From Paenibacillus sp. FSL A5-0031 (lineage in GTDB: Bacteria > Bacillota > Bacilli > Paenibacillales > Paenibacillaceae), in the NCBI RefSeq assembly GCF_001956295.1, contig NZ_MRTD01000021.1, positions 62,001 through 126,000 on the forward strand: a stretch of 64,000 nucleotides of DNA, written 5' to 3'. The translations under genes and the position numbers were made by a program. Below the pieces are notes generated by a model, which saw nothing but the letters and a program-made list of their open reading frames with translations, was not told where the DNA came from and searched no databases. Below are positions 1 to 64,000 of this stretch, piece by piece. Within the stretch, counting starts at the first letter, position 1; each line of letters opens with the position of its first letter.

Positions 1-531
1 CATCATCCGGTTTTTCAATCGTTCTGACCCTAAACGTATCCGCCAATCACCGAACATTGCCGACCACAAAATAATTTGCAAATGGCCTAAGTTCGCATAA
101 TCGAATACATTTACGATTCCCCATGGCGGGCGATAATAAGTCGATCGCACTCCCGTAGCATGCTCAATAATGTCAAGCGTACGCTCGATTTGGCGCTTAA
201 CCGTCCTCGGACGCATTAACCAGTTCGATTTATGAACGTAATTATGGACACCAATATTGTGACCCTCATCCTTCATCCGCTTCAGCAGCTCTTCTTGTCC
301 CTCGGCATGTGAGCCGACAACAAAAAAGGTTGCCTTCGCATTGTAGCGGGCAAGAAGATCGAGCAATTGCGGCGTATAAATCTCATCTGGCCCATCATCG
401 AACGTTAAAGATATTTCGTTTCCCACACGGCCCTTCTTAAAAACACGAAAGCCAAAAGTACGGCTAATGAGGCCAGGAAGAAACGCATAGAAGGATGCTA
501 CGTATAATCCCCATAACAGCAAATTTTCCAT
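1..531 (-). CDS. Polysaccharide deacetylase (NodB domain), 3' end outside window
   Basis: The frame opens with ATG at 531 behind a GGTGGGG-like ribosome binding site and is still open at base 1, so only 177 codons are seen. A hydrophobic stretch at residues 4-22 looks like a membrane anchor or uncleaved signal. The NodB motifs follow in order: TFDDGP at 43-48 (catalytic and metal Asp), HNYVH at 96-100 (metal His pair) and RPPWG at 134-138. Members of this family remove acetyl groups from cell-wall or surface polysaccharides outside the membrane; the substrate cannot be told here. It is transcribed away from the AI-2E gene, so the two share the 532-697 spacer. Confidence 0.88.
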   Translation of the reverse strand, partial: MENLLLWGLYVASFYAFLPGLISRTFGFRVFKKGRVGNEISLTFDDGPDEIYTPQLLDLLARYNAKATFFVVGSHAEGQEELLKRMKDEGHNIGVHNYVHKSNWLMRPRTVKRQIERTLDIIEHATGVRSTYYRPPWGIVNVFDYANLGHLQIILWSAMFGDWRIRLGSERLKNRMM

Positions 532-697
532 TTTGTTTTCCCCACCGTTATATGATTTAGTCGACGAATAAATAGCGGTACAAAACAACAACAGTAGTAT
601 TAATTGTAGCATAACGCAATTAAAAATAGGCATCTTTTTAAAAACTATAGTACAATCTTTATGGAAATATGAATATGGAAAAAGAAGGAGAAACATT

Positions 698-1861
698 ATG
701 CTGCCCTTTTACAAAAAGTATTGGCGAACCGCCTTTGACATCGCACTCATTGCACTAACTGTCTATTTAATTATGTTTTCTTTCAGCTATTTGTACCGAA
801 TCGCAACGCCTATATTTTTATCCTTTCTCATTTTCTTATGTATTGAGCCGCTGGCAAGGCGTCTAAATAAGCTTGGCATGAAAAAATCGATCGCTTCCGG
901 CATTTCGATTCTGCTGTTCACTTTAATTTTACTTACCGCCTTCTCAGGCGCAGCTTACCTGATTACGAAGCAAGGAACTGAGCTCGTTAACAACTTCCCG
1001 AAATATCAAGAAATGCTCGCTGTTCAAATCGCTAATCTGACTGAAGAGGTGCAAACCAGATTTGGGAATCTGCCCGCAGATTTGGATTTGGTTCAGCGCT
1101 CCAAAGACCTCATTGAAGGTGCTTCTTCAACCTTAGCATTGTTTGGGAAGACTGTACTGCTTAGCATCATCGGGTACGTCACATCCTTCTCAACTTTCAT
1201 CTTTAATTTTGTAGTTGGGATTATATTAGCTTATTTCTTAAGCATCGAAATTACGACTTGGAAAAAGACAGCCGAGGACAAAACGCCAAACACCTTCAAA
1301 ACGGCATTTTTCTTCCTTAGAAACAATGTATTTAAAGGAATCGCGTTATATATTAAAGCGCAAGCCAAGATGATTAGTATCACCTTTGTCGTTATTTTGA
1401 TCGCGCTCCTTCTGCTGCGCGTAGAAAACGCTTTTGTCATAGCAGTCGTATCGGCCATTTTCGACATTTTGCCGCTGCTCGGCGTAGGCACTATTTTTAT
1501 CCCATGGATTATTTACTTAATTATTGTCGGCAAAGTCTCGCTTGCCATTTGGCTGTCCGTCCTCTTTCTCGCAGTTGTGCTTACACGCCAAATTCTTGAA
1601 CCAAAAATTACAGGCGACTCCTTAGGCGTATCCGCCTTTACAATGCTCGCTTTCATGATTGTATCCTTATCGCTCTTTGGCGTCGCAGGTGTCATATTAT
1701 CACCTATTCTTATGATCTTAATCAAAGCGCTGTATGATCAAGGTTATTTCCACCGCTGGATTCACGCTCCGCAGGGGGAATACGACAACCCTTCGGACAA
1801 GCCGGACGACACTGACAGTATATCGGTGAAAATCAATAACAAGGACATCAAGGAACAATAA
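698..1861 (+). CDS. AI-2E family transporter (UPF0118 permease)
   Basis: 387 residues with the family layout: a hydrophobic N-terminal block, a soluble central region (about 95-150) predicted helical, then a long set of membrane segments to about residue 345 and a charged cytoplasmic tail rich in Asp/Lys. AAGGAG at 685-690 sits 7 nt before the ATG. Family members include the E. coli TqsA/AI-2 exporter and Na+/H+ antiporter-like proteins, so the substrate is unknown. A second, distinct paralogue lies at 14676-15755. A TACAAT box at 651-656 may be its -10, but no good -35 was found. The gene ends at a bidirectional terminator shared with the convergent penicillin-binding protein gene. Confidence 0.85.
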   Translation: MLPFYKKYWRTAFDIALIALTVYLIMFSFSYLYRIATPIFLSFLIFLCIEPLARRLNKLGMKKSIASGISILLFTLILLTAFSGAAYLITKQGTELVNNFPKYQEMLAVQIANLTEEVQTRFGNLPADLDLVQRSKDLIEGASSTLALFGKTVLLSIIGYVTSFSTFIFNFVVGIILAYFLSIEITTWKKTAEDKTPNTFKTAFFFLRNNVFKGIALYIKAQAKMISITFVVILIALLLLRVENAFVIAVVSAIFDILPLLGVGTIFIPWIIYLIIVGKVSLAIWLSVLFLAVVLTRQILEPKITGDSLGVSAFTMLAFMIVSLSLFGVAGVILSPILMILIKALYDQGYFHRWIHAPQGEYDNPSDKPDDTDSISVKINNKDIKEQ

Positions 1862-1876
1862 TACGCAAATAAAACA

Positions 1877-1930
1877 GAGCCACCCCGTTGCAAACGAACG
1901 TTGATTCGTCTGCAATGGGGTGGCTCATTT
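1877..1930. terminator. Bidirectional rho-independent terminator between convergent genes
   Basis: The arms 1877-1892 and 1911-1926 pair over 16 bp with one G-T wobble (GAGCCACCCC against GGGGTGGCTC at the base). T-rich tails follow on both strands (ATTTTATTT on plus, TGTTTTATTT on minus). It can stop the AI-2E gene from the left and the penicillin-binding protein gene from the right. Confidence 0.85.
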
Positions 1931-3969
1931 TATTTGGAATGGCGTGCGGCGATATCCATGACGCCGCGAAAGAGCTTAGTCGCCTGGTGCGAGCTCCCAG
2001 GCGGCTTGTTCTCCACGAGGACCGCTACGGCGTATCGTGGAGCCTTGACCGGGCCGTAGCCCGCAAACCACTGGTGGTTGCGGGCGATTCCGGCCTGAGT
2101 CGTTTCGGCGGTGCCGGATTTGCCGGCAATCGCCCACAGCCCTTGGCGGATCGATCGACCGGTTCCATGGTCGACGACCGCCTGCATGCCGCGCAGCAGC
2201 GCATGCGCCGTGGCCGGTTTAATCCGGCCACGGATCGCTTGCGCGCGCTGCGCGGGCAGCTTCACCATCCGCTGGCCGTTGGCATAGCGGATTTCACTCA
2301 CTAGGCGCGGCTCCATTACGCGCCCCTCATTCAGCAGCGTTACAATCAGATTTGCCGCTTGCAGCGGCGACATCCTTACATCACGCTGCCCAAGCGCGCT
2401 TTGCGCGAGCACGCCGCCATCTACGCCAGCCAGCATGGCTGCTTCTTCCCGCGCTTGCTGCGCCGCATCAAACTTCCCGCTCCGCTTCGCATTACGCTTC
2501 CCGTTGCCGTTCCCCTGGCCATTTTCATTCCCATTACCGTTATCATTGCCACTTCCACTGCCAAAGCCATTGTCATTGTCATTGCCACTGCCATTTTCAT
2601 GCTCGTGCTCATGCTCATGCTCACCCATCTCACCGCCGCTATTCCAAGCGAGCTTGCTCTTAACGGCTGCAAACAGCTGTCCGCGATCTTCTTCCTCAAG
2701 CAGTCTCAGCGGCGATGAAAAGGGGCCAAAAGCTTCATCGCGATGCCAGCCTGCTTGCTGCCCTATCCCGAGCAAGTCTGCGGTCCGCTTCAACTGCTTA
2801 GCTTCAAGCCGCTCAGCCAGCGTTGCAAACACAATATTGCAAGATTGCGCCAAGCCCTCTTGGAGCGTCAAGCGGCCGTGTCCGCCTTCCTTCCAGCAGG
2901 ATAAGCCATATTTGCCGTATTCACCATTGCAAAAAAACGTTTCATGCTGATTAACTACACCCGCCTCCAGCGCAGCTGCTTCCGCAACTAGCTTGAACAC
3001 AGAGCCGGGAGCGACCGCCTTGATTGCATGATTAGCCCACTCGCTGCCGTCGGAGCTTTGGAACTGTCCTGGCTTCAATTGCGGCCGCGATACCATCGCT
3101 ACAATATCCGCATTGCTCGCATCCAGCACAACGATTGCTCCCTCTTGCAAGCCTTGTGCATCCACATATGCTTCGATTTCGTTTTGCAGCTGCAAATCAA
3201 TCGTCGTCATCGCTTTAAGTGGATAATATCGATTGCCAGGCTGCGTAATCCGCATATCAAGGCCGTGCATTGGAGCATTACGTCCATCGAGGAAGTAGGA
3301 AACAGAAGTAGCCCCTACTCCATGCAGCAGCTTGTCCAGCGATTTCTCAAGACCCGACCCGCCAACCTGATCTACTAGCTTTCTTTTGCCGCTTACGAGA
3401 TCTTCCGCATGGTTAACCTGCAGCCACTCAGGATGCTGGCTTGTAAAGCCAATCAGATGCTTTGCATCAAAATCCGGCAAATAGCGATTGCGATAAGGAA
3501 GCACACGTATACCGTTTAGCTCAAGTTTTTTTAGGCGGGTAATTTGATCATTTGTCAGTCGCAAAGGCGCCTGCATCCCATCAGCCTTCCAAAACACAGG
3601 CTCTCGCACAGCATCCCATTTCTGCTGCAGCTGCTCCATGGTTACGCCTAGTATGCGGCTAAGCTCAGCTAAACTCTTTTCTTGACCGCGCAGCTCTGCC
3701 CGTACGGGAAATAAAGCAACGGCCGAGTAAGTTTCACCTGTTATCGGCTTTCCATAGCGATCATAGAAGTCGCCTCTGCCTGTGTCCAGCATCAAGTTTC
3801 GTTGACGCTGCTGAACTGACAGCCGTTGCCATCCTCCCCGGTTTGCGAGTGGAGAAAGGACCGCTGAAGAGGAGCTTCCAGGCATCAATTGAATCCAAGC
3901 TAAGCGGCCAATATAAAGCATCATTATTAAACTAATGAAACAAGCAGCCATTGTTATTCGTTTAATCAT
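1930..3969 (-). CDS. Class B penicillin-binding protein, PbpI (YrrR)-like transpeptidase
   Basis: 679 residues. One N-terminal membrane segment (about 4-22) is followed by a dimerisation region and a transpeptidase domain with all three active-site motifs: SVFK at 323-326 (nucleophile Ser323), SCN at 376-378 and KSGT at 617-620. The enzyme would cross-link peptidoglycan outside the membrane. B. subtilis pbpI (yrrR) lies in the same yrr neighbourhood, which supports the PbpI assignment over SpoVD or PBP2b. Unusual is a low-complexity insert at about 447-497 (2479-2631): His-Glu alternation followed by Gly/Asn/Asp repeats, lying between the second and third motifs. The start has no close Shine-Dalgarno; a short upstream ORF may couple its translation. 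Confidence 0.9.
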   Translation of the reverse strand: MIKRITMAACFISLIMMLYIGRLAWIQLMPGSSSSAVLSPLANRGGWQRLSVQQRQRNLMLDTGRGDFYDRYGKPITGETYSAVALFPVRAELRGQEKSLAELSRILGVTMEQLQQKWDAVREPVFWKADGMQAPLRLTNDQITRLKKLELNGIRVLPYRNRYLPDFDAKHLIGFTSQHPEWLQVNHAEDLVSGKRKLVDQVGGSGLEKSLDKLLHGVGATSVSYFLDGRNAPMHGLDMRITQPGNRYYPLKAMTTIDLQLQNEIEAYVDAQGLQEGAIVVLDASNADIVAMVSRPQLKPGQFQSSDGSEWANHAIKAVAPGSVFKLVAEAAALEAGVVNQHETFFCNGEYGKYGLSCWKEGGHGRLTLQEGLAQSCNIVFATLAERLEAKQLKRTADLLGIGQQAGWHRDEAFGPFSSPLRLLEEEDRGQLFAAVKSKLAWNSGGEMGEHEHEHEHENGSGNDNDNGFGSGSGNDNGNGNENGQGNGNGKRNAKRSGKFDAAQQAREEAAMLAGVDGGVLAQSALGQRDVRMSPLQAANLIVTLLNEGRVMEPRLVSEIRYANGQRMVKLPAQRAQAIRGRIKPATAHALLRGMQAVVDHGTGRSIRQGLWAIAGKSGTAETTQAGIARNHQWFAGYGPVKAPRYAVAVLVENKPPGSSHQATKLFRGVMDIAARHSK

Positions 3970-3982
3970 GTCCCGTTCTCAT
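3962..3982 (-). promoter_or_regulatory. Possible 6-codon leader ORF overlapping the PBP start codon
   Basis: AAGGAG (complement of 3993-3998) lies 10 nt before an ATG at 3982. That ATG opens MRTGHD and stops with TAA at 3964-3962, and the PBP ATG at 3969 sits inside this mini-ORF in another frame. The PBP start itself has only a weak GGGA nearby. Translational coupling is an inference. Confidence 0.35.
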
Positions 3983-4095
3983 CCTGCGAAAGCTCCTTTT
4001 TAATGCTGCCTAATGTTTGATAAGCGCTGAAATCGTTGTTATACGTTCATTATCTCCTTCCGCGGCTCTCCTTCAAACATCCATTCTATTTTCTA

Positions 4096-4140
4096 CAACA
4101 AAAAAAGAGCTGTTCAGCATTAACTGCCTGAATAGCTCTT
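4096..4140 (-). terminator. Terminator of the chemotaxis receptor gene
   Basis: Arms 4105-4117 and 4128-4140 (AAGAGCTGTTCAG with its near-perfect complement) form a 13-bp stem followed on the minus strand by seven T residues. It lies just past the stop codon at 4178. Confidence 0.88.
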
Positions 4141-4177
4141 CCTTCAATGTTAACCATTTAATAGGATACCGTGATTG

Positions 4178-6394
4178 CTAATTAATTTTAAATTTAGAAA
4201 GTGAATCCTTAAGCTCACGAGATACCGTATCCAGCTTCTCCGACAAACGCACCATACCGTCGCTAATGCTTAGTTGTTCTGTGCTAAGTGATGCGACTTC
4301 TTCTGATGTAGCGGAAGATTCTTCAGCTACTGCACTCACGTTAGTCATCGCTTCGCCTAATACGACTTGCGATTCATCCAATTGCCCGATTGAATCCGTA
4401 ACGAGATCCAGCTTCTTAACTAGTTCTCCCATTTGACCAGAAACGGTTAAGAAAATTTGATTCGCTTCTTTTACAGAACCGATCTGCTCTTGGAATAACG
4501 GATAAGCATCGGACAAAACATGAACCGTCTCGTCAATCTCTCCTCTAATTTTCTCCGTGATTTGACCAACAACGTCAATGGATTGGCGGCTTTGGTCCGC
4601 CAGCTTGCGAATTTCATCGGCAACGACCATAAAGCCTTTTCCTGCTGCGCCTGCGCGAGCAGCTTCAATCGTCGCATTCAATGACAAGATGTTCGTTTGT
4701 TTCGTTAAGCTATTGAGTACGTCTAGAATTTTTACGATAGAGCCTGTGCTTTCCTTCAAAGCATCAACCTTCTCTACCATAGAACGGGTCATTTCTTCCG
4801 TCATGCTCGTTTTTTGAATAAGTACGCCCATATAGTTTGTTCCCTGCTCACTTGCTTTCTCAACGGCTTGCGCAGAGTTCACCATTTGTTCGTTGGCTGC
4901 AATAACTTTTTTCATTTGAACATCGATGTTTCCTGTAAGGTCAGAACCTCGCTCCGCTTCAACAGCTAAGCTTGTTGCTCCTCCCGCGATCTCCTCTGTT
5001 GCGACTGCAATCTCCTTAGCAGAAATAGCTGTTTTCCGAGAAGCGTCTCCGAGCTCAGTAGCTGTAACCAGTACATCCTCAGCTGATCTTGTCGTCTGTA
5101 CTGCTAGAGCAGTTATTTGCGTCATCATAAGATTAAAGCTGTCGCTTAGCTCACCAATTTCATCTTGGCGTTTTTTCATGACAGATCGTACGGTCAGGTT
5201 GCCGCTTGCTCCTTCAGTCATTAGGTTGCGAAGCTTAACCAGTGGCTGTGCAATCGTCATAATTACGAGAATACCGATTGCTATTGCAATAAGTGCTGCG
5301 ATAAATACTGTAATCCATGTCAAATTTTGAATCGCTTTAGCATCTTTCACTAGTTCTTTTACCGGTACCGTGCCTAGCAGCTTCCAGTTCATCGTTTCGA
5401 ATGTTTTGTATGTAGCCAGAACCTCAGCACCGTTTGTCGTTTTCATTTTCGACGAATCCTCAAGCGCTTTATCGCCTTCGGTTGGGAATGTAATGCTGGC
5501 TGGCTGGCCTACCAATTCAGGATCACCATTTGTAATATACTCACCGTTTGCATTCACGATCGAAAGCTGGCTGCCTTCACCAAGGTTAACTTCTTCGAAG
5601 CGTTTCGCAAGCGTTGAAGCTTGCACCTCTAGCAGCAATACATAAGATGCTTCACTTGAAGTTATATCTTTGATGAGTCGACTCAAGCCAATGGTGGGAC
5701 CGCCTGCTGGATCTGACATGCCTTCAGGCTGAGGCGGAATCCAGTTTGTTTTCCCTGCATTTGCGACAGTTTCTTTAAACCAGTCTGTATTCATTAATTT
5801 CTCCGCCGTGCCAGTAGTTGCCCTGCCTGATGTTACGACCGTCAGATTCGGATTTACTGGCAGCAGCATCATGGAAACGATCGTGTTATTACCCATAACG
5901 TATGATTGCATTTTGTCGCTTAAATTACGCGATGCCTCAAATTTGCTGAAATCGTCACCGCCGTCAAGCATTTTCCTTACAATTTCATGAAAGCTTTTGT
6001 CAATTAATATTTGCAGCGATAAATCCTCATACGTCTTGAAAATAACGTCCATATTGTTTGCAACCTGATTGATCGTTTGAAAGCTCGCTTCTGAAACTTT
6101 ATTTTCAATAATCGACTTCGACTTTGAATAAGCCATTAGACCTACTGTCAATACACACGCGATAATACTGCAAAAGATAATCGTAAATAGTTTCGTTCCT
6201 ACTGATTTAATCGGGTTTGAAAGCTTTGTGCCTTTTACAGATACCGTCGCGGCCTTTGCTGCCTGTGATAAAGATTGTATTTTTGATGACGCTTTCATAC
6301 TTGTACCTGACTTAATTTCGTTTGTGCTATTTTGCTCTTTTTCCTGTTTCTGTTTCTTTGTTTTCTTCTTTTTTTGTTCTTCTTGGTTTTCCAT
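4178..6394 (-). CDS. Methyl-accepting chemotaxis protein
   Basis: 738 residues from the chosen ATG at 6394. AGGCGGTG lies 9 nt before this ATG, while the GTG at 6406 would fall inside that ribosome binding site. The N-terminus is a Lys/Glu-rich cytoplasmic stretch of about 60 residues, longer than usual for the family. It is followed by a membrane segment near 68-90, an extracellular Cache-type sensor to about 345, a second membrane segment, a HAMP linker and a long coiled-coil signalling domain. The conserved hairpin tip LNATIEAARAGAAGKGF, which contacts CheA and CheW, is intact. The ligand is unknown. No other chemotaxis gene lies in the window and the gene has its own terminator. Confidence 0.95.
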   Translation of the reverse strand: MENQEEQKKKKTKKQKQEKEQNSTNEIKSGTSMKASSKIQSLSQAAKAATVSVKGTKLSNPIKSVGTKLFTIIFCSIIACVLTVGLMAYSKSKSIIENKVSEASFQTINQVANNMDVIFKTYEDLSLQILIDKSFHEIVRKMLDGGDDFSKFEASRNLSDKMQSYVMGNNTIVSMMLLPVNPNLTVVTSGRATTGTAEKLMNTDWFKETVANAGKTNWIPPQPEGMSDPAGGPTIGLSRLIKDITSSEASYVLLLEVQASTLAKRFEEVNLGEGSQLSIVNANGEYITNGDPELVGQPASITFPTEGDKALEDSSKMKTTNGAEVLATYKTFETMNWKLLGTVPVKELVKDAKAIQNLTWITVFIAALIAIAIGILVIMTIAQPLVKLRNLMTEGASGNLTVRSVMKKRQDEIGELSDSFNLMMTQITALAVQTTRSAEDVLVTATELGDASRKTAISAKEIAVATEEIAGGATSLAVEAERGSDLTGNIDVQMKKVIAANEQMVNSAQAVEKASEQGTNYMGVLIQKTSMTEEMTRSMVEKVDALKESTGSIVKILDVLNSLTKQTNILSLNATIEAARAGAAGKGFMVVADEIRKLADQSRQSIDVVGQITEKIRGEIDETVHVLSDAYPLFQEQIGSVKEANQIFLTVSGQMGELVKKLDLVTDSIGQLDESQVVLGEAMTNVSAVAEESSATSEEVASLSTEQLSISDGMVRLSEKLDTVSRELKDSLSKFKIN

Positions 6395-6524
6395 GAGGGA
6401 AGACACCGCCTTTAATATTGTAAGTCCAAAATAGTACGTTTGCTGCTAGCGCATCTTGCCGAAATATGTATTTACAGTATATTATTTTATATCGACACAT
6501 TCTTGTCATTTCATAATAATAAAT

Positions 6525-6564
6525 ACAAAAAAAAGAGTCTTATTTTCTAAAAAAATAAGACTCT
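6525..6564 (-). terminator. Terminator of the mltG-trhP1-trhP2 unit
   Basis: A perfect 13-bp stem (6534-6546 with 6552-6564, AGAGTCTTATTTT) and a 5-nt loop, followed on the minus strand by a run of eight T residues. It starts 17 bases after the trhP2 stop codon. Confidence 0.9.
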
Positions 6565-6581
6565 AGTCATGTTTTGCCTAT

Positions 6582-7844
6582 TTACTTCTTCCCGATCTTC
6601 TTTCTCATCATATCCATCGGTTTAACCGGCTTTAACGTACGAATGCGAATATGCTGCAAAGGATGGCGAGCCGCATCAAGCGCATTGCCGTCTGTGTCCG
6701 TAATTTCGGTTACCGTTTGCTTGAAAAAAGTACCCTTCGGACCAACAAATTCGATTTCTTGTCCGAGTTTAAAGTGATTGCGCTGCTGCACGATCGCAAA
6801 ACCCGTTTTATCATTATAATCTACTACTACTCCTGCAAAATCATATGGCGCTGCTTTTTCCTCTGGCTCATAAATATGATCCTCCGCACCCGGTGTATCA
6901 AGGAAAAACCCAGTGTTTAACGGACGGTTGGCAGCTTTATTTATCTCATCCACCCATTCCTGCTTCAGCTCGAAATGCTCGGGATCAGCAAAATACGCAT
7001 CAATCGCTTGACGATAAACATTAACGACCGTCGCCACATAGTGGATACTTTTCATTCGTCCTTCGATTTTGAAGCTGTCAACGCCAACTTCAATAAGCTC
7101 CGGCAAATATTCAATCATGCATAGATCTTTGGAGCCCATTGTAAACTTATCTTCTTCTTCCGGGTACATTGGCATATCGTCAACAAACAAATCGTATTTC
7201 CAGCGACATGACTGACAGCAGCCTCCACGATTGGAGTCACGATCCGTAAAATGATTAGACAATACGCAGCGACCAGAGAAAGATGAGCACATAGCTCCAT
7301 GAATAAACGCTTCGATCTCAATATCAACATTTTTTTTAATTTCTGCAATGTCTTTAAAGCTCGTTTCACGGGCCAGCACAACGCGTGGCAAGCCTTCTTC
7401 CTTCCAGAACTGCACAGCCTGCCAATTCAGCGTAGATTGCTGCGTGCTCAAATGAACCTCAAGCTTAGGAGCTACTCGCTGCGCCGTTTCAATAATGGCA
7501 GGATCTGCGGCAATGATAGCTGAGATTCCTGCTGCTTCTAGATTGCGCAAGTAGTCTTCAAGTCCTTCTACATCCTCATTGTGCGCATATATATTTGTCG
7601 CGACAAACACCTTTGCACCATAGCGGCTCGCGAACTCAACGCCTTCCTTCATTTCTTCAAAACTGAAATTGTCTGCATTGGAGCGCAAGCCGTACTTTTG
7701 ACCGCCGATATAAACCGCGTCAGCTCCGTAATGAATCGCAAATTTCAGCTTCTCTAAATTTCCGGCTGGTGCGAGCAGCTCCGGCTTGTCCAGCCGATGG
7801 CGTTTGCCTTGATAGCGAGGTGTCGTCTTCTCAATTGTTGTCAC
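6582..7844 (-). CDS. trhP2: Peptidase U32 family protein, TrhP2 (YrrO)-like tRNA hydroxylation factor
   Basis: 420 residues, starting with GTG at 7844 that lies 7 nt after AGGAGGT. The U32 core is recognisable: PELLAPAGNLEKLKFAIHYGADAVY at the N-terminus (quoted in part), the EAFIHGAMCSSFSGRC segment, and the CCQSCRWKY cysteine cluster that in this family is thought to hold an Fe-S centre. In B. subtilis the paralogous pair YrrN/YrrO (TrhP1/TrhP2) is needed for prephenate-dependent 5-hydroxylation of wobble uridine in tRNA; despite the family name, protease activity is doubtful. It follows trhP1 and is separated from it only by a tandem 40-bp hairpin repeat. The gene name rests on family and gene order. 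Confidence 0.88.
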   Translation of the reverse strand: MTTIEKTTPRYQGKRHRLDKPELLAPAGNLEKLKFAIHYGADAVYIGGQKYGLRSNADNFSFEEMKEGVEFASRYGAKVFVATNIYAHNEDVEGLEDYLRNLEAAGISAIIAADPAIIETAQRVAPKLEVHLSTQQSTLNWQAVQFWKEEGLPRVVLARETSFKDIAEIKKNVDIEIEAFIHGAMCSSFSGRCVLSNHFTDRDSNRGGCCQSCRWKYDLFVDDMPMYPEEEDKFTMGSKDLCMIEYLPELIEVGVDSFKIEGRMKSIHYVATVVNVYRQAIDAYFADPEHFELKQEWVDEINKAANRPLNTGFFLDTPGAEDHIYEPEEKAAPYDFAGVVVDYNDKTGFAIVQQRNHFKLGQEIEFVGPKGTFFKQTVTEITDTDGNALDAARHPLQHIRIRTLKPVKPMDMMRKKIGKK

Positions 7845-7860
7845 TATGTGTACCTCCTAA

Positions 7861-7939
7861 GTTTTGCGAAGCAAAACTCACTTCGTAAGCATTAACTTTG
7901 GTTTTGCGAAGCAAAACTCACTTCGTAAGCATTAACTTA
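7861..7939 (-). repeat. Tandem pair of a 40-bp intercistronic hairpin element (copy A)
   Basis: Two units at 7861-7900 and 7901-7939 are identical over the first 38 bases. On the transcribed strand each reads ATGCTTACGAAGTGA, then a 7-bp hairpin GTTTTGC-TTC-GCAAAAC. The array begins right at the trhP1 stop codon and ends directly against the trhP2 Shine-Dalgarno (TTAGGAGGT). Related pairs lie at 35998-36077 and 59085-59163. Confidence 0.9.
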
Positions 7940-8872
7940 TTAATAGACTTGCTCTTTGAAGAAGAAGCCAAAACTCAGCTCTCGCTGCGGATTCTGGACT
8001 TTCTTAATCGCGTCAAGCCATTCCTCTTGGAAAATGTAGCCCTCTGGATCAGCCAAATAGGCGTCGATTGCTTGCCGATATGAACGCACAACAATTTCGT
8101 TGTACTCGGTAGATTTCATTAATCCCTCAATCTTCAAGCTGGTTACTTTAGCATCCAGCAGCTCATGAAGGTTCTCTACCATACAAACATCATCCGAGCT
8201 CATAATATGAGTGCCGTTCGCATCTTCGTAGATTGGATAACGCTCGTCCTGCCGTTCCGCTTCCATCACATAAAGCCCGCGATCCTTGTCTTTCTCCGGA
8301 AGCCGATCCGTCTCCGACTGATGTTCCATATAACTCTCTACAAGCGAACGCTTCGAATGATAAATATTCGTCATCCCATGCACATGTACTTGAACCTCAA
8401 GTTCTGTACTAGCCGTTGTCTCGCAAACCTGTTCCATATTGAGTTCGCGTGCGAGCACATATCTAGTAGCACCTCTGCGGCCCCAATAATTAGCTGTAAC
8501 ATAATTAGTTGAGGTCATTTCAGCATTCCAGTGCAGCGCCATGCCTGGGGCATGCAGCCTAGCAGCCATTAAGACCGCAGGGTCGCCGAATACTAGTGCA
8601 TCAACGCCAGCTTCAGCAAGCGAGGTTACATAATCATTTAATGAATCCGCTGCTTCATTATCCATAAGATTGTTAAGGGCAGCATAGATCTTCACGCCCT
8701 TAGGCTTAGCGAGCTTTACTGCCTGCGCTATCATTTCTTTGTTAAACTCTCCTGCTAATCGCATACCGTAGCGTGCTTCGCCAATGACAAAAGCATCCGC
8801 GCCTGCTGCCATGAGCCTTTCCAGCTCTTCTATAGATGCAGCGGTAGCTAACAATTCCGGCTTGTACGCCAT
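7940..8872 (-). CDS. trhP1: Peptidase U32 family protein, TrhP1 (YrrN)-like tRNA hydroxylation factor
   Basis: 310 residues, shorter than the U32 paralogue that follows, as in B. subtilis YrrN. The start ATG at 8872 has AAGGAGG 7 nt upstream. The N-terminus (PELLATAASIEELERLMAAG) and the GEARYGMRL segment match the TIM-barrel U32 core. The cysteine cluster seen in TrhP2 is not present in the same form; instead the matching region reads HGMTNIYHSKRSLVESY. Together with TrhP2 it would act on wobble uridine of tRNA using prephenate as cofactor source. mltG lies 54 bp upstream; the methyltransferase gene trmR (yrrM), which sits between mltG and yrrN in B. subtilis, is absent. Confidence 0.86.
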   Translation of the reverse strand: MAYKPELLATAASIEELERLMAAGADAFVIGEARYGMRLAGEFNKEMIAQAVKLAKPKGVKIYAALNNLMDNEAADSLNDYVTSLAEAGVDALVFGDPAVLMAARLHAPGMALHWNAEMTSTNYVTANYWGRRGATRYVLARELNMEQVCETTASTELEVQVHVHGMTNIYHSKRSLVESYMEHQSETDRLPEKDKDRGLYVMEAERQDERYPIYEDANGTHIMSSDDVCMVENLHELLDAKVTSLKIEGLMKSTEYNEIVVRSYRQAIDAYLADPEGYIFQEEWLDAIKKVQNPQRELSFGFFFKEQVY

Positions 8873-8926
8873 ACTTGATCCTCCTTAAAAACACCGTCAA
8901 GCTTCGTTTCCTATCTAATCGTATGA

Positions 8927-10033
8927 CTACCCAGCCGTTTGATTACTTTTCTCGATGTTTTTCAAATGCTCTTTATATGTTTTTGCGAATAAATGAGTCT
9001 GACTTCCATCCTTCTTGGTTACATAGAAAAAATATTCCGTATCTTCCGGATATATAGCCGCTTCAATTGATTTAAGACTTGGACTTGCGATAGGCCCAGG
9101 CGGCAAACCTTCTACCTTATACGTGTTATAAGGACTGTCTACGAGTAAATCCTTCTCATAAAGACGTTCCTTAGGCTTATCTAATGAATATTGAACGGTA
9201 GCATCAATTTGAAGCTTCATGCCACCTTCAATCCGGTTGTAAATAATGCCCGATACGAGAGCTCTTTCCTCGTCCACAACGACTTCACGCTCTACAAGCG
9301 ACGCGATTGTCAGCATATCATGAAAGGACATTTTTTTCTCTTCAAGCACTTCCATCCACCCCTCTGGAAGCTCAGCAAGCTTCCGGTCGAGTTCAAGCGC
9401 CATCCGTTTAATAATATCTTCTTCTGTGCTTTCTTTTTTCATCTCATACGTTTCAGGGAACAGATAACCTTCAAGACGCTGATGCAGCTTATCGTTATTG
9501 GGAATGGAGCGAACAGACTCCGCATCACCCCAATTGTTTTCCGATGCAATTAATCCAATAAACTTTTCTTTGTTGATCAATTTCTCTTGAGCAAGCTTGT
9601 CAGCAATTTGCAATACGGTAAAGCCCTCAGGAATCGTGAATCGAATCGTTTCTGCTTCTACGGTGTCGCCAGCATTGAGCTTAGCTATAATGGCTTCATT
9701 ATTCATGCCGGGGTTCAGCTCATAAAGTCCCGCCTGAAAGCGGCCGCCTTGATCCTTAAGCTTCAAGTAATATTTAAATATAAATGCATTTTTAATGATC
9801 CCTTGCTCTTCCAGTAATTCTGCAACCTCATTCGCTGATGTTCCTCTTGGAATATCAATCTTCTGAACCGCACCAGCAGTTGTTGGCTTCAAGCTGCTCC
9901 ACACATATAAAGCAACGCTTCCAGCACCAATAATCATAATTCCTAACAAGCTTAAAATAACCCATAATGTAATGCGGCTTTTCCTCGGTCCCGATGATGA
10001 TTGTTGCTCAAGGTGCTGTGATGACTTGTCCAA
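8927..10033 (-). CDS. mltG: Endolytic transglycosylase MltG (YrrL/YceG)
   Basis: 368 residues from a TTG start at 10033 with AAGGGGGT about 7 nt before it; no in-frame ATG fits better. A Ser/Arg-rich cytoplasmic N-terminus is followed by one membrane segment (about 23-46), a LysM-like subdomain and the YceG catalytic domain with the diagnostic IASLVEREVVVDEERALVSGI region, where the first Glu is the expected catalytic acid. MltG cuts nascent glycan strands at the outer face of the membrane and sets strand length. Upstream, a terminator at 10158-10185 separates it from the DUF1292 gene, so it should have its own promoter in 10034-10157. I could not place that promoter. Confidence 0.95.
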   Translation of the reverse strand: MDKSSQHLEQQSSSGPRKSRITLWVILSLLGIMIIGAGSVALYVWSSLKPTTAGAVQKIDIPRGTSANEVAELLEEQGIIKNAFIFKYYLKLKDQGGRFQAGLYELNPGMNNEAIIAKLNAGDTVEAETIRFTIPEGFTVLQIADKLAQEKLINKEKFIGLIASENNWGDAESVRSIPNNDKLHQRLEGYLFPETYEMKKESTEEDIIKRMALELDRKLAELPEGWMEVLEEKKMSFHDMLTIASLVEREVVVDEERALVSGIIYNRIEGGMKLQIDATVQYSLDKPKERLYEKDLLVDSPYNTYKVEGLPPGPIASPSLKSIEAAIYPEDTEYFFYVTKKDGSQTHLFAKTYKEHLKNIEKSNQTAG

Positions 10034-10157
10034 AATTAGACCCCCTTTTTATAATGCATCATTTTCGGTATATCGATTTGCGCAGGCGAAATGGCTGAGA
10101 CCATCCTATTATGGCTCAGCTGAAAATGCTGTAATTGAGTAATTAACGCTAAACATG

Positions 10158-10185
10158 GAACAAAAGAGCGGTTATTGGCCGCTCT
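10158..10185 (-). terminator. Terminator of the alaS-ireB-ruvX-DUF1292 operon
   Basis: AGAGCGG (10165-10171) pairs with CCGCTCT (10179-10185) across a 7-nt loop, and the minus strand continues with TTTTGTT. It lies 31 bases past the last DUF1292 stop codon. Confidence 0.75.
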
Positions 10186-10216
10186 CTCGTTAGATGCATA
10201 TACATTACACGACGTT

Positions 10217-10528
10217 TTATGGACGCTCGTCAGTAGCAAACAATAAATCATCGTACGCTTCTGATGCAGCTTCCCACTCTTCATCGTTTTCGATGTTTTC
10301 CAGCTGCGGTTCACCATCGACTTGAATGACGCGGAATAGCTCAACATCATCCTCGCCACGCATCGGATCCGATTGCAGGGCTGCATAAATTCGATCCCCT
10401 AGCTGAAACTCAGCTTTAATATCGTATACCTCTACGCTGCCGTCATCTGCTTCAAGCTCAATTTCATTGCCGAATGCCGCTCGCAGCGTATTCAGCTTCT
10501 TAGGTGCTTCATGCTCTGTGCCGGACAT
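10217..10528 (-). CDS. DUF1292 domain protein (first of a tandem pair)
   Basis: 103 residues, acidic. The DUF1292 pattern is visible: a beta-rich stretch, then Gly-Asp-Arg-Ile-Tyr-Ala-Ala, a central acidic turn, and a final NDEEWEAASEAYDDLL helix, matching the EDEEEWNMVEETFNTLL end of its neighbour. The ATG overlaps the stop of the upstream paralogue by one base (TAATG), so the two are probably co-translated. No function is established for this family; it is widespread in Bacillota next to alaS, ireB and ruvX. This copy is more diverged from B. subtilis YrzB than the upstream one. A terminator follows directly. Confidence 0.85.
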   Translation of the reverse strand: MSGTEHEAPKKLNTLRAAFGNEIELEADDGSVEVYDIKAEFQLGDRIYAALQSDPMRGEDDVELFRVIQVDGEPQLENIENDEEWEAASEAYDDLLFATDERP

Positions 10529-10824
10529 TAATTTTCTTCCTCCATCTCACCAAGGAGAGTGTTGAACGTTTCCTCAACCATATTCCATTCTTCTTCATCT
10601 TCAATGGTATACAGCTTCAGGTCGTCGCCTTCTTCTTCATAACGGAAAGCATATACTTCATCTTCCTCGTCATTTTCTCCATGAAGCGGAACTACCATCA
10701 TATATTTCTGATCGGAACCATCAACTTCAAACTTCATGATGACTTCGAATTCCTCTTCGTTTCCTTCTTCATCCGGGATATAAATAATTTCCGGCTCTTC
10801 GAATTCCAACTCTTCATTTGTCAT
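10528..10824 (-). CDS. DUF1292 domain protein, YrzB-like (second of the pair)
   Basis: 98 residues from the ATG at 10824. AAAGGTGAGG lies 6 nt upstream of it, whereas the GTG at 10836 falls inside that ribosome binding site. The protein is very acidic with little positive charge, and its length and ending are close to B. subtilis YrzB. The ruvX stop codon overlaps the ribosome binding site region, so translation is likely coupled along ruvX, this gene and the paralogue after it. Function is unknown. Confidence 0.88.
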   Translation of the reverse strand: MTNEELEFEEPEIIYIPDEEGNEEEFEVIMKFEVDGSDQKYMMVVPLHGENDEEDEVYAFRYEEEGDDLKLYTIEDEEEWNMVEETFNTLLGEMEEEN

Positions 10825-10832
10825 GTTTACCC

Positions 10833-11249
10833 TCACCTTTTCGCTTTAGAATCGAGATAATTTTGCAAAATAAGCGTTGCCGCCATTTTGTCTATTACAA
10901 GCTTTCGCTTCTTCCGGCTGACGTCCGCTTCAATAAGCGTTCGTTCGGCAGCTACCGTTGTCAGCCTTTCGTCCCAAAGGTGAACAGGTATGTTTAGTTT
11001 CTGCTTAATCTGTTCTGCGAATTCTATACAAATTTCTCCACGTGGACCGATGGTGCCATTCATGTTTTTTGGAAGACCAACAACAATTTCACTAACCTCA
11101 TGCTCCTTAACCAGATCAGCAATGCGGTCAAACTCACTATGGTCTCGCCTTCGTTCAATAACACCAGTTCCTTGCGCGGTCCAACGAAAAGCGTCGCTGA
11201 CAGCAACTCCTATGTTGCGGTCACCGTAATCAAGCCCCATCAATCTCAT
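10833..11249 (-). CDS. ruvX: RuvX/YqgF family putative Holliday junction resolvase / pre-16S rRNA nuclease
   Basis: 138 residues, the usual size. An RNase H-like fold is indicated by MGLDYGDRNIGVAVSDAF at the start (Asp8 of the first strand is a catalytic acidic residue), VVGLPKNMNG in the middle, and WDERLTTVAAERTL near residue 98, followed by the late acidic DKMAATLILQNYLD segment. E. coli YqgF processes the 5' end of 16S rRNA, and the protein was earlier named as a Holliday junction resolvase; which activity matters here is not decided by sequence. AGGAG lies 11 nt before the ATG. Gene order alaS-ireB-ruvX-DUF1292 is the standard Bacillota arrangement. Confidence 0.93.
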   Translation of the reverse strand: MRLMGLDYGDRNIGVAVSDAFRWTAQGTGVIERRRDHSEFDRIADLVKEHEVSEIVVGLPKNMNGTIGPRGEICIEFAEQIKQKLNIPVHLWDERLTTVAAERTLIEADVSRKKRKLVIDKMAATLILQNYLDSKAKR

Positions 11250-11370
11250 GTCTTGTCCGGCTCCTGCCTCATTAGTTAAAATATAAGAATTTATAAGTTT
11301 ATCTGCTTATAAACTGCTTATATTTCTCTGCGAAACGATAGCTAAGCCTCCTAAAGGGGGCTTTAGCCGT

Positions 11371-11637
11371 TTACGCTTGTTGTTTCTTATGGTTTAGATA
11401 AAACCGGACAAGCTCTTCGATTAATTCGTCTCGTTCCTTCTTGCGAATTAAACTCCTGGCGTTGTTATGCCGCGGAATATACGCGGGATCTCCGGACAGC
11501 AAATACCCAACGATCTGGTTAATCGGATTATACTCTTTCTCTAGAAGCGCTTCATGCACGGATAGCAGAATGTCTTGAGAAGATTCAACCCCCTCCGCCT
11601 TCACGTTAAATTTCATTGTTTTGTCCATGGAACTCAT
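11371..11637 (-). CDS. ireB: IreB family regulatory phosphoprotein (YrzL, UPF0297)
   Basis: 88 residues from the ATG at 11637, which has CGAGGTG 6 nt upstream; the longer open frame to 11682 lacks a start with a ribosome binding site. The sequence SMDKTMKFN, then [25 protein letters not shown], is typical of the family (quoted in two parts). In Enterococcus faecalis IreB is phosphorylated by the IreK Ser/Thr kinase near its N-terminal Thr residues and affects cephalosporin resistance; Thr residues are present at the same end here. It sits between alaS and ruvX as in most Bacillota. Confidence 0.93.
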
Positions 11638-11687
11638 CGCCAGCACCTCGCTTTCCAAACCGCATTTCAATGAGATATACACTCATA

Positions 11688-14321
11688 TCATATCACATTT
11701 GTTTGATTAAGAACTAGTTCTTCTGTAAGTTTCAACGCTTCATCCAACTTCGTTGTGTCTTTTCCGCCTGCTTGCGCCATATCTGGGCGTCCGCCACCGC
11801 TGCCGCCGCAATGAATTGCAGCTTCTTTTACAATTTTGCCTGCATGGAAACCTTTTTTAATTAAATCTGCTGAAACGGCAGCTGCAAGGTTCACCTTGTC
11901 ATCCGAAATCGCACCAAGCACGATCACGCTTGACTCCAGCTTCAGCTTCAATTCATCAACAATGCCGCGAAGCGCGTCCATTGAAGGAGCATTCACTTTT
12001 GCGCAAAGGACAGTGATGCCATTCACTATTTTAGCGTTTTGCTCAAGTGATCCTGCTTCGATCCGGCTCAGCTTCGCTTGAAGGGATTCATTCTCGCGAG
12101 AGAATTCCTTCACTTGGCCGAACAATGCTTCAATCCGTTTTGGCACATCATTTGCATTTGATTTCAGAAGTGCAGCCGATTGCTTAAGCAGGTCAAGCTG
12201 ACCATCTAAATAGTTATACGCATGTTTACCCGTAACGGCTTCAATTCTTCGAACACCCGACCCAATACCGCTCTCGCTTAACAACTTGAACAATCCGATT
12301 TGCGATGTATTGCTTACATGACAGCCTCCGCATAGCTCTAAGCTATAGCTGCCAACTTGAACCACACGAACCTCATCGCCGTATTTCTCGCCGAACAACG
12401 CCATCGCGCCCATTGCTTTAGCTTCATTCAATGATTTCGTTTCGATGGTTACTGGAGTTCCTAGCCAAATTTGCTCATTGACGCGGCGTTCAATCGTTAC
12501 TAGCTCTTCAGCAGTTATACTGCCAAAGTGCGAGAAGTCGAAGCGCAGGCGTTCAGCCTCTACCGAAGAGCCCGCTTGATTGACATGATCGCCAAGCACT
12601 TCTTTGAGCGCTTTATGAAGCAAATGCGTTGCCGTATGGTTTTTGATAATGTCATCGCGCACAGCTCTAGTAACGCTCGCCTCTACTGCTTCACCTGTAC
12701 GAGCAGTACCTGAGGTAACAACAGCATGATGGACGCTTTGACCGTGCGGTGCTTTGGTTACTTCTTCAACCTGCAGTGTAAAGCCCTTGCCCGTAATCGT
12801 TCCTGTATCTCCGATTTGTCCACCGCTTTCTGCATAGAAAGGTGTGCGATCCAATATCACAACGACTTTGCTGCCTTCTGGAGCCGATTCAACCAACAGA
12901 TCCTCATGAACGATGGCAATGATTTTTGACTCAGTTACCAGTTCATTATAGCCAACAAACTCGCTTTTAACCGTGAAATCGCCGAGCGGTCCGCCTTGAA
13001 CCTTCATACTTCCAGTATCTTGGCGAGCTGCGCGTGCACGGTCGCGCTGTGCTTCCATCGCTGCGTCGAATCCAGCACGATCAACCGTCATTCCATTTTC
13101 CGAAGCAAAGTCCTCCGTCAAATCGAAAGGAAAGCCGTAAGTATCATACAAGCGGAATGCATCGTCGCCATTAATCTCTTTTTGGCCAGCTTTCGTACCA
13201 GCAGCTACCAGATCAGAGAGCATAGCTAGTCCATCGGACAATGTCTCATGGAAACGCTCTTCTTCCGTACGGATAACCCTCTCGATAAATTCACGCTTCT
13301 CTACAACCTCTGGATAATAAACGCCCATAACCTCGCCAACGATTGAAGTCAGCTCATGCAAAAACGGACGGTCGATTCCGATTGTTTTTCCGTAACGAAC
13401 AGCTCTGCGAAGCAAACGGCGAATGATGTAGCCACGGCCTTCGTTTGAAGGCATTACGCCATCACCTACTGCGAACGCTACTGTACGAATATGATCGGCA
13501 ATAACTTTAAGCGCAACATCATGCTCTTCATTCACTTTGTAGCTTACTTTCGCAATTTCACAAGTGCGGTCGATAATCGGACGGAACAAATCCGTATCAA
13601 AGTTTGAATCCACATCCTGCAATATAGAAGCAAAACGCTCAAGTCCTGCGCCTGTATCGATGTTTTTGATTGGAAGCGGCGTGTAGCTGCCGTCTTTATT
13701 ATGATTGAATTGTGAGAATACAACGTTCCAAACTTCTAGGAAACGCTCGTTCTCTCCGCCCGGCCAACATTCTGGGTCCGAAAGATCGCCATATTTGTCA
13801 CCGCGGTCATAGAAAATTTCTGTACAAGGTCCGCAAGGGCCCTCGCCAATATCCCAAAAGTTTTCTTCCAGCTTATAAATTCGTTCAGCAGGAAGGCCAA
13901 TTTTCGTATTCCAGAACTCGAATGCTTCTACATCTTCTGGATATACGGTTACCGACAAGCGATTAGGATCAAAACCAATCCATTTTGGCTCAGTCAGAAA
14001 CTCCCATGCCCAAGTAATAGCTTCTTCCTTGAAGTAATCACCGATCGAGAAATTGCCCAGCATCTCGAAAAACGTATGATGACGGCGGGTTTTGCCTACG
14101 TTTTCGATATCATTCGTGCGAATGCACTTCTGTGAATTCGTAATACGCGGGTTTTCTGGAACGATGCGTCCGTCAAAATAAGCCTTTAGCGGCGCCATAC
14201 CTGCATTAATCCATAGCAAGGACGGGTCATTATGCGGTACAAGCGATGCACTTGGTTCAATTTTGTGGCCTTTGCTTTCAAAAAATGCAAGCCATTTTGC
14301 ACGAATTTCACTAGCTTTCAT
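11688..14321 (-). CDS. alaS: Alanine--tRNA ligase
   Basis: 877 residues, normal length. The class II catalytic domain fills the first 400 or so residues ([18 protein letters not shown] near the start, the [16 protein letters not shown] motif-2 loop near 159-174). It is followed by the editing domain with the zinc site HTATH at 562-566 and CGGCH at 664-668, and the C-terminal DHHA1 domain ending in [17 protein letters not shown]. It charges tRNA-Ala in the cytoplasm and removes mischarged Ser or Gly. AAGGGGG precedes the ATG at 14321. A T-box leader and a consensus promoter lie upstream, so expression should rise when tRNA-Ala is uncharged. Confidence 0.98.
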
Positions 14322-14352
14322 TAGGATGAGCCCCCTTCAAATGATAAAACAC

Positions 14353-14643
14353 AAAAAAAGCCCCTGTCATTGACAGGGACGAATAGAATCGCGGTACCAC
14401 CCTGGTTATTGCCTCGCTGCATAAGCTAGAGCAATCGCCTTCATTAGACATTAACGGGTCCAACCGGTGAAGTTCATTCACACTCCGAAAATAGCTTTCG
14501 GCCACTCTTCGTTATAAAAGCTCTCTCAACCGACGCGATTGCTTATCGAAAAGCAAATGCGAAGAAGCTTTCTCTCTGGCTAACGGGCATTGGCTTACTT
14601 CATTTCATCAACGATTTATTCCCTTATAATTGACACTTGATTA
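14353..14643 (-). ncRNA. T-box riboswitch leader of alaS
   Basis: The T-box core AGGGTGGTACCGCG is on the minus strand at 14390-14403. It is followed by a terminator (CCCTGTC 14362-14368 with GACAGGG 14372-14378, then seven T) whose 5' side can alternatively pair with the T-box. An AGTAA motif and a GGTTG distal-loop motif of Stem I are visible. GCT lies 31 nt after GGTTG in a GAAAGCTA context and is the likely Ala specifier. This matches the downstream gene; the specifier placement is an inference. Confidence 0.93.
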
Positions 14644-14650
14644 TTTTAAA

Positions 14651-14679
14651 ATTATAGCCACAGCCTATCCGCCTGTCAA
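14651..14679 (-). promoter_or_regulatory. Sigma-A promoter of the alaS operon
   Basis: TTGACA (complement of 14674-14679), 17 nt, TATAAT (complement of 14651-14656): a perfect consensus promoter. It overlaps the last codons of the upstream permease gene and places the transcript start near 14643, at the head of the T-box leader. Confidence 0.92.
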
Positions 14680-15755
14680 ATAATCTTTCTTCGCACGTAG
14701 TAGGCGAACATATGCTGAATGATCACTTTGCAGGCTGCAAAAATAGGAACCGCCAAAATCATGCCAACAATGCCGGCAATCTCTCCTCCGACCAGCAATG
14801 CAAAAATGATCGACAAAGGATGCATATGGAGCGTACGGCCTACCACCTGTGGAGAGATTACGTTGCCTTCGAGTATTTGGCACAGGGTGTTGATAATCGC
14901 GACAAGGATGACCATCTTAATGGAAACCGTAGAAGCCATTAGTATTGCAGGTGCCGCTCCAAAAAAAGGACCGAGATACGGAATGACATTCGTTATCGCA
15001 ACGATGCCGGCAAGGAGCAGTGCATAAGGCATGCCGATCAACAGGTACCCGAAATAAGCAAGCACGCCAACGATAATACAAACCAAAAACTGTCCGCGAA
15101 TATAGCTGCCGAGTGCTGTATCGATATCTTTAAGCAGCCTGACCGTGTTTTTGCGATGTGACTTTGGTACATACGTAATGACCGTTCTTTCAAACACATC
15201 AAAATCCTTTAATATATAGAAGGCGAGAAACGGAATAATAAACGCGATAAACACTGCATTTAACATGGACCCGATATTGTTAACAAAGTTGAACAAACTC
15301 TCCGACAGCTTTTTTTCCATATGCAAAAGTGACTTATTAAGCCCGCTTCGAATGCTTTCCGGCAAAAAAGAAGTGTTGTTAATGTCCGTGACGATATTTT
15401 GAGCACGCATGGAAAGCTCAGGCACATGTCGATTGATTTCCTGTACTTGTTCGATGAACATTGGAATCAAGTTAACGAGAATCACCGTAATGACTGCACA
15501 AAACACTGCATATATGAGCAGCACGGCAATCGTCCTAGGAACCTTTCGGTCATGCAGCATCGTAACGATCGGATTCAGCACATAAGAAATTATCATCGCG
15601 ATTATAAATGGAGCAAAAACGGCTTTTACAAACACATATACGTTCACAATAAGCGGCTTTATAAGCAGCATAAGATAAATCGCAAGCAGTCCCAATATGA
15701 TGTAAACCAGCCAGACAAACAGACGGTTCTTCGTAAAGCGCTCCACCGTCCTCAC
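14676..15755 (-). CDS. AI-2E family transporter, YrrI-like
   Basis: 359 residues with the family pattern: two early membrane helices, a soluble helical stretch at about 95-160, then at least five membrane segments including the conserved ITNVIPYLGPFFGAAPA and VISPQVVGRTLHMHPL regions. The position just upstream of alaS matches B. subtilis yrrI. The predicted start is a GTG at 15755; GGGGGTGAGG overlaps it, so a second GTG three codons on is also possible. Substrate unknown. The stop codon overlaps the -35 region of the alaS promoter. Confidence 0.88.
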   Translation of the reverse strand: MRTVERFTKNRLFVWLVYIILGLLAIYLMLLIKPLIVNVYVFVKAVFAPFIIAMIISYVLNPIVTMLHDRKVPRTIAVLLIYAVFCAVITVILVNLIPMFIEQVQEINRHVPELSMRAQNIVTDINNTSFLPESIRSGLNKSLLHMEKKLSESLFNFVNNIGSMLNAVFIAFIIPFLAFYILKDFDVFERTVITYVPKSHRKNTVRLLKDIDTALGSYIRGQFLVCIIVGVLAYFGYLLIGMPYALLLAGIVAITNVIPYLGPFFGAAPAILMASTVSIKMVILVAIINTLCQILEGNVISPQVVGRTLHMHPLSIIFALLVGGEIAGIVGMILAVPIFAACKVIIQHMFAYYVRRKII

Positions 15756-15846
15756 CCCCGAACTTTCTTTATCCGCTTCGCTCTTAGCAAGACAAGCCGA
15801 ACTAGTTCAGTATATGTACAAGCGCCCTAAATCATCCTATAACAGC

Positions 15847-15875
15847 AAAAAAAAGACGGCCGAAGACCGTCTTTT
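15847..15875 (-). terminator. Terminator of the cymR-cysteine desulfurase-PRC-zinc ribbon operon
   Basis: AAAAGACGG (15851-15859) pairs with CCGTCTTTT (15867-15875) around a 7-nt loop, with a run of T on the minus strand. It begins 27 bases past the zinc-ribbon stop codon. Confidence 0.87.
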
Positions 15876-15901
15876 GATATTCAAGTTTATAGCAACGCAC
15901 G

Positions 15902-16099
15902 TCAGTTGACGTGAACTTGTGTAATTTCTTCCTCAAAGAACAAGTCGTCGAGTGAGCTTAACGTGCCATCCTCTTCCACTTGGTAAACCGACATTTTGTC
16001 GCCGTTAACCGTCAGTTCAATGAAGCAGCCCCAGCAATAAAACTGGTGGGAACCGATCTTTCCGATATCTTTCGAATTACAATTCGGACATCTCATCAT
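15902..16099 (-). CDS. Small zinc-ribbon protein of unknown function
   Basis: 65 residues. Two CxxC pairs (CPNC at 4-7 and CWGC at about 22-25) form a rubredoxin-like zinc knuckle in the N-terminal half; the second half is acidic. AGGGAG lies 9 nt before the ATG. It is the last gene of the cymR operon, 13 bp after the PRC-barrel gene, and a terminator follows. I do not recognise a named family beyond a zinc ribbon, and no function is claimed. Confidence 0.8.
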   Translation of the reverse strand: MMRCPNCNSKDIGKIGSHQFYCWGCFIELTVNGDKMSVYQVEEDGTLSSLDDLFFEEEITQVHVN

Positions 16100-16112
16100 C
16101 TTTCATTTCTCC

Positions 16113-16649
16113 CTATCCTCTGAAATTGGAAGCTGCGACAGGCTCCAATTCCGCTTCACTGACAGCAGGAACAATAATCGCGTCTTCCCCGAGTAATACG
16201 CTATCCGGATCACTCGGCGCCTTCAGCCATCTGCGCCCTTCCATCAGATCCGAAACAAAACCGTCCGTAAGCTCGTAGCCTATTATTTGTGTACCCTCTT
16301 TTGGGTAAAAATAAACATCCGACACTCTGCCAAGTTGAATACCTTGTACAGTTACGACGGGCAGATCCTTTAATTTCACTAATCCTGTGTCATATGAACG
16401 TAGCAATTGCTTCGACTTCATCCGAACGATCGCTGCTTCACTTGCTATAATAACGGTGTCCTCTCCGCAGGATATCACGTGAGTCCACTCCACTATTTTT
16501 ACGGAGGAAGCAAACCACTTGGGACAATCGAGTATTAGCCCTTTCAGCTGCCAATGCTCATCGAACCAGGCGTCCTTGACAGTTCCAACAAGTTTGCCGG
16601 AATGGATAACGATTACGGGTAGTCCAATAAGCCGTTGAAGTTTGATCAC
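16113..16649 (-). CDS. PRC-barrel domain protein, YrrD-like
   Basis: 178 residues, starting with GTG at 16649 after AGGAGG 13 nt upstream. Two PRC-barrel repeats are visible: residues about 3-60 (LIGLPVIVIHSGKLVGTVKDAWFDEH) and about 90-165 (LKDLPVVTVQGIQLGRVSDVYFYPKEGT), each quoted in part. B. subtilis YrrD has the same size and the same neighbours. PRC barrels are small protein or RNA-binding beta barrels; the role of this family is not known. It lies 17 bp after the cysteine desulfurase gene in the same operon. Confidence 0.86.
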   Translation of the reverse strand: MIKLQRLIGLPVIVIHSGKLVGTVKDAWFDEHWQLKGLILDCPKWFASSVKIVEWTHVISCGEDTVIIASEAAIVRMKSKQLLRSYDTGLVKLKDLPVVTVQGIQLGRVSDVYFYPKEGTQIIGYELTDGFVSDLMEGRRWLKAPSDPDSVLLGEDAIIVPAVSEAELEPVAASNFRG

Positions 16650-16666
16650 GCTTAGCTGGAGTCCTC

Positions 16667-17821
16667 CTAGTAGTTATTACGAATACGCCTCACGATTGTT
16701 CCAACTTTTTGTGCGGCATCTTCTAATTCCTCCAAAGTATTCCCCAAACCAAAGCTAAATCTTACAGCAGAATTAATTTGTTCCTCGGGCAATTGCATTG
16801 CTCGAAGTACATGTGACCGTTCAAGCGCGCCGGAGGTACAAGCAGAACCGCTTGCTGCTGCGATACCTTCCATATCCAAATTCATAAGCATCGTTTCCGT
16901 ATCGACACCAATAAAGCTGATATTTACGATATGCGGCAAATAGTGCTGCTCCGAGCCATTTATAACGATAGGCACTTCAACATGGTTGTGAAGCAGTTCT
17001 ATCCATCTCTTACGAAGCTCGTCCATAAAAAGTTGCTTATTTTCTCGCTCGTTCACACAAATGTCAACTGCGGCAGCAAACCCGACGATCCCCGCAATAT
17101 TTTCTGTCCCTGCACGCCGCTTTCTCTCTTGGGATCCACCATGCTGAAGAGCGTCAATCGGAGTACCATTAGCCACATAAAGTGCCCCAACACCTTGAGG
17201 ACCATTAATTTTATGGGCGGAGAAGCTCATCAAATCGACTGGCAGCTCATTGAGCCTATACTCGAATGAGCCCAAAGCTTGAACAGCATCAACATGAAAA
17301 ACAGCACCGCCAGCTCTAGCTATGCGCCCTATTTCTTCAATCGGCTGAATCGTTCCAACCTCGTTATTTCCATGCATGATGCTAATAAGGCCTGTTTCCG
17401 GGGTCATGGCTTCTTGAACAAGCTCTGGTGATGTTCGTCCAAAGCTATCAATAGGTAGTACGGTTAGGGAGAAACCTTCTTCCTTAACCAGCCATTCGCA
17501 TGTATGAAGAACAGCGTGATGTTCACCCGCTGAAGTTATAATATGTGACTTGCCTCGTTTACGCTGTGCTCTAGCAGTCCCGATTAGAGCGGCATTATCG
17601 CTTTCCGTTCCACCTGAGGTAAATAATAATTGTCCCGGCTTGCAGCCAATTGCTGCTGAAATGAGATCTCGTGATCGATTTAACTGATGCTTGGCCGCTC
17701 TTCCAAAAGCATGCATACTAGACGAATTGCCGCCGGAGCCTTGCATTACCTCAAGCATCGCTTGGATGACTTTAGGATGCATAGGTGTAGTGGCGGCATG
17801 ATCAAAATAATGATTTGTCAT
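16667..17821 (-). CDS. Cysteine desulfurase, YrvO/IscS-like
   Basis: 384 residues. A PLP-dependent class V fold: DHAATTP at 7-13, SAGEHHAVL near 97, HVDAVQ in the middle, SAHK at 201-204 with Lys204 as the PLP Schiff-base lysine, and SGSACTSG with Cys328 as the persulfide-carrying cysteine. The enzyme takes sulfur from L-cysteine. In B. subtilis YrvO is the sulfur donor for MnmA and lies in a cymR-yrvO-mnmA cluster; here mnmA is immediately upstream but divergent. The ATG at 17821 follows AAGGA by about 10 nt and is 12 bp downstream of cymR, so it is probably under CymR control. Confidence 0.93.
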   Translation of the reverse strand: MTNHYFDHAATTPMHPKVIQAMLEVMQGSGGNSSSMHAFGRAAKHQLNRSRDLISAAIGCKPGQLLFTSGGTESDNAALIGTARAQRKRGKSHIITSAGEHHAVLHTCEWLVKEEGFSLTVLPIDSFGRTSPELVQEAMTPETGLISIMHGNNEVGTIQPIEEIGRIARAGGAVFHVDAVQALGSFEYRLNELPVDLMSFSAHKINGPQGVGALYVANGTPIDALQHGGSQERKRRAGTENIAGIVGFAAAVDICVNERENKQLFMDELRKRWIELLHNHVEVPIVINGSEQHYLPHIVNISFIGVDTETMLMNLDMEGIAAASGSACTSGALERSHVLRAMQLPEEQINSAVRFSFGLGNTLEELEDAAQKVGTIVRRIRNNY

Positions 17822-17833
17822 AGGTCGGCTTCC

Positions 17834-18253
17834 TTAAATATAGAACATATAGCTATCAGGTTTGCCAGCATCTTCGAAATTAATTAGATCTGCAAGCGTA
17901 GTCGAATCTAATACTTCTGCAATACTGTCTCTAATGCGCAGCCAAAGCTGACGTTTAGCCGGATCATCTTCTTCTGTAAAGTCTACAGGCGAAATCGGGC
18001 CTTCAAGAATTCGAATAATATCCCCAGACGTAATCGTTTCCGGATCCTTCGATAAAATATAGCCGCCATAAGCTCCGCGAATGCTTTTCACAAGGCCGGC
18101 ATTTCTAAGGGGTGCTACTAATTGCTCCAAATAGTGCTCGGAAAGCTGATTTCGTTCAGCGATACTCTTGAGCGAAGTCGGGCCTTCACCAAATTTAGCC
18201 GCAAGCTCCATCATAATAGTTAAGCCATAACGGCCTTTCGTCGATATTTTCAA
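17834..18253 (-). CDS. cymR: Rrf2 family regulator CymR (cysteine metabolism repressor)
   Basis: 139 residues, strongly like B. subtilis CymR along its whole length: MKISTKGRYGLTIMMELA, SEHYLEQLVAPLRNAGLVKS, RGAYGGYILSKDP and the C-terminal MFYI. The winged helix-turn-helix lies in the first 75 residues. There are no cysteines, so this is not an Fe-S sensor of the IscR type; CymR is known to act with CysK as co-repressor. The start is a TTG at 18253 with AGAGGTG 5 nt before it. It heads the operon with the desulfurase gene and may repress its own operon and the divergent mnmA; no operator was assigned. Confidence 0.94.
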   Translation of the reverse strand: MKISTKGRYGLTIMMELAAKFGEGPTSLKSIAERNQLSEHYLEQLVAPLRNAGLVKSIRGAYGGYILSKDPETITSGDIIRILEGPISPVDFTEEDDPAKRQLWLRIRDSIAEVLDSTTLADLINFEDAGKPDSYMFYI

Positions 18254-18379
18254 AGTGGCACCTCTTTTATTGTTTTTAGTATTGATTTATGATTGTGTCT
18301 TCCGCATTGGTTGTTAATTCTCTGTATTCCCATTTCACTTATATGTTAACATATCGAGCGGGCGGAGTGTGCAAAAAGG

Positions 18380-18419
18380 TTGACATCTTCATGAAAAAGT
18401 TTGCAGCCTATGTTACAAT
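18380..18419 (+). promoter_or_regulatory. Possible promoter of mnmA
   Basis: TACAAT at 18414-18419 with ATGAAA at 18391-18396 and 17 nt between them gives a plausible but weak sigma-A promoter. A good TTGACA at 18380-18385 is too far (28 nt) to pair with the same -10. The 18254-18454 spacer also holds the divergent cymR promoter, which I could not place. Confidence 0.35.
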
Positions 18420-18424
18420 AATAA

Positions 18425-19588
<1,164 letters not shown>

Positions 19589-19595
19589 CAACACG

Positions 19596-19649
19596 AAAAG
19601 CTGCCTGAAGCATCCGCTATTGATGCATTAGGCAGCTTTTCTTTTGATC
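19596..19649. terminator. Bidirectional terminator between mnmA and the CNNM gene
   Basis: AAAAGCTGCCT (19596-19606) pairs with AGGCAGCTTTT (19630-19640); the loop contains a second short stem (GCATC/GATGC). TTTTCTTTT follows on the plus strand and TTTTCGTG on the minus strand. Confidence 0.9.
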
Positions 19650-19662
19650 AAAACGTTTATGT

Positions 19663-21003
19663 TCAGCCAAAATATTGGCCGTTCTGTCCTTTTTTTCTCT
19701 CGCCAATTTTTCGAATCAGAAGCCTGGAGATCCGAAGATGATCCGTCTCTTCGATAATGAATTCATATTCTCCAGCGTGATCGACACGCTGATTGTTGAC
19801 AGGAGGTATGTTTATTTTGGAATACATCCAGCCCCCAATTGTATCATAATCATCCGTTTCGATATCGAGATTGAAGAAGCTGTTGACTTCCTCAATCAGC
19901 ATGAGACCGCTAATGGAGTAGGTATTGTCGTCTTTTTTCTCAAGAGGCTCTCGTTCCTCGTCAAATTCATCTTGAATTTCGCCGACGATTTCCTCCATAA
20001 TATCCTCGAGGGTTACTAAGCCGGAAGTGCCGCCGTACTCGTCAATCAAAATAGCAATTTGCGACTTTCGTTTTTGCATCAGCTTCAGCAGTGTACTAAT
20101 TTGCATCGATTCGGGTACTGTTGTAATCGGTCTTGTAATTTGCCTTATATCCTGCAGATTGTGCATCGTGTCCTTCAGTAAATCCTTGATATGCACGAAC
20201 CCAATGATATTGTCCTTGTCATTCTCACAAACCGGATAACGCGTCAGCATTTGCTCCAGTGCAATTTTTTTATTGTCGGCTAAAGTGCAGCTTGTATTCA
20301 GACATATCATTTCTGTTCGAGGTATCATAATTTCACGCGCATTCGTCTCGGCAAAATCAAAAATGTTATCAACAAGCGTAAGCTCCATATTATCTATTAA
20401 ACCGTTTTTGTGGCTCTCCTTCATCAAAATCCGAATTTCATCCTCCGTGTGCGCCGAATCCTTCTCGGTCACAGGCTCAATTCCAATTTTTCTAAGAAGC
20501 AAATTGGCTACCCCGTTAAATAACCAAATAAAGGGAAACATAAGCTTATAAAAACAAACGAGCGGCAACGCTGTCAATCGCGTAATGGATTCAGCTTTAC
20601 GGATTGCAATCGTTTTTGGCGCCAGCTCTCCAAGTACTATTTGCAGCATCGTAATGAGAATAAAGGCAAGCAAAAATGAAAAGGTATGAACAAACCATTC
20701 ACTGCGAATGCCGATGAAAGCCATAACAGGCTTGATCACATTTGCAATAGCTGGACCGCCAACCCATCCAAGGCCAAGCGAAGCAAGCGTTATGCCAAGC
20801 TGGCATGCAGACAAATAAGCATCTAAATTGCCTGTCATACGAATAGCAAGCTTCGCTCTCGAATCACCATCAGCGATCATTGTATCTAAGCGGCTTCCTC
20901 TTACCTTCACCATTGCAAACTCGGCAGCAACAAAAAAACTGTTCATCATGATAAAAACAAAAATAAGCAGCAGAGACAAGCTGGTCGGTAATGGGTCAAT
21001 CAA
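19663..21003 (-). CDS. CNNM/CBS-domain transporter (hemolysin C / CorC-like family)
   Basis: 446 residues from a TTG at 21003, which has GCGGAGG 11 nt before it; the open frame extends to 21159 without a convincing start. The DUF21/CNNM membrane domain with about four helices (LSLLLIFVFIMMNSFFVAAEFAMVKVR region) is followed by a CBS pair (about residues 205-330, with VHIKDLLKD and IDEYGGTSGLVTLEDI) and the C-terminal CorC_HlyC domain. Related proteins are linked to Mg2+ efflux or homeostasis. AAAAGGAGGTG about 50 nt upstream is a second strong ribosome-binding-like site with no proper start codon behind it, so the start is uncertain. Confidence 0.87.
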   Translation of the reverse strand: MIDPLPTSLSLLLIFVFIMMNSFFVAAEFAMVKVRGSRLDTMIADGDSRAKLAIRMTGNLDAYLSACQLGITLASLGLGWVGGPAIANVIKPVMAFIGIRSEWFVHTFSFLLAFILITMLQIVLGELAPKTIAIRKAESITRLTALPLVCFYKLMFPFIWLFNGVANLLLRKIGIEPVTEKDSAHTEDEIRILMKESHKNGLIDNMELTLVDNIFDFAETNAREIMIPRTEMICLNTSCTLADNKKIALEQMLTRYPVCENDKDNIIGFVHIKDLLKDTMHNLQDIRQITRPITTVPESMQISTLLKLMQKRKSQIAILIDEYGGTSGLVTLEDIMEEIVGEIQDEFDEEREPLEKKDDNTYSISGLMLIEEVNSFFNLDIETDDYDTIGGWMYSKINIPPVNNQRVDHAGEYEFIIEETDHLRISRLLIRKIGERKKGQNGQYFG

Positions 21004-21378
21004 TGGATTCCTGTCCTCCGCAAGAAATGAAACGGGATGCGATGACAGGTGCACCTCCTTTTGGAACAAAGATACGGCAATCTTTGTGTAGTGTGAGATC
21101 TCTCCTAGATGACAAACCGCCGCGTCAAACGGTAAAGCTGCGAGCCATACCGCTCTCAAGACTGTAATTATGTCTATTCGCCATAGGCTAGCACTTATAC
21201 GCAGATTTCCAGTCTTTCTAAGCGTTTTTTATAGGAAGCATCAAACGATCTTCAACAAATGTTCACTAAGCCGCAATGAATTGATCATTTTATTTGGCGC
21301 AACAGCGAATTGGAATCTGTTATAATGCAATGAGCTTACCAAGTAGGCTCGTTACAAAAATATGTAGGAGGTTTAATA
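21004..21378 (-). other. 375-bp divergent intergenic region with structured leader before the CNNM gene
   Basis: On the minus strand this stretch carries a strong hairpin, ACAAAGAT-TGCCGT-ATCTTTGT (around 21060-21090), then AAAAGGAGGTGCACC just upstream of the coding start. It does not show the core of the Mg2+ M-box or the yybP-ykoY Mn2+ switch. The plus-strand end holds the copC promoter. Whether the hairpin regulates the transporter is unknown. Confidence 0.4.
21318..21326 (+). promoter_or_regulatory. Extended -10 promoter of copC-copD
   Basis: TGTTATAAT at 21318-21326 is a perfect -10 with the TGn extension; there is no good -35 at the usual distance. The copC start follows at 21379 after AGGAGGT. 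Confidence 0.55.
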
Positions 21379-21948
21379 ATGAAACGAATATTGCTTATTT
21401 TTCTTGCCGCTCTATGGCTCGTTCCGGGCGTAGCGATGGCCCATTCCAAACTAGAAAGCGCGGTGCCTGCGCGAGATGCGACGGTCGCTGCCTCACCAGA
21501 GCGTATAGAGATGACATTTAACACAAAGATCGAGAAGCTTAGTAATTTTAAAATATTAAATGCTGCTGGCGAGGAAATGGAAAAAGAAAAGGTCGAGGTT
21601 GACGGCATGACGATGGCCGGATCAGTTCCTTCTGCTTTGCCTAATGGCATTTATACAGTAAAGTGGGTCATTATCGGAGCGGATGGTCATTCGGTGGAAG
21701 GCGATTATTCGTTTACTGTAGAAGCGCCTGTTGTTACTGAACAACCGAGCGAAGAACCAACAGCTACAGCAACTGAAGCACCAGCAGAGACAACGGCTCC
21801 TACTCCTTCACCTGATGCTAGCACTAATACTGACGGAGGAAGCAGTGAAGCTACAACTAATGATGCTGGGACAAACTATACTCCTTATGTCGTTATCGGT
21901 GTCATTATCGTAGCAGCAGTTCTCTTATTCATGCGGAGGCGCAAATAA
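21379..21948 (+). CDS. copC: CopC-domain copper-binding protein with C-terminal membrane anchor
   Basis: 189 residues. A signal peptide ends in AMA at residue 21, which after cleavage leaves His22 as the first residue, the classic Cu(II) ligand of CopC. The cupredoxin-like CopC domain runs to about residue 115 and includes DGHSVEGDYSFTV with the second conserved His. A Thr/Pro/Ala-rich linker of about 45 residues and a membrane segment with an RRRK end follow, so the domain is tethered outside the membrane instead of free. AGGAGGT precedes the ATG. Its stop overlaps the copD start (TAATG), fitting a two-gene copper uptake or storage unit. Confidence 0.88.
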   Translation: MKRILLIFLAALWLVPGVAMAHSKLESAVPARDATVAASPERIEMTFNTKIEKLSNFKILNAAGEEMEKEKVEVDGMTMAGSVPSALPNGIYTVKWVIIGADGHSVEGDYSFTVEAPVVTEQPSEEPTATATEAPAETTAPTPSPDASTNTDGGSSEATTNDAGTNYTPYVVIGVIIVAAVLLFMRRRK

Positions 21949-23033
21949 TGATCTATATCAGCGAAGGCCTTCTATACATTTGCTTCGCCATTTTAACGGG
22001 CACCTTTCTATTGCGGCTTGTACCGGAGGACAGAAGGCCTTCCGTTCATGTACCGCATGGCCTGCTGCTCGCATGCGCAGTAGCAATACCGTTCTTATCC
22101 TACGTTCCTATTCATAAGCTTGCTATCGTATTTGCCAAAGATTTTGACATGAGCTACGGCGCTATTCTAAAGAGCATCCTGCTTGATGTTAATACAGGCA
22201 AAGCGTGGGTTTGGACAACCATCGGATCAGCTGGACTCGCTTTTCTGCTAGGCCTTAAAGCATTCCGGGGCGATAAGCATATGCCTAAGGTAGCTTTGTT
22301 TGTTACCTTTTTGCTAATTGTGTGGCTGGGTTATGCAGGACATGCTTCATCCTTGTATGGATTTAAAGGTTTAATTACACATTCTGCTCATTTTCTCGCA
22401 GTCAGCGTATGGATCGGCATTTTGTTTGTGATCAGTTGGTTTTCCAAAGATGATGCCAATTGGAACGCATTTCTGCGTTGGTTTTCGCCAGTAGCCATTG
22501 TATCTGTTGTTGTAACGCTTCTTGCCGGCATTACGCTTATGTCATTTACAACTCCAGAATATGTAAACTCATGGATGCTTCCCTACGGTCAGATGCTGCT
22601 GATTAAACATCTACTGATTTTGCCTCTGCTGCTGTTTGCTTTCTCAAATGGCTTCGGATACAAAAAAATAGCAAAAACCAATCCGAATTTCAATCCAAGA
22701 CGCTGGCTAAAAGCAGAAAGCTTCATTGCTTTGCTCGTGCTTGCAGCAACAGGTGTGCTTGGTCAACAAGCACCACCGCATAAGGTGAAGGAGACACTGC
22801 AATCGGAATCACCTTCTCCATTTTTCACTTCAATTTACAAAGGAAACTTCAGCCCTGACATCAGCTTGAAATTCACTCTGAACATGGAGTGCCTGCTCAT
22901 GCTTGCGGCAGCTGCACTAATGGCGGTCGGTCTGCTTTGGATGTATCGCGTAAATAAGCTTATGCCAGCTTTTGTAATGGGTATTTTGACAGTGGTATTC
23001 GGTTATTTCGGCCTGATGTTTGCGATTGCTTAA
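21948..23033 (+). CDS. copD: CopD family copper transport membrane protein
   Basis: 361 residues, about eight membrane segments, with the CopD domain centred on YAGHASSLYGFKGLITHSAHFLAVSVWIG (quoted in part as YAGHASSLYG and HSAHFLAVSVWIG), whose His residues are the probable metal ligands. The start overlaps the copC stop by one base, so translation is coupled. CopCD pairs move copper across the membrane or supply it to cuproenzymes. B. subtilis YcnJ is a CopC-CopD fusion; here the two are separate. The gene ends at a large hairpin terminator. Confidence 0.87.
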   Translation: MIYISEGLLYICFAILTGTFLLRLVPEDRRPSVHVPHGLLLACAVAIPFLSYVPIHKLAIVFAKDFDMSYGAILKSILLDVNTGKAWVWTTIGSAGLAFLLGLKAFRGDKHMPKVALFVTFLLIVWLGYAGHASSLYGFKGLITHSAHFLAVSVWIGILFVISWFSKDDANWNAFLRWFSPVAIVSVVVTLLAGITLMSFTTPEYVNSWMLPYGQMLLIKHLLILPLLLFAFSNGFGYKKIAKTNPNFNPRRWLKAESFIALLVLAATGVLGQQAPPHKVKETLQSESPSPFFTSIYKGNFSPDISLKFTLNMECLLMLAAAALMAVGLLWMYRVNKLMPAFVMGILTVVFGYFGLMFAIA

Positions 23034-23039
23034 TAAAAG

Positions 23040-23110
23040 AAAAACTCTTGCTAATATGGAGGTAAGCTTATGATTGAGCTTACCTCCATCAAATTAGCAG
23101 GAGTTTTTTT
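23040..23110. terminator. Large bidirectional terminator after copD and rarA
   Basis: A two-level hairpin: AAACTC-TTGCTAAT on the left pairs with ATTAGCA-GGAGTTT on the right, enclosing GGAGGTAAGCT paired with AGCTTACCTCC. T7 follows on the plus strand and TTTTC on the minus strand. It can serve both convergent genes. Confidence 0.88.
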
Positions 23111-23123
23111 ATGAATTAACTTA

Positions 23124-24431
23124 TCATTTTCCTTGGCGCTTTTGCTGATTTTGCCTTATTTTATCTTCCATCCCTTGCTCGGTAGCCTTATAAAAGGTCA
23201 TTCCCCCAAGCGTATTCGGCAAATATTGCTGCTTTACGTAATGGTTCGGAAAATCATGCGGATATTGATACCCCTCGTGACCAAGCTGCTGCGCCCCTTT
23301 GTAGTGGGTGTCGCGCAAATGCAGCGGTACCTCTGCACCGCCTGCTCGCTCGATTGCCGCCTCTGCATTGCCGATTGCAATGGCAGTAGCATTCGACTTA
23401 GGACTCTCTACCGCGAACAGAATCGCTTGTGAGATGTTATATTTCGCTTCAGGCCAGCCTATCTTATGATAGGCATCCATCGCTGTAACCGCTTGAATCA
23501 TCGCTTGCGGATTAGCAAGTCCAATATCTTCGCTGCATGCGACAATCAGCCTGCGGATAAACGTCATCGGGTCCATGCCCAGCTTCTCCACAGCATATAA
23601 AAACCAAAATAACGCTGCGTCGCTTGAACCTCTTACACTTTTGTGAAATGCTGACAGCACATCATATTGTGTAGATAGATCTGCGCGAATGGACGGCTTC
23701 CTTATGGACTCTTGAGCCACCTCAAGCGTCAACCGAACAGAACCATCCATCTCAGACGGCGTTGTCACCGCAGCCAGCTCAAGCGCATTAAGCGCCCTGC
23801 GGATGTCTCCGCCAGCCATTGCAGCGATATGCCGCAGCGCGTCCTCATCTACTTGCAAGTCCATAAAGCCTAAACCCCGCTCACGATCGGCTAGTGCTCT
23901 TATCATCGCCTCATAGGCGTGCTCCTCGCCAAGCGCTTCGAGCTGAAACAAAGTTGAACGTGACAATAGAGCGCCATTCACATGATGAAATGGATTTTCT
24001 GTTGTCGCCCCTATAAAAATAATAATGCCCTGCTCGACAGCAGGAAGCAGCGCATCCTGCCTAGCTGTATTAAAGCGGTGCACCTCATCTAGAAAAAGCG
24101 TCGTCTTCTTGCCGTACATCGCTTTGTTGGTGCGAGCCTGCTCGATAACTTCACGTACATCCTTTACCGACGCATCTACCGCGTTCAGCTTCACGAACTC
24201 GCCTGCTGTCCGCAAAGATATAATGTGTGCAAGCGTCGTTTTACCGCAGCCCGGCGGACCATACAACAAAATGGACGACACCTGATCGCCTTCAATAGCC
24301 CGCCGCAGCAGCTTCCCCGTTCCTACTATATGCTCTTGCCCGATATATTCGTCTAATGTTTGCGGCCGCATGCGATCTGCAAGCAGCCTGGCGCGAGGCG
24401 CTTCTTCCTCTTGATATGAAAATAAATCCAT
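23124..24431 (-). CDS. rarA: Replication-associated recombination protein RarA (MgsA), AAA+ ATPase
   Basis: 435 residues from the ATG at 24431, with GGGGAG just upstream; the open frame to 24485 adds residues without family similarity. Walker A GPPGCGKTT is near 57-65 and Walker B LFLDEVHRF near 112-120, followed by the sensor ATTENP and the C-terminal MgsA tetramerisation domain (FIRRLIVACSEDIGLANPQA, then GWPEAKYNISQAILF). RarA acts at stalled replication forks, where it interacts with SSB. A 16-bp perfect inverted repeat lies 39-86 nt upstream of the start codon. Confidence 0.94.
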   Translation of the reverse strand: MDLFSYQEEEAPRARLLADRMRPQTLDEYIGQEHIVGTGKLLRRAIEGDQVSSILLYGPPGCGKTTLAHIISLRTAGEFVKLNAVDASVKDVREVIEQARTNKAMYGKKTTLFLDEVHRFNTARQDALLPAVEQGIIIFIGATTENPFHHVNGALLSRSTLFQLEALGEEHAYEAMIRALADRERGLGFMDLQVDEDALRHIAAMAGGDIRRALNALELAAVTTPSEMDGSVRLTLEVAQESIRKPSIRADLSTQYDVLSAFHKSVRGSSDAALFWFLYAVEKLGMDPMTFIRRLIVACSEDIGLANPQAMIQAVTAMDAYHKIGWPEAKYNISQAILFAVESPKSNATAIAIGNAEAAIERAGGAEVPLHLRDTHYKGAQQLGHEGYQYPHDFPNHYVKQQYLPNTLGGMTFYKATEQGMEDKIRQNQQKRQGK

Positions 24432-24469
24432 TCTGCTCCCCAACCTTCTGCCATCTGTTACTCCGATCA

Positions 24470-24517
24470 TAGCATACAAGCACATTTGTTCGCCAGAAAT
24501 GATGTGCTTGTATGCTA
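24470..24517. repeat. 16-bp perfect inverted repeat upstream of rarA
   Basis: TAGCATACAAGCACAT (24470-24485) and its exact complement (24502-24517) are separated by 16 nt. There is no T run on either side, so it is not a terminator. The remainder of the 24432-24748 gap holds a smaller hairpin (GCGAAGCC/GGCTTCGC type, around 24525-24550) and the tcdA terminator; no gene is seen in it. Confidence 0.75.
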
Positions 24518-24633
24518 ATCACCGAAGCGTCAACGGCTTCGCTACCCTTTCTGCTGCTATGATGAATCGGTTTATTTTGCATTTAAGACTAATTGGAAGC
24601 AAGTTCTTTTCTTTTTATGCTAGCATCATATAA

Positions 24634-24684
24634 AATAGCCGATTCGCAAAAAAGCTGAAGACGCTTTTTTTCAAATCGGCTATT
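24634..24684 (-). terminator. Terminator of the hisS-aspS-tcdA operon
   Basis: AATAGCCGATT (24634-24644) and AATCGGCTATT (24674-24684) are exact complements and enclose an inner AAAAAAGC/GCTTTTTT stem. The minus strand continues TTTATATG. It starts 64 bases after the tcdA stop codon. Confidence 0.78.
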
Positions 24685-24748
24685 GTTTTGCTTCTTATTT
24701 GTCGAGTGGAGATCTATGGCCTCTCACCAGCTTACCGACAATTATCGT

Positions 24749-25504
24749 TTACACCTCAATGCCGCCAGCAGCAAGCAAATCCTTCACGACGACACTAACC
24801 ATGATCAGACCCGCTACCGGAGGAACAAATGCATTGCTGGCCGGAGGCTGCTTCGCTTTGCGAATGTCAGGCGCATTCTCGGGAACGATTTTTTTCGTAA
24901 CATCCTCACGCGGCTTCATTGGCAGCTCCGTTGAGAATACTACCTTAACGCCGCGTTTGATGCCTTCCTTACGAAGTTTAGTACGGATAACCCTTGCTAA
25001 AGGATCGGTATGCGTCTGCGAAATATCGACAACCTGAAATTTCGTCGGGTCCATCTTGTTCGCTGCGCCCATACTAGAAATAATCGGAATTTTTCTCTCG
25101 AGACATTGCTTGATCAAATGAATCTTATACGAAATCGTATCGGAAGCATCAACAACATAATCAAGCGGGAACTCGAAAAACTGTTCAAACGTCTCTTCCG
25201 TATAAAACATACGCAGGGCAATGACATCACATTCAGGATTAATCAGCTTAATCCGATCGCGCATAAGCTCTGATTTCACTTGCCCCACTGTCGTTGTGAG
25301 CGCATGAATCTGACGATTAACGTTCGTAATATCTACAACGTCCTTGTCAACGAGAATAATACGTCCAACTCCGGTGCGTGCAAGCGCCTCAGCTGCAATG
25401 CCGCCAACGCCTCCGATGCCGAGCACGGCAACCGTGCTCCCCTTCATTAGCGCTAGCCCCTCTGGCCCAATAGCCAGCTCTGTTCGTGAAAATTGGTGAA
25501 GCAT
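24749..25504 (-). CDS. tcdA: tRNA threonylcarbamoyladenosine dehydratase TcdA (YrvM)
   Basis: 251 residues. An E1-like adenylating fold is shown by GIGGVGGIAAEALARTGVG (ATP-binding glycine loop, about 28-46) and by DKDVVDITNVNRQ. VVDASDTISYK carries the conserved Asp. TcdA uses ATP to cyclise t6A37 to ct6A in tRNAs reading ANN codons. AAGGAGG lies 11 nt before the ATG at 25504, 29 bp after the aspS stop codon, so it belongs to the hisS-aspS operon. The CsdE/CsdA partner genes of E. coli are not nearby. Confidence 0.93.
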   Translation of the reverse strand: MLHQFSRTELAIGPEGLALMKGSTVAVLGIGGVGGIAAEALARTGVGRIILVDKDVVDITNVNRQIHALTTTVGQVKSELMRDRIKLINPECDVIALRMFYTEETFEQFFEFPLDYVVDASDTISYKIHLIKQCLERKIPIISSMGAANKMDPTKFQVVDISQTHTDPLARVIRTKLRKEGIKRGVKVVFSTELPMKPREDVTKKIVPENAPDIRKAKQPPASNAFVPPVAGLIMVSVVVKDLLAAGGIEV

Positions 25505-25533
25505 CCGGCCGCCGCCTCCTTCGTATTGATTGC

Positions 25534-27354
25534 TTATTTTTCGCTAGTTTCTGTTGCTGCATTTGCTGCTGCCGCTGCAACTGGTTGCTTCGGTTTAAGA
25601 ACTGTACGGATATGCAATTGCTCAAGCTGTGAAAGCTCGACCTCGGACGGCGCATCGCAGAGAAGATCTGTTGCGCTTGCCGTTTTTGGGAATGCAATCG
25701 TCTCACGCAAATTCGTGCGGCCTGTAAGCAGCATCACCAAACGGTCGAAACCAAAGGCAATACCGCCGTGTGGAGGCGTTCCATATTCAAATGCATCCAG
25801 CAAGAAGCCGAATTTCTCTTGTGCTTCTTCCGCGTTAAAGCCAAGCGCTTTGAACATTTGTTCTTGTACCTCACGCTTGTAAATACGCATAGAGCCGCCG
25901 CCAACTTCATAACCGTTCAGAACTAGATCGTATGCTTGTGCGCGAATTTGGCCTGGATCCGTATCGAAGAAATGAAGGTCGTCTTCATTTGGACGTGTGA
26001 ACGGGTGGTGTTCAGCAACATAACGCTTCGCATCCTCATCCCAGCCAAGCAATGGGAAGTCAACAACCCAAGCAAACTTGAATTTCGATTCGTCAATCAG
26101 GCCGAGGTCTTTACCAAGCTTAGAGCGCAGGTTGCCAAGTACATCACAAACCACTTTTTTCTTATCTGCAGAGAAAGTTAGCAAATCGCCATCTTCAACT
26201 TGCAGACGCTCAGTTAGCGAAGCAATCTCTTCCGGTTTAAGGAATTTAACGATCGGCCCGCGCCATTCACCATCCTTCACTGTGATCCAAGCTAACCCTT
26301 TACCGCCGTAACGAGCAGCGAACGGCTGCAAGTCATCAAGCTCTTTGCGGCTCCAGCTTGCACAGCCCTTAGCGTTCAACGCTTTAACAACGCCGCCGCC
26401 TGCTGCAACGCTTGCGAATACTTTTACATCGCTAGTTGAAACGATATCGGTAATATCTTTAATTTCTAGGTCAAAACGAAGGTCCGGTTTGTCGGAGCCG
26501 TATTTGTTCATTGCATCTGCATAAGTGATACGTTGGAACGGAAGCTCAAGCTCTACGCCAACTGTTTCTTTCAGAAGTTTAGCTGTCAGCTCTTCCATCA
26601 TAGCAAGCAATTGATCTTGCGAAAGGAAAGAAGTCTCGATGTCGACTTGCGTGAATTCCGGTTGGCGGTCTGCACGAAGATCCTCATCGCGGAAGCAGCG
26701 AGCGATTTGGTAGTAGCGTTCAATACCGCCAACCATTAGAAGCTGCTTAAAGATTTGCGGCGATTGCGGCAATGCAAAAAACTCACCTTCATGCACACGG
26801 CTTGGCACCAAGTAATCACGCGCGCCTTCAGGCGTGCTTTTCGTTAAAATTGGTGTTTCTACGTCGATAAAGCCTTCTCCGTCTAGGAAATCGCGGAAAA
26901 CCTTTGCTGCTTTCGAACGAAGCAACAACGTTTTTTGCATTTCTGGACGACGCAGGTCAAGGTAACGATATTTCAAGCGAAGCGACTCGTCTACTTCTAC
27001 GCCATCCTCAATTGGGAATGGAGGCGTTTTAGCAGCGTTCAACACTTCAATTTTTGTAACACGAACTTCAATTTCACCGGTAGCAAGGTTAGCGTTGTAA
27101 GTTTCAGCATCGCGCTCCACTACTGTTCCTTGAATAGCAAGGACGAACTCATTACGAGCACGGTCAGCGATCGCTAGTGCGTCACCTGAGAAATCCGGGT
27201 TGAATACCGTTTGTACAATACCAGAACGATCGCGAAGATCGATAAATAGGACACCGCCAAGATCGCGGCGACGTTGTACCCAGCCGTTTAGAATAACTGA
27301 TTGACCGACGTCCGCTTTCGTTAAGCGGCCGCAGTGATGTGTTTTTAACAACAT
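25534..27354 (-). CDS. aspS: Aspartate--tRNA ligase
   Basis: 606 residues if started at the ATG at 27354, which has GAGGAG 10 nt upstream; in-frame ATGs at 27363 and 27372 overlap or precede that site. The N-terminal OB domain ([20 protein letters not shown]) binds the anticodon. The class II domain has [11 protein letters not shown] and [18 protein letters not shown], the bacterial GAD insertion in the middle, and GIAFGFDRL as motif 3. A Thr/Ala-rich tail of about 20 residues ends the protein. The gene is 28 bp after hisS and shares its T-box leader. Whether the enzyme also charges tRNA-Asn cannot be told here. Confidence 0.96.
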
Positions 27355-27382
27355 TGTGTTCATTCTCCTCATTTAGTTAGAT

Positions 27383-28648
27383 TTATTTTTGTGTAGCAAA
27401 CGAACGACTAATTTCTTCAGCGAGCTTATCCAGTGCAACAACACGCTGTTCGCCTTTTGTCATGTCTTTCAAGGAAATCTCGCCGCGCTCAAGCTCATCG
27501 TCGCCTAGTATAGCGGTAAAACGAGCTTGAAGACGGTCTGCCGACTTCATTTGCGCCTTCATTTTACGACCAAGATAATCGCGCTCTGCACGTATGCCTT
27601 GCTGTCTTAGCTGGTAAACGAGCTTAGTTACCTCACGCTCTGCAGCTTCGCCAAGCGCAACCACATACACATCGATTTGATTAAAAACCGGCAATTCTGT
27701 TTCTTGATGCTGAAGCAGCAAAATCGTTCTTTCAAGACCTAAGCCAAGACCGACACCCGGCTGGTCAGGACCGCCGATTTCCGATACTAGGCCGTTATAG
27801 CGACCGCCGCCGCCGACAGTATCGATCGTACCGATACCCTCTGCCTTGTATTCGAAGGCCGTATGGGTATAGTAGTCGAGTCCGCGAACGAGGCGATGAT
27901 TGATTTCATAAGGAATGCCCATGTCGCTCAAATACATTTTTACTTTATCAAAGTGAATTTGGCATTCCTCGTCCAGGCTGTCCAAAATAGACGGCGCATC
28001 CGTAAAATGCTCTTGATCGACCTTGCAATCAAGCACGCGCAGCGGATTGCGATCCATCCGTGATTGGCAATCCTTGCAGAGCAGCTCACGCTTAGGCTCT
28101 AAGAAAGCAAGCAGACGCTCGCGGAACACCGCACGTACAGCCGGTGTGCCGACGGAATTAATTTCTACGCGTACGCCTTTTAGACCCACCTCTGTATAAA
28201 AGGTATAGCCAAGTGCAATGACTTCTGCATCTATAGCAGGATCAACCGAACCGATAGCCTCAACGCCAAATTGATGCAGCTGGCGATAACGGCCTGCCTG
28301 CGGGCGCTCATAACGGAACATCGGACCGATATAATACAATTTAGACACGTCTGGCTCGCCGTACAGCTTGTTCTCTACGTAAGACCTTACAACGCCTGCA
28401 GTTCCTTCCGGACGAAGCGTCAGACTGCGATTGCCGCGGTCTGTGAAGGTATACATTTCTTTCTCAACGATGTCGGTCGTTTCACCGACGCCCCGTTGAA
28501 ACAGCTCAGTGGATTCAAATATCGGCGTACGAATTTCCCGGAAATTATAACGCTGACAAATATCCCGAGCCTTCTGCTCCACATACTGCCATCTCTCTAC
28601 CGCGCCAGGCAAAATATCCTGTGTGCCCGGCATTTTCTGAAATGCCAT
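27383..28648 (-). CDS. hisS: Histidine--tRNA ligase
   Basis: 421 residues. Class II HisRS signatures: PGTQDILP at the N-terminus, the TLRPEGTAGVVRSY motif-2 region, MFRYERPQAGRYRQLHQFG, the HisA motif LVRGLDYYTHTAFE, and GGGGRYNGLV. The C-terminal anticodon-binding domain starts near residue 325 (IDVYVVALG). AGGAGG lies 9 nt before the ATG at 28648. It is the first gene of the hisS-aspS-tcdA operon behind a T-box leader and a good promoter. Confidence 0.97.
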   Translation of the reverse strand: MAFQKMPGTQDILPGAVERWQYVEQKARDICQRYNFREIRTPIFESTELFQRGVGETTDIVEKEMYTFTDRGNRSLTLRPEGTAGVVRSYVENKLYGEPDVSKLYYIGPMFRYERPQAGRYRQLHQFGVEAIGSVDPAIDAEVIALGYTFYTEVGLKGVRVEINSVGTPAVRAVFRERLLAFLEPKRELLCKDCQSRMDRNPLRVLDCKVDQEHFTDAPSILDSLDEECQIHFDKVKMYLSDMGIPYEINHRLVRGLDYYTHTAFEYKAEGIGTIDTVGGGGRYNGLVSEIGGPDQPGVGLGLGLERTILLLQHQETELPVFNQIDVYVVALGEAAEREVTKLVYQLRQQGIRAERDYLGRKMKAQMKSADRLQARFTAILGDDELERGEISLKDMTKGEQRVVALDKLAEEISRSFATQK

Positions 28649-28699
28649 TGAATAACCCCTCCTGCCCTCATAATAAACGGGTTAAATTTCGGAAAACGC

Positions 28700-29011
28700 A
28701 AAAAACTCCCGTTCCTAATAGCTTGCGCCATAAGGGACGAGAGTGAATCTCCCGTGGTACCACCCACATTTCGAGCCTGCATCCTATGCGTTCGGCTCGC
28801 TCAAAGACGGTTAACGTCCGTCATCCGCAGTCCAGCTACTGTGCGTTAGCTGCAAGCCTAATTGCTTGCTGCCATCTGCCGTTCACCGTCTGTTCTCCGG
28901 GAAGTCTGTTCATTCTGCCAATATAAGGACGCTTGCAGCCAAGTGACGTCCCTCTCTGAATATAAGGCGTAGAATTACTTTGTCCCATCAACGAATCCAT
29001 ATCTATACTGA
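28700..29011 (-). ncRNA. T-box riboswitch leader of hisS-aspS
   Basis: The T-box GGGTGGTACCACGGG lies on the minus strand at 28751-28765. The terminator follows (CTCTCGTCCC against GGAACGGGAG, then six T at 28700-28705). Stem I has AAAGTAA, CAGAGAG and a GGCTG motif. At 29 nt after GGCTG, in the place where the alaS leader has GCT, this leader has GAC (Asp) in GAACAGACTT; no His codon lies there. So it may sense tRNA-Asp although hisS is the first gene. Confidence 0.92.
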
Positions 29012-29017
29012 GGACTA

Positions 29018-29046
29018 ATTTTACCTCTGACTAAGATTAAAGTCAA
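29018..29046 (-). promoter_or_regulatory. Sigma-A promoter of the hisS T-box operon
   Basis: TTGACT (complement of 29041-29046), 17 nt, TAAAAT (complement of 29018-29023). The transcript should start near 29011, at the 5' edge of the T-box leader. Confidence 0.82.
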
Positions 29047-29088
29047 GATCGAACTGCCCAAGCAACGCCATCCAGTTTAAAATAGGCA

Positions 29089-29117
29089 GAAAAAAACCTA
29101 CAAAACGTATTTGTAGG
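29089..29117 (-). terminator. Terminator upstream of the hisS promoter
   Basis: CCTACAA and TTGTAGG (29097-29103 with 29111-29117) flank a 7-nt loop, with about eight T residues next on the minus strand. It insulates the hisS promoter from transcripts of relA-dtd or from something starting in 29118-29282. Confidence 0.85.
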
Positions 29118-29282
29118 TCCAAAAGTAAAATATATTTTAAAAAGGGGGTCGAGTTCTATTATAGGTCAATGATATTAAAAAAAAGTTAGAGATTGATTAC
29201 AGTAATATTACAATTTCGAAAGCGTTTTAATGGAGACTTTGTATAAATGCCCTTTTCTCCAGTTGTTTATTTCAAAAGATAA
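29118..29282. other. AT-rich spacer between two minus-strand terminators, no gene seen
   Basis: No ORF with a ribosome binding site was found on either strand. The stretch is bounded by minus-strand terminators on both sides, so a short untranslated RNA could fit, but no promoter with good spacing was found. A TATAAT on the minus strand (around 29157) has no matching -35. Confidence 0.3.
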
Positions 29283-29307
29283 CCGCCCCAGCTCTCGGCT
29301 TGGGCGG
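29283..29307 (-). terminator. GC-rich hairpin after the small ORF, likely terminator of relA-dtd
   Basis: CCGCCCCAG (29283-29291) pairs with CTTGGGCGG (29299-29307) with a 7-nt loop; the minus strand continues TTATCTTTTG, a modest T tract. It starts 14 bases past the stop codon of the 56-residue ORF. Confidence 0.65.
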
Positions 29308-29320
29308 CGGTATGCTTATG

Positions 29321-29491
29321 CTATAGTTGACCCGAATTATCGCGGCGCGGGTGCTGCGGGAAACCCGCCCATTCCTCCGCTGCTTCCATATCTTCCTCAA
29401 GCTCTGCAAAAATTTTAGCTTCTCTGCGATCGGAATGAAGCAGTCTGCGAGATGCTCGTTCCATCCCTTGTTCCTTGCGTGATTGGTGCAT
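29321..29491 (-). CDS. Small hypothetical protein (56 aa) downstream of dtd
   Basis: An ATG at 29491 with GGAGGT 9 nt upstream opens 56 codons to a TAG at 29321, followed at once by a hairpin terminator. The predicted protein begins MHQSRKEQGMERASRRLL and ends WAGFPQHPRRDNSGQL; the middle (REAKIFAELEEDMEAAEEW) would be a charged amphipathic helix. It has no cysteine and no membrane segment. I do not recognise the family. Good ribosome binding site, spacing and terminator argue it is real; it could be the last gene of relA-dtd. Confidence 0.6.
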   Translation of the reverse strand: MHQSRKEQGMERASRRLLHSDRREAKIFAELEEDMEAAEEWAGFPQHPRRDNSGQL

Positions 29492-29583
29492 TCGCGGTTT
29501 ACCTCCAATATGGCATACTGCTTGTACAAGCTTCTTATGATGCGTGCACAGCTTACACTATATTGTTTCCCGCGTTGCCTTAG

Positions 29584-30027
29584 TTAAATACGGCTATCCA
29601 AAATTAACGTTATAGGCCCGGAATTCACGAGCTCCACGTCCATCATCGCACCAAAGCGCCCCGTTTCCACGACCAATCCGGTGGAACGAAGCGTCTCATT
29701 AAACAAATCATACAGCTGCTCTGCTTGCTCGGGTCTGGCGGCTGCCATGAAGTTAGGGCGTCTGCCTTTACGGCAGTCTCCATACAGTGTGAACTGTGAA
29801 ACCGAAAGCAGCTGCCCGCCAACATCTGAAATAGAATGATTCATTTTACCTGACTCATCCTCAAAGATACGCAGGTTAGCTACCTTATCAGCCATCCATT
29901 TGACATCTGCTTCTGTGTCCTCATGCGTCATGCCTACAAGAAGCACAAGCCCCGAGTCAATTGAACCTACTGTTTCACCCTCAATGACTACCTTTGCTTG
30001 TTTACTGCGTTGAACGACAACCTTCAC
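29584..30027 (-). CDS. dtd: D-aminoacyl-tRNA deacylase
   Basis: 147 residues, the usual DTD size, with a GTG start at 30027 and GGAGGT 9 nt upstream. The family motifs are the [15 protein letters not shown] segment (SQxT motif, near residue 78) and the C-terminal [11 protein letters not shown] (GP motif, cis Gly-Pro). The enzyme removes D-amino acids, and glycine from tRNA-Ala, protecting translation. It lies 54 bp after relA in the same orientation, the common relA-dtd arrangement of Bacillota. Confidence 0.95.
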
Positions 30028-30081
30028 TGCTTAAAAACCTCCGATATTCGTTTTGATCTCAATGCGGCAAGAGCAAAACGA

Positions 30082-32262
30082 TTATTGCATAATCCGTTGA
30101 ACAGAATAAATATCCTGCACTCGTTTGATCTTCTCAACGACCGAAGTAAGGTGCTCGACATTGCGGATAAGCACCGTCATATGAATATGCGACATTTTGT
30201 TTTTTACAGAACGTCCGGTTACAGCTGAAATGTTCGTCTTGCTTTCGGATACAGCCTGCAGCACTTCATTCAGAAGGCCTCTGCGATCGTGTCCGGTTAT
30301 TTCGATATCGACGCTGTAATTGGCATCGATATTATCTTCCCACTCTACCTCTATTACGCGTTCGCCCTCTTCGCCCTGATCGCCGAAAGGAATGTTCAAA
30401 CAATCCATTCGGTGGACTGAAACGCCGCGACCGCGAGTAATGTAACCAATAATGGCATCTCCCGGAACAGGATTGCAGCAGCGTGCAAAACGAACGAGCA
30501 AATTGTCGATGCCCTTCACAGTCACGCCTTGATTCGGACGTGATTTGCGATTGCCCGGCGATTTTATTTCCTTGATTTCGCTTGTAAGCTCAATCTGGCT
30601 TGCCAGCTCGGCCTCTCTGCGCATCTTCTCGGTAAGTTTCGTGCAAATTTGTGCAGCCGTAATTCCGCCAAAGCCGATAGCGGACATCATATCCTCAATA
30701 TCGTTAAATGCAAACTTCGCGGCAGCCTCCTGCAGCTTATCTTCCTGCAGCCATGCGGAAGGCTCAAGCCCCAAACGCTTCAGCTCACGCTCAAGCAGGT
30801 CCTTGCCTTTTGCTACATTTTCTTCGCGACGCTCTTTCTTGAACCATTGCCGAATTTTGCTTCTAGCATGTGAGGACTGCGCAATTTTCACCCAATCCTG
30901 ACTTGGTCCATAAGAATGCTTCGATGTTAATATTTCAACGATATCTCCGGTTTTGAGCTTATGGTCAAGCGGCACAATTCGACCGTTCAGCTTCGCGCCA
31001 ATCGTTCGATTGCCCACTTCGGTATGAATCCGGTAGGCGAAATCAAGTGGTACAGAACCAGCTGGCAGTTCAATGACTTCACCGCTAGGCGTAAATACAA
31101 ACACGAGATCGGCAAAGAAGTCCATTTTTAGCGACTCCATAAACTCCGACGCATCGCGCGCTTCATGCTGAAGCTCTAATATTTCTCGGAACCATGACAT
31201 TTTATCTTCAAAGTTGCCGCCTGGTACAAGCGAACCCTCTTTGTAAGCCCAATGTGCCGCAATTCCGTATTCTGAGGTGCGATGCATTTCCCAAGTACGA
31301 ATCTGTACCTCTGTAGGCTCTCCATTTGGCCCTATAACGGTCGTATGCAGCGATTGATACATATTCGCCTTCGGCATCGCGATATAGTCCTTAAAGCGGC
31401 CAGGCATCGGTTTCCAGAGCGTATGAATAATTCCGAGCGTAGCATAGCAGTCCTTAATATTATCAACGATTATTCGAATAGCAAGCAGATCATAAATCTC
31501 CGTAAACTGCTTGTTGCGATCGGTCATTTTTTTGTAAATGCTGTACAAATGCTTAGGGCGACCAGAAATATCACCTTCAATACCCATTTCTTCGAGCTTC
31601 TCGGTAATCCGGGAGATGACATCGTCAATAAACTGCTCGCGTTCCGCACGCTTCTTCTTCATCAGATTGGCGATACGGTAATATTGCTGCGGGTTCAAAT
31701 AACGAAGCGCAATATCTTCCATTTCCCATTTGATAGCTGAAATACCGAGGCGATGAGCAATCGGACAAAATATTTCCAACGTTTCATAAGCGATACGACG
31801 CTGCGCTTCTTCCGATTGGAACTTCAGCGTGCGCATGTTATGAAGACGGTCAGCCAATTTTATTAAAATGACGCGAATGTCCTGAGCCATGGCGACAAAC
31901 ATTTTACGATAGTTTTCGTTTTGCTGCTCTTCTTTAGAACGAAATTGAATTTTTTCGAGCTTCGTTAGACCGTCTACCAGCATCGCACAGGTTTCGCCAA
32001 ATTTCGCACGCACCGTCTGCAAATCAACAGTTGTATCCTCAACGACATCATGGAGCAATGCTGCGATAATGGACAGCACGTCCATTTGCATATCAACAAG
32101 AATATCCGCCACCGCTACGGGGTGCAGAATATATGGCTCTCCCGATTTCCGTACTTGTCCGTGATGGGCTTGCTCCGCAAAGTCATAGGCTTCCTGGATG
32201 CGTATAAGGTCCTGCTCTTTCATATAGGCGGATGCCTTCTCGAGTAAATGCTCAATGCCCAT
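30082..32262 (-). CDS. relA: Bifunctional (p)ppGpp synthetase/hydrolase RelA/SpoT homologue
   Basis: 726 residues from the ATG at 32262, which has AAAGGGA 6 nt upstream; the frame to 32301 adds 13 unsupported residues. Order of domains: HD hydrolase with HDVVEDT (His71-Asp72), synthetase (KPMPGRFKDYIAMPKANMYQSLH region), TGS near 390-450, a helical/zinc-finger region with RCCNPVPGD, and a C-terminal ACT domain. It makes and degrades (p)ppGpp in response to uncharged tRNA on ribosomes. The neighbours apt and dtd are the usual ones. A promoter with TTGACG/CATAAT is found 66 bp or more upstream of the start codon. Confidence 0.97.
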   Translation of the reverse strand: MGIEHLLEKASAYMKEQDLIRIQEAYDFAEQAHHGQVRKSGEPYILHPVAVADILVDMQMDVLSIIAALLHDVVEDTTVDLQTVRAKFGETCAMLVDGLTKLEKIQFRSKEEQQNENYRKMFVAMAQDIRVILIKLADRLHNMRTLKFQSEEAQRRIAYETLEIFCPIAHRLGISAIKWEMEDIALRYLNPQQYYRIANLMKKKRAEREQFIDDVISRITEKLEEMGIEGDISGRPKHLYSIYKKMTDRNKQFTEIYDLLAIRIIVDNIKDCYATLGIIHTLWKPMPGRFKDYIAMPKANMYQSLHTTVIGPNGEPTEVQIRTWEMHRTSEYGIAAHWAYKEGSLVPGGNFEDKMSWFREILELQHEARDASEFMESLKMDFFADLVFVFTPSGEVIELPAGSVPLDFAYRIHTEVGNRTIGAKLNGRIVPLDHKLKTGDIVEILTSKHSYGPSQDWVKIAQSSHARSKIRQWFKKERREENVAKGKDLLERELKRLGLEPSAWLQEDKLQEAAAKFAFNDIEDMMSAIGFGGITAAQICTKLTEKMRREAELASQIELTSEIKEIKSPGNRKSRPNQGVTVKGIDNLLVRFARCCNPVPGDAIIGYITRGRGVSVHRMDCLNIPFGDQGEEGERVIEVEWEDNIDANYSVDIEITGHDRRGLLNEVLQAVSESKTNISAVTGRSVKNKMSHIHMTVLIRNVEHLTSVVEKIKRVQDIYSVQRIMQ

Positions 32263-32327
32263 GAAACGTCCCTTTCTGATTACACTCCTGGCGGATCCCA
32301 TTCATGCGTTTTCCGAGTTTTTATAAT

Positions 32328-32357
32328 ATTATGCCTGTAATCACAGTACCGCGTCAA
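32328..32357 (-). promoter_or_regulatory. Likely sigma-A promoter of relA
   Basis: TTGACG (complement of 32352-32357), 18 nt, CATAAT (complement of 32328-32333), located between the apt terminator and relA. Confidence 0.6.
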
Positions 32358-32375
32358 CTACCAGAGACCTCCAGC

Positions 32376-32431
32376 AATAAAATAAAACCGCCTGACCTTC
32401 TCGCAAAATGCGAATAAGGGGGATAGGCGGT
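32376..32431 (-). terminator. Terminator after apt
   Basis: ACCGCCT (32387-32393) pairs with AGGCGGT (32425-32431), with an inner TCGCA/TGCGA stem; TTTTATTTTATT follows on the minus strand. It closes the secD-secF-CDF-recJ-apt unit. Confidence 0.82.
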
Positions 32432-32460
32432 CATTTTATAGAGCAATCTTGCTGCTTGAA

Positions 32461-32991
32461 TTATGAGTAAGTCATTAGTGAGAATACATCGATTCCTTTA
32501 AGCTTCTCACGGCCAGTTAAGTATGCAAGCTCAATTAGAAAAGCTGCGCCTACTACTTCACCGCCAAGCTGCTCAATCAAATTGATTGATGTTGCGATCG
32601 TTCCGCCTGTTGCAAGCAGATCGTCAGCAATGAGTACGCGTTGGCCCGGTGTGATTGCATCCTTGTGCATAGCCAGTTTATCCTGTCCATACTCCAAGTC
32701 GTAGCTTGCTGTAATCGTCTCGCCCGGCAGCTTGCCGCTTTTGCGAATCGGAGCAAAACCTACGCCTAGCGCAATCGCCAGCGGTGCGCCTACTACGAAG
32801 CCGCGAGCTTCTGGTCCTGCAATGACATCAATTTTCATATCCTGAACGGCAACTCGCATCTCTTCAATCGCAGCACGATATGCTCCTCCATCTTTCAGAA
32901 GCGTCGTAATATCTTTGAAACGGATACCTGGTTGCGGGAAATCAGGAATTACCCGGATGTAATCTTTGAAGTTGTATTGTGTGTTGGACAC
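32461..32991 (-). CDS. apt: Adenine phosphoribosyltransferase
   Basis: 176 residues, normal length. The type I PRTase PRPP motif [13 protein letters not shown] is at about 120-132, and the start has [18 protein letters not shown] (typical Apt). It converts adenine plus PRPP to AMP for purine salvage. The start is a GTG at 32991 with GGAAAGGG about 11 nt upstream. It is 22 bp after recJ and followed by a terminator, so it is separate from relA, although the recJ-apt-relA order is conserved in Bacillota. Confidence 0.96.
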
Positions 32992-33013
32992 TTGAGGTCA
33001 ACCCTTTCCATTT

Positions 33014-35032
33014 CTAACTATTCATTATCATTTGTGTTGCTTCAAATTGTGCTTTTGCTTCTCGGTAACGTTCAGAAGTAGCTAAATCACGTTTCTGAGG
33101 TGAGGCTGCTGCATGCATCAAACCATTGTCTCGGTTAATAAATTGCAGCTCCTCGAATACTGCCAGCATAAGCTCAACCGTCTCTAAGGATAAACCACTT
33201 TGCTTCGATAAGCGAGCATTTAATCCTTGAAGCGGAACTTGCCCCAGCTGTTTCAACAGTTGATACACTTTGCCGAATTGCTCGCGCTCTGGAAATTCAA
33301 CAGCTGCGGGATCAAAATGCACATCATGCAGTTGAAGCTGAGGTTTGCGCTGTCCATTCCACTCATTAACAGATAATTCGCCGACAACATCAATTTTGCT
33401 GCCCGGCTTTAATCCTTCTGCTAGCATTCCCATACTGAAGCCGATACCGTCTAATAGACGACGGCCGCTTCCAAGCGATAGCTTTAAGTGTCTAGACTCC
33501 TTGCCTATCTTACGACGATCTGCAAGCTCCGTCTTCTGAAACAGCAATCTTGGCGATGGATTTCCCATCCCGAACGGCTCAAGCTGTGAAAGCTCGGTAA
33601 TCGTATCGAGAGTGGCTTCGCTAACCGAGCATACAAGATCAACTGACGTTTTGGGAATCCAATCGTCAGCGCTCAGCCATTCAGCAGCCAGCTCGCCAAG
33701 TTTCTGTTCAAATTCAGATAGTCGATCGCGATGAAGACTCATTCCAGCAGCGGCCTGGTGTCCTCCGTAATGATCGAGCAGCTCGTCGCAAGCTGTAAGG
33801 GCTGCATGCAGGTCGAAGCCTTCTATGGAGCGCGCAGAGCCTTTACACATCCCTGTCTGCTCATCTATCCCAAGTATAATAACAGGCTTATAATTGCGTT
33901 CAAGCAGTTTGGAGGCAACGATACCGATGACGCCAACGTTCCAGCCTTCGCCTGAGAGCACAATGACTGGCGGAGGTGCTGCATTCGCGGCTGCAGCATC
34001 GTCGCATTTGGTCTGCCACTGCAACTCGGCTTCCTTCACGATACTCTCCACTACGCGCTGCCGTTCTTTATTTAAACTGTCCAATCCGATTGCAGTCAAA
34101 ATCGCATTGTCATAATCGTCGGTTGTGAGCAGTTCGACTGCACGTTTCGCATGATCGAGCCTTCCAGCTGCATTAATGCGAGGCGCCATTCCAAAAGCAA
34201 TGCCTGTCGCAGTAATACTGTCCAGCTCAATGCCGCCAGCCTCTGCCAGCGCTCGGAAGCCTACTCCTGCGTGATTTTTCAATCGTTCTAAGCCGCAGCG
34301 AACAAAAATACGATTCTCGTCTTTAAGCGGCATTAAATCCGCTACTGTTCCAAGACTCACAATGTCGGCCCACTCAAGCGGAGGACGCTCTAATAGCGCA
34401 TGCGCCAGCTTGAATGCAACGCCTACGCCTGCAAGTCCTTTGAACGGATAAGCGCAGCCTTCTTGCTTCGGATTAACGACTGCTGCAGCATTTGGGATTT
34501 GCTCTGGCGGCTCGTGATGATCAGTAACAACGACATCAATCCCGAGCTGCTTCGCATAATCAATTTCTTCAACAGCGCTGATGCCCGTATCAACCGTAAC
34601 AATTAAACCGATGCCCTCTTCAGCAGCCAGCTCAATCGCTTTTTTGTTTAATCCGTAACCTTCCAAAGCACGATGAGGAATATAATAATCAAATTCATAA
34701 TTTAATGATCGAAATAAATGTACCAATAAAGATGTGCTTGAAACACCGTCCGCATCGTAATCACCATATATCCTTATTTTCTCATTGCTTGCTGCTGCTC
34801 GCTTTATTCGTGCAACGGCAGCCTCCATTCCAAGCAATAAATAGGGATCATGAAAATGCTCCACTCCGCCTCGCAAAAAACGTTCAGCCGCTTCGGTATC
34901 ATCAAAGCCGCGCTGCACAAGAAGTCTCGCTACTAGAGGCGGCAAACTCAGATTCGCTGCCAAATCCTTCGCTTTTGCTTCGTCGTCAGCAGTCCATGGC
35001 GCTACAGCCCATCTTGTCTTCCTTTGAATCAT
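33014..35032 (-). CDS. recJ: Single-stranded-DNA-specific exonuclease RecJ (short form)
   Basis: 672 residues. The DHH phosphoesterase core is intact: GDYDADGVSS near 88-97, VTVDTGIS, VVTDHHEPP near 155-163, then DHHA1 with HYGGHQAAAGM, and an OB domain around residues 470-570. B. subtilis RecJ has 786 residues; here the OB domain runs directly into the segment FPEREQFGKVYQLLKQLG, so roughly 110 residues of the usual C-terminal region appear to be missing while the very end is kept. RecJ degrades ssDNA 5' to 3' in repair and recombination. GGAGAGGAG precedes the ATG at 35032, 32 bp after the CDF gene. Confidence 0.93.
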   Translation of the reverse strand: MIQRKTRWAVAPWTADDEAKAKDLAANLSLPPLVARLLVQRGFDDTEAAERFLRGGVEHFHDPYLLLGMEAAVARIKRAAASNEKIRIYGDYDADGVSSTSLLVHLFRSLNYEFDYYIPHRALEGYGLNKKAIELAAEEGIGLIVTVDTGISAVEEIDYAKQLGIDVVVTDHHEPPEQIPNAAAVVNPKQEGCAYPFKGLAGVGVAFKLAHALLERPPLEWADIVSLGTVADLMPLKDENRIFVRCGLERLKNHAGVGFRALAEAGGIELDSITATGIAFGMAPRINAAGRLDHAKRAVELLTTDDYDNAILTAIGLDSLNKERQRVVESIVKEAELQWQTKCDDAAAANAAPPPVIVLSGEGWNVGVIGIVASKLLERNYKPVIILGIDEQTGMCKGSARSIEGFDLHAALTACDELLDHYGGHQAAAGMSLHRDRLSEFEQKLGELAAEWLSADDWIPKTSVDLVCSVSEATLDTITELSQLEPFGMGNPSPRLLFQKTELADRRKIGKESRHLKLSLGSGRRLLDGIGFSMGMLAEGLKPGSKIDVVGELSVNEWNGQRKPQLQLHDVHFDPAAVEFPEREQFGKVYQLLKQLGQVPLQGLNARLSKQSGLSLETVELMLAVFEELQFINRDNGLMHAAASPQKRDLATSERYREAKAQFEATQMIMNS

Positions 35033-35064
35033 GCTGCTTGCTCCTCTCCTGCTGTTTGCTGTTC

Positions 35065-35982
35065 TTATTGCAGCAGTGTCGGCATCTGCTCCTGATTCGG
35101 ATCATGATTAGACTTATAAGGATAACCAGGATCATAAGGCTCAACGAAAATCGATACATCCGTGACATGTATAAAACGTTTCATGACGAGCTGCTTTACC
35201 CTTTTGGCAATCTCTTGACCCTCAAGAACAGAAATGCGTGGATTTACACTAATAACCATTTCTGCAATGACATAATGACCATGCTCTTTCGCTCGCAAGG
35301 TTTGCACAGTAATGACTCCATCAACACGTTGAATAAGCTGCATCAGTTCATCCGGATTTTCCTCTGAAGTCTTGCTATGTTCGTCTTTTCGCATAAAGAC
35401 TGTAGCCATTCTGTAGCCGTTTACGATAACAATGACCGCAATAACGATCGCTGCCGCCGGGTCAAAATAATAGAGCACCGGCACATTCAACATTTTACCA
35501 ATTATTGCTCCGCTTGCACCCACTAATGCTGCGACTGAACAATAAAGGCCTGTCATTCGATCCTTCGATGGAAAAAACAGCTGCTGAACGATTAGAGCAA
35601 GCGCGATGGCCACTGCCGCACTCCAGTGCGGAGCGCTCGTTACACGATCAGAAAGGTCTCTAATGGCAGATATGCCGATTTCGAGCCCAACGATGAGAAG
35701 GACGACTGACAACAATATCGTTGTAGCCGTCTCTCCTCTTAAATCTACTGGTACCGCTTTGGCACCCGGGTTTGCCATTTTTCGCTGCCGGCTTGCCCTC
35801 AAACCTGAAAGGGCAACAACTCCTGCAGCGACCTCAGCCGCTGTTCGAAATGCATCCGCGAGCAGCGCTTTGCTTCCTGACAACCATCCTATTACACCTT
35901 TAAATAGAGCCAGCAGCATGTTTCCCCATAAGCCGGCCCAGCTTGCGGACTCTGCTTTTACATATCGCTGTGTGGTTGACAT
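35065..35982 (-). CDS. Cation diffusion facilitator family membrane protein with altered metal site
   Basis: 305 residues with six membrane segments in the first 200 and a cytoplasmic C-terminal domain (about 205-285) of the CDF ferredoxin-like type (VDGVITVQTLRAKEHGHYVIAEMVISV). In the TM2 motif LLADAFRTAAEVAAG only the leading Asp43 is kept: the usual His is Arg46 and the usual second Asp is Glu50. No His/Asp pair is seen in the TM5 region (about 141-155, TGLYCSVAALVG). Transport of Zn2+ or Mn2+ by the normal site is therefore doubtful. The ATG at 35982 follows AGGAGGT and a tandem hairpin repeat after secF. Confidence 0.85.
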   Translation of the reverse strand: MSTTQRYVKAESASWAGLWGNMLLALFKGVIGWLSGSKALLADAFRTAAEVAAGVVALSGLRASRQRKMANPGAKAVPVDLRGETATTILLSVVLLIVGLEIGISAIRDLSDRVTSAPHWSAAVAIALALIVQQLFFPSKDRMTGLYCSVAALVGASGAIIGKMLNVPVLYYFDPAAAIVIAVIVIVNGYRMATVFMRKDEHSKTSEENPDELMQLIQRVDGVITVQTLRAKEHGHYVIAEMVISVNPRISVLEGQEIAKRVKQLVMKRFIHVTDVSIFVEPYDPGYPYKSNHDPNQEQMPTLLQ

Positions 35983-35997
35983 TTATACCTCCTAAAG

Positions 35998-36077
35998 GTT
36001 TTGCGCATGCAAAACCACTTCGTAAGCATGTACTTAGGTTTTGCGCATGCAAAACCACTTCGTAAGCATTCAACTGC
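35998..36077 (-). repeat. Tandem pair of the 40-bp intercistronic hairpin element (copy B)
   Basis: Units 35998-36037 and 36038-36077 are nearly identical. The transcribed strand reads ATGCTTACGAAGTG and then the 8-bp hairpin GGTTTTGC-ATGC-GCAAAACC. The pair starts 6 nt after the secF stop codon and ends against TTTAGGAGGT, the ribosome binding site of the CDF gene. It is the same family as 7861-7939, with changes on both sides of the stem that keep pairing. Confidence 0.9.
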
Positions 36078-36083
36078 TTATTA

Positions 36084-36998
36084 TTAAGCTGTTTTCTTAA
36101 CAACAGCCTTCGGCTTTTGTCTGCCTTTTAGCATTAGCCATAGCGGGCTCGCGATACAAATGGACGAGTACGCACCGCTTGTAAGACCAATGATTTTTGC
36201 AAGGGCAAATAGCTTGATTGACTCGCTTCCGAAGATGAACAAACATACTGCAACGACAAGTACTGCTAATACAGTATAGATATTACGCGCCATTGTTTGC
36301 CAGATACTTGCGTTAACCATCTCAGCGAGCTGCTCACGGTTTTTATATTGACCAAACCGAAGATTTTCACGAATCCGGTCAAAAATAACGATTTTATCAT
36401 TGATAGAATAACCGATAGTGGTCAACACCGCCGCAATAAACGGAAGATCAACTTCCAGACGGAATATCGAGAACAACGCGACAACGACAAAAGCATCATA
36501 CAAAATCGCTATGTTCGCAGCTAGTGCGAAGCGCCATTCAAAACGAATCATGACATAAATCATAATGGCTACGCTGGCAATCAGTACTGCCCAGATCGTT
36601 TTGATCCCAAGCTCCTGCGCCATGTCTGGCGATACGACGTTAACCTCAGCCGATACTTGATCACCATACTTCGCTTTAAATAAGTCTTGAATTTCAGTAA
36701 TTTTGGCTTGTGTAAGCACTTCGTCAAAACGAGCCGTTACACGTTCTTCACCTGTACCGCCAACTGTAGGCGTGATGCCTTCGATTCCTGCTTTCACAAG
36801 AATTTCTTTCGCATCCTGCTGGGTAACTGCTTTGCCTACTGAAATATCCATATTCGTACCGGCCTTGAAATCAACACCGAAATTAAGGCTGAAAAAAAGC
36901 AAAGACAAGATGCCGATTACGGTTAACGTGATCGAGAACAGAAAGAACTTATTGCGGTTCCCGATGAAATCATAACGAATTTTTGTATTAAAGTTCAC
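36084..36998 (-). CDS. secF: Protein translocase subunit SecF
   Basis: 304 residues with six membrane segments and one extracellular loop. The SecF signature IGYSINDKIVIFDRIRENLR lies in the second half (quoted in full, 20 residues) and FGVDFKAGTNMDIS follows the first helix. It works with SecD and SecYEG to pull secreted proteins outward using the proton gradient. The start is a GTG at 36998 with AAGGAGG 9 nt upstream, inside the last codons of secD (11-bp overlap). B. subtilis has a single fused SecDF; here the two are separate but coupled. Confidence 0.96.
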   Translation of the reverse strand: MNFNTKIRYDFIGNRNKFFLFSITLTVIGILSLLFFSLNFGVDFKAGTNMDISVGKAVTQQDAKEILVKAGIEGITPTVGGTGEERVTARFDEVLTQAKITEIQDLFKAKYGDQVSAEVNVVSPDMAQELGIKTIWAVLIASVAIMIYVMIRFEWRFALAANIAILYDAFVVVALFSIFRLEVDLPFIAAVLTTIGYSINDKIVIFDRIRENLRFGQYKNREQLAEMVNASIWQTMARNIYTVLAVLVVAVCLFIFGSESIKLFALAKIIGLTSGAYSSICIASPLWLMLKGRQKPKAVVKKTA

Positions 36999-38220
36999 GG
37001 ATTTCTGCCTCCTTCACACCATAGTAGCTTGGTTTTGTAAACAGGTTGCTCTTAATAAGGAGCATAATTAAAAAGCGGGACAAGAAGATGTTTGTCAGCA
37101 TACTTACCAAAATACTGAAAATCATCGTTAATGCAAAACCACGAATCGCTCCGTTACCGATAAAGTACAATACTGCACTTGAAATGATGTTCGTAATGTT
37201 CGCATCCATAATGGTACGGAATGAGTTTTTCGATCCAGCTTTAAGCGATGAAAGCAAGCTTTTTCCGCTTCGAATCTCTTCCTTAATCCGCTCATACATG
37301 ATGATATTCGCATCGACCGCCATACCTATACCAAGCACAAAGGCGGCTATACCTGGGAGTGTTAGGGTCGCATTCATTAAATTAAATACTACGATCAAGA
37401 GCCAAGTATAAGTAATTACTGTAATACCAGCTACAATGCCTGGAATACGGAACAAAATAACAAGGAATATCAAAATAATGACTGTTCCGATAACACCCGC
37501 CTCAACGGTGTCTTTCAAGGAAGCTAGTCCTAGTTTAGCGCCAACGCTTTGCGTATATTTCTCAGTGAGCTTGAGAGGCAATGCGCCGAGGTTAATCATA
37601 TCGGCCATTTCTCTCGCTTCATTTACGGTATATTCACCTGTAATTGTCGCTGATCCACCTGAAATCGGTTCTCTTACGGATGGTCTGGAAAGCTCTTTAT
37701 CATCGAGATAGATCGCTAAGTACGAACCGATCAACCGTGTCGTAATTTCCTCGAATTTTTTCGCATCCTTAAGTTCGATCGTAACAAAAGGTTTGCTTAA
37801 GTTGTCATAACCAACACCTGCGCCATTTTGCTTAAAATCGCTGCCGTCCAGCTCGATCTTGCCGTCAGGTCCGCGGAACGTTAAATTAATTGGTTTGGCA
37901 AGAATCTCTCTTACTTCATTCTCGTTCGCAACTCCTGCAAGTCTCAAACGAATACGGTTTGAGCCTTCAGTTGTAATTTCCGGCTCCACAATACCGAGCT
38001 CGTCAATCCGCTTTTCCAAACTTTTAGCCGTTTCCTTTAGTGATTGCGGTGTTACAGCTTCTCCACCTTCAAGCGGCGTAGCTTCGTACAAAACCTCAAA
38101 TCCGCCTTTCAAATCAAGGCCTAGCCTTACGTCTTTCACTAGCGATGGGCTTGTCCAAGCGATAACGCCAAACATAATGACTACGATCGCAAGGAAGGCA
38201 ATTATTCTCTTCCCGAACAT
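36988..38220 (-). CDS. secD: Protein translocase subunit SecD
   Basis: 410 residues, six membrane segments, with a large extracellular domain between helices 1 and 2. Typical motifs: LGLDLKGGFEVLYEA after helix 1, and AFVLGIGMAVDANIIMYERI near residue 300. The ATG at 38220 follows AAGGGGG by 9 nt. A near-consensus promoter at 38255-38283 drives secD-secF and probably the CDF, recJ and apt genes, since gaps between these are short and no terminator is seen until 32376. Confidence 0.96.
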   Translation of the reverse strand: MFGKRIIAFLAIVVIMFGVIAWTSPSLVKDVRLGLDLKGGFEVLYEATPLEGGEAVTPQSLKETAKSLEKRIDELGIVEPEITTEGSNRIRLRLAGVANENEVREILAKPINLTFRGPDGKIELDGSDFKQNGAGVGYDNLSKPFVTIELKDAKKFEEITTRLIGSYLAIYLDDKELSRPSVREPISGGSATITGEYTVNEAREMADMINLGALPLKLTEKYTQSVGAKLGLASLKDTVEAGVIGTVIILIFLVILFRIPGIVAGITVITYTWLLIVVFNLMNATLTLPGIAAFVLGIGMAVDANIIMYERIKEEIRSGKSLLSSLKAGSKNSFRTIMDANITNIISSAVLYFIGNGAIRGFALTMIFSILVSMLTNIFLSRFLIMLLIKSNLFTKPSYYGVKEAEIREL

Positions 38221-38254
38221 ACGTCTAAATCCCCCTTATGATCTCAATATTCCT

Positions 38255-38283
38255 ATTATACAGACGGGACAAAATCGAGTCAA
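38255..38283 (-). promoter_or_regulatory. Sigma-A promoter of secDF
   Basis: TTGACT (complement of 38278-38283), 17 nt, TATAAT (complement of 38255-38260). The -35 box directly abuts the T run of the comN terminator. Confidence 0.85.
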
Positions 38284-38317
38284 AAAAAAAGAAACCGTCA
38301 ATTTAAAATTGGGTTCC
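38282..38317 (-). terminator. Terminator of comN, overlapping its last codons
   Basis: GGAACC-CAATTT and AAATTG-A-CGGTTT(C) on the minus strand form a stem with one mismatch, ending in nine T residues at 38282-38290. The stop codon of comN (38303) lies inside the hairpin. Confidence 0.75.
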
Positions 38318-38542
38318 TTTGTATGCGCTTATCGTCATGAAATTCATAAATTTCATAACTTTTAAAGATAAAATATCATTTACTAATTCATGCAGCTCGG
38401 GCTGCCCCGATTTGTTATATTTCTGGCTAACGCATTCCCAAACCTCTTGACCCGTTACATGTTCGTAGCCAATGAGATGAAATTCCTCCGCTTTGCTGTT
38501 GCATAGCTCCTCAATCATACGATTTAATTCTTCGTCTGCCAT
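38303..38542 (-). CDS. comN: ComN-like post-transcriptional regulator (YrzD)
   Basis: 79 residues. The N-terminus ADEELNRMIEELCNSKAEEFHLIGYEHVTGQEVWECV matches the post-transcriptional regulator family (quoted in part: HLIGYEHVTGQEVWECV). B. subtilis ComN (YrzD) lies between secDF and spoVB as here, and affects comE mRNA. GGGAGG lies 6 nt before the ATG. The terminator overlaps the 3' end. The target of this protein in the present organism is unknown and no comE is in the window. Confidence 0.82.
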   Translation of the reverse strand: MADEELNRMIEELCNSKAEEFHLIGYEHVTGQEVWECVSQKYNKSGQPELHELVNDILSLKVMKFMNFMTISAYKGTQF

Positions 38543-38763
38543 GCTGCGCCTCCCAAAAGCTTATGACATAAAGCTGTATCCCATCTATTCGCTGTACCTC
38601 TGCCTTTTTCCTGCCCGCTTCATTGCTAATCTATAAATTGACTGACATGGAACTGGACATGCCGAGCATAAAGATGATAGTACATGCTTGTCTAAACACT
38701 TCGACTCACATCAATATCAGGCAGGATTTGGTTATTTCATGATAGAGAAGAGGGTACAACATA

Positions 38764-40341
38764 ATGACAAAACGATCGGATCAAACAAAGCAAAACTTTA
38801 TAAAAGGCGCCATGATATTGCTTGCCGCAGGTTTAATTAACAGGCTGCTTGGTTTCATACCTCGCATTGCCCTCCCCCGTATTATGGGGGCAGAGGGTGT
38901 TGGATTATACCAGCTAAGCTATCCGTTTCTAACTGTCATGATAACCCTCATCACAGGAGGCATTCCGCTTGCCGTTGCCAAATGGATTGCTGAAGCGGAG
39001 TCGCAAGGCGATTCCAAACGAGTAAAGTATATTTTTCGAACGGCAATGCTCCTCGTTACTTCGCTAGGCATATTGTTGACCGCACTCATGCTTCTTTTTG
39101 CACCTTGGATAACGAAGCATGTGCTGCCGGATGCCCGAGTATACCGCACCTTTATGGTTATGACGCCTATGCTGCTCATTATTGGCATATCTTCAGTTTA
39201 TCGAGGTTACTTCCAAGGCAAACAGAACATGATTCCTACCGCGGTATCTCAAATCGTAGAAACCTTGCTGCGCATTGTTGCATCGCTATCATTTTCCTTC
39301 ATGTTCCTGCCCTATGGACTTGAATGGGCGGCTGCCGGCGCTATGCTTGGAGCCGTGCTTGGAGAGATCGGCGGCCTCGCCGTACTGCTTTGGAAATACT
39401 ACAGAGACAAATCCCGCATCAAACAAAAAGCTCTCAGTCAACCAAATGAAAAACCAGGAAAAAACATTCCTGTATTGCGAAAATTACTTAGCTTATCCAT
39501 TCCCGTTACAGGCAGTCGATTAGTCGGCTCCTTCTCCTATTTGCTGGAATCCATCTTTACCGTTCGGAGCTTAGCGGCGGCAGGAATTACAACGGGCGTC
39601 GCCACAGCGCAATACGGAGCATTGCAAGGAATGATCATACCGCTGCTTTTACTGCCAACAGCATTAACCTACTCTCTTGCTGTTTCTTTGGTACCCTCCT
39701 TATCCGAAGCGGCTGCACGCGGAGATCATGCGTTAATTCACAAACGGCTGCATCAATCGATGAGGCTTGCACTTGTTTCAGGGGCGCCTTTTGTTGTTAT
39801 TATGGCTTTGTTAGCTGAACCGATTTGCCGTATCGTTTATAACCATGTCGAAATAGCTCCGATGCTCCAGCTCATCGCTCCCGTTGGCATTTTCATCTAT
39901 CTCCAGGCTCCTCTGCAAGCAGCACTCCAAGCACTAAATAAACCGGGAACGGCATTAATTAACACATTAATTGGTGCGGTGGTCAAGCTATTTCTTATTG
40001 TCCAACTTGCATCGAATGCTGATTTTGGAATTTATGGAGCTTTAATCGCCATTAATGTTAATATCGTACTCGTCACATTATTGCATGGCATTAGCGTATT
40101 GCGGTTCATTGGCTTCCATATGAAAGTGCTTGATTTTGTAAAAGTTGGCACCGCTATGATTATTATGGGAGCTGCCGCTAAGTTTACGATGAATCATGAA
40201 CCGCTATCCATGGAATGGGTAAATTTACTTCTTGCATGCGCAGCTAGCGTAATCATTTATTTAATTTTGATGATCGTAATGAAAATCATTGATCGCCACG
40301 ATATGGCGCGTATACCATTGTTTGGAGCTTGGTTTAAATAA
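38764..40341 (+). CDS. spoVB: Stage V sporulation protein B (MOP flippase family)
   Basis: 525 residues, about 14 membrane segments. The N-terminus FIKGAMILLAAGLINRLLGFIPRI and GAEGVGLYQLSYPFL (each quoted in part) are typical of SpoVB and of the MurJ-like MATE/MOP superfamily. In B. subtilis SpoVB is needed for spore cortex synthesis, probably by flipping a lipid-linked peptidoglycan precursor. AGAGGGT lies 9 nt before the ATG at 38764. The 38543-38763 spacer separates it from divergent comN; I could not assign a sporulation promoter there. It ends at a terminator shared with the DUF421 gene. Confidence 0.93.
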   Translation: MTKRSDQTKQNFIKGAMILLAAGLINRLLGFIPRIALPRIMGAEGVGLYQLSYPFLTVMITLITGGIPLAVAKWIAEAESQGDSKRVKYIFRTAMLLVTSLGILLTALMLLFAPWITKHVLPDARVYRTFMVMTPMLLIIGISSVYRGYFQGKQNMIPTAVSQIVETLLRIVASLSFSFMFLPYGLEWAAAGAMLGAVLGEIGGLAVLLWKYYRDKSRIKQKALSQPNEKPGKNIPVLRKLLSLSIPVTGSRLVGSFSYLLESIFTVRSLAAAGITTGVATAQYGALQGMIIPLLLLPTALTYSLAVSLVPSLSEAAARGDHALIHKRLHQSMRLALVSGAPFVVIMALLAEPICRIVYNHVEIAPMLQLIAPVGIFIYLQAPLQAALQALNKPGTALINTLIGAVVKLFLIVQLASNADFGIYGALIAINVNIVLVTLLHGISVLRFIGFHMKVLDFVKVGTAMIIMGAAAKFTMNHEPLSMEWVNLLLACAASVIIYLILMIVMKIIDRHDMARIPLFGAWFK

Positions 40342-40364
40342 CAATGGTAAGGTCGTCGAATGAT

Positions 40365-40414
40365 AAAAACCGCGGTAAAGAAAGGGAAAAGCCCTCTCTT
40401 TAACGCGGTTTTTT
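40365..40414. terminator. Bidirectional terminator between spoVB and the DUF421 gene
   Basis: AAAAACCGCG (40365-40374) pairs with CGCGGTTTTT (40404-40413), extended by an inner TAAAGA/TCTTTA stem. T runs follow on both strands. The DUF421 stop codon (40400) lies inside the right arm. Confidence 0.9.
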
Positions 40415-41152
40415 GTCGTGCGTATCAATAAACAACTTCCCTTTATAGTCAATCGTACAAAAAAACACGTCCTTAAAATCGAAGACGCCTCTTTCCTGCA
40501 ATACATTTTTTAGCCAAAATCTTGTCTTTTCAAGATTTTCCAAGTTTTTGTCCTGCACCTTGCCATCCATAATAAGCGGGACAGGCAATATCTCAAAGCG
40601 GTATTTCGGTGGAAAAATATTCGTTTGATTGTACTGCTTCAGCTTTTGGTCGGATCGCTCTGATTCCTGATCTTCATTACTGCCCTCTTCAGAATCATCA
40701 GCATTTTCCTTGGGTATGACGGACAGCTTACCGCTCGTCTCCAAAATCGCAAATTCAACATCCGATACAGCACTGATTTTATTTTCCCTTAACTGCAGCA
40801 TTAGATCATCCAGATTGTACCGCTGCTTGCGCATAACGTCACTATTCAACTTGCCCTTGTCAATAATTACACTTGGTTTGCCATCAAACAGCAGCCTTAG
40901 CTTTCGACTCTTCATCGTCATAAAAGCACTGCCTACTTGAATAATCATCAAAACGACCATCGGTAAGATGCCTTCCCACATCGCCCGCTCCATGTCTTCA
41001 ATAACAATGACTGCAATCTCAGCAATCATGACTGAAATAACGAGATCGAACACGGAAAGTTTACCGATTTCTCGTTTCCCCATAAAACGCATGATCAGAA
41101 ATACGACGAAATAAATCATTATCGTCCGGATCAACAGGCCCCAAAATTCCAA
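40400..41152 (-). CDS. DUF421 membrane protein (YetF/YrbG-like)
   Basis: 250 residues from a TTG at 41152 with GAGGAGG 8 nt upstream. The ATG at 41179 has no ribosome binding site, and the good site lies inside its frame, so TTG is preferred. Three membrane helices in the first 85 residues (MGKREIGKLSVFDLVISVMI is the family signature) are followed by a cytoplasmic domain of about 150 residues with an acidic low-complexity insert (about 140-170). B. subtilis YrbG lies in the same area near tgt. The function of the family is unknown. Confidence 0.87.
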   Translation of the reverse strand: MEFWGLLIRTIMIYFVVFLIMRFMGKREIGKLSVFDLVISVMIAEIAVIVIEDMERAMWEGILPMVVLMIIQVGSAFMTMKSRKLRLLFDGKPSVIIDKGKLNSDVMRKQRYNLDDLMLQLRENKISAVSDVEFAILETSGKLSVIPKENADDSEEGSNEDQESERSDQKLKQYNQTNIFPPKYRFEILPVPLIMDGKVQDKNLENLEKTRFWLKNVLQERGVFDFKDVFFCTIDYKGKLFIDTHDKKPR

Positions 41153-41381
41153 AGGAAACCGCCTCCTCGTCTTTATCATTCGAGCTGATGCCAGCTGCGT
41201 TTTGTCCGTAAAGCTATTCTGACCTACGTGTTACAACATCATACTCCTGCTGTTTATACGAATATATGGCAATGAGGAATATGCTGCTCATAAATACATA
41301 CTGACAAGCTGATTCCTGTACTATTCTACCTAGCTTGACCATATGGATAAGTAATACGTTCATAACGCTGGGGGGAATATG

Positions 41382-41774
41382 ATGAGTTCGGTTAAACAAG
41401 CACCTAAGCCGCCTTTAATCGCTTCACCTTTGCTTGCCGGAGTGCTTTTTTCAATCATTTGGCTAGCAGTAGGCGCATTGCTGCTCTCACTGCTTTTGCA
41501 TTTTACGGCAATGAAGGAAAGCAGTCTGCCCTCTAACGCCATGCTGGTTCACGGCTTCGCAGCACTAGCGGGGGGCTTTACATCAGGAAGACGCTCTGAG
41601 AACAAAGGCTGGTATAATGGCGCATTGCTCGGTTTGCTTTACGGCGTAATCGTTATCATTATCAGCTTTCTTGCATCAAATGCTTCCTTATCCGTACACA
41701 GCATCCTTCTTCTAGGCGCTGCTCTCCTATCAGGCGCATTTGGCGGTATGATTGGCGTAAATATGAAGAAATGA
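41382..41774 (+). CDS. TIGR04086 family membrane protein (YrzE-like)
   Basis: 130 residues from the second of two adjacent ATGs (41379 and 41382); GGGGGAA is better spaced for the second. Four hydrophobic segments fill the protein with short loops, and GFAALAGGFTSGRRSENKGWYNGALLG is the recognisable core (quoted in part: GGFTSGRRSENKGWYNGALLG is longer than allowed, core GRRSENKGW). It sits between the DUF421 gene and yajC-tgt like B. subtilis yrzE. Function unknown. A long perfect hairpin terminator follows. Confidence 0.82.
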   Translation: MSSVKQAPKPPLIASPLLAGVLFSIIWLAVGALLLSLLLHFTAMKESSLPSNAMLVHGFAALAGGFTSGRRSENKGWYNGALLGLLYGVIVIIISFLASNASLSVHSILLLGAALLSGAFGGMIGVNMKK

Positions 41775-41789
41775 ACATTTACAAAAAAA

Positions 41790-41829
41790 AAAAACCGACT
41801 GACATGCAAGCATGTCAGTCGGTTTTTTT
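41790..41829. terminator. Bidirectional terminator between the TIGR04086 gene and yajC
   Basis: A perfect stem AAAACCGACTGACATG/CATGTCAGTCGGTTTT with a 4-nt loop, preceded by a long A run and followed by a T run, so it can act on both strands. Confidence 0.95.
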
Positions 41830-41831
41830 AA

Positions 41832-42149
41832 TTATTTCTCTAAATCAACCGACGCTGGTGCGGAGTTGATAATTGTATTAATTGCGCTGCGCTCAAATGT
41901 CATTTTAGTTGTATCGTTGACACGAATAACAACCGTATCGTCACTCAGCTCAACGACTGTGCCATGCAATCCACCAATTGTTGAAATTTTATCGCCTTTC
42001 TTCAATTGGTTAAGCATGCTTGCACGAGTCTTTTGTTTCTTCTGCTGCGGACGGATAAGCAAGAAATAAAAAACCGCAAACATAAGCACAAAAGGCCAAA
42101 TCATTTGTAGGATATTTGTTGATCCTGCTTCACCTGCTGCTTGCAACAT
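41832..42149 (-). CDS. yajC: Preprotein translocase subunit YajC
   Basis: 105 residues from the ATG at 42149 with AAAGGAGGG 7 nt upstream; the open frame to 42167 overlaps tgt and has no start signal. One membrane helix (about 15-36, ILQMIWPFVLMFAVFYFLLI) is followed by the conserved RPQQKKQK and a small beta domain (GDKISTIGGLHGTVVEL). YajC associates with SecDF in other bacteria. It is the last gene of the queA-tgt-yajC run and is followed by a terminator. Confidence 0.95.
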   Translation of the reverse strand: MLQAAGEAGSTNILQMIWPFVLMFAVFYFLLIRPQQKKQKTRASMLNQLKKGDKISTIGGLHGTVVELSDDTVVIRVNDTTKMTFERSAINTIINSAPASVDLEK

Positions 42150-42163
42150 CGAAATCCCTCCTT

Positions 42164-43300
<1,137 letters not shown>

Positions 43301-43319
43301 TCACGCTTCCTATTCCTAA

Positions 43320-44366
43320 TTAGTAAATAAACATGGCATCGCCAAAGCTGAAAAATCGATATTCATGAGCAATCGCTTCTTCATAGGCGTGCATGACAGC
43401 ATCTCGTCCAGCCAGCGCACTTACAAGCATAACGAGCGTTGACTTTGGTAGATGAAAATTGGTGAGTAATGCATTGACAAGCTTAAACTCGTAACCTGGG
43501 AAAATAAAAATAGATGTCCAGCCGTTGCAAGCTTCGATTTCTTTTCCTTCAAAGCGAGCAGCAACAGTTTCCAGCGTGCGAGATGAGGTTGTCCCTACAG
43601 CGATAATACGTGCTCCGCTCCGTTTGGCTTCATTAATTATTGCGGCATTTTGTTCATTCAGCTCATAATACTCTGCATGCATTTCATGATCCTCAACAAG
43701 GTCGACGGACATTGGACGGAATGTGCCTAGTCCAACATGCAGCGTTACGTAGGCGAGCTTAACGCCCTTCGCCTGCAGACGCTGAAGAAATTCATCTGTA
43801 AAATGCAATCCCGCCGTTGGTGCTGCTGCCGACCCCGCATGTTTGGAATACACGGTCTGATATCGCTCGCGTTCTTCAAGCCTTTCCTTGATATACGGAG
43901 GCAATGGCATTTCTCCAAGACGGTCAAGCAGCTCCTGGAATATCCCCTCATATTCAAACCGTATCGTACGTCCGCCCATTTCGCCTTCTTGCAGAACAAC
44001 AGCGCGCAGCAGCGGATTGCCTGCACCATCATCTCCAAAGGATAGAGCGGTGCCGACCTTTAAACGTTTTGCCGGTTTTCCGAGCGCATCCCAGCTGCCA
44101 TCCTCGAGCTGTTTCAATAACAACAGCTCAATCTTAGCGCCCGTATCGCTCTTCATCCCCGTCAACCTGGCTGGAATAACTCTAGTGTCATTTAGAACTA
44201 GGACATCTCCAGGCTTAACATACTGCTCTAAATCCGTAAATCTATTGTGCGTCAATTCGCCTGTTTGCTTGTTTAATGCAAGCAATTTCGAGGCCGTTCT
44301 GTCAAGCAATGGCGTCTGAGCAATTAAATGTTCCGGTAATTCAAAATCAAACCATTCTACGTTCAT
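43320..44366 (-). CDS. queA: S-adenosylmethionine:tRNA ribosyltransferase-isomerase
   Basis: 348 residues, usual length. Starts [18 protein letters not shown] and contains [27 protein letters not shown] and [10 protein letters not shown], the QueA signatures. It transfers the ribosyl part of SAM to preQ1 in tRNA, giving epoxyqueuosine, directly after the Tgt step encoded by the next gene. The SpoIID-domain gene lies 10 bp upstream, so the two are probably in one transcript. Confidence 0.97.
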
Positions 44367-44376
44367 ATCGATTCAA

Positions 44377-46497
44377 TCATTCCTTAGCGATGGTGACATC
44401 TTTGTAGTAGTATTTCAAAATATATTGATAGTCATACCCTTGCTGAGCTAGGCTTAATGCTCCGTATTGCGATAATCCGACCCCGTGTCCGTTGCCAGAC
44501 CCTACAAAACGGAACGAAGGCTCCTTCGTAGCTGCGCGAATATTACCGCTGCCATCTAATATAAACAAGTTAGCGTTAACCGCCTCTGTTTTTGCGCCTC
44601 CGGCACTAATCATATAAACAGGATTCGAATCCGACGGCTTCGTACGTGTTGCTGATCCAGCACCAAGCATAGCAACCTTCGCAGTTTCCTCAATCTGGAA
44701 CAACGTACTTGGCAAAGACCCTTGTACACCTAGTGCAGCACGATAATCAATTGGATAAGTAACAGCTAGCTTTTGTCCATTTGCTGTAATTTCTGTCGCA
44801 CGTCCTGAAGCGCCGCGCTGGCTCACTTCGAGTGATTTGAGCGGACCTGAGACGGGAGTCTTCACTTTGCCGTTAATCGTTGTTAACATTTCTTGTGCGC
44901 TGTAAGGACCACGTATCCAAGTCATTGAATTGGATTCTACACTTTTATCCAGCACAACGACCCGTGTTCCGTTGTCAACCGTTGCAATGACAGGGATCGT
45001 ATCCTGAATAAGTGGATGCTTGCGCACTTTTGTGCCGTTTGTATTTACTAGCATGATACGACTTCCTGCTGCTGTCGTTTCTCCTGTCTCGGCTAGTAAA
45101 TCCTCTCTAATATAACCAATAGCTCCGCTAGGGACAACAACGCGGTACCAATTGTTCAAACCTACCTCCGATGAAGCGTCCGGGCTTTTGACAGCCTGCA
45201 TATAAGGAACTGCATTCCCCCACGCTTCTTTGGCATCAGCCGTAAATCCACCACTGTTGGCTGAATAGATCGCATCAATAGCTTTTCCATTGTACATTGC
45301 AACTTCGCCTGCTGTCTCTTCGACGGCAGCAATGGTTGATGGCCGCTCTGAGCCTACACCGTAATAAGCTTGGCTTAAAGTCGTATCCACGACATGTGCA
45401 ATCTGGAAACCAAATCCTCGATTTAAGGCATAAGTGCGTGCAGCAACCGCTTGTGCCTTAAGTGCTTCGATCGGCCATGTAGGGTACATTTCCACACCTA
45501 CAACGGAATATAAATATTGTTCAAATGGAAGTTCATTTACGACTGCCATCCGTCCATTTAATATACTAAGCTCAAATAGTCCTCTATAGCTGCGAGCGCT
45601 CCGCTCGTTTAGCTTAATTGGATCATTCCCGATTGGAGACACCGTAACCTTCGTGTCGTTGCCAGCAAACAAATACAGCTCAGAACTGCTTTCAGCTTTG
45701 GCAGTTACGGTATGGTCATTTCTTATGAGCAAGTAAGCCGAACTAGCATCGGCCTCCTTCAAAGCCGCTCCGCCTGAAGCATTTGCGGCAGCTGCTTTAA
45801 CAATTTGCAGCTCAGCAGCTGATACAGCCGCCCCTACCATTACCGAGTAGTACGCTGATCCATTTTGCTGTGAACGAATAGCAACATAGGCATCGAGGCC
45901 AACTGCGCCGAAGCCGCTTGCTGCTGCTATCGCATCCGCTTTGCTGGTCAAAGGAGCGCTCTCCAAATGAAGTGGACCTTGAACTACCGAGTTCGAGCCG
46001 CCAACTAGCTTAGACAGCTCACTGTCACCCTTCCACTTCGTTTGTGCAGTAACAGCTTCTGCAGCTGTTTTGTATGTACCTTCAATAACCTGATAGATGA
46101 TTGCACCATTTTTTGAAAGGGAGGTTATAAAAGCAGTACCTTTCAAAGCTTGCAAACGTTTCTGTACAGCTAGAGCTGAAGCAAACGTGGAGCTCTCGTA
46201 CACTTTGACTTTAAAGCTGTCAACTGCGAATCGAGCTGTAGCTGCTCCATCTACATTAAACCAATTATTGATGCCATCAGGCTGCCTTACACCGATGCTC
46301 ATTCCACCCGTTGATGAAAATGTGGCAGCTGCTGTCGTATCATCGTATTTCCCAGGCAATTGCATGAACAAAGCAACTCGGATATTGTCGAGCTTTGGCA
46401 CTGCTGCCTGTGATGGAGAGCCTGTCCATGCTGTAGCAAGCAGTACAATTGCGATCGTCATAATTAAGTAACGCTTCATATTCCGTTTAATTGACAT
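44377..46497 (-). CDS. SpoIID/LytB domain protein, secreted
   Basis: 706 residues from the ATG at 46497, with GGGAGGAG about 11 nt upstream. A signal peptide (about 10-32) precedes an N-terminal region with two SPOR-like segments (about 95-165 and 200-245), then the SpoIID/LytB domain (LPFEQYLYSVVGVEMYPTWP and LKAQAVAARTYAL), and the end GNGHGVGLSQYGALSLAQQG. SpoIID cuts denuded peptidoglycan glycan strands during engulfment, and the conserved Glu of GVEMYP is its catalytic acid. B. subtilis SpoIID is about 340 residues, so this long form with SPOR-like domains is probably a paralogue and not SpoIID itself. Confidence 0.86.
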   Translation of the reverse strand: MSIKRNMKRYLIMTIAIVLLATAWTGSPSQAAVPKLDNIRVALFMQLPGKYDDTTAAATFSSTGGMSIGVRQPDGINNWFNVDGAATARFAVDSFKVKVYESSTFASALAVQKRLQALKGTAFITSLSKNGAIIYQVIEGTYKTAAEAVTAQTKWKGDSELSKLVGGSNSVVQGPLHLESAPLTSKADAIAAASGFGAVGLDAYVAIRSQQNGSAYYSVMVGAAVSAAELQIVKAAAANASGGAALKEADASSAYLLIRNDHTVTAKAESSSELYLFAGNDTKVTVSPIGNDPIKLNERSARSYRGLFELSILNGRMAVVNELPFEQYLYSVVGVEMYPTWPIEALKAQAVAARTYALNRGFGFQIAHVVDTTLSQAYYGVGSERPSTIAAVEETAGEVAMYNGKAIDAIYSANSGGFTADAKEAWGNAVPYMQAVKSPDASSEVGLNNWYRVVVPSGAIGYIREDLLAETGETTAAGSRIMLVNTNGTKVRKHPLIQDTIPVIATVDNGTRVVVLDKSVESNSMTWIRGPYSAQEMLTTINGKVKTPVSGPLKSLEVSQRGASGRATEITANGQKLAVTYPIDYRAALGVQGSLPSTLFQIEETAKVAMLGAGSATRTKPSDSNPVYMISAGGAKTEAVNANLFILDGSGNIRAATKEPSFRFVGSGNGHGVGLSQYGALSLAQQGYDYQYILKYYYKDVTIAKE

Positions 46498-46954
46498 TCC
46501 TGTTGTTCTCCTCCCTCTTCTGCGGCAATTCGCAGCCATTAACGGAACAGCTTTGTTCTGTAGATCCAAACCATTCATATCTTCTTTTGGCTACAAATTT
46601 GTACATACGATTTGCTATGCTTTTCATACCAGGTATTCGATAAATTACTGATAGCCAGCGAAAGCCCTTTACCGTTCTTAATATACGGACAATTCCATCC
46701 GCACCAGCAAAGAGCTGCCCCTGCTCATCAGCAACATGCATTTTCTCATACAACTCATCAAATTTCAACAAACCAACGGAAGGAATTAGCTGTTCCGTAC
46801 TGCCTGCTGCCTCCAACTGTTGAATTTGAACATAATGCAAATCCGCTTTAGAATGAAGCTCCTTCAGCTTCGCAATGGAACCCAGGCACAGATTGCAATG
46901 GCCATCATAGATAACATAAAGTTTCTCAGCGGCACCTTTGGCTCTGGAACTCAT
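46487..46954 (-). CDS. DCC family thiol-disulfide oxidoreductase-like protein (DUF393)
   Basis: 155 residues. The N-terminal YDGHCNLCLGS gives the DCC family DxxCxxC motif in a thioredoxin-like fold, and GFRWLSVIYRIPGMKSIANRMYKFVAKRR is the usual C-terminal part (core GMKSIANRMYKFVAKRR). Two more cysteines (SCSVNGC) near the end may form a second pair. GGGGAGGT lies 8 nt before the ATG at 46954. It overlaps the start of the SpoIID-domain gene by 11 bp and follows ruvB by 6 bp. The substrate is unknown. Confidence 0.86.
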   Translation of the reverse strand: MSSRAKGAAEKLYVIYDGHCNLCLGSIAKLKELHSKADLHYVQIQQLEAAGSTEQLIPSVGLLKFDELYEKMHVADEQGQLFAGADGIVRILRTVKGFRWLSVIYRIPGMKSIANRMYKFVAKRRYEWFGSTEQSCSVNGCELPQKREENNRNVN

Positions 46955-46960
46955 GGCGTA

Positions 46961-47962
46961 CTACCTCCCCGGTATCGGTAGACCTAGGTGACGATAGGCG
47001 TTTTCCGTAGCAATCCGGCCTCGCGGCGTTCGCTGTAAAAAACCGATTTGCATTAAATACGGCTCATAGACATCCTCAATCGTTTGGCTTTCCTCGCCTA
47101 TCGTTGCTGCGATTGTATCAAGGCCAACTGGCCTGCCGGCAAAAGTAGTCATCATCGCTTGCAGCATTTTGAAATCGATGAGATCGAGTCCCATTTTATC
47201 TACCTGCAGCAACTCAAGCGCCGAACGCGCGATGTCATGTGTAATCACTCCGTCGCCGCGCACCTGCGCGAAATCACGCACTCGTTTAAGAAGACGATTC
47301 GCAATCCGCGGTGTTCCTCGAGACCGCATTGCAATCTCAGAAGCCGCTTCACCTACAATGCTGACGTTCAATATTTCTGCTGTTCTGGCAACGATAAACG
47401 CAAGCTCATCCATCGTATAAAATTCTAAACGGCTCACTACACCAAAACGATCACGAAGCGGTGCAGATAAAAGCCCTGCCCTTGTAGTCGCGCCAATCAA
47501 GGTAAAAGGCGGTAAATCGAGTCGAACCGATCGCGCGCTCGGCCCTTTGCCAATCATAATATCGAGTGCAAAGTCTTCCATTGCCGGGTACAATACTTCT
47601 TCTACCGTGCGATGAAGGCGATGAATTTCATCAATAAAGAGTACATCGCCTTCCTGCAGGTTCGTGAGCAGTGCGGCAAGATCACCAGGACGTTCAATCG
47701 CAGGTCCGGATGTCGTGCGAAGGCTCACTCCAAGCTCATTGGCAATAATGTTCGACAAAGTCGTTTTACCAAGACCCGGGGGGCCATACAGCAGTACATG
47801 ATCAAGCGCTTCTTTACGCAATTTTGCTGCTTCAATATATATTTTCAAGTTTTCCTTGGCTTTTGTTTGCCCAATATATTCGGCTAAATAACGGGGACGC
47901 AAGCTGAGCTCAACTGCCTGATCTTCCATCATCAGGTTGGCGGAAATGATTCTATCATCCAT
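46961..47962 (-). CDS. ruvB: Holliday junction branch migration ATPase RuvB
   Basis: 333 residues. Walker [11 protein letters not shown] (about 59-68), Walker B DEIHRL (about 109-114), sensor ATTRAG and the winged-helix end with [17 protein letters not shown]. It is the hexameric motor that drives branch migration with RuvA. The ATG at 47962 has GGGAG upstream. It is 19 bp after ruvA and part of a ruvC-ruvA-ruvB run transcribed leftward. Confidence 0.98.
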
Positions 47963-47981
47963 CTGCCTTCATCTCCCTACT

Positions 47982-48617
47982 TTAACCTTTAAATAGCTGC
48001 TGCAAAGCCCGCTTCATCAAAGAATCGACTGATTCCTCCGCCGTAACGCTATGCTGCAATCCATTCCATGCTTTATCAAGCTCCGCTGCTGTGTAGCCCA
48101 GCGCAGCAAGCCCTTCCCTTGCTTCCTGCCAAGCGGTGCCTGCGCCTTGACCTGAATGCCTGCTCGATGTGAGATCAAGCGCAACACCTGCTGCAGTCAA
48201 AAGACCTCCATCCAGCCCCGCCCCGATCAGCTTGTCCTTTAGATCTAGAATCATCCGCTGTGCGGTTTTTTTCCCTATGCCCGGAAGCTTAATGAGAAAC
48301 GCTATATTTTCCTGCTGAATAGCGGCTATAACCGCATCCGGTCGACCACCTGACAAAATGCCCAAAGCGACGCGCGGACCAATGCCGGATACCTCCAGCA
48401 GCTTCCGGAACAGCGTCTGCTCCTCTCTCGTCTCAAAGCCAAACAACAAAACAGCATCCTCGCGAACGTTATGATGAATATAGACGACGACGGGCTCTTC
48501 TTTTTTTGCAAATGCATACGGATTAGGAGTAAATACACGATAGCCGGTATCTCTTACGTCCAGAACGATATATTCGGATTCTAGATGGACGACATTGCCT
48601 CTTAAAAAATCGATCAT
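47982..48617 (-). CDS. ruvA: Holliday junction branch migration protein RuvA
   Basis: 211 residues. The OB domain at the N-terminus (MIDFLRGNVVHLESEYIVLD), two HhH motifs (VSGIGPRVALGILSG and LPGIGKKTAQRMILDLKDK) and the flexible C-terminal UBA-like domain that touches RuvB (EAREGLAALGYTAAELDKAW). It binds the four-way junction as a tetramer. The ATG overlaps the ruvC stop by 4 bases (ATGA), so the two are translationally coupled. Confidence 0.97.
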   Translation of the reverse strand: MIDFLRGNVVHLESEYIVLDVRDTGYRVFTPNPYAFAKKEEPVVVYIHHNVREDAVLLFGFETREEQTLFRKLLEVSGIGPRVALGILSGGRPDAVIAAIQQENIAFLIKLPGIGKKTAQRMILDLKDKLIGAGLDGGLLTAAGVALDLTSSRHSGQGAGTAWQEAREGLAALGYTAAELDKAWNGLQHSVTAEESVDSLMKRALQQLFKG

Positions 48618-49117
48618 GAACGTTTCACCTCATTTATTTTCTGATTGAGTACAACCGAGTGCGCATGACAGATCGCAACAGCGAGCGCATCGGCAACATC
48701 ATCGGGCTTCGGCACTGCCGAAAGCTTCAAAAAAACCTTAACCATTTCTTGCACTTGTTTCTTCTCCGCTTTGCCATAACCAACAACCGCCTGCTTTACT
48801 TGAAGCGGCGTATACTCTCCAATAGGCAATCCGCGCTGCGCAGCAGCCAAAATAATAGCGCCTCGAGCCTGCGCCACATCAAAAGCCGTCGTCACGTTTC
48901 GATTAAAAAACAGTTTCTCTATGCCCACAGTATCCGGCTTATATTTATCCATTAAAGCGCCCGCAGACTCGTAAACTTGCAGCAAACGCTGCTCTGAAGG
49001 CGTATGAGCTTCCGTCTGAATCGCACCGTATTGCACGGGCGTAAGCTTGTGTCCGATCTTATCTATGAATCCAAATCCAACGATCGCATAACCAGGGTCA
49101 ATTCCAAGAACGCGCAA
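48614..49117 (-). CDS. ruvC: Crossover junction endodeoxyribonuclease RuvC
   Basis: 167 residues. Catalytic acids are recognisable: Asp7 in LGIDPGYAIVGFG, Glu in VGIEKLFFNRN (about residue 67), and the pair in KPDDVADALAVAICH near 137-145. It resolves Holliday junctions by symmetric cuts. The start is a TTG at 49117 with GAGGAG 8 nt upstream. B. subtilis uses RecU and lacks ruvC, so the presence of a complete ruvCAB set is typical of Paenibacillus-like groups and not of Bacillus. Confidence 0.96.
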   Translation of the reverse strand: MRVLGIDPGYAIVGFGFIDKIGHKLTPVQYGAIQTEAHTPSEQRLLQVYESAGALMDKYKPDTVGIEKLFFNRNVTTAFDVAQARGAIILAAAQRGLPIGEYTPLQVKQAVVGYGKAEKKQVQEMVKVFLKLSAVPKPDDVADALAVAICHAHSVVLNQKINEVKRS

Positions 49118-49176
49118 ACGGTCATCTCCTCAAAATAACTGCTTTCTCCACATACTCACTGAAAGTTGCTTCATCC

Positions 49177-49205
49177 ATTATAGCAAAAGATGGCGTGAAT
49201 GAGAA
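49177..49205 (-). promoter_or_regulatory. Likely promoter of the ruvC operon
   Basis: TTGCTATAAT supplies a perfect -10 (complement of 49177-49182) with the TGn extension; TTCTCA (complement of 49200-49205) is a 4/6 match for -35 at 17 nt. Confidence 0.6.
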
Positions 49206-49235
49206 CGCGCGTTTGATATTTCAGCCTTTAGACAT

Positions 49236-49272
49236 AAAGAAAGGAGATCGCACGATGATGTGCGATCTCCTT
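49236..49272 (-). terminator. Terminator of bofC
   Basis: AAGGAGATCGCAC (49241-49253) pairs perfectly with GTGCGATCTCCTT (49260-49272); TTTCTTTATG follows on the minus strand. It begins 6 bases after the bofC stop codon. Confidence 0.88.
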
Positions 49273-49278
49273 AGTTAC

Positions 49279-49926
49279 TTACTCTTGCTGATAGGCTGGG
49301 TTCATAACTTTCTGATTTTGCTCAATAGCATAGTCGCTATAGGTGGATAGAACACTATTATATTCTTCCATGTCGGTTATCCGAATCCCTCTGGTAAGCT
49401 GGTCCAGCTTATCCTGTGGCAAACTGCTCTCCATATAGCGTACATCGAGTTGGAAAAAGGTTCGAACGACCTTTTCTTTTTTTGGAGCTCCGTCATAAAG
49501 TGTAAGATTCCCTTTCTTGTCGACGCCCATATACGCATTCGCTTTACAATGATCGGACAAATCCTCAATACGCTCTTCAAACTGAACGGTGCCCTGTTCT
49601 TGATTCAACATGACCTTCCACTCTGGATGTGCAAGCACAAGCTGAACGATCTCTTTACTCACCAATTGACCTAGCAACTTCGATTCTTCGCCGCACACAT
49701 ATACGAGGCGCAGCTTTGCAGAGAGCGCTCCATCAAGCTTCTCCAGCTCTTGAATTACGCTCGTTTGATTCGCTGTTGGCTTTGGTGCAGCTGTGACAAC
49801 ATTTTTATTAGCGATAAAGAGCCAACCTGCTAGCAAGCAAAACATAATAACGCCTAACATCCAAACGGGACGCCGCTTTCTCTTTAAACGTTTCTTTAAG
49901 TTTTTCCAAAGGCTGAATTCCATCAT
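49279..49926 (-). CDS. bofC: BofC-like forespore protein (intercompartmental signalling)
   Basis: 215 residues from the ATG at 49926, which has AAGGGGT 7 nt upstream; earlier in-frame ATGs lack a ribosome binding site. A basic N-terminus and one membrane segment or signal (about 22-41) are followed by a secreted region. The stretch LRLVYVCGEESKLLGQLVS and the end RTFFQLDVRYMESSLP fit the BofC family. In B. subtilis BofC restrains SpoIVB and so times the SpoIVFB checkpoint; SpoIVFA/B are encoded further right in this window. bofC is close to the ruv genes in B. subtilis too. Identity is by short motifs and gene order. Confidence 0.8.
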   Translation of the reverse strand: MMEFSLWKNLKKRLKRKRRPVWMLGVIMFCLLAGWLFIANKNVVTAAPKPTANQTSVIQELEKLDGALSAKLRLVYVCGEESKLLGQLVSKEIVQLVLAHPEWKVMLNQEQGTVQFEERIEDLSDHCKANAYMGVDKKGNLTLYDGAPKKEKVVRTFFQLDVRYMESSLPQDKLDQLTRGIRITDMEEYNSVLSTYSDYAIEQNQKVMNPAYQQE

Positions 49927-50073
49927 AGGGAAGACCCCTTCTTTATATTTTTTGATAGTATGCGCCATAATTACATAAATATTCAAAACGATTTACTTGT
50001 AAGAATCCATAGTTTAATCTGCTTGTCCGATACTTGTTTTTTCAAAAAAATGATTAGCATTATGTATTCATAA

Positions 50074-50109
50074 TAAAGAAAGCCCCAAAGGACAGTAGAC
50101 CTTTGGGGC
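50074..50109 (-). terminator. Terminator of the safA-like gene
   Basis: GCCCCAAAGG (50082-50091) pairs with CCTTTGGGGC (50100-50109); TTTCTTTATT follows on the minus strand. Confidence 0.87.
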
Positions 50110-50122
50110 AGCATGTATTCTT

Positions 50123-52525
50123 TTAACGATTGATCCAAGGCTGATTTCCACGTTTTTTCGGTTTATTAGGCCGTGTGGAAACTGTTCGAATAACTGCTTT
50201 CTTGTTCGATTTCTTTGGTACAACTATCTTTGCTGGTTTTTCAATTTGTACATCAGCCGCCTTTGCGGTGTTTTGATCAGAACGATTCCCTTTACAGCCG
50301 CAATCGTCTTGATTCATATTGCCTACACCGGCTGTTTGAGGCCAACCCTGATTAGATGGAAACTGCTGTGAGTATGGGGAAAAACCTGCTACAGGATAAC
50401 CATAACCGCCATCATTTTGCACTTGAACCGGCATTACATTCCCATGACCCCCATGACCATAGCCGGAGCCATAACCATACTCAGGCTGCATGCTCGATGG
50501 GAAAGCCATTCCTTGGTTCGGCTGTGTTGCAAACGGCGATACCATACCTTGGTTCGGCTCTGTTGCAAATGGCGATACCATCCCTTGGTTTGGCTGCGTT
50601 GCAAACGGCGATACCATCCCTTGGTTCGGCTGTGTTGCAAACGGCGATACCATGCCTTGGTTTGGCTGCGTTGCAAACGGCGATACCATGCCTTGGTTTG
50701 GCTGCGTTGCAAACGGCGATACCATGCCTTGGTTCGGCTGTGTTGCAAATGGCGATACCATGCCTTGGTTTGGCTGTGTTGCAAACGGCGATACAGCGCC
50801 TTGGTTTGGTTGTGTCGCAAATGGCGATACCGCGCCTTGGTTTGGTTGTGTCGCAAATGGCGATACAGCGCCTTGGTTTGCTTGTGTCGCAAATGGTGAT
50901 ACAGCGCCTTGGTTTGGCTGTGTCGCAAATGGCGATACCGCGCCTTGGTTTGGCTGTGTCGCAAGCGGTGATACACTGCCTTGGTTCGGCTGTGTTGCCA
51001 GCGGTGATACACTGCCTTGGTTTGGCTGTGTCGCTTGCGGGGACACCTTACCTTTATTCGGCTTTGTTGCCAGCGGCGATACCATGCCTTGGTTCGGTTG
51101 TGTTGCCAGCGGCGATACCATGCCTTGGTTCGGCTGTGTTGCCAGCGGCGATACCATGCTTTGGTTCGGCTGTGTTGCCAGCGGCGATACCATGCCTTGG
51201 TTCGGCTGTGTTGCCAGCGGCGATACCATGCCTTGGTTCGGCTGTGTTGCCAGCGGCGATACCATGCTTTGGTTCGGGAAAGCAGAAGTTCCGGCTACCA
51301 TTTGACCATTTTCCTGCATGCCATGCTGAAGTGGATTTATCATTGGATAACCATAACCCCATTCAGGGCCAACGCCCATAGGCATGCTGGATGGAGATGG
51401 ATAACTTCCAACAAATACCATACCTGGCGGACACTCAAATTGCGCCTCGTTTCCTTCATGCATTGGGCTTACCGTACTTCCGAATGGCACAGGTTGATGC
51501 CAATCTCCGTAACCGTAGCCATGTTCCATGTGAGCTGGCATGGTCATTGGTTGACCAAATCCATACCCCGACTGAATTGGCATGGTCATCGGTTGCCCAT
51601 AACCATATCCCATCTGAGCTGGCATAGTCATCATTGGCTGATGATGCCCATATCCTCCGTAAGTAGGCTGTTGTGCAGCTGGCGAGATTGCTTCAGGTGC
51701 TTTTGGCAAATCATACAAGGATAATGCTTCGGTTGCTGGAATGCCATATTGCTTGAATAAATCAACATTTGGCTTGTATTCGGAATGAATTGGTTTTAGC
51801 TTTTTCTCAACAGGCTTTTCGATTGGCAGTGCCTTTTTGGCTGGCTCAACTGCTGCCGCTTTAGGGGCAGGAAGAGGAGCTGGTTCTACTGGCTTCAAAA
51901 TAGGTGCTGTTGGTTTTTTCTCTTGAACAGGTGCAACAGGCGTTTCAGGAGCAGGGGCTACCGGTGCTGGTGCAATAGGCGCAGTTGGCGTCTTGCCTGC
52001 AATTGGAGCTGTTGGTGTTTTTCCAATAATAGGCGCTGTAGAAAGCTTTCCGACCCAGCCCTGTACCCCTTGCATGATTGAGCTTGGGTGAAGGGCATGA
52101 TGACCTCCCGTATTTTGTGCCACGCTCTGTCCAGCTTGTTGTCCAGTACCTCCAGTACCTTGGCCACCAGTTCCTTCAGTCATGGTTTCGCCTACTTTAG
52201 GGATATTCACAACTTCACCAGTAAGCAATACATTCGGATTTTTGAGCTGCGGATTCGCTTTAATCATATCCGCGAGCGGCACGCCCCAAGCTTTCGAGAG
52301 CTTCCAAAGGGTATCACCTTGTTTCACAATATGCTGATGCATGATGTCCATTCCACCTCCTGCGCCGCCCGTATGGCTTGAAGGTATTTTCAGCTTCATG
52401 CCAACATCAATGGCGTCCGGATTCGTAATACCCGGGTTCAGCTTCAAAAGCTCTTCGAGCGATACATTATACTTTTGGCCGATAAAGTATAACGACTCGC
52501 CCTTCTTCACAATATGGATTTTCAC
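50123..52525 (-). CDS. safA: SafA-like spore coat morphogenetic protein with two LysM domains and a long 12-residue repeat array
   Basis: 800 residues, starting with GTG at 52525 behind GGAGGT. Two LysM domains lie at 2-49 (HIVKKGESLYFIGQKYNVS) and about 63-110 (HIVKQGDTLWKLSKAWGVP). Next come a Pro/Ala-rich linker and the segment VDLFKQYGIPATEALSLYDL, which resembles SafA. A Gly/Tyr/Met-rich stretch and 21 units of a PNQGMVSPFATQ repeat follow, then a Gly/Tyr-rich part, a DDCGCKGN cysteine motif and a basic end. B. subtilis SafA has one LysM and no such array. The protein would bind cortex peptidoglycan and recruit coat proteins. The LysM part and the bofC neighbourhood support the name; the repeats are this gene's own feature. 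Confidence 0.82.
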   Translation of the reverse strand: MKIHIVKKGESLYFIGQKYNVSLEELLKLNPGITNPDAIDVGMKLKIPSSHTGGAGGGMDIMHQHIVKQGDTLWKLSKAWGVPLADMIKANPQLKNPNVLLTGEVVNIPKVGETMTEGTGGQGTGGTGQQAGQSVAQNTGGHHALHPSSIMQGVQGWVGKLSTAPIIGKTPTAPIAGKTPTAPIAPAPVAPAPETPVAPVQEKKPTAPILKPVEPAPLPAPKAAAVEPAKKALPIEKPVEKKLKPIHSEYKPNVDLFKQYGIPATEALSLYDLPKAPEAISPAAQQPTYGGYGHHQPMMTMPAQMGYGYGQPMTMPIQSGYGFGQPMTMPAHMEHGYGYGDWHQPVPFGSTVSPMHEGNEAQFECPPGMVFVGSYPSPSSMPMGVGPEWGYGYPMINPLQHGMQENGQMVAGTSAFPNQSMVSPLATQPNQGMVSPLATQPNQGMVSPLATQPNQSMVSPLATQPNQGMVSPLATQPNQGMVSPLATKPNKGKVSPQATQPNQGSVSPLATQPNQGSVSPLATQPNQGAVSPFATQPNQGAVSPFATQANQGAVSPFATQPNQGAVSPFATQPNQGAVSPFATQPNQGMVSPFATQPNQGMVSPFATQPNQGMVSPFATQPNQGMVSPFATQPNQGMVSPFATQPNQGMVSPFATEPNQGMVSPFATQPNQGMAFPSSMQPEYGYGSGYGHGGHGNVMPVQVQNDGGYGYPVAGFSPYSQQFPSNQGWPQTAGVGNMNQDDCGCKGNRSDQNTAKAADVQIEKPAKIVVPKKSNKKAVIRTVSTRPNKPKKRGNQPWINR
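50508..51276 (-). repeat. 36-bp in-frame minisatellite inside the safA-like gene
   Basis: About 21 complete units plus one degenerate unit, each 36 bp and coding for 12 residues of the PNQ-x-x-VSP-x-AT type. Neighbouring units are more alike than distant ones: three blocks differ by Met/Ser/Ala in position 5 and Leu/Phe in position 9, which suggests local duplication. All frames and the complementary strand stay open across it, creating false ORFs. Confidence 0.95.
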
Positions 52526-52635
52526 TCGTTGTTAACCTCCTGTCACGTTCTGAATAACCAGGCACTGCTAATGCCTATTATCAATCCTTACATCCTATGC
52601 AGAATATGGGCAGGTGTCTCCACTTTCACAAAAAA

Positions 52636-52679
52636 AATAGTAAAAAGCCGAGTTCACCCATCAGAGTGAACTCGGCTTT
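52636..52679 (-). terminator. Terminator of the thrR-hom-thrB-pheA operon
   Basis: AAAGCCGAGTTCAC pairs with GTGAACTCGGCTTT around an 8-nt loop (52644-52679), with a T-rich tail on the minus strand. The stretch 52526-52635 upstream of the safA-like gene shows no gene; a sporulation promoter is expected there but none was assigned. Confidence 0.9.
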
Positions 52680-52726
52680 CTATTCATGTATCGTTTCATT
52701 CTACGCTTTAGAGCAACCAGCTATGC

Positions 52727-53596
52727 TTATTTCTTGAATTCAGTAAAGCTTGGATAGCTTCCTAATACGCGAACCTGACATCCGATTGCTTCAATTTCTT
52801 GAATAGCTGAAGGAAGCAAAACGGTATCAAGAGCCATATCAATGTCGATGAAGAAATAATAATTGCCGAGCTTCTTCTTGGTCGGGCGCGATTCAATTCG
52901 GGTCAAGTTGATTTTGCGCCATGCAAAAGCAGAAAGAACCTGGTGGAGCGCTCCCGGGTAATCCTCTGGCAATGTAATTAAGATGCTCGTTTTTATATGA
53001 TCGGATTTACGATCGGTATATGGCTCTGAGCCGACCAGCAAAAACCGAGTGTAATTATTATCATGATCTGTAATCTCACTTGCGAGAACATCAAGCTTCT
53101 CGTTCGCAGCAGCTGTCATCGTGCCAATTGCTGCCAAACCGGCATTCGGGTTGTTTTGAACGATTCTAACGCCCTCAGCTGTACTGCTGACATGTTCTGT
53201 AACCGCATGCGGAAGATGTGTACGCAGAAATTGCAAGCACTGTGCGATCGCTACAGGATGGCTGATCACTTTAGTAATACGTGAGTAGTCCATTTCCCCA
53301 TTATCGTTTAACAGCTCAGATTGACGGCCAATCAAATTTTGAATGGAGGGGTACACCCACTCCGCTTGAATCGGAATATCAACCTCATGTACAAGCCAAT
53401 CCATATGAAGGCTAACAGAACCCTCAATCGTATTCTCGATCGGAATGATGCTGTAATCACTTATTCCATTGACAGTAGACAGGAACACATCGGAAATTAG
53501 CCGATGATGCTTCCAGTTTATTTCTTCACCGCGGAATAAATGTCTTGCTGCCTCATCCGATACAGATCCAGCAGGTAAAACCGCTATCGTCTTCAT
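52727..53596 (-). CDS. pheA: Prephenate dehydratase
   Basis: 289 residues. The PDT domain shows DYSIIPIENTIEGSV near 47-61 and NNYTRFLLVG near 180-189 (TRF is the catalytic Thr-Arg-Phe). The C-terminal ACT domain has GALHQVLSAFAWRKINLTRIESRP (core LTRIESRP, the Phe-binding ESRP motif), so the enzyme is likely inhibited by phenylalanine. It converts prephenate to phenylpyruvate. The N-terminus MKTIAVLPAGSVSDEAARHLF lacks the usual GPxGTFxE form and reads LPAGSVSDEAA instead. The ATG overlaps the thrB stop (ATGA) and AAGGAG lies 10 nt upstream. Confidence 0.95.
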   Translation of the reverse strand: MKTIAVLPAGSVSDEAARHLFRGEEINWKHHRLISDVFLSTVNGISDYSIIPIENTIEGSVSLHMDWLVHEVDIPIQAEWVYPSIQNLIGRQSELLNDNGEMDYSRITKVISHPVAIAQCLQFLRTHLPHAVTEHVSSTAEGVRIVQNNPNAGLAAIGTMTAAANEKLDVLASEITDHDNNYTRFLLVGSEPYTDRKSDHIKTSILITLPEDYPGALHQVLSAFAWRKINLTRIESRPTKKKLGNYYFFIDIDMALDTVLLPSAIQEIEAIGCQVRVLGSYPSFTEFKK

Positions 53597-54588
53597 CGCT
53601 TCATATCTCCTTTAATTCGATCCGGAAGAGGAATCGCAGGCTGCGAAGAAATTTCCTCTATCGTAATTTGAGGACCTTGAGCGCTTGGCGACAGCCATAG
53701 CGTATTCGCTTCAATGCCCTCCTGCTTCAGCGTATCAAGCAGAAATGTTTCAAGCATGGATTCGCCCGAGCTGTGTGCAGCACCGGCTTCCGTATCCTCA
53801 ACAAATGCAATCAGCGTCGGCCCTGCTCCGCTTAGCGCAGCACCAAGCGCGCCGTGCTCTACCGCGCGCTCCAGTATAGTTGCCATGCCGGGAATCAATG
53901 CTGCACGGTAAGGCTGGTGCAGCCGATCCTTCATCGCATGGCGAATCATACCTAGCTCGCCGCCAGCAAGCGCTGCGACGAGCAAAGAGCTGCGGCTGAC
54001 GTTAAATATGGCGTCAGCCATACTGATTGAAGACGGAAGCGCATGACGCGCCTTCTCCGTCGACAGCTGAAAGGCTGGAATCGCGACAAGCGTCTTCAGC
54101 TTGTGATGCGGCTCAATTCTAACATAATCTGCTCGCTCCCCATCCCAAGCCGAGACGACAATGCCGCCGTATAATGACGCGCCGACATTGTCCGGATGAC
54201 CTTCCAGCGCTGTTGCCATTTGGAACAGCTTATCATCCGTGAGCGGACCGCCAATCAATGCGTTCGCAGCAACCAGAGCGCCTACGATTGCTGACGCACT
54301 GCTGCCTAGTCCGCGAGTGAGCGGAATATCGCTGTGCATCGAAATCGAGAGCTCTGGCACGGATACGCCTGCTTCTTTGAACACAAGCTGCGCAACCTTA
54401 TAAATTAAATTCGTTTTGTCCTTTGGCAATCCATTCATTTGATCGCCGTAAAACTGGAATTCCGTTTGTTCAGAGATGCTCATTTCAATCCATGCGTATA
54501 GCGAAAGAGCCATCCCAAGCGTATCAAATCCTGGTCCGAGATTTGCTGTACTTGCTGGTATTTTTACGATTACTCTGCGATTGTTCAT
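53593..54588 (-). CDS. thrB: Homoserine kinase
   Basis: 331 residues, GHMP kinase family: PASTANLGPGFDTLG at 11-25, the ATP loop PLTRGLGSSASAIVGAL near 88-104, and the C-terminal LSGAGPTLIAF. It phosphorylates homoserine for threonine synthesis. The ATG at 54588 lies inside a close hom-thrB junction (stop-to-start gap 5 bp) with AAGGAT upstream. thrC, found between hom and thrB in many Bacillota, is not in this operon. Confidence 0.96.
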   Translation of the reverse strand: MNNRRVIVKIPASTANLGPGFDTLGMALSLYAWIEMSISEQTEFQFYGDQMNGLPKDKTNLIYKVAQLVFKEAGVSVPELSISMHSDIPLTRGLGSSASAIVGALVAANALIGGPLTDDKLFQMATALEGHPDNVGASLYGGIVVSAWDGERADYVRIEPHHKLKTLVAIPAFQLSTEKARHALPSSISMADAIFNVSRSSLLVAALAGGELGMIRHAMKDRLHQPYRAALIPGMATILERAVEHGALGAALSGAGPTLIAFVEDTEAGAAHSSGESMLETFLLDTLKQEGIEANTLWLSPSAQGPQITIEEISSQPAIPLPDRIKGDMKR

Positions 54589-54593
54589 AAGAT

Positions 54594-55880
54594 TTATCCT
54601 TCTACGCGGTAGACGCTTTTCACTTTATGAACGACATCCAGCGAGTCAAACTTAGCAAGCACCTTCTGGATAGCTGCTTTGTTCGCGTCATGAGTGATGA
54701 TGATGATCTCAGCTTCCGGATTAGACGGTGTCGGCTGCTGCAATACTGACTCCAAGCTGACTTCAAAGTCAGCGAATACTTGCGTTATGCGTGCAAGAAC
54801 GCCGGCACGATCTGCCACTTTAAGCAAAATGAAATATTTAGATGAGATCTGCTCGTCAGTCTTGAGCTTCTTCTCTTTATAAGCAAGGCTTCCCTGCATG
54901 CCGTTCACACCAAGCTTCAGGTTTTTCACAACGGCTACCAAATCGGATACGATCGACGTAGCTGTCGGAAGCTCACCCGCGCCTGCGCCGTAGAACATCG
55001 TTTCACCAACAGCTTCGCCATATACATAAACCGCGTTAAACACGCCGTTTACCGATGCGATAGGATGCGATTGCTTCACCATCGTTGGTTGAACGCTGAT
55101 GCTGATCAAATCATCCTGACGCTCTGCGATACCAAGCAGCTTCACTTCATAGCCAAGACGCTTCGCGTACAAAATATCTTCTTTGGATACCGATGAAATG
55201 CCTTGAACGGATACATCCTCAAGCGCTACATTGGCACGGAATCCGATTGTAGCGAGAATTGTCATTTTGCGCGCTGCATCAAGTCCTTCGACATCTGATG
55301 TCGGGTCAGACTCCGCATAACCAAGCTCCTGCGCTTCTTTAAGCACATCCAGATACGAAGCGCCTTCTTGACTCATCTTTGTCAAAATAAAATTCGTTGT
55401 GCCGTTCACAATGCCCATAATTTTATTAATGCGGTCGGAGGCGAAACCTTCGACAAGTGTACGAATAATCGGAATACCGCCGGCTACGCTTGCTTCATAC
55501 AAAACATCGCAGCGGTTTTCTTTGGCTTTGGCCAATATTTCAGGACCGTGCATTGCCATTAAATCTTTATTTGCCGTTACGACATGTTTGCCGAGGGACA
55601 GCGCTTCTAGTATATATTCTTTCGTAAGCCCGATTCCACCCATAACCTCAACGATAACATCAATTTCAGGGTGGCGGATGACTTCCCAAGGATCCTCAGT
55701 TAGCTTGCTTGCATCCACTGCAATATTACGCGATTTGCTTTTGTCTTGAACGAGTACCTTTTCAATTACGATCGGCGAACCGACCTGACTTGCCAAATCA
55801 TCCTGATGTCCCTCAACAATTCGAACTACACCTGTACCAACTGTACCAAGACCTAATAAACCAACTTTAACCGGCTTCAT
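54594..55880 (-). CDS. hom: Homoserine dehydrogenase
   Basis: 428 residues. The Rossmann start GLLGLGTVGTGVVRIV (about 8-23), VMGGIGLTKEYILEAL, TANKDLMAMHG and the catalytic-domain signature AESDPTSDVEGLDAARKM are all present. The C-terminal ACT domain (from about 350, YFILLKVADRAGVLARITQVF, core VADRAGVLARITQVF) is the expected threonine-feedback site. It reduces aspartate semialdehyde to homoserine. GGAGGG lies 6 nt before the ATG, 24 bp after the thrR-like gene. Confidence 0.97.
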   Translation of the reverse strand: MKPVKVGLLGLGTVGTGVVRIVEGHQDDLASQVGSPIVIEKVLVQDKSKSRNIAVDASKLTEDPWEVIRHPEIDVIVEVMGGIGLTKEYILEALSLGKHVVTANKDLMAMHGPEILAKAKENRCDVLYEASVAGGIPIIRTLVEGFASDRINKIMGIVNGTTNFILTKMSQEGASYLDVLKEAQELGYAESDPTSDVEGLDAARKMTILATIGFRANVALEDVSVQGISSVSKEDILYAKRLGYEVKLLGIAERQDDLISISVQPTMVKQSHPIASVNGVFNAVYVYGEAVGETMFYGAGAGELPTATSIVSDLVAVVKNLKLGVNGMQGSLAYKEKKLKTDEQISSKYFILLKVADRAGVLARITQVFADFEVSLESVLQQPTPSNPEAEIIIITHDANKAAIQKVLAKFDSLDVVHKVKSVYRVEG

Positions 55881-55904
55881 ATATACCCTCCATTATCCAT
55901 TCTG

Positions 55905-56342
55905 TTATCCTTGTCCGATGACCGAAGCTTTACGCACGCCTGGCTGACTGCGAAGCATTTCAACCAGCGATGACAGTTCTCCGGAAAGCTGCGAAATATC
56001 GACCGAAATGACGACATTAGCGAAACCTTGGAGCGGAATGGACTGATTCATCGTCAGCACATTGCCATCCTGGCTCGCCACCATGCTAAGTACGTTGGAG
56101 AGTACGCCTGAACGATGCTCCAAATCCATAGAAATGGTCGCAATACGTTCTCGTTCCAGCTCATTTAGCGCGTAGACACCATCTTTATACTTATAAAAAG
56201 CGCTTCGGCTAAGTCCAACACGTTCAACCGCCTCATGCACGGTTGCCGCATCTCCTCGGCCAAGCATCTCCTTCACTTGTATCGTCTTCATAATCGCTTC
56301 CGGTAAAATATCCTCTCGAACGACATAATAGCGTTTCGTCAC
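55905..56342 (-). CDS. thrR: ACT-domain regulator, ThrR/PheB (YszB)-like
   Basis: 145 residues. An N-terminal helix-turn-helix-like part (about 20-60, HEAVERVGLSRSAFYKYKDGV) is followed by an ACT domain (about 70-143). B. subtilis ThrR (YszB, once PheB) represses the hom-thrCB genes and lies beside obg and pheA, as here. The start is a GTG at 56342 with GAGGAGG 7 nt upstream. It is the first gene of the operon with hom, thrB and pheA, which fits autoregulation by threonine or a related amino acid; the ligand is not shown by sequence. Confidence 0.88.
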   Translation of the reverse strand: MTKRYYVVREDILPEAIMKTIQVKEMLGRGDAATVHEAVERVGLSRSAFYKYKDGVYALNELERERIATISMDLEHRSGVLSNVLSMVASQDGNVLTMNQSIPLQGFANVVISVDISQLSGELSSLVEMLRSQPGVRKASVIGQG

Positions 56343-56385
56343 TATACGTCCTCCTCAAAAAGACAATTGTTCACCTATAGTGGAC

Positions 56386-56414
56386 ATTATATCGAAATAT
56401 ACCGTTTGGGGCAA
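56386..56414 (-). promoter_or_regulatory. Sigma-A promoter of thrR-hom-thrB-pheA
   Basis: TTGCCC (complement of 56409-56414), 17 nt, TATAAT (complement of 56386-56391). It lies between the obgE terminator and the GTG start at 56342. Confidence 0.78.
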
Positions 56415-56422
56415 TAGGCAAA

Positions 56423-56450
56423 ACAAGAAAAGACGGCTTTCGCCGTCTTC
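56423..56450 (-). terminator. Terminator of spo0B-obgE
   Basis: GAAGACGGC-GAAA-GCCGTCTTTTC on the minus strand, followed by TTGTTTTG; it starts 23 bases after the obgE stop codon. Confidence 0.83.
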
Positions 56451-56473
56451 ATTTCTTAATATGTGCGAATGCT

Positions 56474-57799
56474 CTAGCCATTCGGATTATAGTCGCTGCC
56501 CTCGAAGAATTCAAATGCAAAATCGCCGATTTGAACCATATCGCCGTCTTTTGCCCCCATCTTGCGAAGCTCGGCATCGACACCCATTTTGCGCATCGTG
56601 CGTGCAAAACGCATAACCGCATCATACGAAGTCAAATTCATCCGTTTCATGTAGTTGCTAATGCCAGCACTAACAATAACGAACACTTCATCTTCCTTAT
56701 GGATGGTGAAAGTGGTTTCTTCGCGCTTCTCGTACGTATAAACTTTACGTTCAGCAACATCCTTCACATCTGCGATTTCAACTTCTTCTGAAACCGTATC
56801 AAGAATATCAGCTGCTTTATATAGTAGCTCCTGTACGCCTTTTTTCGTTAGCGAGGAGATTGGCAAAATTTCATATTGACGTTCACCGCTAACTTCTGCG
56901 AGCTTTTGCTTGAACAATTCAAGCTGCTCCTCAGAATCCGGCATGTCCATTTTGTTTGCAGCAATAATTTGCGGACGATCTGCTAGCTTCTCATTATAGA
57001 GAACAAGCTCCTCGTTGATTTTCACCCAATCATCAAAAGGATCGCGTCCTTCAGACGCTGACATATCGATAACATGAACGATAACCCTCGTCCGCTCTAC
57101 ATGACGAAGAAACTCATGACCTAGACCAACGCCTTCATGCGCTCCCTCGATAAGTCCAGGCAAATCAGCCATTACGAAGCTGCGGCTATCGCCAACGTCT
57201 ACAACACCTAGATTCGGTGTAATGGTCGTAAAGTGATAAGCGCCGATTTTCGGCTTAGCGCCAGAAACGACAGATAGCAGGGTTGATTTGCCTACGCTTG
57301 GGAAACCAACAAGGCCTACATCTGCCATTACTTTAAGCTCAAGAACAACCCAGCGCTCTTGTCCTTCTTCACCATTCTCCGAAATATAAGGAGCTGGATT
57401 GTTTTGCGTAGCAAAGCGAATGTTGCCGCGTCCGCCGCGTCCGCCTTTTGCAATAACGATTTGTTGACCGTGACGAGTCATATCCGCAATAATTTCTTGC
57501 GTATCATCATCAACGATTATTGTGCCGGGCGGAATCCGTACGATTGTATCATCAGCGCCCGCTCCGTGCATGCTTTTTACTTTTCCGCGCTCGCCGCGAT
57601 CAGCCTTGAAATGCTTCTGATAGCGGAAGTCCATCAGTGTACGCAGACCCTCGTCAACTTGAAATATCAAGTCGCCGCCTCGGCCTCCGTCGCCACCTGC
57701 AGGACCGCCCTGCTCTACATACTTCTCACGGCGAAAAGAAACGATACCATCGCCTCCGTCGCCGCCTTTTACAAATATCTTCGCTTTATCGACAAACAT
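56474..57799 (-). CDS. obgE: GTPase Obg
   Basis: 441 residues. The glycine-rich Obg fold fills residues 1-158 ([19 protein letters not shown] and many GGxGG turns). The G domain starts at about 159 with GFPSVGKST (P loop), DLPGLIEGA (G3) and NKMD (G4). The C-terminal OCT domain runs from about 345. Obg is needed for ribosome assembly and, in B. subtilis, for Spo0A phosphorelay activation and the sigma-B stress pathway. It follows spo0B by 13 bp, the conserved pair. GGGGGCAC lies before the ATG. Confidence 0.97.
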
Positions 57800-57812
57800 G
57801 ATGTGCCCCCGT

Positions 57813-58550
57813 TCATGCGCGCATTTCCGCCCTCAGCAACACCTTTGCATACGGCTGCTCGAAGTTGATCGGCTGCATTGGCGCGCCTTCCAACTGCTGT
57901 TGTATTTTTTGCTTCCATTGCTGTTCATTCATTAGTTCGCCATCATAATAGAAGGCTGCATACAGTGCATCCTCATCCAGCGATAGCTCCAGCGTAAGAA
58001 CAGCAGCATTACCATAGCCAGGCTTAGCCGCAAACCGATATGCGTTAATCGTATGAATGAGCGTTTCGGCTATTTGATCGGCATCTGCCGTTATTTCGTT
58101 TAAATGAATGTCGCCTTTAATTACAATTTGTAACTCCAGCGAATTCGATATCGTACGAAACGATTGAATATAACTAATCAGTGAAGGAACTCCCAGCTTG
58201 GATATACTGCTCTCCACAGCCATCCGTTCACTTATTTTCTCCACATACTCGGCGGCTTTATCCAGCTTTTTGAGCCTAATATAGCCAAACACGACTTGCA
58301 GGTCGTTCATCCAGTCATGACGATGATGATTGAGAGTTCGTATTGCAGAGTTTTGCAACGATTGAATCGTTCGCGCAGTCCGCTCTGCGTGCTCTTTCCG
58401 TTCCGTTCGTATCCAGTAAGTCGCAACAGCTATAAGCCAAACGAGAAAGACAGCAGTTAACCACACTTGATTGGGCCAAATAAGTACAGCGGCGCATGGC
58501 AATAAAATGGTTGCCGCCGCGTAATATTTCACCGTTGTTAAGCGTCCCAT
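57813..58550 (-). CDS. spo0B: Spo0B-like phosphotransferase with N-terminal membrane anchor
   Basis: 245 residues. Two hydrophobic segments (about 8-26 and 29-46) precede a basic linker and the Spo0B helical hairpin [20 protein letters not shown] with the phospho-acceptor His78 in [11 protein letters not shown]-terminal ATPase-like domain follows ([18 protein letters not shown]). Spo0B passes phosphate from Spo0F to Spo0A in the sporulation phosphorelay. B. subtilis Spo0B is about 192 residues and soluble, so the membrane segments are a difference. Position between rpmA and obgE is the conserved one. The ribosome binding site is weak (GTAGGT). Confidence 0.88.
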
Positions 58551-58705
58551 CGATTAAACCTACTTTCTTCGTATTTCCCGAAAATATAACAACAAATATA
58601 TTATATTTCCCCGTCAAAGCTGCTTCAGCGTCCGAGACGCCTTAGGCATTTTTGCTTGCTTATCCAGTATATCACGCAGCCGTCCTACGGTCATCAGCCA
58701 TGGAA

Positions 58706-58739
58706 TAAAAAAACCCGGCCAAGCGATGCAGGCCGGGGC
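58706..58739 (-). terminator. Terminator of rplU-prp-rpmA
   Basis: CCCGGCC (58714-58720) pairs with GGCCGGG (58731-58737) around a 10-nt loop, with seven or more T on the minus strand. In 58551-58705 no gene is seen; a TATAAT on the minus strand is a possible spo0B -10 without a good -35. Confidence 0.88.
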
Positions 58740-58761
58740 TTGTTGCATATATAAGGTTGTA

Positions 58762-59073
58762 TTAAGCTTCTACTGCTGCAGCTACCGGAGCAAGAACAGC
58801 TGGATACACGCTCACTTTTTTGCGGTCGCGTCCCCAACGTTCGAACTTCACTACGCCTTCTACTAATGCAAAAAGCGTATCGTCTTTCCCGATGCCTACG
58901 TTAGTTCCTGGGTGAATTTTTGTTCCGCGTTGACGAAACAAGATGCTTCCAGCAGATACGGTTTGACCGTCAGCACGTTTAGCGCCAAGGCGTTTCGACT
59001 GTGAGTCACGTCCGTTTCTAGTGGAACCTACACCTTTCTTCGAAGCGAAGAGCTGAAGATTCAGTTTCAACAT
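58762..59073 (-). CDS. rpmA: 50S ribosomal protein L27 with cleavable leader
   Basis: 103 residues. The N-terminus [21 protein letters not shown] (core [11 protein letters not shown]) contains the Bacillota-type leader that ends in F9 and is removed by the protease Prp, exposing the A-S-K-K end needed at the peptidyl-transferase centre. The rest is standard L27 ([21 protein letters not shown]). AGAAGGAGGG precedes the ATG. A diverged tandem hairpin repeat separates it from prp, the gene of its protease. Confidence 0.97.
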
Positions 59074-59084
59074 AGTTATTCCCT

Positions 59085-59163
59085 CCTTCTAAAGGATTGG
59101 TGAGCAAAGCTGCACCGTAAGCATGAACTAGAGGCTTGTAAAACAAACCTGCACCGAATGCTT
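59085..59163 (-). repeat. Diverged tandem pair of the intercistronic hairpin element (copy C)
   Basis: Two degenerate units between prp and rpmA. On the transcribed strand the second reads ATGCTTACGGTGCAGCTTTGC and the first GCATTCGGTGCAGGTTTG, followed by a hairpin GGTTTGT-TTT-ACAAGCC that keeps pairing despite a different sequence from copies A and B. The pair runs from the prp stop codon to TTTAGAAGGAGG, the rpmA ribosome binding site. Confidence 0.7.
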
Positions 59164-59500
59164 ACGCATTAAGATGTTCATGAATAACGACATGCTTGCC
59201 GTATGATTTTGCAATAGTGTCAAGCATAACCGCCATTGATTCCAGCAGCAGCTGCATCCGGCCATCTGAAGCCTCGTCTGCAAGCGTCGGAATATCCGAC
59301 GATAGCCAGCCGTTCTTCATCTTGGCAGGGAGCTCCTCTCCCGCTAGAGCTTCGATCGCGTTAACGGTACCAACCGAGATGGCTGATACACCCGCACAAA
59401 CGATATCTTTGCCGGGCTTCGCATATTTAGCATGTCCTTCGACCGCAAATGATACGATACGTCTGTCAGCGGCTCTTCGTACAAAGGTAACTGTTATCAT
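59162..59500 (-). CDS. prp: Ribosomal-processing cysteine protease Prp (YsxB)
   Basis: 112 residues. The catalytic dyad is visible as His23 in EGHAKYAKPG and Cys35 in DIVCAGVSAIS. Prp removes the N-terminal extension of L27, which is present in the rpmA gene just downstream, and is essential in Staphylococcus aureus. AGAGGAA lies before the ATG at 59500, 11 bp after rplU, so the three genes form the usual L21-Prp-L27 operon. Confidence 0.95.
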   Translation of the reverse strand: MITVTFVRRAADRRIVSFAVEGHAKYAKPGKDIVCAGVSAISVGTVNAIEALAGEELPAKMKNGWLSSDIPTLADEASDGRMQLLLESMAVMLDTIAKSYGKHVVIHEHLNA

Positions 59501-59511
59501 AGAAATTCCTC

Positions 59512-59823
59512 TTACGCTTGGATTTTCTCGATTGTTACTTTTGTGAACGGTTGACGATGACCTTGCTTACGACGATAGTTCTTTTTGGCTTTGTATTTGT
59601 AAACGATGATTTTTTGGCCTTTGCCTTGTTTCTCGACTTTGCCTGTTACTGTAGCGCCGGAAACAACCGGAGTTCCAGTTACAAGACCGTCACCTTTAGA
59701 AACCGCCAAAACACGATCAAACGTTACGCTTTCGCCTGCTTCAGAATCCAGTTTTTCGATGTAGATTACATCGCCTTCCTGAACTTTGTATTGCTTGCCG
59801 CCAGTTACGATAATTGCGAACAT
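59512..59823 (-). CDS. rplU: 50S ribosomal protein L21
   Basis: 103 residues, standard length, [21 protein letters not shown] at the start (21 residues in the family signature, core VTGGKQYKV) and [17 protein letters not shown] near the end. It binds 23S rRNA domain II. AAGGAGGTG lies 8 nt before the ATG. It heads the rplU-prp-rpmA operon and is preceded by a leader of about 130 nt. Confidence 0.98.
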
Positions 59824-59834
59824 TGTTGGTGCAC

Positions 59835-59953
59835 CTCCTTATTTTCGAAGACTCGCCTAATTCAGGTGGCTCACGGCATACGCCGCAAACGCTTGTTTAC
59901 CCAATCGGAGCGGTACTTGTACGTCCCATTCCAATGAGGTACGAGACACACAC
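59835..59953 (-). ncRNA. Probable L21 leader (ribosomal protein autoregulatory element)
   Basis: The 5' UTR between the promoter and rplU contains CGTACCTCATT paired with AATGGGACGTAC-like bases and GTGAGCCACCTGAATTAGGC near the gene, the kind of structure described as the L21 leader in Bacillota. I recall the motif but could not run a covariance model, so the call is tentative. Confidence 0.6.
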
Positions 59954-59959
59954 CCAAAG

Positions 59960-59988
59960 ATTGTACCATACTATGCAAGCTATATCAA
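59960..59988 (-). promoter_or_regulatory. Sigma-A promoter of rplU-prp-rpmA
   Basis: TTGATA (complement of 59983-59988), 17 nt, TACAAT (complement of 59960-59965). It lies in the gap between rng and rplU. Confidence 0.8.
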
Positions 59989-60029
59989 TTCATCCAATAA
60001 GAAAATTTAAACTATTTATACAACTCTGA

Positions 60030-61259
60030 TCATTTTATGTGCGCTCCGCAGCTCTCACAGCGCTCGATCAGTTGATGAACAGCATTCTCACGAGCCTTTT
60101 TACGCGTCATTTCAATTAATCCGAGCTTTGTCCAGCCCAAAATCGTACATTTGGTTTGATCATTGCGCGCTTTCTCTACGAGTCTTTGCATAACCTGCTC
60201 GCGATGGTTGTCCTGCTCCATATCAATAAAATCAATAATAATAATGCCGCCTACATCTCGAACTCGGAGCAATCTTGCAATCTCGTCTGCTGCTTCCATA
60301 TTCGTGCGGAACACCGTGTCCTCAAGGCCAGATGTCCCAATAAATCTGCCTGTGTTCACATCTATAACCGTCAGAGCTTCCGTCTCTTCCCATATGAGGT
60401 GCCCCCCGCAGGTAAGCTGAATTTTGCGTTCGAACGCTCTTGTCACCTGCTCCGTCACACGATACGTATCAAATAAAGAATTGCCTTGCCTTGATTCAAA
60501 ACATTTTAACCGCTCACGAAGCTGAGGGGTCATTTCCTCCAGCAGTGCTGACGCTTCCTCAAACCTATCCGCATTGTCTATCCATATTTCATCCATATCC
60601 ATCGTAAGCGTGTCTCGTACAGCCCGCCGCATGAGACCTGCTTCTCTGTGCAGCTCGCTTGGCGCACTCGCTTCCACGCTTCGTTCCGAAATGCTTTGCC
60701 AAATTTCTCTTAACCCTGCGACATCGGCATGCAAAGACAGCTCGCTTTCAGCTCCAGCCGCCGTTCGTAAAATAATGCCTTCCTCCAGCTCACGCAGCTT
60801 CTCGCCGATGGCTCGCAATCTCGAACGCTCGCTTTCGGAACTGATTTTTTTGGAAACGCCAATATAATCGGCATTTGGCATATAAACAAGAAACCGCCCA
60901 GGCAGTGAGAAATGTGTAGTGACACGGGCGCCTTTGCCTCCCAGCGGCTCCTTCATAACTTGTACGAGCAATTCCTGTCCAGGCCTGACCATATTTTGAA
61001 TGAGCGGCTTTTCAGCTGGCTGTTTTTCCAAATGAGGGTGGAGCAGCTCATCAATGTACAAAAATGCATTTTTAGCTAGTCCTACATCTACGAAAGCCGC
61101 CTGCATGCCAGGCAGCACGTTCACGACACGACCTTTATACACATTGCCAACCAAACTGCTTGCTTTTGATTTTTCCATAAAAAATTCGACTAGGCGGCCA
61201 TTTTCCAGTACAGCGGTTTGCAGCATTTCACCGTTAACGTGCATCAACATTTGCTTCAT
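60030..61259 (-). CDS. rng: Ribonuclease E/G family protein
   Basis: 409 residues, shorter than E. coli RNase G. An S1-type domain (NVYKGRVVNVLPGMQAAFVDVG, core GRVVNVLPGMQAAFVDVG) comes first, then the catalytic core with TVIDVNTGRFIG and IIIIDFIDM, whose two Asp residues are the metal ligands, and CESCGAHIK at the end, where CxxC forms the zinc link. It would cut 5'-monophosphorylated RNA in A/U-rich sites and help process rRNA. B. subtilis has no RNase E/G; the gene lies between spoIVFB and rplU here, where B. subtilis has nothing. The ATG is at 61259 with AGGTGAT upstream. Confidence 0.93.
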   Translation of the reverse strand: MKQMLMHVNGEMLQTAVLENGRLVEFFMEKSKASSLVGNVYKGRVVNVLPGMQAAFVDVGLAKNAFLYIDELLHPHLEKQPAEKPLIQNMVRPGQELLVQVMKEPLGGKGARVTTHFSLPGRFLVYMPNADYIGVSKKISSESERSRLRAIGEKLRELEEGIILRTAAGAESELSLHADVAGLREIWQSISERSVEASAPSELHREAGLMRRAVRDTLTMDMDEIWIDNADRFEEASALLEEMTPQLRERLKCFESRQGNSLFDTYRVTEQVTRAFERKIQLTCGGHLIWEETEALTVIDVNTGRFIGTSGLEDTVFRTNMEAADEIARLLRVRDVGGIIIIDFIDMEQDNHREQVMQRLVEKARNDQTKCTILGWTKLGLIEMTRKKARENAVHQLIERCESCGAHIK

Positions 61260-61296
61260 TCCTGAATATCACCTGCCCGTACGCTTTTCATCTATT

Positions 61297-62178
61297 TTAA
61301 CTGAAAAGTTCCGACACTGCACGATTCGGATTATTTTCGGACAAACAGCCTTCAACAATTTTCTGCTCCGGCAGCACTCTGACTTCCTTGCTGTGCGACT
61401 CCACCATGTATATCAAATGATATCGCTCCCTTTGAAAGAGCCTTGCTACAGAGATGATTGACTGCTTGCCGCTTACGATAATAGGACTTGCAATGTGGCC
61501 GAGCCTCAGCGCCTGCAGCGTGATTCTTTCCCGGTACATCAGAAAACGATAAAACAAATACGGAACATTACGATAGTACGTCCAGTTCGTCATCACAAGA
61601 AATAGGCCGACAATGAGCAGATTGAGTTGAATCCCGTCCTTATACACTAACCATGGAAGCAAGGAGACGATGATCATCAGCACACTAAAAAACAAGCTGA
61701 CTCGCGCGCTCCAAATAAGCATTTTATAATAGTTAACCGTGTAGCTTAATGCCGCCTGCAGCAGCTTTCCTCCGTCAAGCGGGTGAATAGGCAGCAGGTT
61801 GAACAAGCCGATCATTAGATTTGCTTTCCATACATACTCCGCCCATGCTAAGTCCCATATGCCAAGCTGCCCGCAGCCCCAAGCAGCTAGTCCCATCCAA
61901 ACGTTTTGCAAAGGACCCGCAATCGCTACAATTGCTTCTTCTTTTGCAGGTACGCCGCCGGCTTCCTCAACCTCGACAACACCGCCAAAAGGCAGCAGCT
62001 TTACTTCCTTTATTGTCCAGCCATAACCCCGAGCTACAATAACATGGCCGATTTCATGGACAAGCACGAGTAAAAACAAGGTAATCAGCTCGGCAAAATA
62101 TCCTGTCATGACCGACCCAAGCATAATGATAACGAACAACGGATGGACCGACCATAGGATTCCTTTCCATTTAATCAA
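61297..62178 (-). CDS. spoIVFB: Stage IV sporulation protein FB, intramembrane metalloprotease
   Basis: 293 residues, site-2 protease family M50. The zinc motif HEIGH is at 41-45 inside a membrane helix and the third ligand Asp135 is in FNLLPIHPLDGGKLL. About six membrane segments fill residues 1-210, and a C-terminal CBS-like cytoplasmic part follows. It cleaves pro-sigma-K in the outer forespore membrane and is held by SpoIVFA and BofA. The start is a TTG at 62178 overlapping the spoIVFA stop by 8 bp, so the two are co-translated. Confidence 0.94.
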   Translation of the reverse strand: MIKWKGILWSVHPLFVIIMLGSVMTGYFAELITLFLLVLVHEIGHVIVARGYGWTIKEVKLLPFGGVVEVEEAGGVPAKEEAIVAIAGPLQNVWMGLAAWGCGQLGIWDLAWAEYVWKANLMIGLFNLLPIHPLDGGKLLQAALSYTVNYYKMLIWSARVSLFFSVLMIIVSLLPWLVYKDGIQLNLLIVGLFLVMTNWTYYRNVPYLFYRFLMYRERITLQALRLGHIASPIIVSGKQSIISVARLFQRERYHLIYMVESHSKEVRVLPEQKIVEGCLSENNPNRAVSELFS

Positions 62179-63088
62179 TCGGTATCACGCCCACGGGATC
62201 GATATACAAATCATTTTGTTTAACAGCAAAATATAGCAGGCTTGGCTGCGTACCTTCAGCTTTCAGCAGGTTGCCGATAGAATCGCCTGCCTCAACCCAG
62301 TCATTTACTTTAACATTCGTTTTCCCAAGCATCCCATATACGGTTACGCGCTGATTGACATGCTGGATAACAATAGTCGAACCTTGCGTGCTCTGATCTG
62401 ATAATAGCAATACGCGCCCCGTCTCTGCTGCAACAACCTCTGCTTCAGAGCTTCCAGCAAGCTCTATACCATTAAGCATCTCCGCAAACGTTCGAACAAG
62501 CGATCCTCCTTCCAATGGGGTTACGATAGGCAGCTTTACCGTTCCATCAGCGCCTACTGCAGGTTCAGGATTGTCCTGAAAAATAGGAATAAAGGATGGA
62601 GCCCCGGCAAACGTTTCCTTATACCAAGCAGCCGCAGCTGCAAAATCAATCTCATCCGTAAGCGCTTGTTTTACGAGCGCTTGTCCCTTGAGCGTGTATT
62701 CCGTATCATATCGAAACATAGCCCATACCGCGCCAAATAACAGCAATGCTACTGCTAGCTTCCATTTCAGCTCCTTGCCGAAAGTATAATTATTTTTCCC
62801 GCCGCCTGATCCCGGATCGTTCTCATTCGATAGAACTGGCCCTTTTATAAATCTTCTATTATCAACATACCCTTTGTCCTCGTTCCAATTTGCCCATGGA
62901 TTAGGATTGGTTTTCCAAACGACCTCTGGATCAAGCTCCTCCGCCTCGTCTTCATCAAAATATCCGTGCTTGTATGGCATGCGAGGGTCTGAATATATGT
63001 CCTCTTCTTGTAAAGGCACAGAGTTCCGATCCCCTGTATTTTGATTTTTATGCTGATTGCGCCGCTTCTCATTATCCTTCATTAACAT
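62171..63088 (-). CDS. spoIVFA: Stage IV sporulation protein FA (LytM-like, regulatory)
   Basis: 305 residues. A hydrophilic cytoplasmic region of about 105 residues precedes one membrane segment (about 109-125, LAVALLLFGAVWAMF), then an extracellular M23/LytM-like domain (STIVIQHVNQRVTVYGMLG, GDSIGNL, LYFAVKQNDLYIDPVGVI). The His and Asp zinc ligands of active M23 peptidases are not all in place, so it is a regulatory, probably inactive, form. It tethers and restrains SpoIVFB. The ATG at 63088 has GGGGGAA upstream; a second ATG two codons later is equally possible. Confidence 0.9.
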   Translation of the reverse strand: MLMKDNEKRRNQHKNQNTGDRNSVPLQEEDIYSDPRMPYKHGYFDEDEAEELDPEVVWKTNPNPWANWNEDKGYVDNRRFIKGPVLSNENDPGSGGGKNNYTFGKELKWKLAVALLLFGAVWAMFRYDTEYTLKGQALVKQALTDEIDFAAAAAWYKETFAGAPSFIPIFQDNPEPAVGADGTVKLPIVTPLEGGSLVRTFAEMLNGIELAGSSEAEVVAAETGRVLLLSDQSTQGSTIVIQHVNQRVTVYGMLGKTNVKVNDWVEAGDSIGNLLKAEGTQPSLLYFAVKQNDLYIDPVGVIPID

Positions 63089-63186
63089 CTCATTTTTCCC
63101 CCGCTTCCATCGTCCTTGGGACAGCTTGTTCCTTTATACATGGATATGTGGGGATTGAGACAAGTATGCGAGCGCAGCTGATCATA

Positions 63187-63240
63187 AAAAAAAGCCACCC
63201 CAAGATCGGATAACATCCGTCTCAGAAGCAGCTTTCTAGC
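63187..63240 (-). terminator. Terminator of rodA
   Basis: On the minus strand an imperfect hairpin, AGC-TGCTTC ... GGGGTGGCT with an inner CGGAT/ATCCG stem, ends in seven T residues (around 63187-63193). It lies 12 bases after the rodA stop codon. Confidence 0.65.
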
Positions 63241-63251
63241 TTGGCTAACCT

Positions 63252-64000
63252 TTAGTCAGCCATCTCATATTTTTCTTGATGTGCCTTAATGCTGAATACA
63301 AGTCCAATTGACAGCATATTAAGCAGAAGTGATGTGCCTCCATAACTAATAAACGGCAGCGTAATTCCCGTAATTGGCATAATTCCAATCATCATTCCGA
63401 TGTTTTGGAACACCTGGAACACATACATGGACACGATGCCAATAATAATGTACGAGGCTCGCAAATCATAACACTTAAAAGCAATAATAATCATCCGATA
63501 TATGAGCAAGAAATACAGAAGCAATAAGATGGCAGCGCCTTGAAAACCAAATTCCTCGCCAATAACAACAAAAATCGAGTCAGAATACGGATAAGGTACA
63601 AAACCGCCATTTTTCATATCGCCTTGCAAATAACCGTCACCGTTTAAACCGCCTGAACCGATTGCAATTTGTGCATTTTCCGATTGGTGTTTGTCATCTG
63701 CAGTTGCCGTCTCCGGATTAATGAAAGTATTAATCCTTTTATGCCAATGTCCCATTTCATTATCTTTCAAGTAATTGTAAATTTCTTGATTGAATGTGTT
63801 GAACAGAGAAACAAAAAGGACAAGACTTACAACAACGACTGTAATCCCTGTAATGACATGAGAATATTTGACATTCCCAATCCATAACATCCCTAACACG
63901 ATGACTACGTATATGATCGCATTGCCGAGATCCGGCTGAATCATTACGAGCATAAACGGCAGAAAAGCAAATGCTGCAATCGGAAGCAAATCTTGGGTGA
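63252..64000 (-). CDS. rodA: RodA/FtsW family SEDS glycosyltransferase, 5' end outside window
   Basis: The frame is open to the right edge, giving about 249 residues of the C-terminal two thirds; a TTG at 63989 is an internal codon and not the start. SEDS signatures: MIQPDLGNAIIYV with the catalytic Asp, SDSIFVVIGEEFGFQG, and ITGITLPFISYGGTSLL. This enzyme polymerises lipid II glycan strands at the outer face of the membrane with a class B PBP. The gene position next to spoIVFAB (near mreBCD-minCD in Bacillota) and the IMPITGITLP form favour RodA over FtsW or SpoVE. Confidence 0.9.
   Translation of the reverse strand, partial: TQDLLPIAAFAFLPFMLVMIQPDLGNAIIYVVIVLGMLWIGNVKYSHVITGITVVVVSLVLFVSLFNTFNQEIYNYLKDNEMGHWHKRINTFINPETATADDKHQSENAQIAIGSGGLNGDGYLQGDMKNGGFVPYPYSDSIFVVIGEEFGFQGAAILLLLYFLLIYRMIIIAFKCYDLRASYIIIGIVSMYVFQVFQNIGMMIGIMPITGITLPFISYGGTSLLLNMLSIGLVFSIKAHQEKYEMAD

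Follow-up and report, generated by a model that had tools for sequence, protein, structure and literature searches.

ExsA of B. cereus (Bailey-Smith et al. 2005), a member of the SafA/ExsA family of spore-coat proteins, reportedly carries multiple tandem oligopeptide repeats after its LysM domain. The SafA protein of B. subtilis is recruited early under a localisation signal made up of the LysM domain and region A, and it associates with itself via the C-terminal (C30) part; it in turn brings in inner-coat proteins and Tgl, a transglutaminase of which both SafA and the C30 form are substrates (PMC6490927). The occurrence of SafA and Tgl genes is treated in PMC3533761 and PMC8745062, the accessible portions of which hold nothing on SafA repeats, and an ExsA mutant of B. 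cereus receives a short remark in the accessible portion of PMC9562818. In B. anthracis, two of the most polymorphic repeats sit in exosporium genes (available text of PMC1479350). In the literature searched, we found no role assigned to the repeats of the SafA inner-coat scaffold, and no paper on SafA repeat number was found in a search that reached few subscription papers.

The window, i.e., the whole stretch of 64,000 nucleotides analysed here (soil bacterium Paenibacillus sp. FSL A5-0031, contig NZ_MRTD01000021.1, positions 62,001 to 126,000), contains a safA-like gene with a long internal tandem array (Table 1). The gene product matches TIGR02899 (spore_safA) with 90 bits over the whole protein in two stretches, against a cut-off of 67.85, and Pfam LysM with 93 bits, also in two stretches. 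The best single LysM place scored alone in the genome search reaches 56.4 bits, below the cut-off, and the LysM model of TIGR02899 is short and unspecific, with matches in 10 of 14 control genomes and above the cut-off only in B. subtilis; the family call therefore rests on both domains jointly and on the neighbouring genes. The prephenate dehydratase gene (pheA, by model match) precedes safA, and the gene after it has a BofC_C match at 49279-49986 (Pfam). Beyond bofC lie RuvC-, RuvA- and RuvB-like ORFs, which gives the order pheA, safA, bofC, ruvC, ruvA, ruvB, and bofC and ruvAB neighbour safA in the same order in B. subtilis. Judged by domains and gene order, the gene belongs to the SafA/ExsA family, and the "coat or cortex-binding protein" of the preliminary description fits this assignment.

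Table 1. Features of the safA locus in the window (positions of the window, forward-strand numbering)
Feature	Position	Strand	Basis or remark
safA-like gene, GTG start, 800 aa	50123..52525	-	ORF; TIGR02899; LysM
First LysM domain, aa 4-48	52382..52516	-	Pfam LysM best stretch; pLDDT block means 80-86
Second LysM domain, aa 67-109	52199..52327	-	TIGR02899 best stretch; pLDDT block means 71-82
Smaller array, 27 bp, 2.5 copies, GKTPTAPIA type	51973..52039	-	TRF
Smaller array, 42 bp, 2.4 copies, Tyr/Gly/Met/Pro-rich	51531..51632	-	TRF
Main array, 21 complete in-frame 12-aa units	50522..51277	-	consensus PNQGMVSP[LF]ATQ; TRF and frame reading
Block 1, units 1-6, MVSPL type ([SG]MVSPL x6)	51062..51277	-	
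Odd unit 7, PNKGKVSPQATQ	51026..51061	-	at the same position in G191
Units 8-9, SVSPL type (GSVSPL x2)	50954..51025	-	
Units 10-14, AVSPF type (GAVSPF x5)	50774..50953	-	
Units 15-21, MVSPF type (GMVSPF x7)	50522..50773	-	
72-bp (2-unit) stretch absent from G191	50558..50629	-	best placement units 19-20; ends ambiguous within the repeat
Degenerate unit 22, PNQGMAFPSSMQ	50486..50521	-	counterpart closes the array in G191 and L031
Conserved C-terminal tail: CGC motif, then Lys/Arg-rich end	50126..50302	-	alignment A2 and composition
Ribosome-binding site AGGAGG	52536..52542	-	by eye; in 17/17 aligned sequences
Conserved upstream block, possible sporulation promoter	52581..52630	-	alignment of 17 sequences
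Terminator-like hairpin with T-run, between pheA and safA	52643..52679	-	by eye

In the C-terminal tail, C742, G743, C744, R748, K772, K775, P796 and W797 are invariant in alignment A2 (25 sequences). Upstream of the gene, the conserved block hardly changes over the 17 aligned sequences, of which L041 and L112 look like one genome and L001 and L111 are one species, while the hairpin ahead of the block varies; the block is possibly a sporulation promoter with a regulator site, mother-cell sigma-E expression being expected of the SafA/ExsA family. No in-frame internal start matching C30 was seen within the 120-bp stretch read, where a GGGAGGT site lies ahead of an out-of-frame ATG. A search for the SafA partner SpoVID gave a partial match in 36 of 36 genomes and exceeded the cut-off in none of them, and four controls other than B. 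subtilis also match below it; in G000 a 444-aa frame is matched in its N-terminal, middle and C-terminal parts, below the cut-off. Near the safA-bofC-ruv cluster, 44377-46578 encodes a SpoIID/LytB-domain protein with a weak SPOR-like match, a SpoIID-like paralogue that scores 139.6 bits against the SpoIID equivalog cut-off of 234.75.

The array is reported by Tandem Repeats Finder (TRF) at 50506-51277 with a period of 36, 21.4 copies, 90% match, zero indels and a score of 970, against a top score of 58 in codon-shuffled versions of the gene, of which 5 of 200 gave any TRF row. The 21 units of 36 bp given in the preliminary description are thus borne out by TRF and by reading in frame, as a count from an 87-contig draft assembly. 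The same description had recognised three blocks, where the in-frame reading gives five segments, and had called neighbouring units near-identical, which holds roughly for the average (3.4 differences in 36 sites) but not throughout, as the 21 units comprise 19 different DNA sequences, the only identical pairs being 1=4 and 2=3. Adjacent units differ at 0-4 sites, except that unit 7 is 10 and 11 sites away from its two neighbours and unit 9 is 7 sites away from unit 10. Mean distance climbs with separation, from 3.4 between neighbours to about 8 for units eight or nine places apart, with 5.9 over all pairs, and the summed neighbour distance of 68 was matched in none of 20000 shuffled orders (mean 117). 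Neighbour similarity above that of random order points to local, stepwise duplication, in agreement with what had been proposed.

In composition the array is almost uncharged, its 252 residues including three K and one E, and the GXY triplets of collagen-like proteins such as BclA are absent from its unit. The long overlapping ORFs on both of its strands are attributed to a unit length divisible by 3, and a Lactonase Pfam match over the array was taken as low-complexity, as no single stretch passes alone. The unit type was not found elsewhere in genome G000: eight of nine search rows fall in the safA region, and spread of the array to further genes was rejected, the sole row outside that region having an E value of 0.49 and two stops. 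A separate repeat of the window, at 7861-7938, is a 40-bp sequence duplicated perfectly in tandem, palindromic at its core (GTTTTGCGAAGCAAAAC) and flanked by two adjacent peptidase-like genes; allowing up to 2 mismatches in 30 bases, it has seven copies on four contigs of the genome, all on the + strand of the contig and paired on three of the four contigs, and is a small dispersed palindromic element.

Among 51 genus genomes only G191, assembled as one contig, is labelled as the same species, and this one strain pair is 95.0% identical over a 5402-bp alignment that includes safA. The G191 array has 19 full units and likewise ends in a degenerate unit, and its product is 776 aa long. The gene alignment contains a single gap of 72 bp, in frame and inside the last block; over units 1-17 the two arrays stay colinear, odd unit 7 included, with 0-5 differences per same-index unit. 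Both the strain-dependent copy number (21 vs 19) and its effect on protein length (800 vs 776 aa), which had been foreseen, are thereby seen in this pair, and the array is a variable-number tandem repeat locus. The blocks are common to the two strains, so their order is older than the strain split and not recent. The sister species FJAT-28004 (L031), 88.9% identical over the longest alignment and with an N run inside its array, agrees with the window in its end block (MVSPF) and the first PNQS unit, with MVSPM in place of the window's MVSPL. The two extra units may be a gain in the window strain or a loss in G191.

The comparison was extended to further relatives, in which 67 loci gave 60 with a SafA N-terminus and 38 after removal of 7 truncated and 15 duplicate sequences; the 38 belong to the window's genus or to records named Paenibacillus, apart from two named Bacillus sp. 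All 35 loci free of N runs contain at least one tandem array, with a best-scoring period divisible by 3 in every one. The TRF period of the main array ranges from 11 to 56 residues over the 35 species, some long periods being multiples of shorter units, and copy number in the 36-bp rows ranges from 4.2 (L115) to that of the window. P. castaneae (L034) has an array of about the same total length as the window's, which TRF reads as 108 bp x 7.2. Alternating unit types build higher-order repeats of 72 bp in L008 (W/M alternation), 78 bp in L016 and 108 bp in L034. In a wider class sample, in which 121 genomes were searched with the short LysM model and 30 returned loci examined, 17 of the 30 gave a TRF row, some of them short and weak; L082 has 39 bp x 8.0, and L099 has a VSPL-type array of 36 bp x 5.2. 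No TRF row was present in six of the 30 (L089, L093, L096, L103, L106, L108), and the motif search gave no frame in seven (L094, L097, L098, L102, L104, L105, L109). A C-terminal part with repeats is therefore the usual state in the SafA/ExsA family, in agreement with what is said of B. cereus ExsA. N runs or X residues occur in safA of L011, L031, L050, L118 and L121, within the arrays where examined, so such arrays trouble assemblies, a point relevant to anyone annotating coat proteins.

For all the variety in unit length, the tripeptide VSP recurs. It reaches at least 0.6 per unit of the main array in 30 of 35 species, against a mean of 0.9 and a maximum of 6 in 1000 within-unit column permutations, a control that runs in fixed phase and is somewhat low for arrays with indels; because the 35 species share ancestry, these counts are not independent events. 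The form [MA]VSP reaches this level in 25 species (permutation mean 0.16, maximum 2), and SP alone, in 30 of 35, is less striking than VSP, its permutation mean being 11.9 and its maximum 20. The five main arrays without VSP are those of L003, L023, L051, L052 and L060. In the 16 species with 12-aa units, V, S and P occupy their positions in 96, 95 and 99% of 171 units, degenerate end units counted, a conservation that is partly by construction at P8 and S7, as collection of units required N at position 2 plus P8 or S7.

Within this set of units the nearest relative lies strictly within the same array for 146 of 171 (4 ties), compared with a mean of 7.7 and a maximum of 19 in 50 label shuffles, and units of one species are on average 6.9 apart, those of different species 12.7. 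This pattern indicates that the arrays undergo concerted evolution. The pN/pS ratio is 0.23 among the 21 window units and 0.09-0.72 within 17 arrays including that of G191, with 0.54-0.72 in 3 of the 17. Between the window and G191, the 17 colinear units give pN 0.009 and pS 0.149, a ratio of about 0.06 (4 nonsynonymous and 23 synonymous differences), the upstream flank gives pN 0.006 and pS 0.080 (6 and 23), and the downstream flank gives pN 0.006 and pS 0.135 (2 and 12). Amino-acid change is thus held back in the array to the same degree as in the flanks. At synonymous sites the array has diverged about twice as much as the upstream part (Fisher p = 0.03, one uncorrected test) and about as much as the downstream part, so the raised value is not peculiar to the array.

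AlphaFold2, run with 25 aligned sequences, gives pLDDT 71-86 for the LysM blocks and a pTM of 0.22, and places almost all of residues 113-796 below pLDDT 50, with no confident fold outside the LysM domains; at an alignment depth of 25 sequences, a low pLDDT speaks only weakly for disorder. Taken with the data on SafA of B. subtilis, this makes the array, in a reading that we consider probable, a disordered and multivalent spacer of the SafA scaffold between cortex and coat, its length drifting by unequal exchange. The array would form the disordered, repetitive middle of SafA as a scaffold linking the spore cortex to the inner coat, in which the N-terminal LysM domains would anchor the protein on spore peptidoglycan, the repeat region would serve as a flexible spacer displaying many short VSP-centred candidate contact motifs, and the conserved Cys/Lys/Arg-rich tail would engage the coat. 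Unequal exchange or slippage would add or remove whole copies, every such change staying in frame with a unit of 36 bp, and these events would alter both spacer length and valency and homogenise the arrays within species, while selection would purge amino-acid changes that break the core motif. We infer VSP as a binding motif, the spacer character of the region, the contact between tail and coat and the effect of length on coat architecture. A bolder version, which we regard as unlikely, would make the SafA repeats a multivalent "sticker" domain under rapid rebuilding: each species would keep VSP and change the unit length, the spacer and the copy number, one conserved coat partner would read VSP valency, and repeat number would tune the tightness of the cortex-coat joint. 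The natural allele pair in one species, the presence of VSP over varied unit lengths and the flank-like restraint make a specific test possible, namely whether cortex-coat attachment depends on repeat number or on VSP.

Other explanations of the array bear on the same observations. That the 21 copies are an artefact of the draft assembly is very improbable: N runs do interrupt the arrays of L011, L031 and L050, and safA of G006 looks split over contigs C6 and C12, but the single contig of G191 shows the same array of 19 units in the same order, and most units are distinct. Moreover, none of units 19 to 21 has an exact match anywhere else in the window array or in G191 (where the distances are 1, 2 and 1), so these three are not plain assembler copies, and the artefact that the preliminary description named as a way to refute variable copy number can be set aside as unlikely. 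A neutral length polymorphism in a low-complexity linker, with sequence and copy number irrelevant and turnover by replication slippage alone, would accommodate the wide variation of unit sequence and length between species (period 11-56 aa), the unequal copy number between strains and the lack of a confidently predicted fold. It nevertheless seems rather doubtful in view of an amino-acid restraint between strains equal to that of the flanks, the near-constancy of V, S and P in the 171 units, even allowing for the part that P8 and S7 owe to construction, and the recurrence of VSP over differing unit lengths.

A further proposal, that the repeats mainly supply glutamines for Tgl cross-linking to lysines of SafA or its partners, would suit the 1.9 Q per unit of the window array, the Lys-rich tail, the presence of Tgl in the window's genome and in 47 of the 51 genomes of the genus, and the status of B. 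subtilis SafA and C30 as Tgl substrates (PMC6490927). We hold it to be decidedly improbable, given that the main arrays of eight loci (L014, L019-L025) contain 0.0 Q per unit although the genomes behind them (G015, G030, G001, G036, G008, G018, G022, G013) all have Tgl, and that the genomes lacking Tgl (G010, G014, G032 and G181) keep Q in their units (L017, L016, L015 and L121). As Q content does not track Tgl presence, cross-linking was rejected as the general purpose of the repeats; it is disfavoured as the general reason for them and may nevertheless take place at the array here. In those four of the 51 genus genomes, the only ones without a Tgl match, the arrays are all of a Tyr/Gly-rich VSP type (GYGGMVSPAETQ), which suggests that Tgl was lost once, in one clade, and hints at another cross-linking chemistry, e.g., dityrosine; Tyr-rich arrays are also found alongside Tgl, as in L019, L021 and L022.

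In relation to known systems, the window protein resembles SafA of B. subtilis (TIGR02899 family) in its N-terminal LysM region and as a member of the spore-coat scaffold family, and differs from it in the long 36-bp array. ExsA of B. cereus is of the same family, with a unit that differs in sequence and length. Repeat polymorphism in BclA is said, to go by a paper's title, to alter filament length. The window protein has two LysM domains, against the one described for SafA of B. subtilis (PMC6490927). The collagen-like region of BclA and Bams30 are strain-variable, in-frame tandem repeats in spore-surface genes (available text of PMC1479350); BclA is collagen-like and lies in the outermost layer, whereas the window array has a non-collagen 12-aa unit in a cortex-coat scaffold. 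CotB and CotG of B. subtilis offer a further likeness as coat proteins with repeats that are likely disordered, although those repeats are Ser/Lys/Arg-rich and phosphorylated by CotH (accessible part of PMC7821199), while the window array is nearly uncharged. Variable in-frame repeats in spore-surface genes are thus already known, and the window array is one more, well-resolved example, which adds to the known pattern a pair of strains, arrays that evolve in concert and the regularity of VSP.
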